From the NCBI GenBank assembly GCA_026129915.1, contig JAHCHD010000027.1:1-42290 (forward strand): DNA of 42,290 nt. Reading direction: 5' to 3'. The notes below the pieces were generated by a model, which was given only the letters and a program-made list of their open reading frames with translations, had not been told where the DNA came from and made no database searches. The stretch is from Bryobacterales bacterium (GTDB lineage Bacteria > Acidobacteriota > Terriglobia > Bryobacterales > Bryobacteraceae). Both the position numbers and the translations under genes were made by a program. Shown in pieces: positions 1 to 42,290 of the stretch (the stretch's first letter is position 1; every line of letters starts with the position of its first letter).

Positions 1-58
1 CGCAGCCGGCGAGGGCCGCGCTGCCAGCCAGGAATGAGCGGCGGCTGATGGGCTTCAT
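1..58 (-). CDS. Tat-exported lipoprotein, N-terminus only (cut by window edge)
   Basis: Reading leftwards from an ATG at 58, the first 19 codons give MKPISRRSFLAGSAALAGC before the window ends. The twin-arginine motif RRSFLAG followed by a short hydrophobic stretch and a lipobox-like LAGC is a typical Tat signal with a probable lipidated Cys19. This is seen directly. The mature protein lies outside the window, so its function cannot be given. The gene lies 222 bp downstream of sod on the same strand, with a GC-rich hairpin between them, so it is probably a separate transcription unit. Confidence 0.6.
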   Translation of the reverse strand, partial: MKPISRRSFLAGSAALAGC

Positions 59-212
59 TGCGTTCGTTGACAGACAAAACCTTTTGGTGAATAAGCGGCT
101 GGAGTGCGACGGGGCGGGCTGAGATCCAGCGCGCTCGGAACGGCATCAAGTGGCCCCTCGCCGATGGGGCACCCTGTGGCAAGCACCGGTCCCTAAGCTT
201 CCATGATACGGT

Positions 213-244
213 GCGCGGGGAGAGTTTGGGGAACTTCCCCGCGC
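213..244. terminator. GC-rich hairpin between sod and the Tat gene
   Basis: A 9-bp perfect inverted repeat, gcgcgggga (213-221) and tccccgcgc (236-244), encloses a 14-nt loop. It sits 37 bp beyond the sod stop codon on the minus strand. No T-run follows, so it is a weak or factor-assisted terminator at best, or an mRNA 3'-end stabiliser. Confidence 0.35.
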
Positions 245-280
245 CCGCAGTAATGTTTAATCGAAGCGGAGTGGATTCAA

Positions 281-883
281 CTAGCCGTTGAAGATGTCCT
301 CGGCCTTGGCCCAGTTCACCACGTTCCACCAAGCGGCAAGGTAATCCGCGCGGCGGTTCTGGTAGCGCAGGTAGTAGGCATGCTCCCACACGTCAACGCC
401 GATGATCGCCTTCTTGCCTTCCATCAGGGGGTTGTCCTGGTTGGGGGTGGACATGATATCAACACCATCCGCGGTCTTGATCAGCCAAGCCCAGCCGGAG
501 CCGAAGCGGGTCATTCCAGCGGCTGCGAACTTCTCTTTGAATGAGCCAACGTCCCCGAACTTCGCGTTGATAGCCGAGGCCAGGTTGCCTACCGGATCGC
601 CGCCGCCTTGCGGACTCATGATCTCCCAGAAGAGCGAGTGATTCCAGTGGCCGCCGCCGTTGTTACGGACCGCGGTCCGGATGCTATCTGGCACTGCCGC
701 GCAGCCATTGGCGAGCAAGGTCTCCAGCGAGCCTTCGGTAATGCCGGCGCCTTCTAGCGCCTTGTTCAGATTGGTAACGTAAGCGCCGTGATGTTTGCCA
801 TGGTGAATTTCCATCGTGGCTTTGTCAATATGGGGTTCCAGCGCGTCGTGCGCATAGGGAAGATCTGGTAAGGTAAATGCCAT
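281..883 (-). CDS. sodA: Superoxide dismutase, Mn/Fe family (Mn-type signature)
   Basis: This 200-aa enzyme dismutes superoxide to oxygen and hydrogen peroxide, probably in the cytoplasm because no signal peptide is present. Metal ligands are visible: His27 in [12 protein letters not shown], the His of NHSLFW, and the Asp and His of [15 protein letters not shown]. The [11 protein letters not shown] segment and the Gln of STPNQDNPL are features of Mn-dependent or cambialistic forms rather than strict Fe-SOD, which is why sodA is preferred; metal choice remains inference. The start at 883 ([10 protein letters not shown]) is chosen over a longer open frame reaching 1033, because GAGGAGG lies about 7 nt upstream and homology begins here. 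It lies 94 bp downstream of gatA on the same strand and could have its own promoter there. Confidence 0.95.
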
Positions 884-977
884 TCGTGTGCCTCCTCGGT
901 TGGATGGGTACTGTACAAGGGATGTTTCAGGGTGAGATCGGGATGCAGGGCGATCGCGTTCGCCACACCCGCCAAAG

Positions 978-2411
978 TTACGACGTGGCGCGCTCGTAGG
1001 CGCGAGCCAGGCGCAGCATCCCAGCCTCGTCAAAGTGCTTAGTGAGGATCTGCATCCCCACCGGGAGCCCGTCGCTGGTTCTGCCGGCTGGGACGCTCAT
1101 GCATGGAATTCCGGCCAGACTTCCCGTGATGGTGTAGATGTCAGACAGATACATCTCCAGGGGATCGCTCATCTTTTCGCCGAGTTTGAAGGCCGGGAAT
1201 GGGCTCACCGGAGCGACGATAGCATCCACTTGCTCGTAAGCGCGCAGGAAATCCTGGGTGATTAGATTGCGCACCTTCTGGGCCTTTCGGTAGTACGCAT
1301 CGTAATAGCCCGCACTCAGGACGTAGGTGCCCAGCATGATACGGCGCTTACATTCGGCGCCAAAACCCTCGCCGCGCGTGTTGCGATACATCCCCTCGAG
1401 CGTTCCTGAATTCGGAGAGCGGAAGGTGTAGCGTGCCCCATCGTAGCGGGCAAGGTTGGAGCTGGCCTCGGCAGTGCAAATGATGTAGTAGGTGGCGATG
1501 GCGTAATCGGTATGGGGCAGGCTGATGTCCACGATGTCGCAGCCCAGTTCCTTCAGCTGATCTACCGCCTTGGCAATCAGGTCGCCGGTCTCACTCGCCA
1601 AACCTGCAAAGTATTCCTTAGGCAGGCCCACCTTCATTCCCCGGACGTCTGCTGCCATTGCGGCTGGATAATCGTCCACCGGAGCCAGAGCGGAGGTCGC
1701 ATCCCGCTCATCGCGGCCGGCCGTCACCCGCAACAGTGTGGCCGCGTCCTCCACCGTGCGCGCGAAGGGGCCAATGTGGTCGAGGGAGCTCGCGAACGCC
1801 ACCAGTCCGTAGCGGGAAACCCGCCCGTAGGTGGGGGTGATACCCACTACTCCGCAGAATGATGCAGGCTGGCGAATGGAGCCGCCGGTATCGGATCCCA
1901 ACGAAACAACAGCCGTCCCCTGGGCAACCACCGCCGCCGAACCGCCGCTCGATCCGCCGGGTACCCTGTCCAGGGCAACCGGGTTACGCACGGGACCAAA
2001 GGCGGAGTTTTCATTGGAACTGCCCATCGCAAACTCGTCACAATTGGTCTTGCCGATAATCAGACCGCCAGCTGCTTCCAGCCGCTCCACGGCCGTGGCA
2101 TCGTAGGGGGGCACGAAGTTCTCGAGCATGCGGGAGGCACAAGTGGTGCGCAGCCCCTTGGTGACGATCACATCCTTCACGGCGACGGGAACACCAGCCA
2201 GAGCGCCTGGGTCCTCACCAGCAGCGATGCGGGCATCCACCCGCCGCGCACCATCGAGCGCCCGTTCCGGGGACAAATGCAGGTAGGCGTGCGTGGAGGG
2301 ATTTTCCGTCTCCGCGAAGGCGAGCGCTTCGCGGCAGAGCTCCTCGGCGGAGCATGCTTTGGCAAGCAGTGCCTTACGAATTTCGGGAATGGTGAGCGTA
2401 GCGACGTTCAT
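978..2411 (-). CDS. gatA: Asp-tRNA(Asn)/Glu-tRNA(Gln) amidotransferase subunit A
   Basis: GatA is the amidase subunit of GatCAB. It releases ammonia from glutamine, which GatB uses to convert Glu-tRNA(Gln) or Asp-tRNA(Asn) into the amidated forms. The 477-aa product carries the complete amidase-signature triad at canonical positions: Lys79 (VAVKD), cis-Ser154 (PGGSSGGS) and nucleophile Ser178 ([11 protein letters not shown]). Length is normal. The start [15 protein letters not shown] at 2411 is preferred to an upstream start at 2456, because the extra 15 residues (MRPAEVSWVAKKVPC) do not look like GatA; the ribosome-binding site here is weak. It lies 79 bp downstream of gatC in the same unit. 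gatB is not in the window. Confidence 0.96.
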
Positions 2412-2490
2412 GCACGGTACTTTCTTTGCTACCCACGATACTTCCGCGGGCCGCAATAGCGAATGCGGCCGGTGGACGGGGCGCGAATTG

Positions 2491-2790
2491 CTATTTTTCG
2501 ATCACCAGAGGCACCTTGAAGTGTCCGGCGCCGGAAAGCGGTGCGTTGGCCAAGGCCACTTCCACCGGCAGTGTCTGGCCCGCCTCATCCGCACGCATGG
2601 TGGCGGTGTCCTCGACATCGAAGAGCACCTGAGCCATGGGCTCGACGTTTGCGGTGTCGAGTTCGTTGAGCTTGTCCACGTAAGTGAGGATCTGGCTGAG
2701 CTCGTCCGCGAAATGGGTGGTTTCTTCCGGGCTAAGCGCCAAGTTGGCGAGGTCCGCCACATAGCGCACCTGTTCTTCGGTGAGTTTCAC
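2491..2790 (-). CDS. gatC: Asp-tRNA(Asn)/Glu-tRNA(Gln) amidotransferase subunit C
   Basis: GatC is the small belt-like subunit that holds GatA to GatB. The 99-aa product begins MKLTEEQVRYVADLANLALS, continues with the typical LSQILTYVDKLNELDT and V.PMAQV segments, and ends with the H.KVPLVIEK tail, so it is full length. It starts with GTG, and this GTG overlaps the TGA of the upstream DUF721 gene (shared GTGA), which suggests translational coupling. AGAAAGG precedes the start at about 7 nt. gatA follows after 79 bp. Confidence 0.95.
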   Translation of the reverse strand: MKLTEEQVRYVADLANLALSPEETTHFADELSQILTYVDKLNELDTANVEPMAQVLFDVEDTATMRADEAGQTLPVEVALANAPLSGAGHFKVPLVIEK

Positions 2791-3182
2791 GCCTGCACCT
2801 TTCTTCGGGAGCTCTTGTAAAGCTTGCGCAGGGTAGGATCCGCAATGCGATCCGCTTCATCCTGGCTGAACAGCGGGCCGGGATCAGCTTTCGGCTTCCG
2901 GCGGGCTGGAGACACGCGAAATTCGATCTTCTCCAGCGACTCCACGCCGCTGGTTGCCAGCAGCCGTTCGAGCAACAACGAACGCATTTGCTGCAACTGG
3001 CATTGCCACACCGCGTCGTCGACGGTAACTACCACCGCGTTGCCGCGCAACAGAATCACGCGGCTGTGCTCCGCGATGCGTGCGCCCACCGCGGTCTTCC
3101 AGCAGCGTTGCAGACGCTGCAGCGTGGGCTCAACGCCCTCCAGAGAGCGCGAACGGTTCAGAATGTTGAGGGCAGACTCCAT
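2787..3182 (-). CDS. DUF721 (DciA-like) domain protein
   Basis: The 131-aa basic protein has the pattern of the DUF721 family: an N-terminal helix leading to a central WKTAVGARIAEHSRVI stretch, then a KH-like segment with VTVDDAVWQCQLQQMRSLLLERL, and a charged tail (ARRKPKADPGPL, SSRRKVQA). Family members include DciA, a bacterial replicative-helicase loader, but many are uncharacterised, so helicase loading is only a family-based possibility. It is the first gene of the DUF721-gatC-gatA unit and its stop overlaps the gatC start. The 204-bp gap to the divergent transporter gene must hold promoters for both directions. Confidence 0.8.
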   Translation of the reverse strand: MESALNILNRSRSLEGVEPTLQRLQRCWKTAVGARIAEHSRVILLRGNAVVVTVDDAVWQCQLQQMRSLLLERLLATSGVESLEKIEFRVSPARRKPKADPGPLFSQDEADRIADPTLRKLYKSSRRKVQA

Positions 3183-3386
3183 CGTGGGAACACCGCAATT
3201 TTAGCATGCAGGGGTTGCCCCCTCCCGGCACACCGCGACAGCCGAAGAGGAAACCTCGCTGCGAAGGACCGTAGCCACTGACTCGAGATTTTAACGAAGC
3301 CAGGTGCCAGCACCGGCGATGGAACCCTATACGCAAAGCTCCTACTGGTGATACGATTCTCTCTTCATGCTGGAGGCATTGCGCGC

Positions 3387-5099
3387 ATGAGCTTCGTACC
3401 CACCCTGCTGTTCGCGGCCAGCGACACCCTGATTTCCTTAAGCGCGATCGATATCGCCATCATTGCCATCTACTTTGTGGCCGTGCTGGCGATCGGCTTC
3501 TATTTGAAGGGGATGGCGGAAAGCGGGGAGGACTTCTTCCTCGCCGGCCGTGAGATGACGGCCTGGATCGCCGGCCTCAGTTTTCTCTCGGCCAACCTCG
3601 GTTCCCTGGAACTGATGGGCTGGGCGGCGGCTTCCTACCAATACGGCATCCTTGCTGCCCACTGGTACTGGATTGGAGCAATCCCCGCCATGCTCTTCCT
3701 GGGCGTGGTGATGATGCCCTTCTACTACATCTCCAAGACTCACTCGGTTCCCGGTTACCTGCAGCTTCGCTTCGGAGAAGGCACCCGCGGGCTTTCCGCT
3801 GTTACGTTCGCATTTATGACGGTGCTGATGAGCGGCATCAACATGTACTCAATGGCGCTGGTAATGAAGGTGGTACTTGGCTGGGACATCAACTTCAGCA
3901 TCTGGGTGAGTTCGCTTACTGTGGCCATCTATGTCGCCCTGGGCGGGTTGCGCTCCGCGATCTTCAACGAAGTGCTGCAATTCGTGCTGATCTGGCTGGG
4001 GGCCTTGTTGATCCCCATTCTGGGCTTGATCGAAGCGGGCGGTTGGACCAACCTGCAGGCACAAATCCAGCAACGCTGGCAGGGCCAGGACTATACTCAC
4101 CTGTGGAGCACAATGGGCTCCTTCACCGACAATCCAATGGGCATCCATTGGACCGGGATCGTCCTGGGCCTTGGGTGGGTGATCAGTTTCGGCTACTGGA
4201 CCACTGACTTTCTGGTAGTTCAGCGCGTGCTCGCCGCAAAGGACCTGCGCGCGGCCAAGATGGCGCCCATCATTGGCGCTGCCTTCAAGATGCTTGTACC
4301 CTTCATCGTAATTCTGCCAGGCCTGCTGGCGCTTGCGGTGTTACCCATGACCCTCACCGGCGAGGCGGAAGCGCTTGCCACTGGCGGCCACAGCTACAAC
4401 GAAGTACTGCCGCTGATGCTTGCCCGCTATTGCGGTCCCGGTTTGCTAGGCCTTGGCATCACCGCTCTCATTGCCGGCTTCATGAGCGGCATGGCAGGGA
4501 ACGTAAGCGCGTTCGCCACTGTGTGGACTTACGATATCTACCGCGCCTTCATGAAGAAGGACGCCAGTGACCGTCATTACGTATCCATGGGCCGCTGGTG
4601 CACCATCGTTGGTGTGCTCATCAGCATTGGCACCGCCTACCTGGTGATGCAGTTCCTCAGCATCATGGACTATGTGCAGGCATTGTTCAGCTTCTTCATC
4701 GCCCCGCTATTCGGTACGGTGATCCTGGGCATGTTGTGGAAACGCGCCACCCCCGCAGGTGGATTCTGGGGCCTGCTCATCGGCACCGTGTCCTCCATTG
4801 GGATGTGGGCATGGGTGAAGGCAGACCCCTCGGCGCTTCGCTACATCGCGCTATCGCCCAACGCTCAGGACATGGCTGAGAACATGTATCGCGCCTTGTG
4901 GAGCTGGATTATCTGCGTGGTGGTTACCGTGGCGGTGAGTTACGCCACGCGCCCCCTGCCCGAAGGCAAGCTAACCGGACTGGTATACGGTTGCACGGAG
5001 ATACCGTCAGAAGGCAACCTGAAACTGGTGGAACGCCCGATCTTTTGGGCGATTGTGGTGGCTGTCATACTTGCCGCCCTGAACATTTATTTCTGGTAG
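3387..5099 (+). CDS. Sodium:solute symporter (SSS family), probable L-arabinose transporter
   Basis: This 570-aa inner-membrane protein has about 13 hydrophobic segments and SSS-family landmarks. These include the N-terminal IYFVAVLAIGFYLKG helix, DFFLAGREMTAWIAGLSFLSANLG, SVPGYLQLRFGEGTRGL, YVALGGLRSAIFNEVLQF, and the GIT/ALIAGFMSGMAGNVSAF stretch. Such proteins import sugars or other solutes with Na+. The start at 3387 is favoured by TGGAGG ten bases upstream; an open frame to a GTG at 3348 has no such site. It is the first gene of a plus-strand cluster whose other members make an L-arabinose pathway, so L-arabinose or a related pentose is the inferred substrate. A terminator-like hairpin follows directly. 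Confidence 0.9.
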   Translation: MSFVPTLLFAASDTLISLSAIDIAIIAIYFVAVLAIGFYLKGMAESGEDFFLAGREMTAWIAGLSFLSANLGSLELMGWAAASYQYGILAAHWYWIGAIPAMLFLGVVMMPFYYISKTHSVPGYLQLRFGEGTRGLSAVTFAFMTVLMSGINMYSMALVMKVVLGWDINFSIWVSSLTVAIYVALGGLRSAIFNEVLQFVLIWLGALLIPILGLIEAGGWTNLQAQIQQRWQGQDYTHLWSTMGSFTDNPMGIHWTGIVLGLGWVISFGYWTTDFLVVQRVLAAKDLRAAKMAPIIGAAFKMLVPFIVILPGLLALAVLPMTLTGEAEALATGGHSYNEVLPLMLARYCGPGLLGLGITALIAGFMSGMAGNVSAFATVWTYDIYRAFMKKDASDRHYVSMGRWCTIVGVLISIGTAYLVMQFLSIMDYVQALFSFFIAPLFGTVILGMLWKRATPAGGFWGLLIGTVSSIGMWAWVKADPSALRYIALSPNAQDMAENMYRALWSWIICVVVTVAVSYATRPLPEGKLTGLVYGCTEIPSEGNLKLVERPIFWAIVVAVILAALNIYFW

Positions 5100-5106
5100 C
5101 AACTGC

Positions 5107-5138
5107 GGGCGGCGAGGCAGCTGCCGCCCAAGTTTTTT
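5107..5138 (+). terminator. Intrinsic terminator or attenuator inside the arabinose cluster
   Basis: A perfect 7-bp stem, GGGCGGC (5107-5113) and GCCGCCC (5123-5129), has a 9-nt loop and is followed by aag and six T. It sits 7 bp after the transporter stop and 45 bp before the isomerase start. It has the form of a rho-independent terminator, so it probably lowers read-through and sets a transporter-to-enzyme expression ratio, or separates two units. Confidence 0.6.
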
Positions 5139-5183
5139 GATATAAGGAGCGGGACAACAGCCCCGCGGAACGGACGATTCATC

Positions 5184-6596
5184 ATGTCTTCTTCACTCAC
5201 CTTTGGGGTTCTTGTCGGAAATCGAGGCTTCTTCCCCGCCCACCTTGTAGAAAAAGGCCGGGCCGAGATGATCGCTACGCTCAGCACCGCCGGGTATGGC
5301 GTGGTTTGCCCGACTCCCGAGCAGACCAAGCTAGGCGCAGTGGAAAGCCGCGCGGATGCCAAGGCGTGCGCAGACCTGTTTCGTGCCCACGCTGGAGAGA
5401 TTGCTGGCATCATCGTCACGCTCCCGAACTTTGGCGACGAGAAAGCGGCCGCGGAGACTTTGCGCCTGGCAGACCTCGGCGTACCTGTGCTCATCCAGGC
5501 TTTTCCGGACACTCCGGGCAAGATGCTGATCACCGACCGCCGCGACAGCTTCTGCGGCAAGATGTCGGTGTGCAATAATCTGCGGCAGTACGGCATCCCC
5601 TACTCCCTCACTTCACTGCACTGCGAGAGCCCCAGTTCTCCGGAGTTTGCGTGTGACCTCGCCTGGTTCGCCAGCGTCTGCAGAGTGGTGAACGGCCTGA
5701 AGCGCCTGCGCATCGGCGCCATAGGCGCGCGCCCGGCGGCATTCAACACCGTTCGCTACAGCGAGAAGATCCTGGAGCGCAATGGTATCAGCGTGGAACC
5801 GATCGATCTCTCTGAGATCTTTGGCCGGATTGCCAGGCTGGCCGATGACGCGCCGTCCGTTACGGCCAAGCTCGCCAGTATCCAGGGATACGTGGATACC
5901 AGCGCGGTGCCCGCCGCTTCGCTCCTAAAGATGGCAAAGCTTGGAGTGGTGGTGGCTGAATGGATGCAGCAGAATGACCTGGCCATTTCCGCGATCCAGT
6001 GCTGGACCTCGATGGAGGAGTACTTCGGCGTCGTGCCCTGCACGGTGATGAGCCAGATGAGTGAGAACTTGATGTCGAGCGCCTGCGAAGTGGATATCGC
6101 TGGAGTCGTGGGTATGCATGCCCTTCAGTTGGCTTCGCAGACGCCCAGCGCGCTGCTCGATTGGAACAACAACTACGGCGAGGATCCCGACAAGGCGGTC
6201 TGCTTCCACTGCTCCAATTTGCCCAAGAGCTTTTTTGCCGATGTGAAGATGGATTACCAGGAAATCATCGCCGGCACCGTAGGCAAACTGAACACCTTCG
6301 GCACCTGCGTGGGCCGGGTGAAGGCCTCGCCGATGAGCTTCGCCCGCTTCTCGACAGATGATGAGACGGGGCGAATTCGCGGCTACGTGGGCGAAGGGGA
6401 GTTCACCAACGATTCCCTGGAGACCTTTGGCGGAGCCGGTGTGGTGCGCATCCCTGGCATGCAGAAACTGCTGCGCTATATTTGCGAGCAGGGCTTTGAG
6501 CATCACGTGGCGGCCAGCCTAAGTCCGTCTGCCGGAGCGGTGTATGAGGCGGCCACGCGCTACCTCGGCTGGGACGTTTACCATCACAGCGCGTAG
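5184..6596 (+). CDS. L-fucose/L-arabinose isomerase-superfamily protein, probable pentose isomerase
   Basis: The 470-aa product resembles the FucI-like group (COG2407 type) of ketol isomerases, which interconvert aldoses and ketoses with a divalent metal. The N-terminal half is a two-lobed Rossmann-like region. The C-terminal half holds candidate metal ligands in SSACEVDIAG (Glu302, Asp304) and a late His in FEHHVAASLSPS. It lies between an SSS transporter and araB/araD, where a classical araA would be expected, so it is inferred to convert L-arabinose to L-ribulose. No classical AraA is present in the window. The start is an ATG at 5184 with only a weak ribosome-binding site; the stronger AAGGAG at 5143 is too far upstream. 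Specificity is inference; an L-fucose-type substrate is possible. Confidence 0.8.
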   Translation: MSSSLTFGVLVGNRGFFPAHLVEKGRAEMIATLSTAGYGVVCPTPEQTKLGAVESRADAKACADLFRAHAGEIAGIIVTLPNFGDEKAAAETLRLADLGVPVLIQAFPDTPGKMLITDRRDSFCGKMSVCNNLRQYGIPYSLTSLHCESPSSPEFACDLAWFASVCRVVNGLKRLRIGAIGARPAAFNTVRYSEKILERNGISVEPIDLSEIFGRIARLADDAPSVTAKLASIQGYVDTSAVPAASLLKMAKLGVVVAEWMQQNDLAISAIQCWTSMEEYFGVVPCTVMSQMSENLMSSACEVDIAGVVGMHALQLASQTPSALLDWNNNYGEDPDKAVCFHCSNLPKSFFADVKMDYQEIIAGTVGKLNTFGTCVGRVKASPMSFARFSTDDETGRIRGYVGEGEFTNDSLETFGGAGVVRIPGMQKLLRYICEQGFEHHVAASLSPSAGAVYEAATRYLGWDVYHHSA

Positions 6597-6632
6597 GCTG
6601 CTTGTGGCGTGAGTCATCGGAGGAAGAAGAGC

Positions 6633-8225
6633 ATGAGTATCGTTGCGGGCGTGGATTTCGGCACGCTCACCGTAAGAGTGTCCATTGTGGATTCCGTGCG
6701 CGGCCGGCTGGGCTCAGGCATTGCGGAGTATCCGCTCTTTCGGAAGCCGGAAGATCCTGACCACGCCACCCAAAGCCATGCGGACCATCTGCGCGCGCTC
6801 GCCGAAGCTACCGGTAAGGCGCTGGCGGCGGCGGGAGTGGCGGGCGACAAGGTGGAAGCTTTGGCCATTGACACCACTGGGTCCAGCGTGATCCCCGTGG
6901 ATGATCAACTCCAGCCGCTAAGCGACTACTACCTCTGGTGCGACCACCGCGCTTGGCGCGAAGCCCTGGAGATTACGGCGCAGGCCCACGAGTATGGCCT
7001 GGAAGCCATCGAATGGTGCGGCGGCGTGTACTCCTCGGAATGGGGCTTTTCGAAGCTGCTGCACTGGCTTCGCAACAACCCTGATAAGCGGAGCCGGTTC
7101 GCCACCGCCCTCGAGCACTGTGACTACATCGCTGCAGTGCTATGCGGCGCTTCGCGTGTGGAGGATCTTCCCCGCAGCATCTGCGCCATGGGTCACAAGT
7201 GGATGTGGAACGAGTCACTGGGCGGGCTGCCGCCAGAAGAGTTTCTGGTGTCGCTCGATCCAGTGATGGAAGGGGTCCGCGCCAAGATCGCCGGCAAGTA
7301 TCAGACCTCCGACAAGCTGGCCGGCCATCTGACTCCGGAATGGGGCGCGAAGCTGGGATTGCCTGCGGGCATTCCGATCCCGGTGGGCGCCTTTGATGCC
7401 CACTGGGATGCCATAGGCGCGGGCTGCCGGATCGGCGACGTGGTGAACGTGATTGGCACGTCCACCTGCATCATCGGGATGAGTGATGAAGCCAAGCTCG
7501 TTCCTGGCGTCTGCGGCGTGGTGCCGGGTTCGGTACACCCCGGCAAGACGGGCATTGAGGCGGGGCTTTCCGCCACCGGCGATATCTTCGATGCCATCGC
7601 GCGTCGAGCGGGAACGACGGTGGCGGCGCTTTCCGAAGGGCTGGATCAATACGTCGCCGGCCAGACCGGCTTGATGCGCCTGACCTGGGACAATGGCGAC
7701 CGCACCGTTCTGGTGAATCCGGAACTCGGTGGTGTGACACTGGGCTGGAAACTTACCCATACCGCGCAGGACGAACTCTTCGCGGCCATTGAAGGAACGG
7801 CCTTCCATACCCGCGTCATATTGGAACGCATGGAAGAGTACGGCGCGCCCATACACCGGGTGATCAACGGTGGCGGCATTCCCCAACGGAACGAAGTGCT
7901 CAACCGCATCTACGCGAACGTGCTGAACAAACCAGTGCTGGTGCCCGCCAGCGAAGTCACCAGCCTTGGTTCCGCCATCTTCGCCTTTCTTGCGGCCGGG
8001 ACCTTTGCCACGGTGGAGCAAGCCCAGGACGCGCTGTGCCCGCAGTTTCGCATCGTGGAGCCGGACCCCGTAGCGGCCGCCACCTACGAGCGACTTTACG
8101 CGATCTATCGCAAGCTGTACTTTGGCATGGGGAGGCGCGACGCCGCGGCGGCGAGCTTTGGCGACGCGTTACCGGAGTTGCGGCTGATTGCCGAAGCCGC
8201 GCGCAAGGGGAGTGGCAATGCTTAA
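6633..8225 (+). CDS. araB: Ribulokinase (FGGY family)
   Basis: This cytoplasmic carbohydrate kinase phosphorylates L-ribulose to L-ribulose 5-phosphate. The 530-aa length fits ribulokinase. The FGGY N-domain starts with IVAGVDFGTLTVRVSIVD and contains AIDTTGSSVIPVD and YYLWCDHRAWREA. The C-domain has VVNVIGTSTCIIGM, EGTAFHTRVILERMEEYG and the sugar/ATP-site INGGGIPQRN. The start at 6633 is set by GGAGG at 6619-6623, nine bases upstream; a GTG at 6609 lies before that site and is rejected. It follows the isomerase by 36 bp and overlaps the araD start by 8 bp, so the two kinase-pathway genes are very probably translationally coupled. Confidence 0.93.
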   Translation: MSIVAGVDFGTLTVRVSIVDSVRGRLGSGIAEYPLFRKPEDPDHATQSHADHLRALAEATGKALAAAGVAGDKVEALAIDTTGSSVIPVDDQLQPLSDYYLWCDHRAWREALEITAQAHEYGLEAIEWCGGVYSSEWGFSKLLHWLRNNPDKRSRFATALEHCDYIAAVLCGASRVEDLPRSICAMGHKWMWNESLGGLPPEEFLVSLDPVMEGVRAKIAGKYQTSDKLAGHLTPEWGAKLGLPAGIPIPVGAFDAHWDAIGAGCRIGDVVNVIGTSTCIIGMSDEAKLVPGVCGVVPGSVHPGKTGIEAGLSATGDIFDAIARRAGTTVAALSEGLDQYVAGQTGLMRLTWDNGDRTVLVNPELGGVTLGWKLTHTAQDELFAAIEGTAFHTRVILERMEEYGAPIHRVINGGGIPQRNEVLNRIYANVLNKPVLVPASEVTSLGSAIFAFLAAGTFATVEQAQDALCPQFRIVEPDPVAAATYERLYAIYRKLYFGMGRRDAAAASFGDALPELRLIAEAARKGSGNA

Positions 8226-8907
8226 GAAGTTGAAGGAACAAGTGCTTGAGGCCAACCTGGAGGTGGTGAGGCGCGGACTGGTGCTTTACACATTCGGCAA
8301 CGCAAGTGGCATTGATCGTGACAAGGGCCTTGTAGTAATCAAGCCCAGCGGGGTGGACTACGACAAGCTGAAGGCCACCGATATGGTGGTGGTGGACCTG
8401 GATGGCAAGGTGGTGGAAGGCCGATTCAAGCCCTCTTCCGACACGCCCACGCACCTGGTGCTCTACCGCGCCTTCGCGGAGATCGGCGGCATCGTCCACA
8501 CGCATTCCCGCGCTGCCACCTCCTGGGCCCAGGCCCGCCGCGAGATTCCTTGCTTCGGCACCACTCACGCAGACTACTTTCACGGGCCTGTCCGTGTGAC
8601 GCCGGAACTATCCCCCGAAGAGATTTCCGAAGACTATGAGGCAAACACCGGCCACGCCATCGTGCGCCGGTTCGAGGGCATTTCCCCTTTAACTACCCCC
8701 GCCGTACTCGTTGCCGGTCATGCACCTTTCGTCTGGGGCGCAACCCCGGAAGACGCCGCCCGCCATGCGGTGATTCTGGAGGAAGTGGCCCAACTCGCCC
8801 TCGCGACGGTTGCGCTCCGCGCCGACTGTTCCGCTATCTCTGACTGCCTGCACGACAAGCACTTTCTCCGAAAGCACGGGGCAGGGGCGTATTACGGGCA
8901 GACCTAA
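8218..8907 (+). CDS. araD: L-ribulose-5-phosphate 4-epimerase
   Basis: This class II aldolase-like, metal-dependent enzyme converts L-ribulose 5-phosphate to D-xylulose 5-phosphate, feeding the pentose phosphate pathway. The 229-aa product shows FGNASGIDR (substrate loop), KPSG, VHTHSRAATSWAQ with metal ligands His94 and His96, His168 in VAGHAPFVWG, catalytic Asp119 in THADYFHG, and the C-terminal Tyr pair before GQT. These match the E. coli AraD layout closely. The start at 8218 follows GGGGAG and overlaps the end of araB by 8 bp; an in-frame start at 8188 inside araB is less likely. It is the last gene of the operon; no clear terminator is visible after it. Confidence 0.94.
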   Translation: MLKKLKEQVLEANLEVVRRGLVLYTFGNASGIDRDKGLVVIKPSGVDYDKLKATDMVVVDLDGKVVEGRFKPSSDTPTHLVLYRAFAEIGGIVHTHSRAATSWAQARREIPCFGTTHADYFHGPVRVTPELSPEEISEDYEANTGHAIVRRFEGISPLTTPAVLVAGHAPFVWGATPEDAARHAVILEEVAQLALATVALRADCSAISDCLHDKHFLRKHGAGAYYGQT

Positions 8908-9484
8908 ATCGCGAGTTCGAAATCGTCGACCCTTCTGAGCGGTCAGCCAGTACACGGAACCGTCCGCGCCCCAAGGGGACCGATCCGTGGGGTCCGAGCA
9001 GGGCCAATGCACTCCCGTCGCTGCTCACGAAAGCCCACGGCCCTAGCCCTAGTTCTCGCCTCCTGGCTCTACGGGGTTCCTTCGGTACGAATCTCTTATC
9101 CTGCCGTACAAATCCACCAAGAAACGCAACCATGCTGCTTGGCCGCGAGAATAGTACGATGGCTCGATACACTTGAGAGTTTGGATGCGCCCATCTGAAG
9201 TACTAGCCGTTTAATCGAAGTGGTCGCCAGTTTGGCGTTTTCCCCCATAGCATTATTTTTCAGTATTTTACATAGGATCTCCACCTCAACCACCACCGCC
9301 GCCAGAAGTCGCTGTACGCGTAGAACTACCAAACATTTCGACAAGAGTACTATACGTCTCAGAACGGATAATCTGCTAAGTTACTGAAAAAACAGTTCCA
9401 ATCACCAACCGTTCGATGTAGACTCAGGTCTGGATCGGTCTAGAATTCTAAAACCTGGATCGAGTTGATTAACGAGGAGGAAGC
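8908..9484. other. Intergenic region before the PEP-CTERM gene
   Basis: This 577-bp stretch holds no convincing gene on either strand; the open frames have no homology-like pattern. From about 9240 it becomes clearly AT-richer than its surroundings, which fits a promoter region for the following gene. I could not place a specific promoter. Confidence 0.5.
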
Positions 9485-10198
9485 ATGTCGAGTTGGCTCC
9501 GTTCTTTATCAATTGGTCTAATCGCACTTGCGATGACTATCGTTGCGGTGGGAGCGCCGCTTGAGTTGTGCGCTGGAGGTACGTTCATTGGGGCGGCCAC
9601 TCCGGGCCTTAACATCACCTCAAGTGACGGCTTCGCCTGCAAAGCCAAAGATTACGTTGTTCCCGCCCCGGCGGATACCGCCTACGGTCTTGGAACGAAT
9701 GCTGGCACGATTGGTGAAATTGATCCTGGCCAGTGGCTCAAATTCGAATTCACGCAACCGGGTGGCGTTACTCTGGAAGCCTTTGACATCATGGTTTTCT
9801 ACAATGGCCCTGAGTTTGGCGATCCTGAGGAAAAAGGCTCCGTCACTGTCACTTTCGCGGACAATTCTGTAACCACTTTCTTCTTCACAGCGGACTTAGA
9901 TCCGCTCAATACCTTAACCTGGACTGGCTTCGGCACGGTGACCAACATCTCGCCTATGACCGAGAACAACGCCGGGTGGTTCTCCTTCTCCGCCTTCCCG
10001 TTGGGGCAGGCGAAGGTCAAGAGTCTTGAGTTTACAGCGATTTCCCAGACTGAGGTCGGCAATGACTCTGATTATTCGGTTAAGTCGCTGCTCTTCACTT
10101 CAGAAAACGTTGAGGTGCCTGAGCCTACGACGTATGCCTTGATGGGCCTTGGCCTGTTGGGTTTGGCGATGCTGCGCCGTCGCCGCATTGCCGCCTAG
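9485..10198 (+). CDS. PEP-CTERM sorting-domain exported protein
   Basis: This 237-aa secreted protein is of unknown function. Residues 1-30 form a signal peptide (IGLIALAMTIVAVGAP). The central part is a low-cysteine, probably beta-rich domain. The C-terminus VPEPTTYALMGLGLLGLAML followed by RRRR is a textbook PEP-CTERM signal: a VPEP motif, a membrane helix and a basic tail. Such proteins are recognised by exosortase (EpsH/XrtA) at the inner membrane and are usually linked to extracellular polysaccharide or biofilm. The start has a strong GAGGAGG at 9474-9480. The gene stands alone, with a long upstream region and a strong terminator downstream. Confidence 0.9.
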   Translation: MSSWLRSLSIGLIALAMTIVAVGAPLELCAGGTFIGAATPGLNITSSDGFACKAKDYVVPAPADTAYGLGTNAGTIGEIDPGQWLKFEFTQPGGVTLEAFDIMVFYNGPEFGDPEEKGSVTVTFADNSVTTFFFTADLDPLNTLTWTGFGTVTNISPMTENNAGWFSFSAFPLGQAKVKSLEFTAISQTEVGNDSDYSVKSLLFTSENVEVPEPTTYALMGLGLLGLAMLRRRRIAA

Positions 10199-10244
10199 AA
10201 CTACCAAGATTCAGGCTCACCGCTTGAAGGATTGAAGCTCGATC

Positions 10245-10281
10245 AAGGAAAAGGGCCTCCCGACGGGAGGCCCTTTTCCTT
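10245..10281. terminator. Perfect-stem bidirectional terminator
   Basis: A perfect 17-bp inverted repeat (10245-10261 and 10265-10281) with a 3-nt loop lies between the converging PEP-CTERM and alaC genes. The stem starts aagga and ends in a TTTTCCTT side on either strand, so it can stop transcription from both directions. Confidence 0.85.
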
Positions 10282-10383
10282 TGTCTTGGTCGCATACCTT
10301 GATGTGCTTAGCCCGCGGCCAGCACCTTACACTTCGACCGTCGCACGAAACCGCGAATCAATCGCTACGACCCCTCTGCGGGA

Positions 10384-11586
10384 CTACACCGCAACTTTCT
10401 TCCGAGCCTTGAGCAGTTGCTTGATGCCACGGACGGCTTGCCGGGTGCGGTGCTCGTTTTCGATTAACGCGAAGCGGACATGGTTCTCGCCGCCGGGGCC
10501 GAATCCAATGCCGGGTGACACCGCCGTCAGCGCCTCACTCATCAGCAGCTTTGAAAACTCCAGGGAGCCCAGGTCTTCGTAGGCCTCTGGCAACCTGGCC
10601 CACAGGAACATTGAGGCCTTGGGCGCCTCCACCGGCCAGCCTGCCTCCTGTAGCCCTTTCACCAGCACGTCGCGCCGCTTCCGGTAGGTCTCGCGGATCT
10701 CCGCGCTGTAGCTCATGCACTCGCGCAGCCCGATGATGGAGGCAATCTGCAGCGGCTGGAAGATGCCGTAATCCAAATAGCTCTTGATCCGCGACAGGGC
10801 ATGGATCATCTTGGCATTGCCAAGGCAGAAGGCCACGCGCCAGCCAGCCATGTTGAAGCTCTTGGTCATCGAGTAGATCTCGACCGCCACGTCTTTGGCG
10901 CCTTCCACCTGCAGGATGCTGGGCGGCTTGTAGCCGTCGAAGTAGATGTCGGCGTAGGCGAAATCGTTGATCACCATCGTGCCGTGCTTGTTCGCAAGCC
11001 AGATGAGGTGACGATAGAAGTCCAGATCGACGCAGGCGCCAGTAGGGTTGTGCGGAAAACTCACCAGCACCATCCGCGGTTTGGGGGCGATCGTCCGGAA
11101 GGCGTCCTCCAACTGGTTCAGAAACTCGCTGGGGTTATCCACCGGCAGCATATAGTTGTGTCCCTCGGCCATCAGCACCCCGTACTGATGAATGGGGTAG
11201 CAGGGATTCGGGCTAATCACGAGGTCACCCGGCCCAATTACCGCAAACAGCAGGTGAGCCAGGGCATCCTTGGCGCCCATGGTGACAATCGCTTCTTTTT
11301 CTGAGTCCAACGCAACGCCGTATTCGCGCGCATAGTGCGCCACAATCTCCTGACGCAATCGCGGAATGCCCCGCGACATTGAGTAGCGGTGGTTACGCGG
11401 GTTCTGGATGGCCTCAATTGCCTTCTGCACCACGGGTTCAGGCGATGCGCCGTCCGGATTCCCCATTCCGAAATCGACAACATCGTGCCCTGCTGCCCGC
11501 AGTTTGGCCTTCATCTCATTGATGACGGCAAACACGTAGGGCGGCAGTTTGCTAATCCGGTAAAATTCCCCATCAGGTAAAGGCAT
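10384..11586 (-). CDS. alaC: Alanine aminotransferase AlaC-type (class I/II, PLP)
   Basis: This 400-aa cytoplasmic PLP enzyme of fold type I is inferred to make L-alanine from pyruvate and glutamate. The sequence follows E. coli AlaC closely: RISKLPPYVFAVI, DFGMGNPDGASP, YSMSRGIPRLR, NPCYPIHQYG, VSFPHNPTG, NDFAYADIYFDGYKPPS, SMTKSFNMAGWRVAF and PKASMFLWARLPE. Asn180, Asp208 and the Schiff-base Lys242 are in place. The ATG at 11586 is preceded by GGAGGG. LL-diaminopimelate aminotransferase is a related alternative, but the overall match favours AlaC. It is monocistronic and ends at a shared terminator. Confidence 0.92.
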   Translation of the reverse strand: MPLPDGEFYRISKLPPYVFAVINEMKAKLRAAGHDVVDFGMGNPDGASPEPVVQKAIEAIQNPRNHRYSMSRGIPRLRQEIVAHYAREYGVALDSEKEAIVTMGAKDALAHLLFAVIGPGDLVISPNPCYPIHQYGVLMAEGHNYMLPVDNPSEFLNQLEDAFRTIAPKPRMVLVSFPHNPTGACVDLDFYRHLIWLANKHGTMVINDFAYADIYFDGYKPPSILQVEGAKDVAVEIYSMTKSFNMAGWRVAFCLGNAKMIHALSRIKSYLDYGIFQPLQIASIIGLRECMSYSAEIRETYRKRRDVLVKGLQEAGWPVEAPKASMFLWARLPEAYEDLGSLEFSKLLMSEALTAVSPGIGFGPGGENHVRFALIENEHRTRQAVRGIKQLLKARKKVAV

Positions 11587-11794
11587 AGTGATCCCTCCAT
11601 TGTAGGGAATTCCGGTGCCTCCCCGCGCAGACAGTGTCCGCAGACATAGTCCGCCCGTTCCTTACCACGCACAGACGGACAAGACGCCCCGTCACCCTAG
11701 CCGACCTCTGTTTGATCGCAAGAATCCCGATAGACTCCACTCTCCATTCCCCGGTTGGCGGGCCAAATGTTGGTCCGACGCGCAGCCGGTGGAG

Positions 11795-12829
11795 CTATTC
11801 GGCTCGATTCTGGATAGTGGGGCGGGCGTCCCCGGCCGCTGGCGGCACGGGGTTTGCAGGAGTTGGCGGATTTTGCGAAACGAACTCTTCGGGGCGGAGG
11901 GTGGCTAGCATTGCCTGGCGCAAGCGGAGATCCGCCTGGCCCCTGGCCTGGAGGTCGGCGTGACGGGCTTCGCGGCGGCGCTCGGTGGCTTCCTCCTGCT
12001 GCTGGCGACGGAGGTCGCGTTGCTTGCGGCGCTCTTCGCGGGCCATGCGGGCTTTCAGCCACTCTTGCCTCTCGCGGTCGCGGGCGTCCTGGCGGCGGGT
12101 TTTTGCAGGCGCGTTCGAATCTTGGCGATCGCGCGTTGGTGACGACGCTCCCACAGGTGCGGTAGCGCTGCAGGTTGTTCAGGCCCGGCCAGAGCGGGAT
12201 GTCGAGCATGGGCGGCGGTCGAGCATGGGGTCGTAACGGCCAGGCTCGAATTTCTGGGTTCGGCGAGTCCGCCGAGGCCCGGCCGTAGGAGTAGGGTATT
12301 TGGGATCGGCGAAGTAGGGCGGGTTGCCTTCTCGATGGCCATGAGTTCGGCCTCGTCGAAGCGGCGGAAGGCCCAGCGGCATTGCGAGATGTCGTCGACG
12401 GCGAGGGTTTCGCGGGCGGACTGGGGTTCGTAGATGGCAAGGATGGAATCGCGGAGTTCGGCGTACTCGGCGGGGTCCTCGTGGGGGAGGAGGAACGTGG
12501 CGCTGGATGGAGGCCGAGTTTGAGGGCGTTCTGTGCGGAACGGGCCTTGCCCTCGGGAGTGCGCGGTCCGGTGGGACCGGGGGATGAAGAGAAGTTATCC
12601 GTTGTCGGTTCACAGTTGTCAGCGGGGAAGGTGTTAGCTCCAAGACACGGGTTGTCCGTTGTCGGTTTGCCGTTGTCAGCGGGAAGGGCGAGGGGTTAGG
12701 GTCTAGGGATTGGGGGTTAGCTCCAAAACACGGGTTGTCGGTTGCCGGTTGGCCGTTGTCAGATGGCTCGTCGGGGATGGTGTCGGAGTTCGTGTCGGAG
12801 TTGGTGAATCGCAACGTATCGTCGCTCAT
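11795..12829 (-). pseudogene. Decayed TPEGK-type hypothetical gene (multiple frameshifts)
   Basis: Parts of one protein appear in different minus-strand frames. About 12480-12580 reads GPTGPRTPEGKARSAQNALK and then LGLH. A shifted frame follows with FLLPHEDPAEYAELRDSILA, then SARETLAVDDISQCRWAFRR, then DEAELMAIEKA. The 3' part (11795-12154) is Lys/Arg/Glu-rich coiled coil (WLKARMAREERRKQRDLRRQ). The TPEGKAR..NALKHGL opening is a motif I know from uncharacterised proteins in Acidobacteria and related phyla; function is unknown. At least two frame changes separate the pieces. The putative 5' end (MSDDTLRFTNSDTN at 12829) is filled with short repeats that look inserted. The gene is probably non-functional. 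Confidence 0.5.
12593..12762. repeat. Three imperfect copies of a gttgtc-rich repeat
   Basis: A unit ending ccgttgtcagcggg recurs at 12593-12625, 12649-12683 and 12732-12762. Two copies are separated from the preceding one by a ggttagctccaaaacacggg-like spacer (12630-12651 and 12714-12734). A further motif, gggttagggtctaggg, occurs at 12693-12709 and again at 12967-12983. The repeats fall inside the 5' part of the decayed TPEGK gene and give it a low-complexity Asn/Pro/Thr-rich reading. Confidence 0.65.
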
Positions 12830-13084
12830 GGTTATGGTCCTCCCGCGGAGAAAATATCAGTCACGTGAGTATAGCGGCGCGGGAGGGTGGAGTCTGAAAT
12901 TGCGGGGCGTATGTGGTTGGAAGGAAAAGGGATGTTTTTGGGGAACTGGCGGGAACTGCAGTTTATGGGTTAGGGTCTAGGGGTTAGGAGTCGCATTCGC
13001 CAAGTGGGGCGAAGGCGACGTGGACTCGCTGGCGCGAGGCGGGTTGCTGGGGTGGTGGGCTCGGGGCCTACGCTGAGGCCGGGA

Positions 13085-13273
13085 AGAATCTCACGTAAAA
13101 TCGACTGTCCCGATTTCCCGGGTCGTCCGTTCGGCGCTCCGGATTTCGTAGCGGAGTTGGAGACCAAGCTGAACCGCGCCCTGTTGCCACAAAAGCGTGG
13201 CCCCAAACCCAAGCAGGTGATGCTACATGGAAGCGCTGCGGCTCAGCCCATCTTGGGTGAAATAGTGAATTAG
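13085..13273 (+). pseudogene. REP-associated transposase (RAYT), C-terminal remnant
   Basis: The frame reads RISRKIDCPDFPGRPFGAPD, then FVAELETKLNRALLPQKRGP, then KPK. GRPxGxxxFVxELExxLxRxLxPxxRGPK is the usual C-terminal end of REP-associated tyrosine (Y1/HUH) transposases. No catalytic domain is present upstream in any frame, so this is only a tail. A RAYT N-terminus on the opposite strand lies at 19690-19840. Confidence 0.55.
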
Positions 13274-13275
13274 TA

Positions 13276-13464
13276 CGTCCCTGAAACTTGCTCCGTCCCT
13301 GAAACCTGTGCGCTCCGACGGCAGGATGGAGATCGGGAGTTGAGGTGTCCGTCCCCAGTGTTCCCCGCAGTGTTCCCCGCAGAGTGTTCCCCGCAGTGTT
13401 CCTCGTAACCGTCAGAGATCGGGGTTAACGTGTCACCGGAACCCCTGAATGTCACCGGAACCCC
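13276..13464. repeat. Cluster of three different short direct repeats
   Basis: Directly after the RAYT tail come three repeat types. cgtccctgaaac occurs twice (13276-13287, 13294-13305). cagtgttccccg occurs in four tandem near-copies (13356-13367, 13368-13379, 13380-13393 with a 2-nt insertion, 13394-13405). gtcaccggaacccc occurs twice (13432-13445, 13451-13464). No open frame explains the array. Confidence 0.75.
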
Positions 13465-13517
13465 CGGGGTGCTAGCCTGTAGGTGTGCCCTGTAGGCGCG
13501 TATAGAAGGGATAATGT

Positions 13518-13796
13518 ATGAGAACAGATCACTTGTCTTCTGTCTTGGCGTTAATCGCCAATCAAACCAAACGTACTGACTTTGCCGACAAAACAGTTTG
13601 GGCTTCGGTCGATTTCTACAAACTGGTACAGGACGGGCGTCCGATGGCAGAGGTGCGACGTCACCTCTACTTCCTCGGTACTCTATTCTACCGCTTCCAG
13701 AAATGGGATGGCGTTCGAATGCTCGAGTACAGCGCCTGTGTCGATCTCAATTGGTTCTTCGGAGGCTCCTATCAAGTAAACGTGCGTCCACGGTAA
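13518..13796 (+). CDS. Hypothetical 92-aa protein upstream of the HEPN gene
   Basis: I do not recognise this gene. The product MRTDHLSSVLALIANQTKRT... is soluble-looking, aromatic-rich in its second half (HLYFLGTLFYRFQKWDG, DLNWFFGGSYQVNVRPR), and has no membrane segment or Cys motif. GAAGGGA lies six bases before the ATG, a good ribosome-binding site. It precedes the HEPN gene by 97 bp on the same strand and shares its lower GC content, so it may be a third member of that locus. It could also be a truncated fragment of a larger gene. Confidence 0.5.
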   Translation: MRTDHLSSVLALIANQTKRTDFADKTVWASVDFYKLVQDGRPMAEVRRHLYFLGTLFYRFQKWDGVRMLEYSACVDLNWFFGGSYQVNVRPR

Positions 13797-13893
13797 GTAG
13801 CAAATTCCAGGGGAAAACGAGGGAAGAGATGGGAAAACGGGGACGAAGTGCTGTCAGGGTTTTCTGTCCGGTTTTCCCAGGTGGCCGTCACGG

Positions 13894-15459
13894 GTGGCAC
13901 ATGCGCACAACGGTCTATTGGCGACGAACGAAAGCGAAGCCGTGTCCCACCGCAAGGAACTGGATCGCATTGGTTTGCTGATCGATGCCGCCTCTGACGC
14001 AGGGTCAGAGGAAGAGTTGACGCGTGCGTCCTTACTGCTCGATGGACTGGTGGAGTCGAAGCTTGCGTCATCTCTTGGCGCATTGACACACTATTTCAGG
14101 GCAAACATATGGTCTACAAGGGGGCGGATAGGTGGCAGCGGCGCGGAGTGGAATTGTCACCAAACGGAACTGCAAAACGAACTGCTCGAACTTCGCCGCG
14201 CCATCACCCATCCGGGATTTCCCGACCTCTCTAAGCTCAGAAAGTGCCAGATCTACACTAATCTCGCCAATGGGCTCAGTTTCCTAGGTCGCTTTATCGA
14301 GGCTGTAGAAATGTGGGATCGCGCCATCGCTCTCATCCCACGTTTTGCTGCCGCGAACGGCAATCGAGCAATCGCATTCTGTCACTACGGTTACAGCCTT
14401 TATGATCCCGGCCATGCTGAACTGCTCATAGCTGCCGCGAATGATGGCTTCGCGCAGGCGTTGGCGGATGAAGCGCTTTACGAGGGAACAGACAAAGAAC
14501 GGTTACGAGTCTACTTCGCGCGCGAGTGGCAGGCCCTGAATCTCTCCGCCGAGCACTACCGGTGTGGCCGCTTACTGCTGAAGCGGCGATACAGCCACGG
14601 CCGAAGCAAGAGCGAGCGCGCCTATCGTCAATGGTGTCTACGACAGCGCCTCTTTCTGAACCCTCTTAACGATACAGGGCCTTCGTCTATTGCTGCGCGA
14701 GACATCCTGACCTTGCCCACGATCGTGGCGCCGATTGAGCCGACGGGCTGCGGGCCACCGGCCGCGATCGGTTTCTTCAATCAAATGAAACAAGAGTTCG
14801 TCTCCGCCAGATACCTCTGCTACGAGGCATTGCAGCCCAGGCCGTTGCATTTTTCTGACCGCGATGTGCTCCTATACGACACTTGGGATGACCCAGCGTA
14901 CGCCCTAGCGACGGAGAAGCTGCGAATGTCCTTTCGCATGGCATACTCCCTGTTTGACAAGATCGCTCACTTCTTGAATGCCTATTTCGAACTAGGCCGC
15001 AAAGGACTCAATGGGTCGTTTAGAAAGGTCTGGCTCGACCCAACGGATCGGAAGGGCAAAGTGTTGGCGCCAGCGTTCACCGCGCGGGAGAATTGGCCAC
15101 TGCGGGGACTCTACTGGCTGTCGAAGGATTTGTTCGAAGACGGATTTCAAGAAGCGATGGAGCCGGATGCCGCCGAGTTGAATGACATTCGCAACCACCT
15201 GGAACACAAATACCTGCAACTTCACATGGAAGGTCCCTTATCCGTAGCTAAGTCCGAACAAGAGACTCTGCGGCGCTCCTTGACTGTTGAGGAGTTCGAA
15301 GAGAAGACGATCCTCATTCTCAAGCTCGCGCGCGCGGCACTAATCTACCTCTCTCTCTCAGTCCACCGTGAGGAACAAGAACGAAACCAGAAACGTTCAC
15401 CGGGCAAGATGGTTGCGCCGGCGCCCCTAGAAGTCATGGAAGATAGATGGAACACGTAA
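13894..15459 (+). CDS. LA2681-like HEPN domain protein with TPR-like N-terminus
   Basis: This protein of about 521 aa is predicted to be a HEPN-type ribonuclease effector. Residues about 90-185 are TPR-like (YTNLANGLSFLGRFIEAVEM, then WDRAIALIP). The C-terminal third carries the LA2681-HEPN pattern: FRMAYSLFDKIAHFLNAYFE, ENWPLRGLYWLSKDLFEDGF, EPDAAELNDI and the catalytic R-x4-H motif RNHLEHKYL (Arg433, His438). HEPN domains with R-x4-H are typically metal-independent RNases in toxin-antitoxin and anti-phage systems; LA2681 members themselves are little studied. The start is uncertain: GTG at 13894 has a weak site and another GTG lies at 13942. Its 3' end lies 11 bp before the small CxxC gene. 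It sits in a repeat- and IS-rich zone, which fits a mobile defence gene. Confidence 0.78.
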   Translation: MAHAHNGLLATNESEAVSHRKELDRIGLLIDAASDAGSEEELTRASLLLDGLVESKLASSLGALTHYFRANIWSTRGRIGGSGAEWNCHQTELQNELLELRRAITHPGFPDLSKLRKCQIYTNLANGLSFLGRFIEAVEMWDRAIALIPRFAAANGNRAIAFCHYGYSLYDPGHAELLIAAANDGFAQALADEALYEGTDKERLRVYFAREWQALNLSAEHYRCGRLLLKRRYSHGRSKSERAYRQWCLRQRLFLNPLNDTGPSSIAARDILTLPTIVAPIEPTGCGPPAAIGFFNQMKQEFVSARYLCYEALQPRPLHFSDRDVLLYDTWDDPAYALATEKLRMSFRMAYSLFDKIAHFLNAYFELGRKGLNGSFRKVWLDPTDRKGKVLAPAFTARENWPLRGLYWLSKDLFEDGFQEAMEPDAAELNDIRNHLEHKYLQLHMEGPLSVAKSEQETLRRSLTVEEFEEKTILILKLARAALIYLSLSVHREEQERNQKRSPGKMVAPAPLEVMEDRWNT

Positions 15460-15470
15460 CGGAGGTTGGA

Positions 15471-15809
15471 ATGAAGAGCAGAGCGAAAAAGAATGCTAAG
15501 AAGATCGCGACCGACCGTGACCTGGAAGACCTCGCACAGGAAGCAAAGTCCATTGTGGTCTACGCATTTCGAAACGGCGCTATTGAGGACATACATGCCG
15601 GAAAAGCCTGCCCCCGCTGCAGCGGCAAGTCCGAGTATTCCCACATCACGCAGGAGGAAATGAGGATTCTGATCAAATCTGCTGTGGACCGCATTTACGC
15701 GCTGCTCAAGATGAAATCAGAATACCCCGAGCATTACGACGAGATGATCAAGGCTGGCGCGCTCTTCACAGCGGCGTGGGACGACCCCGAAGATAACGTA
15801 TCCTTCTGA
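15471..15809 (+). CDS. Small CxxC protein, partner of the HEPN gene
   Basis: The 112-aa product has a basic N-terminus (MKSRAKKNAKK), a helix (DLEDLAQEAKSIVVYAFRNG), an IEDIHAGKACPRCSG segment with one CxxC, and a second helical half (ITQEEMRILIKSAVDRIYAL, then LKMKSEYPEHYDEMI). A single CPRC could bind metal if the protein dimerises. I recognise no named domain. The ATG at 15471 is favoured by GGAGG at 15461-15465; an ATG at 15447 overlaps the HEPN gene end. Lying 11 bp after the HEPN stop, it is surely co-transcribed, and an antidote or accessory role is a reasonable but unproven inference. Confidence 0.7.
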   Translation: MKSRAKKNAKKIATDRDLEDLAQEAKSIVVYAFRNGAIEDIHAGKACPRCSGKSEYSHITQEEMRILIKSAVDRIYALLKMKSEYPEHYDEMIKAGALFTAAWDDPEDNVSF

Positions 15810-15982
15810 CCGTTATGCGTTCACATTCTCTCTTTGGGCGGTTCACTCATTGCTCGCCGCATGCCCATCCCCTTCCAAAAACCGTCAGCCATTGTGCTTC
15901 ACTCTCGCAGGGCGAGCCGCGCGATCAACGGTCGGCCCGCACCCGCCTTCGCCTGACCTGTTTTGGGGGGAACAGGACACAT

Positions 15983-16071
15983 CCTTCATGACTGGTTCGA
16001 CTATAGCTTGGATTTGGCCAACGCGGACTACGCTATCCGATTGGAACCAGCCGTCTCATCCCATCTGTCAC
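15983..16071 (-). repeat. Solo left end of a related IS110/IS1111-type element (inverted)
   Basis: Read on the minus strand, this stretch matches the left ends of the two complete IS copies: gacag-atgggatgaga at its start, GGCTGGTTCC, gatagcgta, GGCCAA, CCAAGCT and finally gaaccagtcatgaag, where the transposase start codon lies in the full copies. The reading after the ATG (MKDVSCSPQNRSGEGG) is not transposase, so only the end remains. Its outside flank (aacaaccgtgacag) also resembles the left flank of IS copy 1 (aaccaaccgggacag). Confidence 0.6.
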
Positions 16072-16078
16072 GGTTGTT

Positions 16079-16999
16079 CTACTGGGCCTGAGCGCCGTCT
16101 GAGGTTGCGGGTTGGTCGTCGCTGGAGTTCAGAGGGACTACTCGATAGGGACCAGTCCAAAACTCCTCCAATGGCAACGGGCCATCACGAACAAGCGTTG
16201 TATATCCACAAGAGAGGGATTTCGCAGCTTGTTCGAGCCCGCATCGACGACCAACCCAGTAGTGCGGTGCACGGCAGAAAACGAGATGCTCCTCGCGATA
16301 CCACCACTTGCAACCCTTCCCAAAACGGAAAGAAAGTGTCAGCATCACCTCGATCGCATCCACCTTTGGCCCCACAATGCTTGGGTCGTTTTGTATCCGG
16401 CCTACGGATTCGTCGAGCATTGGGCTGATGTCAATAGTAATTCTGTCGTCGGGAAAGAGGATTGCTGGAAGGTCTCTCACCGGTCCGAAAGATACCGCAC
16501 ATCGTGCATTGATTGTCGACAACTGTCTCCGAGCAGCCCGCGTACTAATCAGCGTCTGCCATCGCCCCTTGACCTCCCGGCAGTCCGAAGGGCCGAGAAA
16601 CGTCAGGATACATATTGGGTGATAACCATCTGCTGCTTCGCATTGCGATCTATCTGGCCTCAGATCCAATTGGTACTCCGGTTCCAGGTCTCGACGAAAT
16701 CGCAGATCCTCCAGGTCGAAAACGGCACGCTGTGTTGCTTCGCTTCGTTCCGCAGCCCGCCATGCTAATAACGCCGCGCATGCCGCAGCCATCCCGCCGA
16801 TCGCCTGGAGAAGGTCTGACTGCCCGCGAAAGAATCCTAGAGTGCCGGTCACGAGTCCCCAGACTTCCAAGCGGTGGCACCCCACCCGGAGACAAAGGTA
16901 ACCTGCAATGCTGACGATAACCGCGCTTATCGCAAGCCAAATCCACCGATTCCTAAGGAACGGGCCAAGTCTTCCCATCGCCCCAATTCTACGACGCAT
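16079..16999 (-). CDS. Hypothetical membrane-anchored protein
   Basis: I do not recognise this gene. The roughly 306-aa product has an N-terminal membrane helix (WIWLAISAVIVSIAGYL), a second hydrophobic stretch (LLQAIGGMAAACAALLAW) followed by a charged RAAERSEATQRAVFDLEDL helix, and a long soluble C-terminal part with scattered Cys. The layout resembles small two-helix membrane proteins with a cytoplasmic beta-rich domain. The open frame reaches 17101, but the first part is encoded by the end of IS copy 1. The ATG at 16999 with CGGAG six bases upstream is the best native start, with 17020 as an alternative. It lies between two outward-facing IS left ends. Confidence 0.5.
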   Translation of the reverse strand: MRRRIGAMGRLGPFLRNRWIWLAISAVIVSIAGYLCLRVGCHRLEVWGLVTGTLGFFRGQSDLLQAIGGMAAACAALLAWRAAERSEATQRAVFDLEDLRFRRDLEPEYQLDLRPDRSQCEAADGYHPICILTFLGPSDCREVKGRWQTLISTRAARRQLSTINARCAVSFGPVRDLPAILFPDDRITIDISPMLDESVGRIQNDPSIVGPKVDAIEVMLTLSFRFGKGCKWWYREEHLVFCRAPHYWVGRRCGLEQAAKSLSCGYTTLVRDGPLPLEEFWTGPYRVVPLNSSDDQPATSDGAQAQ

Positions 17000-17121
17000 C
17001 GCATCTCCGAGTCCCGGCATCGGAACCAACCGGGACAGATGGGATGAGATTGACTGATTCTCCTGCGATAGCGTAGAGAGCGGCCAAGCAGAGCCAATCA
17101 ACCTGAAGAGGAGAACCAGTC

Positions 17122-18188
17122 ATGAAGAAAAGCATCACATCAGGCCGGAAGGAAGGCAAGGAAACTGTGGCCGCCATGGATACCATTGGCATCGACATCG
17201 GCGATAAGGTGAGCCAGTTCTGCCGGCTCGATGTGGATGGCGAGGTTGCCGACCAGCAGCGCTTCACATCAACACCGAGGAGCCTGAAGAGGCACTTGCC
17301 AAGCTCCCGAAGGCACGCATTGCCTTGAAGCCAGCACGCATTCCGGCTGGATGGCGCGTCAGCTCAAGCAGTGCTGGCATGAGGTGCATGTAGCCAATCC
17401 GCGGGATCTGGCGGCGGTCACCTCCAGCAAGAAAAAGAGCGACCGCAACGATGCCGAGAAGCTGGCACGCCTGGCCCGCGCCGATGTCAGGCTGCTCAAC
17501 GCGGTGTACGTGCGCAGCCTGGAATGCCAGCTGGATTTCACATCCTCTTGCAGGCCCGCGACGGGATGGTGCGGCACGGACCATGCTGGTGAATCAGGCG
17601 CGCAGTCTGGCCAAGATTGAAGCGGTAAGCGCTTGCCAACGACGATCACCCTGACCTTGGCAAGCGTTCCATGGCCCGGCTGCAAGGACACTGCGGACGC
17701 TGCTGGAGCTGCTGCTCGAACAGATTGACACACTGAGCGCGGCCATCAAGGAAGTCACCAAGCAAATAGAGCAACTGCCCGGAACCAAGTATCCGAGGCC
17801 AGCAACTGCGCAAGACACCGGGGTGGGGGCGATCACAGCGTTGCAATTTGTGCTGACCATAGGCAGCAATGAACGCTATGAACAGCCGGGATGTGGAGCT
17901 TTCCTGGGCATGACGCCGAAGCGCAGCCAATCGGGGAACACGACCCAAAGCTGGGCATCAGTAAGGCGGGTAACGGAGCACTGCGGCGCTTGCTGGTGCA
18001 ATGTGCGCACCACATTCTGGGACGTCGCGGACAGGAATCGGCATTGCGTCAATGGGGCCGGAAGCTGGCCGAGCGGGGCGGGGCGAATGCAAACAAGCGG
18101 GCGGTGGTGGCCGTGGCGCAAGCTGAGCGTGATCCTGCACCGGCTCTGGCGTACGGGCGAGCAATGGAAGCCATTTCCCGCCCAATAA
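17122..18188 (+). pseudogene. IS110-family transposase, frameshifted (copy 1)
   Basis: This was a DEDD-type transposase. The N-terminus MKKSITSGRKEGKETVAAMD is followed by IGIDIGDKVSQF with the first catalytic Asp. After frame changes come MARQLKQCWHEVHVANPRDL, then KKKSDRNDAEKLARLARAD, and in another frame the Transposase_20 part GMTPKRSQSG, GISKAGNGALRRLLVQCAHH. At least four single-base insertions or deletions break the frame, mostly in short runs of G or A. The stop of the last piece is TAA at 18186-18188. Not functional as read. Confidence 0.85.
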
Positions 18189-18498
18189 GCCCAATCGGCA
18201 AGGCAGCAAGAGGACAGGACCGAACAAGACCAAGCTCTTGAAGGGAAGAACAATCACGAGATTCTGTGGAAATTCGAGTTCGTGACGTGACTGCGACGGA
18301 GGCTGTAAGGCAAAGCCCGTAAGGGCGGAGACCTCGAGGGACAGTAGGCAGCACGTCCTCTAGCAAACGGACCTCAGCATGCATCCGGCCAACCTGAAGC
18401 GGCCACCAGGAATGCGAATGGAAGCCAGGTTCCCAGAGCGAAAGAAAACGAACCCGGAAACGCCCTTTACGGTTGACACGGGAGCGTCGTCTCATGGA
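18189..18498 (+). ncRNA. Candidate seekRNA/bridge RNA region of IS copy 1
   Basis: The 310-nt non-coding tail is almost identical to that of copy 2 although the coding part is broken. It includes the self-complementary stretch gcaaagcccgtaagggc and, at 18338-18352, gggacag-ta-ggcagc. These are the left target half followed by the reverse complement of the right target half of copy 2 (see findings). In IS1111-type elements the guide RNA is encoded downstream of the transposase. Presence of an RNA is inference. Confidence 0.4.
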
Positions 18499-18500
18499 AG

Positions 18501-19438
18501 CCTCCGTGTTTCTGGGTTTCCCAGTGGGCGGCGTAGCTTCAGATTCCGCAGCCCGCAGGGGGCGTCTGGGAGCGAGGGGGGCGCACCTGTGGCTCTGCGA
18601 TGCCTCGTTCCTTTGCCCTTCCGCCGGTTTGCACCGACCGTTCCTGCTTGGGTAGCGCCTGTGACGCTGGCCGTTGGACCGCTGACGCGGTCCGAAGGGG
18701 GGTGGGGGAACGGGTCCAGGCGTATGAAACACCTGGCTATTCACTTTCGGTCGCTGACGCGACGTTCGGATGCGCTAGGGATGAGGCAGGCTGGGCGATT
18801 GCTTCGGCGGGGTCCGCGATTGGCCAGGAGGTGTAGGCGAATGGATTGGTGCGCTGGTGGGAAATGCCGCGTTGGCATTCCAACAGGAGTTGGCCCCCTC
18901 GAAGGTGCGTTTCGAGGTTGAGGCGTCTGTCCCTGCGGCTAGAAGGTGCGTTTCGAGGTTGAGGCGTCTGTCCCTGCGGCTAGGTTGAGGCGTTTGTCCC
19001 TGCGGCTTAGCCGATTTTGGGCTTCGCGGCAAGGATTTGCGGTGCGGATGGTCTGGATTCGGGAAACGTTCGGGCGGAGAGGGGACAGTCTGGCGCCTGG
19101 ATGGCTGGGCGCTGCGCGAGTAGAGGCTTGGGCGCGCACGACAGTCCACCGTCCGGGGAAGGGGCGTGCTGTGTTTAGATCCGTTCAAGGCGCAGATCGG
19201 GGCGGAGAGGGGAAGGCGTCTCCGGGTGAAGCGGTGCCGATTCCGCACAGCGTGGTGCTGAGTGAGCCGCCCTCGCTCTGCTTCGGGCTCTGGGATGGGG
19301 ATGAACCCCGGGCTTACGCCGCGGGGCTGTCCTCTGTGACGCGCCCTCGCTCTGCTTCGGGCTCTGGCGGCGGGGCTGACGCATCACATTGGCGATGAGA
19401 AGCACCGGTCGCGATGCAGCAAAGGGTTTCGGGGACAT
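18501..19438. other. Non-coding repeat-rich stretch
   Basis: No convincing gene is seen on either strand; the open frames are artefacts of high GC content. It contains a 41-bp tandem repeat at 18901-19009 and a 26-bp direct repeat (cgccctcgctctgcttcggg...) at 19268-19293 and 19342-19367. The whole stretch resembles decayed mobile or intergenic repeat material. Confidence 0.55.
18901..19009. repeat. 41-bp tandem repeat, about 2.7 copies
   Basis: Two identical 41-bp units (18901-18941 and 18942-18982, starting gaaggtgcgtttcgaggttg) are followed by a partial third unit (18983-19009) with one substitution. In frame the unit encodes an Arg/Val-rich peptide, but no gene encloses it. Confidence 0.85.
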
Positions 19439-19550
19439 TCACTCAACCTCGAAACTTCGGTGAGAGGCCTGTCCCGGTTGGTTCCATCTTCCGAAGATCG
19501 TGTTCGAGCCAGACCCTCCGTTCCTTGGTGGCAAACACCAGGTGATCCCA

Positions 19551-19673
19551 GAGCCGGAATTGGGAAGCGGACATAAGACGTGCCACCCCACCGGGGTTCC
19601 TCTCTTGCTGCGACGAGACGGGGCGCTGACGCACCCCGCTGGCCTATATCGCCCGGCTAGCCGGGCATCCGCT
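19551..19673. repeat. 123-bp interspersed repeat, copy A
   Basis: This is nearly identical to 21567-21690. It contains the perfect 16-bp palindrome gcccggctagccgggc (19651-19666), a ccccaccgggg hairpin and the run gacgagacggggcgctgacg. It abuts the RAYT N-terminal remnant at 19690-19840. Such palindromic repeats next to a RAYT gene resemble REP/REPIN units. Confidence 0.8.
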
Positions 19674-19689
19674 GTCACCGAAACTCCCA

Positions 19690-19840
19690 CTCGCAATTGC
19701 GCCTCGGTTGCTGCGGCGCCAAGCAACGCCAGATAGGTGAGCCGGTCCTCATCGTCGAGGAAGACTTCTCGCCGGAAGTTGCCGCGCTGCGTCACGTGAT
19801 GCAGGCAGCCGATCGCTACCACACTGCCGATGCGTCCCAT
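19690..19840 (-). pseudogene. REP-associated transposase (RAYT), N-terminal remnant
   Basis: From 19840 the frame reads MGRIGSVVAIGCLHHVTQRG, then NFRREVFLDDEDRLTYLALL, then GAAATEAQL. HHVTQRGN.R..VF.DDEDR..YL.LL is the standard opening of RAYT/IS200-like Y1 transposases. Homology stops where the 123-bp repeat begins; the HUH and Tyr motifs are absent. A second short transposase-like reading (FRLWDHLVFATKERRVWL) lies in another frame at about 19500-19570. Not functional. Confidence 0.65.
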
Positions 19841-20095
19841 CGTGGGTGTAGTCGGCGGACGGGGGAATTCCTCTCACACAAATTTTCGAGGTTGAGCTAT
19901 ATCCCCGAACCCCCCAGGGATTCCGCGTCGTCCTGCATTGCCTTCCATGGTAAGCGCGCGGAAGCCTCCGGGCAGTTGAGCCTCCCCGTTCGCTGCCTGC
20001 AGGCATCCGTTGGCAGCCTTCCGGGAGCCGCTGGATGGATTTCTGCTGCAGGCAATCCGATTGCAAAGCACAATTCCAGCAAGGAGACATTTCCG

Positions 20096-20731
20096 ATGCG
20101 GCTATCGGTTTTACTGCTTATTGCAATTCGGCTGATCGGCCCGATGGTGTTTTGCTCCGGCGCCGATGCCCTCACGGTTTCGTGGGGGGACCTCGCGAAT
20201 GTGGTCGCCAAACGCCCGGTAGTGGTGGAAGTCGAGCGCCAGCGAGTGCTGCGTGGCGAACTGCTGAGCCAGGATGCAGACGGCGTTCTGGTGGCTGTGC
20301 ACAGTTCCAAGCCAGGCGGCCTGTACGCCAAGTACGCCAACGTCCGCGTGGACCGCAACAGCATCACGCGCTTTCGCGTCGTCAAAGACCCACAACGCGT
20401 GAGTGGGCGATGGGCCGGGACCATCGTTGGTTATTTTGCCGGTGGCCTGCTAGCGGTCGCCGCCGGGGGAGGGGAGCAGGACCCACGCCTTCTCATCGGC
20501 TGGATCGGCGGCATGATCACTGGCTACCACGTGGGCAAGTCACTGGACAAGGAGTTGCTGGAACTGCAGATCCTCGACCAAAAGATTCCCGCGAGCCAGC
20601 AAGAGGCTTCGCCAGGAAGCAGTGCCGTGACCCGCCTGCCCAACTACCTGCTGCGTGAGGTTGACGACGCGGATACAGTGGCCGCGGAACCTGCTGCCCG
20701 TTGGGAGCCCCGCTACGCTTTGAGACGATGA
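20096..20731 (+). CDS. Hypothetical exported protein with Gly-rich membrane hairpin
   Basis: The 211-aa product starts with a signal peptide (MRLSVLLLIAIRLIGPMVFC). The mature part opens LTVSWGDLANVVAKRPVVVE, runs through a small beta-rich domain ending RFRVVKDPQRV, and continues with two glycine-rich hydrophobic segments (WAGTIVGYFAGGLLAVAAGG and LLIGWIGGMITGYHVG) and a charged tail. The pattern suggests an envelope protein with a glycine-zipper-like hairpin; no function is known to me. AAGGAGA eight bases before the ATG fixes the start; a longer open frame to 19697 runs through the RAYT debris and is rejected. A truncated relative lies at 31933-32079. Confidence 0.7.
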   Translation: MRLSVLLLIAIRLIGPMVFCSGADALTVSWGDLANVVAKRPVVVEVERQRVLRGELLSQDADGVLVAVHSSKPGGLYAKYANVRVDRNSITRFRVVKDPQRVSGRWAGTIVGYFAGGLLAVAAGGGEQDPRLLIGWIGGMITGYHVGKSLDKELLELQILDQKIPASQQEASPGSSAVTRLPNYLLREVDDADTVAAEPAARWEPRYALRR

Positions 20732-20851
20732 GGCTCGCCGATGCGAGACACGATGAAACTCGCGAGGGCTTGCCGGCCGGCTGGCCTAATCCATCGCCCC
20801 CGGTGGAGATTCTTCATGCCCGCATCCCGCCGGCTTAGGTTTGGCAGGTGC

Positions 20852-21499
20852 TTAATGGGCATGATGTTGCCCCGCTTCCTTCCCAGGTTGCGAGGGTGAT
20901 CCAATTTGCCGGTACACCTGCTCAGCCGGAATCTGCATCACCACCACGCCCGCATCGGCCAGACGATCATGGGGGAGGTTCTCAATCGTGGAGCGAACGT
21001 CATTAAGCTCGAACCGTGACTGGCCAGTCTGATTCCGCACCAGCGAATACACCTCTCCGCTGGTTTCCACGAGGCGCAGATTCAGCTTCCCCGCACTGGC
21101 TCCCGTGGCAGCCTGCAGTCCGTCCGCGATACAGCTCCATTGCACTTGGGCGGGGGAATGATGCACCACCTCCAGTTCGAAGCTGCCCCGCGAAAGGCCG
21201 AGTGCCCGAAGGGCGGCTTCGCCCATGCGGTACCCGGCCACGGCAAACGGGCCGTGCTGGCCGTGGATTGCCGCCACGCGCTCCAGAGCAAGCGAAGCGT
21301 GCGCGGGTGAAGCTGCTCCCGGTTGGCGCCCGCTGTCAGGTCCGTGCCCAGAGGTTGCGTGCTGGGCGGCGGTGGAAAGCACCAGCAGGAGGCCCAGGCT
21401 GGCGACCACAACACCTTGCCACACGGGTCTCAGCGGGCACTGCATCCCCGCGGAGCCCCACGTGCAATCCGTTGGCAATCGATCTTGTCGCATCCGCAT
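20852..21499 (-). CDS. FmdE-like family protein, secreted or membrane-anchored
   Basis: The product of up to 215 aa contains an FmdE-like domain, named after subunit E of formylmethanofuran dehydrogenase and found in many non-methanogens. Visible parts are IHGQHGPFAVAGYRMGEAAL, GSFELEVVHHSPAQVQWSCI and ADGLQAATGASAGKLNLRL. The metal-site Cys common in the HGHxCPG motif of the family is replaced by Phe here. A hydrophobic stretch (VVVASLGLLLVLSTAA) near the N-terminus suggests export. Starts at 21499, 21493 (GAGG eight bases upstream) and 21445 are all possible; 21493 has the best site. The C-terminal tail is His-rich (GKEAGQHHAH), hinting at metal binding. The role is unknown. Confidence 0.7.
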   Translation of the reverse strand: MRMRQDRLPTDCTWGSAGMQCPLRPVWQGVVVASLGLLLVLSTAAQHATSGHGPDSGRQPGAASPAHASLALERVAAIHGQHGPFAVAGYRMGEAALRALGLSRGSFELEVVHHSPAQVQWSCIADGLQAATGASAGKLNLRLVETSGEVYSLVRNQTGQSRFELNDVRSTIENLPHDRLADAGVVVMQIPAEQVYRQIGSPSQPGKEAGQHHAH

Positions 21500-21540
21500 T
21501 ACCTCACTGTAGCTGATGCATCGCGCCTTCCAGGATTCTG

Positions 21541-21551
21541 GGGACGGTCCC
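21541..21551. repeat. REP-like palindrome GGGACGGTCCC
   Basis: An 11-nt perfect inverted repeat (GGGAC-G-GTCCC) sits 16 bp before copy B of the 123-bp repeat. Short tggggacNgtccc palindromes of this kind are common next to RAYT genes and their remnants. Confidence 0.5.
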
Positions 21552-21566
21552 TAAAACCCCATTCCG

Positions 21567-21690
21567 GAGCCGGCAATGGGAAGAGGACATAAGACGTGCC
21601 ACCCCACTCGGGGTTCCTCTCTAACTGCGACGAGACGGGGCGCTGACGCACCCCGCTGGCCTATATCGCCCGGCTAGCCGGGTATCCGCT
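21567..21690. repeat. 123-bp interspersed repeat, copy B
   Basis: This copy has the same orientation as copy A at 19551-19673, with about eight differences. The palindrome here is gcccggctagccgggt (21669-21684), one base off perfect. It overlaps the 3' end of the truncated regulatory-domain gene, supplying its last codons (ASRAI). Confidence 0.8.
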
Positions 21691-22338
21691 CTCTTGAGAA
21701 TAGCCGTAACCCATGGATTCTAAAAGACGGAATTCGGGATCTGCATCCTTGCCGTCTCGACCCAAGAGCGTCACCACCGTTTCCCCGAACATGGTGACCG
21801 GAAGCGCCTGGCCTTCTTGGAAGTCTTGCGCCCGAATGAAATACGTTCCATCGGTCAGGCCACAGATCCGGAATTGCCTGCCAGCTTCCACAATGTCAAA
21901 CCATGTGAAACTGAAGGAAGACCCTCCTTTCCTCGTCGCGCCGAAGCCGGGATCCGTATGTTCCAGGGTGATCTGCGCCTTCTGCTGCTTTGCAAGCCCG
22001 TTTTCTTTGCCCTCCACGCAAAGTGAGGGGTCGCGCCCCATTTGCAGATTGATCCCCTCCCTCTTTTCCCCGCTTTTCAACAACGTGGCGTGCTTGCGGC
22101 AATCGAAGACAGATTTGGGTAGAAAGTCCGTGCGTATATCTTGCGGCGCCTCTCTGGATTCAGAGGCGCGTTGGCCATGGCCACAGCAGGTAGGTTCCGT
22201 GGCGGCCATGTAGCCATTAGCAGCACCGGGTTCCGCTCCAGGTAATGCCTGCATACGCCGATTGCGAAACTGAATTCTAGCCCCCGCTAAATAGACACTA
22301 ACGTCCGGGATGCCGTCCCCAGTATCCGCATCCACCAC
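21661..22338 (-). pseudogene. Carboxypeptidase-regulatory-like domain protein, truncated
   Basis: The open frame of 225 aa begins without a proper start: just before VVDADTGDGIPDVSVYLAGA the same frame shows SGY and then an in-frame TGA. That opening and the later FTWFDIVEAGRQFRICGLTD, GTYFIRAQDF look like carboxypeptidase regulatory-like (CnaB/transthyretin-type) repeats found in secreted acidobacterial proteins. No signal peptide is present. The 3' end is made from the 123-bp repeat. The gene therefore seems to be cut at both ends. A short functional cytosolic protein starting at the GTG (22338) cannot be excluded. Confidence 0.45.
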
Positions 22339-22376
22339 ATAACCGCTTAGTCATATGGTCGATTCTTACCTAGCGT

Positions 22377-23372
22377 TCAAGCGCCTGCCCTCGCCCTGCG
22401 CGCAAACGCCCCCGGGGGGCATCCCAGCCGTTTGCGAAACGCCGTGCTGAACGCACTCGCAGACTGGTACCCAAGCTCCACGGCCAAGCCCTCCAGGGAC
22501 CTACCGCCCCTGCTCAACGCATCCTGTGCCAGACTCATGCGCCAGCGCGTCAGATACTCCAACGGAGCACAGCCCACCCTCTCCGTAAAACGCGTCGCAA
22601 ACGCTGACCGGGACATCCCCGCGCACTTCGCCAGCGTCGCTACCGTCCATGCGTGCGCCACATCCGCATGCATCACCCGCAACGCTCGCGCAATCTGGGC
22701 ATCCCGCAAACCGACAATCAATCCGGGCCGCGCCTCCATCCATCCCGCGCCTCCGGCATCGTCATTCGCACACGGCGAACCGCCAGTGGAACGCTCACCG
22801 CGAACAGGCGTCCCAGGGTTAGCCAACGGAGTCCGCAGACAAGGCCAGCGCAGCGCCTCCACCAGCATCGCTTCCAGAAAGTGCTGCAGGATCGTCTCAC
22901 GCCCCGGCCGATCCGCCCGGTATTCGTCCAGCAACAGTTCCAGAATCTTGGCCAGACGGCTTGTGTCGAACTCCGCCGCTCTTACATGAATTGTTTGGGA
23001 AACCAATTCCAGCAAGGCGGAATTCACCATATCCACCTCGAAGCTTCCGCCAATCATGCGAAAGTCCGGACGGCCTCGGGGCGCCCCGTAGCGCACGCCT
23101 GTTCGCGCGGGACGGCTAGTCACACACACTGCACCAAGCTCACTCTGCATCGTGAAACTGGGCGTCAACGGCGACAACAGAAAGTCCCCTTCGGCAAGCA
23201 GCAACGGCTCTTGATCACCCAAGGTCAGCCAGCAATGTCCATTCTGAACGATGCAGAAGCTGGGGCCTCCGTGGGACTCATAACGCACGCCCCAGCGGCC
23301 CTTTCCCGTGATTGGCTTGGAAAACGCCGCACGCGGGCGCAGCAGCATGACAATGTCGGTAAGCGGATCCAT
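22377..23372 (-). CDS. AraC-family transcriptional regulator (cupin type)
   Basis: This 331-aa DNA-binding protein has an N-terminal cupin-like ligand domain (about residues 5-200: CIVQNGHCWLTLGDQEPLLL, AEGDFLLSPLTPSF) and two C-terminal helix-turn-helix units at about 230-326 (VATLAKCAGMSRSAFATRFT and LEGLAVELGYQSASAFSTAF). It ends with the usual GCPPGAFARR. It is divergent from an SDR gene with 98 bp between them, the classical layout for an AraC-type activator of its neighbour; regulation of that gene is inference. Confidence 0.92.
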   Translation of the reverse strand: MDPLTDIVMLLRPRAAFSKPITGKGRWGVRYESHGGPSFCIVQNGHCWLTLGDQEPLLLAEGDFLLSPLTPSFTMQSELGAVCVTSRPARTGVRYGAPRGRPDFRMIGGSFEVDMVNSALLELVSQTIHVRAAEFDTSRLAKILELLLDEYRADRPGRETILQHFLEAMLVEALRWPCLRTPLANPGTPVRGERSTGGSPCANDDAGGAGWMEARPGLIVGLRDAQIARALRVMHADVAHAWTVATLAKCAGMSRSAFATRFTERVGCAPLEYLTRWRMSLAQDALSRGGRSLEGLAVELGYQSASAFSTAFRKRLGCPPGAFARRARAGA

Positions 23373-23470
23373 GTTGGACGATTGATAATGAACTCTGGCG
23401 TCTTGATTATAGAAACCCCACCGGCATTTGTCTATCCTGGCTGTGAAGGGAACACAAACGGAGAAAACTT
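23373..23470. promoter_or_regulatory. Divergent promoter region of araC-type and SDR genes
   Basis: This 98-bp AT-richer gap lies between two divergent starts. GGAG at 23460-23463 serves the SDR gene. It must hold both promoters and probably the regulator's operator; no clear direct repeats could be assigned by eye. Confidence 0.4.
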
Positions 23471-24235
23471 ATGCCCCAGAAAACCATCCTCATCACCGGA
23501 GCCTCATCCGGCTTCGGCAAAGCAACCGCGCAATTCTTCCTGGACCGTGGCTGGAACGTAGTCGCCACCATGCGCAAACCGGACCCCGCAATCTTCGCGG
23601 CCTCAAGTGGCCAATTGCAAGTACTTCCGCTCGACGTCACGAATGCCGATAGCATCCGAGCCGCTCTGGATGAGGCCATCAAAACCTTCGGCACCATCGA
23701 CGTGCTGGTAAACAACGCGGGCATCGGCCTCTTCGGAGCCTTCGAAGCCACACCCATGTCCACGACCCGCGAGGTCTTTGAAACCAACACCTTCGGCGTC
23801 ATGGCCGTCACACAGGCCGTAGTCCCCCTATTCCGCGAACGCAATGCGGGAACAATCGTGAACGTGACCTCCAGCGTGACGCTAGCTCCCATCCCAATGT
23901 TGGCTGTCTACACGGGAAGCAAGTCCGCCATCGAAGGGTTTACCGGCTCGCTAGCCCTCGAACTCAGCGCCTTCAACATCAAGGTGAAGTTGGTGGAACC
24001 CGGATACGCCCCCGGAACCAGCTTCACGAGCAACACCGCAACACGCCTGCAAGAACTCATCCCCGAAACCTACCAGTCCGTCGCCGCCCCGTTGCTCGAG
24101 GCCTTCGCCGAACCCGCAGCCTTCACGACCGAAGCCGATGTCGCCGAAGTGATCTGGCAAGCCGTCACCGAGAACACAGACCAGCTCCGCTACCCGGCCG
24201 GGGCCGACGCCGTGGCCTTGTCGCAAGCACGATGA
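23471..24235 (+). CDS. Short-chain dehydrogenase/reductase (SDR)
   Basis: This 254-aa classical SDR is an NAD(P)H-dependent oxidoreductase of unknown substrate. It has the cofactor motif TGASSGFG (residues 9-16), NNAG at 81-84 and the catalytic set Ser134, Tyr147, Lys151 (YTGSK). The Arg in MRKPDP after the second strand suggests NADP(H) preference. The C-terminal part (VEPGYAPGTSFTSN) is usual for the retinol-dehydrogenase-like branch. It is transcribed divergently from the AraC-type regulator and probably controlled by it. Confidence 0.93.
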   Translation: MPQKTILITGASSGFGKATAQFFLDRGWNVVATMRKPDPAIFAASSGQLQVLPLDVTNADSIRAALDEAIKTFGTIDVLVNNAGIGLFGAFEATPMSTTREVFETNTFGVMAVTQAVVPLFRERNAGTIVNVTSSVTLAPIPMLAVYTGSKSAIEGFTGSLALELSAFNIKVKLVEPGYAPGTSFTSNTATRLQELIPETYQSVAAPLLEAFAEPAAFTTEADVAEVIWQAVTENTDQLRYPAGADAVALSQAR

Positions 24236-25051
24236 GCATATCAGCAGATCGTGGCAAAGAAGGATACACACCCGTCGGAGACTGACCGACCACTAATTCT
24301 TCCCGGAACCATGTCCTGGCACGCTTGTTCTACATCCCCGCAATTCCGCCATTCCATGCTTGCACCCGGCATAGGCAGAGCCTACCGGCAATGTATGGCC
24401 GGCGTTTCCGGGTGACTCTGGGCTAATGTGCTCAATTGATCGGGTCGCAGAGTAGTCGGCTTTGCGGAATATACATCGCACAGGATCATCAGAACACCTC
24501 CGGTCCTAGGTGCTAACTCGTGTTGAGTAGAAGGGGGGAGTTGGAGGTCCTGCAGTGCCACTCTCCTTCACGGCACCGATGCGACTTCGGAGCAGTTCGA
24601 ATGGGAGAGAGTATCGGGGACGTCCTCGATGGTCCGGCCATTGCGGTTATGCAAATGTAGAAGGATCGCCCGCCCACCGCCACAGAACCGTAGCCCACCA
24701 CTGCGCCCTCCAGTTCCACCGCGTACTCTTGCGTCCGGCCGGACTGGAGGCGGATGAAATCGTGGATGATCTGGCATCCCATTTCCATCCGGCACTCGCC
24801 ACGAAGCCCAACAATCTGGTCGAGCGTACAGGGACGTACCTTAGTCGCCAGGCCTCTTACCCCGGAGTGAAGCAGCGAATAGCCAATTTCGCTCCTTCGG
24901 GATGCGCGATAGCGGGTTCGTTAGACGTCCAGGCGGAAGGGAGGCGATGCCATACGAAACCAACCCCGAAAGCGATACGAGAGAGCCTGCTGATGGCTGC
25001 AACCGGCAGCCTGCGAAATCGGACGCGTGCTTTGTGCTTGTGCCAATCCGT
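24236..25051. other. Gene-poor stretch with a possible GNAT remnant
   Basis: These 816 bp contain no intact gene. On the minus strand at 24650-24788 a short reading (GCQIIHDFIRLQSGRTQEYA, then VELEGAVVGYGSVAVGG) resembles the start of a GNAT acetyltransferase domain, then loses similarity, so it may be a decayed fragment. The rest shows nothing I can name. Confidence 0.35.
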
Positions 25052-26094
25052 TTACCGGTGAGTGCTTAGCGCAGACCGGACAATCGGTGCCACCTCGGTT
25101 CCGAGCAGTTCAATTGACCGCTTCATTGCCTCGGTTTCCAGGGATGCCGAGCTCATCTGGAAGGTGATACGGCTCACTCCACCGAGGGCTTTGCTCACTT
25201 CGAGCATCTTGTGTGCAACTGTTGCCGGGTCGCCGATCAGATAGGCGCCTTCCGGACCACACGTTGCGTCGAACTGTTCGCGGGTGGGCTTGGTCCAACC
25301 TCGCTCTCGACCAATCGTCGACACCAGATGTGCCCAACCTGGGAAAAATGCGTCCCGGGCGGCTTCGGCTGACGCTCCGACAAAACCCATCGCGTGGACA
25401 CCGACCAAGAGCTTGTCAGCAGAATGTCCTGCATTTCGTCCGCTTTCGAGGTACAGATCAATGAGCGGCCGAAAGCGCTTGAAAGTGCCACCGATGATTG
25501 CAACCATCAGTGGCAGACCAAGCGTCCCGGCGCGCACAAACGATTGCGGCGTACCCCCAACTCCAATCCACACCGGCATACTCTGTTGTTGAGGACGCGG
25601 GAAGACACCCTGGCCAGTAAGTGCCGGACGAAAGCGGCCGTGCCAAGTGGGATGAGTGGTCTCCCGAAGCTTCAGGAAGAGGTCTAGCTTCTCAGCAAAG
25701 AGTGCGTCGTAATCTCGCCCATGCAGGCCAAACAACGGAAACGCCTCGCCGAACGAGCCCCGGCCAACGACGATCTCGGCGCGCCCTTTGAAATGAGATC
25801 GAGCGTGGCGAACTCCTGAAAAACGCGAACCGGGTCCGCGGCGCTCAGAACTGTAACCGCGCTCGTGAGGCGGATTCTGTTGGTGCGGGCTGCCGCTGCC
25901 GCCAGAATGATTGCCGGCGCAGAGTCCAGAAACTCCGCGCGGTGATGTTCGCCCATGCCGAACACATCGAGTCCAACTTGATCAGCAATCTCGATCTCCT
26001 CGAGCAGATCTACCATGCGGTCGGTTCCCGATGGCGGTTTGCCTGTCGCCGGATCGGGGAGGATTGCCGCGAAACTATCGATACCAATTTCCAT
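25052..26094 (-). pseudogene. LLM-class flavin-dependent monooxygenase, one frameshift
   Basis: The family comprises luciferase-like, F420- or FMN-dependent oxidoreductases. The 5' part (26094 to about 25790) reads [58 protein letters not shown]. The next frame continues [20 protein letters not shown], then [15 protein letters not shown] through to APIVRSALSTHR. The break is a single missing base at about 25785-25790; otherwise the protein is complete at about 347 aa. It could be a recent mutation or a sequence error. The start at 26094 has GAAGGTG upstream. It lies 24 bp after the porin gene as the last member of the operon. Confidence 0.8.
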
Positions 26095-26118
26095 GTTTGC
26101 ACCTTCACTTGCCACACA

Positions 26119-27528
26119 CTAGAACTTATAGGTTGTCCATACGCCGGCATACGCCACGTTCTTGCCCTCGGGTGAGGCGTGACCCAAGAATGAGCCGGCG
26201 AAGAAGTATCCGTAGGAAGCGGCAACTGAAAGATGCCGGTTGACGCTCCAGTGCACTCCAATGGTTGGCTGGCTTCCGATGTGACGGTGGGGATTATCTC
26301 GCCCGGCAATAAGTAGATTGGTGGCGAGCCCATACACACCATCGTGGAGGCTGGTTCGCCAGAACGTATGGTGATCCACGGTTGCTGTGACCGATCTGGA
26401 GAGCTGCAACCGGATACGAGGCCCAACCAAGAATACATTGACGGGGCCATTCAGAGCGAGCGCTGCCTGACCGAAATAGATGCCCGTAGGAAACAGTGGA
26501 TTGAATGTCCCCAGCGGTGACCTGCCATCCCCGTGGTCGCCGCTGGCGACCCCCGCATCGATTCCGATCTGTGGCTGAAAGACAGTCGAGCGAAACCTGT
26601 ATGCGGTGTCGTGCGCGGTAGCCCAGGCTCGAATGTTGCTTCCACCAAAAGAGCCCCACTGAAACATTGCTTCGCTGTTATAGCTCCAACCGTTTCGCCC
26701 ACCCCACAATCTGCCGCCAACCGTATGGCGCAACTCGTTCTGAGCTCCCCTTTCGAATCGCGGCTCCTTCCTGGCGAGTCCCAGGTAGTAGAGATCGGTG
26801 TTGCCTCCCTTCATCACTTGCCACGGGCGAACTCCATAGACTCCCCAAAACGTTGACCGGTGATTCGGAGGCGCGTCGAATACACCAGTGCCGTTGAGCA
26901 CGGGCTTTGCCGCAAATCCATCAATGCGCCACGAGTCAGTCTTCCACTTCAATGACGCACCATCGAACGCCTGGCGAATGTTCGGCCCTTCTCACGTCGA
27001 CGAACCTGCTTAAGACCGAACCGGAATTCCTGCCTTCCAAGACGCAACGTCATGGAGTCTTTGTCGCCGTTCAACAAGCGAGAGGTCGACAAATCCTTGT
27101 TCCACAAACAACTTCGACTCATCAATGACCGGTCTTGGCCCTCCGGTGCGTCCGGCCACAATGCCGCTGGTGAATTGAACAAAGAATCGAGCGCGAGATG
27201 CGGCGTGGACATCGGCGTGCAAAGTGAGCCGTTGCAAGAGGTAGCCATTATCATCTTGCGGTCCTCTCCCCCAATTTGCATTGCGGAAGCCCTCGTACCA
27301 CTCACGCACTTCTCCGCCAATGACCAGAAATCGATCGTTGCCCGATCCAAGCCGGACGTACTTGAGCCGATCCCAAACGTCCAGGCGGCACATCGGGTTG
27401 CTCAGATACCTGTAGTCCTCGTCTTGCCGAAGCAACTGATACGGGGGCGGTCGTTCCGGGCATTCTAGCTGCGCGAAAAGGACGCTCGAAAGCAAGAAGA
27501 CCCATCCCACGCATGCAAAGCGAATCAT
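26119..27528 (-). pseudogene. Alginate-export-type outer-membrane porin, frameshifted
   Basis: The 5' piece (27528 to about 27060) has a signal peptide (MIRFACVGWVFLLSSVLFAQ) and barrel strands (DRFLVIGGEVREWYEGFRNA, GYLLQRLTLHADVHA). The frame then shifts to give SMTLRLGRQEFRFG, and shifts again at about 26990 into GPNIRQAFDGASLKWKTDSW and the long 3' piece ending VAYAGVWTTYKF, a typical terminal beta-strand with C-terminal Phe. Together they form an outer-membrane barrel of about 470 aa of the alginate_exp kind, likely a specific channel for the compound handled by this operon. It follows the substrate-binding-protein gene by 48 bp. Two indels make it non-functional as read. Confidence 0.75.
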
Positions 27529-28054
27529 TTGAGCTTGTCCTTCAAGGCTGCATCGAAGCGAAGCTCTCTGGCGGGCCTAGAGCGCCGCTGCATAAGGATA
27601 GACAAGCGGCCCGGATGCCATTTCTGGCGGGAATACGACGGCCTGCCTCGATCCATTCCGAAACTGCTCGACATCGTGGCCATTGATTCCTTGAAACTGC
27701 ACCTGCAGAACCCGTGGCTCCGCCCACTCGCCTTTGGCGCCAAACCGCACGTCTCCCATGACTGTAGGGAAGACTGTGCTCCTCGCGTAGGCTGCAAGCT
27801 TCGCGTCGTCAAACCCGCCGACTGCTTCGACAGCCTGGGCGATCACCTGCATCTGCGCGTATGCGAGAGGCCCCATGTAATGCCCCAGAAGATCGACATT
27901 CGCGGCAGCAGCAAGTTCCTGGTACCTGTTGAGAAATTGCCGGACATCCGAAAACATCATCTTTGGGACAGATGGGAGCGAGACGACTGGTTCTCTGCGA
28001 TAGCGTATAGAGCGGCCAAGCAGAGCCAAACCAAGCTGAAGAGGAGAACCAGTC

Positions 28055-29125
28055 ATGAAGAAGAGTACCAAAGCATCAGGCCGGAAGGAAGGCAAGGAAA
28101 CCGTGGCCGCCATGGATACCATTGGCATCGACATCGGCGATAAGGTGAGCCAGTTCTGGCTTACTGATGTGGATGGCGAGGTTGCCGACCAGCAGCGCTT
28201 CCACACCAACACCGAGAGCCTGAAGAGGCACTTTCGTTGCCTCCCGAAGGCACGCATTGCCTTGGAAGCCAGCACCGCATTCGGCTGGATGGCGCGTCAG
28301 CTCAAGCAGTACGGGCATGAGGTGCATGTAGCCAATCCGCGGATCTGGCGGCGGTCACCTCCAGCAAGAAAAGAGCGACCGCAACGATGCCGAGAGAAGC
28401 TGGCACGCCTGGCCCGCGCCGATGTCAGGTTGCTCAACGCGGTGTACGTGCGCAGCCTGGAATGCCAGCTGGATTTCATTCCTCTTTGCAGGCCCGCGAC
28501 GGATGGTGCGGGCACGGACCATGCTGGTGAATCAGGCGCGCAGCTTAAGATCGAAGGGAAGCGCTTGCCAACGACGATCACCCTGACCTTTGGAAGCGTT
28601 CCATGGCCCGGCTGCAAGGACACCAGGACGCTGCCGGAGCCGCTGCTCGAACAGATTGACACACACTGAGCGCGGCCATCAAGGAAGTCACCAAGCAATA
28701 GAGCAACTGCTCCGGAACCAAGCATCCGGAGGCCAGCAAACTGCGCAAGACACCGGGGGTGGGGGGCGATCACAGCGTTGCAATTTGTGCTGACCATAGG
28801 CAGCAATGAACGCTTTGCGAACAGCCGGGATGTGGAGCTCGGGCATGACGCCGAAGCGCAGCCAATCGGGGAACACGACCCAAAGCTGGGCATCAGTAAG
28901 GCGGGTAACGAGCACTGCGGCGCTTGCTGGTGCAATGTGCGCACCACATTCTGGGACGTCGCGGACAGGAATCGGCATTGCGTCAATGGGGCCGGAAGCT
29001 GGCCGAGCGGGGCGGGGCGAATGCAAACAAGCGGGCGGTGGTGGCCGTGGCGCGCAAGCTGAGCGTGATCCTGCACCGGTTTCTGGCGTACGGGCGAGGA
29101 ATGGAAGCCATTTCCCGCCCAATAA
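28055..29125 (+). pseudogene. IS110-family transposase, frameshifted (copy 2)
   Basis: The first piece is longer than in copy 1: MKKSTKASGRKEGKETVAAM, then IGIDIGDKVSQFWLTDVDGE, then KARIALEASTAFGWMARQLK, giving the first Asp and the Glu of the DEDD set. After frame changes the Transposase_20 region reads GMTPKRSQSG, LGISKAG and RLLVQCAHHILGRRGQESAL. Indels differ in position from those of copy 1 (for instance ggcgatctgg-type runs of G and A), so a composite of the two copies reads as a nearly complete enzyme. As read, this copy is not functional. Confidence 0.85.
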
Positions 29126-29431
29126 GCCCAATCGGCAAGGCAGCAAGAGATAGGACCGAACAAGACCAAGCTCTGAAGGGAAGAACAATCACGAGATTCT
29201 GTGGAAATTCGAGTTCGTGACGTGACTGCGACGCAGGCTGTAAGGCAAAGCCCGTAAGGGCGGAGACCCGAGGGACAGTAGGCAGCACGTCCTCTAGCAA
29301 ACGGACCTCGCATGCATCCGGCCAACCTGAAGCGGCCACCAGGAATGCGAATGGAAGCCAGGTTCCCAGAGCGAAAGAAAACGAACCCGGAAACGCCCTT
29401 TACGGTTGACACGGGAGCGTCGTCTCATGGA
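29126..29431 (+). ncRNA. Candidate seekRNA/bridge RNA region of IS copy 2
   Basis: This non-coding right end contains gggacag-ta-ggcagc at 29272-29286. The reconstructed insertion site of this copy is gggac-AG-gctgcc. The first word equals the top strand of the left half, and the second is the reverse complement of the right half. Guides that pair with opposite strands on each side of a core dinucleotide are what bridge/seekRNAs use. Existence of the RNA is inferred from family knowledge. Confidence 0.45.
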
Positions 29432-30224
29432 AGGCTGCCAGTACTCGTAGTTCATGAACCCGTTCAGCAATGGGCCTAGGGTTGTCTTTACTGCTGTGTT
29501 CTGAGGGCCAATCATGGATGCGCCGACCATCTTCGGGCGAAACGGATGCGCATGGATGGCTCGCACGAGACCGATTGAGTCGTTGAGATAGGAACAGACA
29601 AACAGCAGGTCGCAATTAGTTCTGGCAACCGCATCCATGACGGGCGTGAAGTCTTCGGTGCTCAGCGAATAGGAGGCCCGATGAACCACTTCGAAGCCAT
29701 ACTTCGCCGCATTGGCGATGGCGCCGAGAATGGGGTTGCGCGAGAACTCGGCATCGGCGGATAGCAGGGCTACTGTCTGAGGCCGCGGTGTTTGCTTTGC
29801 AGCAACAGAGAAAAAGCCTTCGGTGAGAGCCGCGTTCGGATCAGGGCCGGTCGGAATCATCGCAAAGTAGTTCGGATAGAGAAGCTCGTTGTTAACACCG
29901 AGCCCCATCAGTCCAACGAAGAAGCGTCGGCGCTCCATGATTAATGGCATTGCAGGCAGGAGAGAGTTGGTGCCATACCCGCCGATCACAAGATCCACTT
30001 TGTCTTCATCCATCAGACGTTTGTAGATTCCTGGCACTAGGGAAGCATCGCTACGGTCGTCGTAACAGATGAGCTCAACGGGGCGGCCCAGCAAACCGCT
30101 TCTGCTGTTGACATCCTCCCGCCAGATTTCGTGAGCAAGCTGTGCTGACCGGCTGTTCTCTGCAACAGGACCGGTCAGCGAAAGGCAATACCCAACTCGG
30201 ATTGACGTTGCCGGGTTGGCCATC

Positions 30225-30872
30225 TCAGGAGCCAGCTTCCTTGCGACGGCTATTGAGGAGCTGAAACTCCCAGGCTGTGGCGACAGCCCCGGCTCCGCCG
30301 TGCTCCAGAATGATTTCCGTAACACCCGCAGCCGTGTCTCGCGCCCAGTCGCGCTGCCACTCGGACATAGTCGCCAGCCACGTGATCGGCACCGCGCCGG
30401 CCTGCACCATACGGCGGACCGCCATGTCGTGAGCCTCCACCGAAGCGCCACCCGAAGCATCGGTGACAATGAAGACCTCGTAGCCTTCACCCAGCGCCTG
30501 GATTGCCGGCATAGCAAGGCAGATCTCTGTGTATAGCGCCGCTAGCACAAGCTGCTTGCGTCCGCTCTTCTTCACGATGTCTGTAACCTTGGGGTCTTCC
30601 CAGGTGTTGACGAAGGTGCGGTCAATGGGCTTCTGTTCCGGGAAGACATCCTGAAGCCCCTTGATCAGGTACCCGCCCCGCTCCTCGACCACTGTGGTGA
30701 GAATCGTCGGTACTTTAAATACTTTCGCGGCCTTTGCCAGACCGATGACGTTGTTGATGATCATCGTCGGCTCGTGACTGTTGAGATTGGCGAACTGGTA
30801 GGGCTGGTGGTCAATCAGCACAAGGATGCTGTCTTCGGGACGAAGTAATCCTTCGAGGCCAGTCTTGAACAT
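30225..30872 (-). CDS. Isochorismatase-family hydrolase (YcaC-like)
   Basis: The 215-aa product is a cysteine hydrolase of the isochorismatase fold, resembling YcaC. Catalytic Asp21 (ILVLIDHQPYQF) and Cys118 (LAALYTEICLAMPAI) are in place. The substrate is unknown; YcaC-like enzymes often sit in catabolic clusters and act on amides or similar compounds. It is intact, unlike most neighbours. Its TGA is one base from the ATG of the substrate-binding-protein gene, so the two are coupled. The SnoaL-like gene ends 23 bp upstream or less. Confidence 0.88.
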   Translation of the reverse strand: MFKTGLEGLLRPEDSILVLIDHQPYQFANLNSHEPTMIINNVIGLAKAAKVFKVPTILTTVVEERGGYLIKGLQDVFPEQKPIDRTFVNTWEDPKVTDIVKKSGRKQLVLAALYTEICLAMPAIQALGEGYEVFIVTDASGGASVEAHDMAVRRMVQAGAVPITWLATMSEWQRDWARDTAAGVTEIILEHGGAGAVATAWEFQLLNSRRKEAGS

Positions 30873-30892
30873 AACGAACTCCTTTCGAAACC

Positions 30893-31150
30893 CTATGGCT
30901 CAGGTGCCTTGCGGGTCGAGAAAAACGTAAAGCGAAGAGATGCGGTCGCCCTCGAACTGTGCGACATCGAGACCGGCGGCGGAAGCTGGGCCACCAGTCT
31001 GGCAAGCGCCTCTGCTCCCTGCGGGATGTTGGGATTGTGCTGGATGTAGTCCGGTGCGCAGAGGCGCTCAACGGCACCCGGGTCGCGGTGCCGGAACAGA
31101 GCGGTCATCGCCTCCAGGACCAGCGCCTTGTTGCGTTCGACGTGCCTCAT
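30893..31150 (-). pseudogene. SnoaL-like (NTF2 fold) protein with internal deletion
   Basis: The start reads RNKALVLEAMTALFRHRDPG, then AVERLCAPDYIQHNPNIPQG, AEALARLVAQLPP, as in SnoaL-like polyketide-cyclase/NTF2 proteins of about 125-140 aa. The frame then breaks. In the next frame AGLDVAQFEGDRISSLYVFL, DPQGT-stop follows, which is the normal C-terminal end. Some 40-50 residues of the middle are missing, so an internal deletion has joined the two ends out of frame. The ATG overlaps the stop of the MoaF-like gene (shared ATGA). Confidence 0.7.
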
Positions 31151-31515
31151 CGTTGCCCTTCCTGTTGCGAAATGAAATGCATCTGCCCCTGCATTCGCAG
31201 GAAAGAGCCGTTCGGCAGCGTGGCATAGGAATGAACGACGGCGCGCTCGAAGTCCTCCACATGCACAACTGTGGCCCCATCGGCCTCCACCCAGCTCACG
31301 GCGAAGACGCCGGCGCGGATCGGTGTCGCCGCGATTCTCACTGCCTCCGTGCGGGCGTAGGGCCCTTCGGCGATGTCAAATCGGATGTGGTCATCTGGCA
31401 GGGTTGTGAGCCGAACTCGGAAAGCATCGAACACGACATCGAAAACGACCCCAACCGGGTAGACATCCGCCCGTCTCAGGGAATCCGATACCGGATGGGG
31501 CAATGGGAGGTCCAT
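31147..31515 (-). CDS. MoaF-like domain protein
   Basis: The 122-aa product (from MDLPLPHPVSDSLRRADVYP) shows the lipocalin-like pattern of MoaF C-terminal domains: GVVFDVVFDAFRVRLTTLPD, FDIAEGPYARTEAVRI, GVFAVSWVEADGATVVHVED, YATLPNGSFLRMQG. MoaF was named from a molybdenum-cofactor cluster, but its biochemical role is unclear; small calycin proteins of this type often accompany catabolic oxidoreductases. The start at 31515 has only a weak site, and the open frame extends to 31695 without family-like sequence. It is the first gene of the minus-strand operon and its stop overlaps the next start by 4 nt. Confidence 0.65.
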   Translation of the reverse strand: MDLPLPHPVSDSLRRADVYPVGVVFDVVFDAFRVRLTTLPDDHIRFDIAEGPYARTEAVRIAATPIRAGVFAVSWVEADGATVVHVEDFERAVVHSYATLPNGSFLRMQGQMHFISQQEGQR

Positions 31516-31932
31516 AGGAGCAATTGTGCTTGAGGTGCTCGGCGAAAGCGGTGCAGAGGCTGTCGCGGAGGAGCCAATCTTGCGGCAAAGGTAGCGGCGC
31601 GAGCGAATCGGGCGAATGGGCGACCGGGTTCGACCGAGAATTACCCTTGAATCGGCTCTCTGCCAGGAGTACACTGCCGCCAGGAGAGAGGCCATGTGCG
31701 GGTGGACGGAATTCCATTTCCGCCTCCGCGAGTGCTTCGCCGCGAGAGGCTGTAAGCCCGTGGCGACGCTTCCGAAGCGGAAGTGGGTAAGGGTCTCAGC
31801 TCCTGGAGGCGCAGTACGCAGAGGCGATCGGCGCGACGTCAGATCTCCTCATGCATCTGAGTCTTCCAGCTCCCCAGGGCGCTTGACCGTCCGCGATTCC
31901 GCAGTGCGCTGGAAACGGAGGTCACCGGCAAC
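31516..31932. other. Intergenic region upstream of the MoaF-like operon
   Basis: These 417 bp hold no convincing gene. They should contain the promoter of the minus-strand operon. The plus-strand open frame from 31616 is Arg/Ser-rich and looks non-coding. Confidence 0.4.
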
Positions 31933-32079
31933 ATGAAATCAATCGCTTTGCTTGCAGTTTTGATCTTGGTTGGGACTGCTTCGGCGGCAACCGTGTCCTG
32001 GGAAGACTTGCAGGCCACAGTTCATAGATTCCGCTTCCGATTATCCTTTTGCTCGCTCAACGGGCAAGCGAGTTTTTGA
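31933..32079 (+). pseudogene. Truncated relative of the exported protein at 20096
   Basis: GGAGG precedes an ATG that opens MKSIALLAVLILVGTASAAT and then VSWEDLQATVHRFRF before ending at TGA 32077-32079. The signal peptide followed by TVSWEDLQ matches the start of the 20096-20731 product (LTVSWGDLANVV). After about 30 residues similarity ends at a hairpin, so only the 5' end remains. Confidence 0.5.
32052..32077 (+). terminator. Terminator-like hairpin in the truncated gene
   Basis: ctcgct (32052-32057) and agcgag (32067-32072) form a 6-bp stem followed by five T. It sits where similarity to the relative at 20096 stops. Confidence 0.45.
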
Positions 32080-32258
32080 ACGGTGCTTGGCCAGGCCGAG
32101 AACGCTGCCCACACGTCATTTGCCATCAGCGTCAGTGCCATAAGGAGTGGTTGTGCTTGTGTCGGCGGAAGGGCGACGGAGCTGAGAACGTAATGCTTTT
32201 GTAAAACTTGCGGCGGCGGGACTCCGGCTGGACCAGACGGGGCTATTCTACAGGTGCA

Positions 32259-34028
32259 ATGATTGCACCGTTTAAGACCCTATTATCTAACGCTCCCGTA
32301 CACCCTTTGGGCGCAAGTGCCCGCGTTTTGCTGTCGTCCGTGTTTGGCCCCTATGCGCAGGACGATGCGTTTGGCAGCCGGGCCATCAATCCGATGGAGC
32401 TGTATCACAACCAGGTGACCCGCGCGCAAGGACCATTCTCGTTGCGGATGTTTCACCGGTCATGGGGCCTGATGATGATTCAGAAGAACATCAGCGCTCC
32501 ATGCACCCTGCTGGATTTTCCTACCCTGGAGGACTTCAAGCGGGAACTCTCAGCGAATCACTACGACATTGTAGGGATCTCCTCGATCATCGTGAACGTG
32601 GGCAAGGTGCGAGAGATGTGCCGTGTGGTGCGCGAACTTTCGCCGCATTCGCAGATTGTGGTGGGGGGGCATGTGGCGGCCATTCCGGGAATCGAACGGA
32701 TGGTTGATGCTGACCACATCGTGCGCGGCGAGGGCATCGCGTGGATGCGCACATACCTTGGCGAGGACCCCGCTGCGCCCATCAAGCATCCGGCCATCCA
32801 GTCCGGTTTCGGCACACGCATGATGGGTATTCCCGCACCGCGCCGCAAGTCGACGAGTGCGGCCACCATCATTCCCTCTGTTGGGTGCCCGCTGGGCTGC
32901 AATTTCTGCACAACGTCGGCCTTCTTTGGCGGTAAGGGGAAGTTCCTGAACTTCTTTGAGACGGGTGACGAGCTATTCGCGGTGATGGAGCAGATGGAGC
33001 GCGAACTGGAATGCCAGTGCTTCTTTGTGATGGATGAGAACTTTCTGCTGCACCGAGCGCGGTGTATCCGTTTGCTGGAACTGATGCGGGAAAAGAACAA
33101 GAGCTGGGAACTGTATGTGTTCTCCTCGGCCAATGCCATCAAGAAGTACACGATGGAAGAACTGGTGTCGTTGGGTGTGTCTTGGGTGTGGATGGGACTG
33201 GAATCACCGCACTCGCAGTACGCCAAGCTGAACGGCACCGACACCCTGGCGCTAACGAAGGAACTTCGCGCGCATGGCATCCGGGTGTTGGGTTCAAGCA
33301 TTGTCGGGCTGGAACACCATACACCCGAGAACATCGCGGAAGAGATGGCGCACGCCGTCGCGCACAACACGGACTTTCATCAGTTCATGCTGTACACACC
33401 CGTTCCTGGTACACCGCTTTACCAGCAGATGAAGGACGAGCAGCGCCTGGTAGACGTGGACTTGGCGGACATCCATGGGCAGTATCAGTTCAATTTTCAG
33501 CACGCGGCCATCGCGCGCGAGGATTCGCAGCGTTATCTGGATGGCGCCTTCCAACTCGACTTCGAGACAAACGGGCCGAGCTTCTACCGCATCTGCCGGA
33601 CCATGCTCGAGGGCTGGCGCCGCCACCGCAGCCACCCCGAGGAGCGCGTACAGAAACGCTTCGCACGCGAGGCGCTGACGCTACGCACCATCTACAGTGG
33701 CGCCCTGTGGGCAATGGAGCGGAGCCTGCGGACGCAGAACCCGCGAATCGCCGCGGAGATACGGAAGCTGCGCACTGAGATTGCACAGGAATGCGGAGGA
33801 GTGGTGAGTCGCCTGAGCGGATGGCTCTTGGGTCCAGTGGTGCTATGGAGCACGCGACGCGAGGAGCGGCGGCTCGCGGAGGGCTTCCCGTACGAGCCGC
33901 CCGTGTTTCTCGAACGCAGCAACTGGCCTGACGCCAATGCGCAGGCCTACTGCCGGGCTTCTTCGGCGTCGACCACTTCGCGATCCTCATCGTCCACGTC
34001 GCTCGAGAGCGGCGCGAACGCCGCCTGA
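32259..34028 (+). CDS. B12-binding domain radical SAM protein
   Basis: This 589-aa cytoplasmic enzyme has a cobalamin-binding-like Rossmann domain at about 85-170 (YDIVGISSIIVNVGKVREMC, HSQIVVGGHVAAIPG, DHIVRGEG). A radical SAM barrel follows, with Cys210, Cys214 and Cys217 (VGCPLGCNFCTTSAFF) binding the 4Fe-4S cluster, and YVFSSANAIKKY, WMGLESPHSQYAKLNG further on. Such B12-radical SAM enzymes do methylations or rearrangements of lipids and natural products; the substrate here is unknown. The start at 32259 follows AGGTG; an upstream start at 32208 adds an Arg-rich leader. The last 27 codons are antisense to the end of the next gene, and the Ser-rich tail (SASTTSRSSSSTS) is probably a by-product of that overlap. 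Confidence 0.85.
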   Translation: MIAPFKTLLSNAPVHPLGASARVLLSSVFGPYAQDDAFGSRAINPMELYHNQVTRAQGPFSLRMFHRSWGLMMIQKNISAPCTLLDFPTLEDFKRELSANHYDIVGISSIIVNVGKVREMCRVVRELSPHSQIVVGGHVAAIPGIERMVDADHIVRGEGIAWMRTYLGEDPAAPIKHPAIQSGFGTRMMGIPAPRRKSTSAATIIPSVGCPLGCNFCTTSAFFGGKGKFLNFFETGDELFAVMEQMERELECQCFFVMDENFLLHRARCIRLLELMREKNKSWELYVFSSANAIKKYTMEELVSLGVSWVWMGLESPHSQYAKLNGTDTLALTKELRAHGIRVLGSSIVGLEHHTPENIAEEMAHAVAHNTDFHQFMLYTPVPGTPLYQQMKDEQRLVDVDLADIHGQYQFNFQHAAIAREDSQRYLDGAFQLDFETNGPSFYRICRTMLEGWRRHRSHPEERVQKRFAREALTLRTIYSGALWAMERSLRTQNPRIAAEIRKLRTEIAQECGGVVSRLSGWLLGPVVLWSTRREERRLAEGFPYEPPVFLERSNWPDANAQAYCRASSASTTSRSSSSTSLESGANAA

Positions 34029-36592
34029 CGCACGCCGGGGTAAGGAGTATCCCATCCACGCACATCGTGCCAGAGGATGCGATTGAGCTTGTCGGTGGGT
34101 GCAGCATCGGGGACATCAAAGCGCATGCGCAGGGAGGCTTCGGCAGCCTCGCGTGCTGGTCCGCTGAGGGCACTCAACGGAGGATTGACCGCCAACAGAT
34201 CCTGCTCTGGCTTTCGCGCCTCGTAGGGGGTGAAGTCGGGAGTGTCGGTGAAGGAATTGCGCATGTCGGTGGCAATGAGGTCGAACAACGACAGATTGGG
34301 CAGCCCCAGGATCTGCTCAATGGTTTTGAGCATGTGCTGATTTGCGTAGAAGGTGCTGTCGACGTGGCCGCGGCGCGTGTAAGGACTGATGGCGAGTGCC
34401 ACGGTGCGGTGGCCGTCCACGTGATCGACACCGTTCTGGGCATCATCCTCCACCACGAAGATCGCCATCTTCTTCCAGAAGGAGGTCTTGGTGAGGGCCT
34501 CCACTATTTGGCCCAGCGCCCAATCGTTGTCAGCGACCATTGCAGCCGGGGTTGAGGTACCAGGCCGCGTTCCGAAGGTATGGTCGCAAGGCAGCTGCGC
34601 GATGACAAGGTTCGGCATCTTGCCGTCGCGTTCCCATTGCTCCACGTCTTTGATGAAAATCTGCGCCCGCGCCAGATCGGGGATGGAATTGGTATAGGGC
34701 GGGTAGTTCTTCGCCAGGAACTGGTTCAAGGGCTTGAGCGGTGCTTCAATAGAATACTTCGCGGTGAAGTCTTCGCCGGCGAGCACCTGCTTGAGCATGG
34801 GCAGACGGTCGTCCGGCGGCTCGGCAAGCCGCCCGGCGTACTCGCCATATACCCGAACGCCCTTGCCTGCTTTGCTGGCGATGTCCCAGATGAAGCCGCC
34901 CGCGGAATAGGCGATGGGATCCGTACCATCGAAGGGATAGCTGCGGCCGCGGTAGCCAGGCCACATGGCGTAATCCACTTCGTTGGCCTGTGTTACCCAC
35001 TGGTGGCCGTCGCCGCTATTGCCTCCGGTGGCGTAGAAGTTGTCGAGCAGTACGAACTGGTCTGCCAGCCGGTGATGGTTGGGCGTCACCTTTTCGCCGA
35101 ACATCGTGAGAGAGGGATCTCCGTTGCCCTTGGGCATATCGCCGAAGACCTGGTCGTAGGTGCGGTTTTCCTTGATGATGTAGACCACGTGTTCGACGAG
35201 CGAGGGTTCGCCTGCGCGCACAGGGATCGCCTTCGGCCGCGCGTTCTTGCGGGGCGCTTCGGCGCGAGTAGCTGGCCCCACCACCATCCGATTGTTCTCC
35301 GCCACGGCGAGGGTGTAGCTTTCCAGTTGCGCGTCGTCGGGGAGGTCCACCACATGCACCGTTCCACGGTAGGAGTGGACGAATCGCTTCTTCTCGTCGT
35401 CGCGCCAGCCGGAACCCACGCCCAGCAAGGTGGAAACTGCCAAGTGCTTGCCGTCCGGGCTAAGATCCAGGCCATTGGGATACCACCCAGTGGGGATCAA
35501 GCCGCGGATAGAGGTGGATTGATTTCCTGAGGGCAGGTGAACTACCGCAACCGCGTTGATGCCCCCGCAGGCGACATAAAGCGTGCCACCGTCGGCGCTG
35601 AGCGCGAGGGCCGTTGGCGCGATGCCCACGACCTTGCGGGCGAAGGGTTGCAACTCAATGGTGCGAACCACGCGGTTCTGGCGGGTATCCACGATGCTCA
35701 CGGTATCGCTGTTGCCATTGGCCACAAAGAGCCGGTTGCGCGATTCATCCAACAGCAGCGCGGTGGGATGCAGGCCCACTGCCACTACCTGTGACGTTTG
35801 TCCGGTGGCCGTATTCACGCGCGAAACCGTACCGGTGGAAGCAATGCCAAAGCGGTCTACCACCACTTGGTCAGCGTCAGGCGTCAAGCCGGTGGGCAGC
35901 GTGCTATCCCCAGGTGCGGGAATCTTCCCGCCCCAGTTGGAGACCCATGCGACACTGCCGTCCGCGTTGAGGGCAACACCCACGGGGGCGATCTGCACCT
36001 TTGCCTTACGAAGCAGAGTACCTGCGGCGAGGTCGAAGATGGCGAGTTCGTTGTTAAACGTGAGCGCCGCTACCGCCGCGTGCTGGCCCGCACTGTTCCG
36101 CCGCGAGGCCACGGCCACCGCACCGCCGAGGTGTTCTCCGAGCCCTTCAGTGATGGTCCTGGTTCCCGAGGCGCTGGAAACTAGCGCGACGACGGCAGGC
36201 GATGCGGACTGCCGCGACTGCATACCCACAGTGAACAGGGTTTCAGACTGTGGATGGTAGGCGATGCTCTGTATGCCGGAGGTGAAAGCGCCGCGGCCTG
36301 TTTCCGCACTCAGCGTGATGCGCTGCTCCACGGAATTGCGACGCCAGTTCAGCTTGACGACACCATTGGCCGCCAGGGCATAGACGTCGTCGGAGGTATT
36401 GCTATAGCGCACGCCGTAGACGCGCGTGGGAAACACCGATTGCACACCGGCGGGCACGACACGCTGGCCGGTGGTGACCACTCCAGGATCCGTAACCTGA
36501 CGAACCGGGTCTTCCTTACCTGTCTGGGCAACACTGCCCGTTGCCACAAACAAGAGGGCGACTGCGAGGGAAGTGAGTGATGATATGCGCAC
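33947..36592 (-). CDS. YncE-like beta-propeller / phosphoesterase fusion, secreted
   Basis: This 881-aa exported protein has two parts. After a signal peptide (ISSLTSLAVALLFVATGSVA), residues about 40-450 form a YVTN/NHL-type propeller (NRLFVANGNSDTVSIVDTRQ, GGTLYVACGGINAVAVVHLP, GWYPNGLDLSPDGKHLAVST). Residues about 465-790 are a PF04185-type phosphoesterase domain: HVVYIIKENRTYDQVFGDM, NFYATGGNSGDGHQW, VIAQLPCDHTFGTRPGTSTP, IFVVEDDAQNGVDHVDGHRT. Related domains are phospholipases C and acid phosphatases, so hydrolysis of phosphate esters outside the cytoplasm is likely. The fusion occurs repeatedly in Acidobacteria and is usually annotated as a bifunctional YncE/alkaline phosphatase family protein. 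Its 3' end overlaps the radical SAM gene tail-to-tail by 82 bp. Confidence 0.92.
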   Translation of the reverse strand: MRISSLTSLAVALLFVATGSVAQTGKEDPVRQVTDPGVVTTGQRVVPAGVQSVFPTRVYGVRYSNTSDDVYALAANGVVKLNWRRNSVEQRITLSAETGRGAFTSGIQSIAYHPQSETLFTVGMQSRQSASPAVVALVSSASGTRTITEGLGEHLGGAVAVASRRNSAGQHAAVAALTFNNELAIFDLAAGTLLRKAKVQIAPVGVALNADGSVAWVSNWGGKIPAPGDSTLPTGLTPDADQVVVDRFGIASTGTVSRVNTATGQTSQVVAVGLHPTALLLDESRNRLFVANGNSDTVSIVDTRQNRVVRTIELQPFARKVVGIAPTALALSADGGTLYVACGGINAVAVVHLPSGNQSTSIRGLIPTGWYPNGLDLSPDGKHLAVSTLLGVGSGWRDDEKKRFVHSYRGTVHVVDLPDDAQLESYTLAVAENNRMVVGPATRAEAPRKNARPKAIPVRAGEPSLVEHVVYIIKENRTYDQVFGDMPKGNGDPSLTMFGEKVTPNHHRLADQFVLLDNFYATGGNSGDGHQWVTQANEVDYAMWPGYRGRSYPFDGTDPIAYSAGGFIWDIASKAGKGVRVYGEYAGRLAEPPDDRLPMLKQVLAGEDFTAKYSIEAPLKPLNQFLAKNYPPYTNSIPDLARAQIFIKDVEQWERDGKMPNLVIAQLPCDHTFGTRPGTSTPAAMVADNDWALGQIVEALTKTSFWKKMAIFVVEDDAQNGVDHVDGHRTVALAISPYTRRGHVDSTFYANQHMLKTIEQILGLPNLSLFDLIATDMRNSFTDTPDFTPYEARKPEQDLLAVNPPLSALSGPAREAAEASLRMRFDVPDAAPTDKLNRILWHDVRGWDTPYPGVRQAAFAPLSSDVDDEDREVVDAEEARQ

Positions 36593-36783
36593 GCTACGAT
36601 CCTTTTCACTGAAGTAGCTGGCTTCCGCAAGAGAAACTCCGCATTCGCTGGGCGGAAGGCACAGGCCTATGCTAACAGGAGAGAAGCGCGTGCTTCGCCG
36701 CTTCGCTGGCGAGGGTTTCTATGCGGTGACATCGAGAACGCCGGCACGGGGGGGGCATCATCAAGACAGAAGGCGGGGGATCG

Positions 36784-37350
36784 TCAGATGCGTGGCGATG
36801 AGGGGCTGCCGTTTCCACCAAGCCACGCAGCTCCGCGCAGTAGCGTAACCACACTGATGCACTCCGTGATTTCATGGCGATCCACCATCGAGAGCGCTTC
36901 GTGCAAGGGCACCCACCGCACGCTAATTTGCTCCTCAGCATCCTGGGCGTCGTCCCGCTGCACCAACCCGCGAGCGAGGAAGAGGGTGGCTCGTTCGGTG
37001 GTAGCGCCAACGATGCTATCGAGGACACCAATCTCTATCCACTCGGAAGCTTCGAGACCGGTTTCTTCGCGAAGTTCCCGTTGCGCGGCATGAAGCATAC
37101 CCGGATCGGAGGATTTGGAGGCCCCTACGGGCAGTTCCCAGCAATAACGCTGGCGGGTATAGCGCCACTGACCCACAAGGGCGACTTCGTTGCGCTCATT
37201 CAGTGCCAGCACGCCCACGGAAGGCGCCAGGTCAACAATGCCGTAAATGCCAGGCTTCCCATCGGGGCGGATCACCTGATCTTCGATCACGCGGAACCAG
37301 GGGTTCTGGTAAATGAGACGCGAGGAGAGGGTCTTCCAGGGATTCCGCAT
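36784..37350 (-). CDS. Nudix hydrolase, ADP-ribose pyrophosphatase-like
   Basis: This 188-aa cytoplasmic enzyme of the ADP-ribose/sugar-nucleotide pyrophosphatase type is identified from its N-terminal RLIYQNPWFRVIEDQVIRPD segment and GVLALNERNEVALVGQWRYT. The Nudix box is GASKSSDPGMLHAAQRELRE followed by ETGL: the catalytic REx2EE half is intact, but the first Glu of GX5E is missing. The downstream ISVRWVPLHEALSMV is standard. The substrate is a family-based guess. It is divergent from the UXS-like gene with 191 bp between the starts. Confidence 0.88.
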   Translation of the reverse strand: MRNPWKTLSSRLIYQNPWFRVIEDQVIRPDGKPGIYGIVDLAPSVGVLALNERNEVALVGQWRYTRQRYCWELPVGASKSSDPGMLHAAQRELREETGLEASEWIEIGVLDSIVGATTERATLFLARGLVQRDDAQDAEEQISVRWVPLHEALSMVDRHEITECISVVTLLRGAAWLGGNGSPSSPRI

Positions 37351-37541
37351 CGTTCAGGCAGTTCGGCAAGTTCAGCGTTCGCGTCACTATCTTCGCATAG
37401 CCAGTACCTTGCGTACTTCCGCAGTGTAACTTGTGCGGGATTCAAAAAAACCGTTCGATATACTGAGAGCTAACAGCGGTGCGTATCGCCGCACAGACGC
37501 CGCGATCGAGTTCTGATAGTTGTGCCCACGTAGGGGGATGT

Positions 37542-38474
37542 TTGCGCATTTTGTTGAGTGGCGCAGCCGGATTCATCGGTTCGCATTTGAGCGACCGGTT
37601 GATTGCGGATGGTCATCACGTGGTGGGCCTTGATAACCTGCTGAGCGGCAACTTGCGCAACATTGCCCATCTCGAGAGCGAACCTCGCTTTGCGTTCAGG
37701 CATCAAGACGTGTCGCAGCCATTTCAGGCTGAAGGCACGTTCGATGCGGTGCTGCATCTGGCCTCGCCGGCAAGTCCCAAGGACTACCTGGATTATCCGG
37801 TTGAGACTCTGCTAGTGGGCTCTGTAGGCACGCGGAACATGCTGGAGTGCCCGGTTGCCGGCAACTCCCTCTTCCTGCTGACGTCCACGTCGGAATGCTA
37901 CGGAGACCCCACAGAGCACCCGCAGCGCGAAACCTACTGGGGCAATGTGAACCCGGTAGGGCCGCGCTCCTGCTACGACGAGAGCAAGCGCTTTGCGGAA
38001 GCGATCACGATGGCATACCACCGGCGCTTCGGCTTACGCACGCGCATCGCGCGCATCTTCAACACGTATGGTCCGCGGATGAAGCTGAACGACGGCAGGG
38101 TGGTGCCCGCGTTTCTGGATCAGGCATTGCACGGTGTGCCAATTACGGTTTTTGGCGACGGCAGCCAGACACGAAGTTTCTGCTATGTGAGCGACCTGGT
38201 GGATGGCCTGATTCGGCTTCTTCATTCACAGGAAAGCTATCCGGTGAACATAGGAAATCCCCAGGAAATGACGATGCGAGAGTTCGCTGAGTATATCCAG
38301 GAACTTACCGGTACCCCGTCACCCATTGAATTCCACCCGCTGCCGGAGGACGATCCCAAGCGCCGGCAGCCAGACATCACGAGGGCCAAGACACTGCTGG
38401 GATGGGAGCCTAAAGTTGCATTGCGGGAGGGGCTTACCCAGACAATCGCCTATTTCCAGAGCACTGCGGACTGA
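37542..38474 (+). CDS. UDP-glucuronate decarboxylase (UDP-xylose synthase)-like NAD-dependent epimerase/dehydratase
   Basis: This 310-aa extended SDR is inferred to convert UDP-glucuronate to UDP-xylose for surface polysaccharide. It has the NAD motif GAAGFIGSH (Gly7, Gly10, Gly13), [12 protein letters not shown], the UXS-typical [20 protein letters not shown] with [10 protein letters not shown] (Tyr145, Lys149), and [20 protein letters not shown]. The start is taken as TTG at 37542 (reading [10 protein letters not shown]), because GGGGG lies about five bases upstream and family homology begins here; the frame stays open to a GTG at 37479. dTDP-glucose dehydratase-like activity is less likely given the UXS signature. 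It converges with ilvA, with 44 bp between the stops. Confidence 0.9.
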
Positions 38475-38518
38475 TGAGCTCTGTACGGGGCTGATCGCGT
38501 GGGAGTGCGGCTGGCTGT

Positions 38519-40048
38519 CTACTGCAGGAACAGAGCATAGGCAGGGTTTCCCGTTTCGTCCCAGCAGGTGTAGCCCAGGCTCTCCAGGAACTCCGCGAAG
38601 GCCTGGTTGTCTCGCGGAGGCACCTGAATGCCAGCAAGAACCCGGCCAGCATCGGCGCCGTGGTTGCGGTAGTGGAACAGGCTGATGTTCCAGCCGCTGG
38701 ACATGCGTTCCAGGAAGCGCATCAGTGCCCCCGGTCGCTCAGGGAACTCAAAGCGATAGAGCCGTTCGTCCGCAAGCCCGGGGGCGCGCCCACCCACCAT
38801 GTGCCGCACGTGCAGTTTGGCCATTTCGTTGTCACTGAAGTCCACCACTTCGGGAAACTCGGCACGCAGCCGTTCGAGCAGGTCGCCATACTCGTCGCGG
38901 TTGCGCACTTCCACGCCTACAAACACGCGAGCGCTGGCCGCGTCGGAGTAGCGATAGTTGAACTCGGTGACCTGGCGCGAACCAATCACGCGGCAGAAGC
39001 GCCGGAAGCTGCCGGGTTGCTCAGGAATAGTGGCAGCAAACAACGCTTCACGTTGCTCGCCGAGTTCAGCCCGTTCGGCCACGAAACGCAGACGGTCGAA
39101 GTTCATGTTGGCGCCACAGGCGATGGCGACACAGGTTTCGTTGCGCAATTCTTCGCGATCGATATAGCGTTTTAGCCCGGCAATCGGCAGGGCCCCGGAG
39201 GGTTCCAGGATGGAGCGAGTGTCTTCAAAGACGTCCTTGATGGCGGCGCAAATCTCGTCGGTACTCACCAGCAAGACTTCGTCCAGGAGTTTCTGGCAGA
39301 GGCGAAACGGCTCGGCGCCCACCTGCTTCACGGCGACGCCATCGGCAAAGAGTCCAACCGTTTCCAGGCGCACCCGCGCGCCGCGCTCAAGGGAGAGCGC
39401 CATGGCATTGGCATCCGCGGGCTCGACGCCCACAATGCGAATCTCTGGCCGCAGGGCCTTCAGGTAGGCGGCCACGCCGCTGATGAGTCCGCCGCCGCCC
39501 ACGGCCACAAAAACGGCATGAATGGGGCCGGCGTGCTGGCGCAAGATCTCCATGCCGATGGTTCCCTGGCCGGCAATCACATCGGGGTCGTCGTAGGGAT
39601 GAATGAAGGTGAGGCCCTCGATTTCAGCAACCTGCACTGCATGGCTGTAAGCCTCGTCGTAGGATTCGCCATGCAGCCGCACTTCCGCGCCACGGGCCTC
39701 CACGGCCTTCACCTTAATGCGCGGGGTGGTGACCGGCATCACGATGAGTGCACGGCAGCCCAGCTTCGCCGCGGCCAGCGCCACGCCTTGGGCATGGTTG
39801 CCCGCGGAGGCTGCAATCACGCCAAGATGCAGCGCTTCCGGTGAGAGCTTGGCCATCTTGTTGTAAGCCCCGCGCAGCTTGAAGGAAAAGACAGGCTGCA
39901 GATCCTCGCGCTTCAGCAGGATCTGGTTTTGGAAGCGGGTGGAGAGATTTGTGGCGAGTTCAAGCGGGGTCTCGTGAGCGACATCGTACACCCGGGCGGT
40001 AAGGATCCGCCTGAGATATTCGTTGAGCATTTCCTGCGTGTCACCCAT
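38519..40048 (-). CDS. ilvA: Threonine ammonia-lyase, biosynthetic
   Basis: This 509-aa PLP enzyme (fold type II) deaminates threonine to 2-oxobutanoate, the first step to isoleucine. The catalytic domain has Lys57 in QPVFSFKLRGAYNKM, ASAGNHAQGVALAA and the phosphate loop VGGGGLISGVAAYLK. Two C-terminal ACT-like regulatory domains follow: ALFAATIPEQPGSFRRFCRV and RLYRFEFPERPGALMRFLER, so feedback inhibition by isoleucine is expected. Length is that of the long, regulated form. The ATG at 40048 gives a natural N-terminus. A small membrane-peptide gene lies 48 bp upstream on the same strand. Confidence 0.96.
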   Translation of the reverse strand: MGDTQEMLNEYLRRILTARVYDVAHETPLELATNLSTRFQNQILLKREDLQPVFSFKLRGAYNKMAKLSPEALHLGVIAASAGNHAQGVALAAAKLGCRALIVMPVTTPRIKVKAVEARGAEVRLHGESYDEAYSHAVQVAEIEGLTFIHPYDDPDVIAGQGTIGMEILRQHAGPIHAVFVAVGGGGLISGVAAYLKALRPEIRIVGVEPADANAMALSLERGARVRLETVGLFADGVAVKQVGAEPFRLCQKLLDEVLLVSTDEICAAIKDVFEDTRSILEPSGALPIAGLKRYIDREELRNETCVAIACGANMNFDRLRFVAERAELGEQREALFAATIPEQPGSFRRFCRVIGSRQVTEFNYRYSDAASARVFVGVEVRNRDEYGDLLERLRAEFPEVVDFSDNEMAKLHVRHMVGGRAPGLADERLYRFEFPERPGALMRFLERMSSGWNISLFHYRNHGADAGRVLAGIQVPPRDNQAFAEFLESLGYTCWDETGNPAYALFLQ

Positions 40049-40096
40049 CGTTCGCCTTCAGTGTCGCACGCGCGCCAATTGAGCCCGTGCTGAGAA

Positions 40097-40204
40097 CTAG
40101 CGCATGCCAAGCAGGACCACGGCGGCCAGAAGCAACGCGAGGGTTGTCCAGGATGTGAGCACCCGGAAGTACGCCCATTCGAGTTTTGTGATTTGCGGCA
40201 TCAT
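40097..40204 (-). CDS. Small single-span membrane peptide (35 aa)
   Basis: An ATG-ATG start at 40204 opens a 35-codon frame: MMPQITKLEWAYFRVLTSWT, then TLALLLAAVVLLGMR, ending TAG. It has a short amphipathic N-terminus and one strongly hydrophobic C-terminal helix ending in Arg, as in small inner-membrane peptides. GGGAT lies close upstream, but the spacing is short. It shares direction with ilvA. Function unknown; a chance frame is possible. Confidence 0.4.
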   Translation of the reverse strand: MMPQITKLEWAYFRVLTSWTTLALLLAAVVLLGMR

Positions 40205-40620
40205 CCTATCCCAACGTTAGCGGCTGGATGTTTGGCTAAACAGAACGGACCGGCGGACGCCGTACGCGCACCGGCCAAAGGCGGAGCGCGGCGATCAGAG
40301 GAAGGGCAGTTCGCCCTGCACGGCCCCTCGCGCCATCGGCTGTGTGGTGCTAGCAGCAGTTCGGGACGACCTTAGCTAGTTTCAGTTGGAGCAGCAGTGG
40401 TCCAGGATACGAGACAATGTGGGCGAGGTGCGAGCCAGCCCCGCTGCGGAGGTGGGAGAGCAGGAACTCAATCTCAAGGATCTGGAAGTGGACGCGCATA
40501 GGATGGGGCTGGGACAGGAAAACCGCATCGCAACCAGTCCCTCCCGCTTGGAAAGCGCGAGGGCGGCAGAAAGCCAGGCGAGCAGGCGCCATGAAGCGAG
40601 CGCTGCCTCCGAACCAGATC

Positions 40621-41724
40621 CTAATCCTGAAGCGTGTCCCCATCGGGATTCGAGAGGTCCTCGCTCTCGGTGAGGAAGTCACCGAACTGGATGTTCGATT
40701 CCGCGGAGTACTTCTGGTAGTCGGTATAGGTGGCTTCGTTCCGCATGAATCCCGCGGATTGGTAAGCCTCCGTGATGGCCCGGACCGGCAGGAGCAGTTC
40801 AAGCTCCTCCACCTGGATTGGCGCGTAGTGAATGTCCCAGGAGGCGCCCCGAATGGGGAAATCTTTCGGCGGGTCTTTCTGGGCGAGCCGGATCCGGTAA
40901 ATTTGTCCAGAGTCAGCGGACGCAATCAATTCGCCGCGGTACCCGGTTTTCACCTTCTTGCGGCCAGAGGACATCTCCATGGATGAGTTCGCCTGCTCTA
41001 CTTCAAAAGAGATGCCGACGCGGCGCTCCCCATCCTCTTGGAAATCGCCGATCCAGAAGAAGGTCGCCTGCGTTTTCTCTTCAAAGATCCGCTTGATGAT
41101 GTTTCCAAATTCGCCACTAACCGTAATGCCTCCATGGAAAATCATCACCTGTCCGTCCACTTCTTCCCCGTCTACAGCGACGATATCGTGATGGTCACCG
41201 TCCTCCAAATGGACGAGGCGTTCCTTTAGCATCAGGTGCTTACTCCAGCGCCCGAGACCCGTTTTGTCTTTCAGAAAACTGGTATTCCGGTAGCAGAGAA
41301 AATTGGGTATCGACCGTGCATAGTCTTCGGCATAGAGCCGGATAGCCTCGAGAATCACAGCCGGTTCGCCATCCTGGATCACAAACTGCCCCTTGCGGCC
41401 CTGAACCGACGGGAGCACGTGGGGCGAGGGAGGCTTTCCGGACGACTTGGAGGCGAGTGTCTGCAGCTCGCGAAGGGTGAGTGGACCTGCGCCCCATTCC
41501 GTAGTCTCCTCTATGAAGTTGGAGGTCACCTGTTCGGCAGGTTGCAGTCTGCGCAGTCGCGCGGCCACCTGGGCATCCGGTACGTTTAGCCGCACCATAC
41601 GCCCAACCGTTTCACGCAGTTCCATCAACGACATGGGCTGCGCCTGGACAAATACAACGGCGACGAAGAGCATGAGGACCAGTCGCATACAGTAGTGGTC
41701 TCGCATCGGAACAAAGCTGCGCAT
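40621..41724 (-). CDS. Hypothetical secreted protein
   Basis: I do not recognise a named family. The 367-aa product has a signal peptide (MRLVLMLFVAVVFVQAQ, preceded by 13 residues if translation begins at 41724). The mature N-terminus is helical (LMELRETVGRMVRLNVPDAQ, VAARLRRLQPAEQ). A longer alpha/beta region follows (YARSIPNFLCYRNTSFL, ATFFWIGDFQEDGERRVGIS, LPVRAITEAYQSAGFMRNEA). GAAGGGGG six bases before 41724 supports that start; 41688 would give a tighter signal peptide. It resembles secreted hypotheticals that are numerous in Acidobacteria. Location is periplasmic or extracellular by inference. Confidence 0.65.
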   Translation of the reverse strand: MRSFVPMRDHYCMRLVLMLFVAVVFVQAQPMSLMELRETVGRMVRLNVPDAQVAARLRRLQPAEQVTSNFIEETTEWGAGPLTLRELQTLASKSSGKPPSPHVLPSVQGRKGQFVIQDGEPAVILEAIRLYAEDYARSIPNFLCYRNTSFLKDKTGLGRWSKHLMLKERLVHLEDGDHHDIVAVDGEEVDGQVMIFHGGITVSGEFGNIIKRIFEEKTQATFFWIGDFQEDGERRVGISFEVEQANSSMEMSSGRKKVKTGYRGELIASADSGQIYRIRLAQKDPPKDFPIRGASWDIHYAPIQVEELELLLPVRAITEAYQSAGFMRNEATYTDYQKYSAESNIQFGDFLTESEDLSNPDGDTLQD

Positions 41725-41918
41725 CACGGGCCCCCTTCACCGGCTAAGCCGGATTGTTTTGCTTATCCTGACTAGCGGATTCCTCTACCCAGTTGGATCC
41801 CGAGTCCACCCGAAACGGTGCGGCGAAGATGACCGTACCGCCGATTTCTTCCATTGAATCTATACTTTCCGGGAAATGAACAGAATTGAAGGAACCTTCA
41901 GCGGCTGGGTAATTGGTT

Positions 41919-42290
41919 ATGTTACATTTCGGTTACCAGTCCGTGAGAAATCCAACCAACCGAATTTGCCGCTGGCCCTTGAGTTTGATCCTCCTGTTGC
42001 TCAGTTGGTGCACACCAATGGCCGCGCAGCCAGAAACCCAGCACGTGGTGAATGCTCCGTGGCGCCTGACTCCGCGGACTGAGATCACGCTTCACAGCCG
42101 GTTCCGCACGCGACCCACAAGCCAAGGCTTGTATCAGGGCCGGGCAGGTGCACTCTTGGGCGTGCGCCTGACCCCACAATTGACCGCCATTGCGGGCTAT
42201 TACTTTGCCGAGGAAGAGTCACCCCAGGATTGGGAAGGCTGGAACCGCTTCTTTGGCGGTGTGGAGCACCGATTGGGCCGATGGAAGGGA
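41919..42290 (+). CDS. Exported beta-rich protein (DUF2490-like), cut by window edge
   Basis: An open frame from ATG 41919 (in-frame GTG at 41943) runs to the window end. It has a signal peptide (RWPLSLILLLLSWCTPMAAQ) and strands typical of an outer-membrane barrel: APWRLTPRTEITLHSRFRTR, TPQLTAIAGYYFAEEESP, NRFFGGVEHRLG. The alternating pattern and VEHRLG resemble DUF2490-type proteins that bind or span the outer membrane. The start is uncertain, since neither site is strong. It is divergent from the secreted gene at 40621-41724. Confidence 0.6.
   Translation, partial: MLHFGYQSVRNPTNRICRWPLSLILLLLSWCTPMAAQPETQHVVNAPWRLTPRTEITLHSRFRTRPTSQGLYQGRAGALLGVRLTPQLTAIAGYYFAEEESPQDWEGWNRFFGGVEHRLGRWKG

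Follow-up and report, generated by a model that had tools for sequence, protein, structure and literature searches.

The window, by which we mean the whole stretch of 42,290 nucleotides analysed here, contains two forward-strand copies of an insertion sequence (IS) with the traits of the IS1111 group. By the IS1111 convention copy 1 spans positions 17037..18498 (equally 17039-18500) and copy 2 positions 27970..29431, although the AG core leaves the ends of the latter ambiguous by 2 bases, and 27972-29433 is equally valid. The left target half of both copies is GGGACAG, as had been observed in the initial annotation of this DNA (17032..17038 for copy 1; 27965..27971 for copy 2, with the core AG at 27970-27971), while the right target halves, also on the forward strand, are CCTCCGT (18501..18507) and GCTGCCA (29434..29440), respectively.

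Element copies, transposase and host gene

The extensions of copy 2, AGATGGG on the left and GGA on the right, measure 7 and 3 bp with the AG core counted on the left, as is standard for IS1111 elements. Subterminal inverted repeats, expected at 11-13 bp in this group, agree at 11-12 of 12 positions in many relatives; they are worn in the window, where copy 2 keeps 8 bp (GAGACGAC). Both transposases are in pieces, with an N-terminal fragment in copy 2 (28055..28669, forward strand; PF01548, below the cut-off) and a C-terminal fragment in copy 1 (17823..18188, forward strand; PF02371, at the cut-off), and numerous small indels between the two copies disrupt the reading frame. These breaks may represent decay or poor sequence; unless they are sequencing errors, both copies would need outside help to move. 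The DEDD transposase with a Transposase_20 domain expected of the IS1111 group is found in relatives, and in the window copies as fragments only. Indeed, eight transposases of relatives match PF01548 (8/8), PF02371 (7/8) and NF033542, the model of the IS110 family RNA-guided transposase (8/8), and, compared by sequence, the relatives with solved structures are the transposases of IS621 and ISCro4. A long non-coding region 3' of the transposase, a further trait of the group, is also present.

When copy 2 is removed, GGGACAG joins GCTGCC within an uninterrupted 500-codon frame, measured from stop to stop, which bears out the earlier proposal that excision restores the target. The two pieces flanking the copy match the Pfam family Peripla_BP_6 at profile positions 1-245 and 257-326, the second with a score of 26.0, under the curated cut-off of 31.7. 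Judged from these matches, copy 2 sits inside a predicted Peripla_BP_6 gene, and taking it out reopens the frame.

The genome from which the window derives is fragmented (5.28 Mb, 84.9% complete). It contains two full tails, both within the window, and six left ends, five of which are flanked by GGGACAG and one by GTGACAG. A left-end-only remnant of a related element with a GTGACAG flank lies on the reverse strand at 15984..16069; its likeness to the element stops after about 90 bases and is followed by other sequence. A direct repeat of 85 bases, 95% identical, is found at 19592-19676 and 21609-21693, 2,017 bases apart. A search of plasmid and phage collections returned no match.

Target guides in the tail of the element

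The initial annotation had pointed to the string gggacagtaggcagc, which is indeed present in the tails of both copies at 18338-18352 and 29272-29286, and had read it as gggacag, the left guide, followed after two bases by ggcagc, the right guide. To follow these words across relatives, genomes were searched with a covariance model of the surrounding loop. At E 0.01 there were matches in 29 of the order's 257 genomes and in 16 of 396 genomes sampled from the phylum; at E 0.001, a sample of 399 genomes from the class gave 42. A first set comprised 33 right and 20 left guides, all distinct. Its left registers were assigned manually for both window copies and for L040, L158 and L165, the register found for L164 (1/7) was kept, and L130 and L163 had left flanks that were too short. 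A uniform parser applied with no hand fixes returned 125 modules, 109 with a right end and 71 with a called left end. After the false hit L046 had been dropped, 108 elements remained, 101 of them distinct. Left ends were kept only if they started with AT and had TGA after the extension, which retained 49 left ends with 37 distinct left guides; the window copies are outside these 37, their worn left ends having been missed or miscalled by the parser.

The left target guide of copy 2 is the GGGACAG at 29272..29278 (forward strand), that of copy 1 the same word at 18338-18344. In the sister genome G003 the corresponding tail reads CGA-GTATCCG-AT-[G/A]GCAGCACGTCC, where the window has CGA-GGGACAG-TA-GGCAGCACGTCC; the place of the guide is thus taken by GTATCCG, and the left flanks of G003 are GTATCCG in three of four left ends and GTATCAG in the fourth. 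The putative guide word and the left flank are therefore swapped together between the two genomes, so that GGGACAG behaves as a guide. The word GCAG, on the other hand, is unchanged in this swap although the right flanks differ, and ggcagc does not behave as a guide. The same trend holds across elements: in the uniform parse the 37 distinct left guides match their own flank at 5.97 of 7 bases, against 3.27 for mispaired combinations, with none of 20,000 permutations as high, and leaving out the near-constant AG they still match at 4.00 of 5 against 1.35. The 20 distinct left guides of the first set gave 6.15 of 7 against 3.31 (again 0/20,000 permutations as high). This part of the earlier reading, gggacag as the left guide, is upheld.

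The right guide was found elsewhere, in a variable stretch that follows GACTGCG directly and whose reverse complement matches the right flank. The guide of copy 1 is ACGGAGGCTGT (18296..18306, forward strand), which fits the joined site ACAG|CCTCCGT at 11/11 bases and the flank alone at 7/7; in copy 2 it is ACGCAGGCTGT (29231..29241, forward strand), which fits its site at 8/11 bases, including 4/7 right-flank bases. A block of 95 bases differs between the two copies at a single base (18299/29234), which lies inside this guide, and each copy's version fits its own right flank. Copy 1 had been described as having a right flank, cctccg, that fits poorly, which is true against ggcagc (3/6) and is reversed against the relocated guide. 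In the uniform parse 75 distinct right guides match their own flank at 6.24 of 8 bases, against 3.90 when mispaired, and those of the first set at 6.45 against 4.07, in both cases with 0/20,000 permutations as high. Scores of at least 6/8 are reached by 54 of the 75 with their own flank, against 5.8% of mispaired combinations; the other 21 fall below 6/8, and in the three G003 copies the fit is 5/8 each, near the mispaired mean. The contrast persists when the guide is taken at one fixed offset (4.50 against 2.35), and control stretches stay at background, whether taken further out, with 3.72 against 3.67, or from the wrong side, with 3.17 against 3.20. Base by base, the right guide is above background from +1 to +7 and not at +8 (n=76), and the left guide from -3 to -7 and not at -8 (n=35), -1 and -2 being the near-constant AG. 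Both predicted guides thus end sharply at 7 bases on either side, with limits at -7 and +7 around AG.

The two words lie in a loop region reading GTGACTGCG...GCAGC. Covariation places the 5' arm of its closing stem, GACGTGaCTGC, at 29219..29229 (copy 1, 18284-18294) and the 3' arm, GCAGCACGTC, at 29282..29291 (copy 1, 18348-18357), both on the forward strand. Four of the ten pairs are changed on both sides and the covariation score is above all of 500 shuffles; the number of double-change pairs is not above shuffles (72/500 as high). A fold of the tail supported by covariance, as the initial annotation had asked for, is accordingly found for the closing stem and not in the thermodynamic fold of the window RNA, which is no better than that of shuffles (z 0.28). 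A search of 29100-29450 against Rfam gave one match only, below the gathering score and on the opposite strand.

The 3' stem arm overlaps the ggcagc at 29281-29286. In its GCAG, which pairs with CTGC, the inner four pairs of the stem are invariant in 17/17 aligned elements. That gggacag and ggcagc, two bases apart, form the left and right guides is suggested by the 6/6 fit of ggcagc in copy 2; this fit is best seen as chance, since the word belongs to a conserved stem arm and does not follow the right flank. Over the 33 elements with distinct right guides, xGCAGC matches its own right flank at 1.85 of 6 bases against 1.80 mispaired, with 5,495 of 20,000 permutations as good, i.e. at chance level. 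Its order is also wrong for an IS1111 element: gggacag followed by ggcagc is left-then-right, the order of IS110 and IS621, so that the layout does not fit exactly as had been stated. We give this reading almost no credence, and ggcagc was rejected as the right guide. One guide for each target side, as initially proposed, does hold, with the right one moved to 29231-29241 and 18296-18306; likewise, on aligning the flanks of other copies with the tail, the left word follows its flank and ggcagc does not follow the right one.

The preferred arrangement, with the relocated right guide first, can be compared with published ones. According to PMC11187229, as far as its account of these elements goes, IS1111 seekRNAs place the top-strand match 5' of the bottom-strand match and ISEc21, of the IS110 group, has the reverse; in the description of IS621 in PMC11208160 the bottom-strand guide is 5'. 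In the window element the right guide (top-strand-pairing) is 5' and the left guide (bottom-strand-pairing) is 3', which is the IS1111 order. The IS110 group has its RNA upstream of the transposase and the left guide first; here the RNA region is downstream and the order is reversed.

The relatives in G500, a genome of the same class assembled as a single contig, show what such sites look like in quantity. All seven element copies in this genome have the right flank CCGCTGAG, which is the complement of the copies' guide, and the left flank GCTT[C/T]AG. Uninterrupted sites GCGGCTTCAGCCGCTGAG with at most 2 mismatches number 163, against 0 for the reversed control. From their sequence these target sites look like a dispersed, often inverted repeat; on contig C1 (L170-L176, L189-L218) the 163 REP-like sites are found along with the seven element copies. 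They also bear on whether GGGACAG might be part of the IS itself, its presence in both flank and tail then being an internal repeat. Its recurrence beside five of six left ends in the window's genome would agree with such an origin; however, removing the IS with GGGACAG kept leaves the 500-codon open frame, the counterpart bases in G500 belong to the 163 uninterrupted sites, and other lineages have other flanks with matching guides. We regard an internal repeat as very improbable.

Taken as target guides, the two putative words are shown to occupy a loop that a covarying stem closes and to change with the flanks across elements, the right guide first. We therefore have high confidence, on comparative grounds, that the tail holds a predicted IS1111-type guide RNA whose 5' and 3' words correspond to the right and left halves, respectively, of the site where the element itself is inserted, and that this RNA likely steers the recombinase. 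The sites would likely have 14 bases, with 5 to the left of the AG and 7 to its right; the RNA would be made and bound by the transposase, and its guide words would pair with opposite strands of the target. The original assignment to an IS1111-type element with a seekRNA- or bridge-RNA-like region after the transposase and an AG core is thus supported by the sequence as a predicted region.

The second module and the right tip

Downstream of the target loop a second module (29314..29348, forward strand) is formed by the stem GCAT (29314-29317)/ATGC (29345-29348) and its loop. It is followed by ATGGAAG (29351..29357, forward strand; copy 1 at 18418-18424), a candidate left donor guide that equals the right tip of the element including the AG core (29427..29433, forward strand; copy 1 at 18494-18500). 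Across elements the module reads GCA[C/U/G]...[G/A/C]UGC and then AT[G/A]GAAG. Its covariation score is above 500/500 shuffles; only the closing pair varies on both sides, being C-G in 42, U-A in 6 and G-C in 2 of 50 elements. The elements of the uniform set were located through this module, whose presence there is by construction; in a set of 42 elements selected only by their loop and right end, the donor word was found with a strict pattern in 36, and in the other six the word is visible after ATGCG.

The word equals the right tip of the IS in 93 of 101 distinct RNAs. Because the search patterns allowed no more than one substitution among its other bases, weight can be given only to the third base and to departures. 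The third base agrees between word and tip in 100 of 101 (14 A/A, 86 G/G and one C/G), with a Fisher value of 2e-17 that ignores descent. In L185 (G091:C626) word and tip are both ATAGAAA, and the core is AA, not AG, at each of four places: left flank, left target guide, right tip and donor word. L254 likewise carries ATGGCAG as word and as tip. In L346, L347 and L350 of G822 both are ATAGAAG, while nearby transposases in the tree have ATGGAAG in both, and these copies appear by sequence to be a natural double change of donor word and tip. The tree was built from 59 transposases, after six non-homologous frames, two of them with A, had been dropped from 65. On it word and tip change four times, together, with at least three of the changes forced by supported branches; four joint changes are too few for a sign test to reach significance. 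At the level of sequence, the identity of this putative donor word with the right tip in most elements, and their joint change, are shown.

A CCCAACT-like stretch before the second stem was considered as a guide for the left tip, and its pairing was not significant, with 2,129 of 20,000 permutations as good. This is a weak test, since the extractor picked the wrong segment for at least L129 and L131; a left-tip likeness is visible in some elements, e.g. L150 and L164.

Two views of the second module have to be weighed. The RNA could be a seekRNA for the target only, the transposase itself reading the ends and the likeness of AT[G/A]GAAG to the tip being due to history, a processing signal or conversion. 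In the account of PMC11187229 an RNA of 82 nt suffices for ISEc11 and which domain binds the ends is left open, which would be in line with such an RNA, as would the missing support for a left-tip guide and the 8/101 words that differ from their tip. The agreement at the third base, the unusual tips of L185 and L254 copied in the word, the four joint changes on the tree and the position of the word beside a covarying stem argue against it; moreover, Durrant et al. (PMC11208160) predict donor-binding bases in the multi-loops of many IS1111 RNAs, by manual inspection of six elements as described there. We consider a target-only RNA a serious contender that falls somewhat short of even chances. 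We lean, with modest confidence, towards a true bridge RNA that would read both the element's own right end and the target, AT[G/A]GAAG being the donor guide and L185 having changed its core from AG to AA at four places simultaneously. As a guide for the right tip the word is likely but unproven. One RNA would then bridge element and target through its second module. If this is true, IS1111 and IS110 would share one bispecific mechanism with reversed guide order, and a seekRNA for the target only would represent the minimal form of the RNA rather than the complete one.

Relation to known RNA-guided elements

This is a predicted guide region in a new member of an already known RNA-guided family, with the right guide lying away from the place initially assigned to it. 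Our work adds natural evidence for guide order and guide length in this clade, together with a candidate donor word. The natural guide-target pairs give guide lengths from the data themselves, 7 and 7 around AG, and with its 101 distinct RNAs the clade provides roughly a hundred variants from nature in which the target guides, the core and the right-tip word are changed. How IS1111 elements recognise their own ends is left open in PMC11187229 and PMC11208160, as far as their texts on these elements go; with such variants, this recognition becomes testable by single-word swaps.

The nearest known systems are the IS1111 seekRNAs of ISEc11, ISPa11 and ISKpn4. As these are described by Siddiquee et al. 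(2024, PMC11187229), the window element shares with them an RNA region 3' of the transposase, a right guide placed before the left, subterminal inverted repeats, extensions of 7 and 3 bp, and guides that overlap at the insertion point; the G500 relatives also target repeats, as ISPa11 does. It differs from the three in its targets and broken copies, and from the seekRNAs in the form described there by a second module with a candidate donor word.

With the bridge RNA of IS621 and the IS110 group, in the terms used by Durrant et al. (2024, PMC11208160) and Hiraizumi et al. (2024, PMC11208158), it would have in common an internal loop with one guide for each target side, a core dinucleotide in both guides and a second part for the element's own ends. 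In contrast to those elements its RNA lies at the right end and not the left, its guide order is reversed, the core of the clade is AG (AA once) where IS621 has CT, and the donor part is a candidate of which one of two guides is seen. Finally, like the IS1111 bridge RNAs predicted in PMC11208160, the RNA proposed here has a right-end position and candidate donor bases downstream of the target loop, and in place of the six manually inspected elements described there the comparison of word and tip extends over 101 distinct RNAs.
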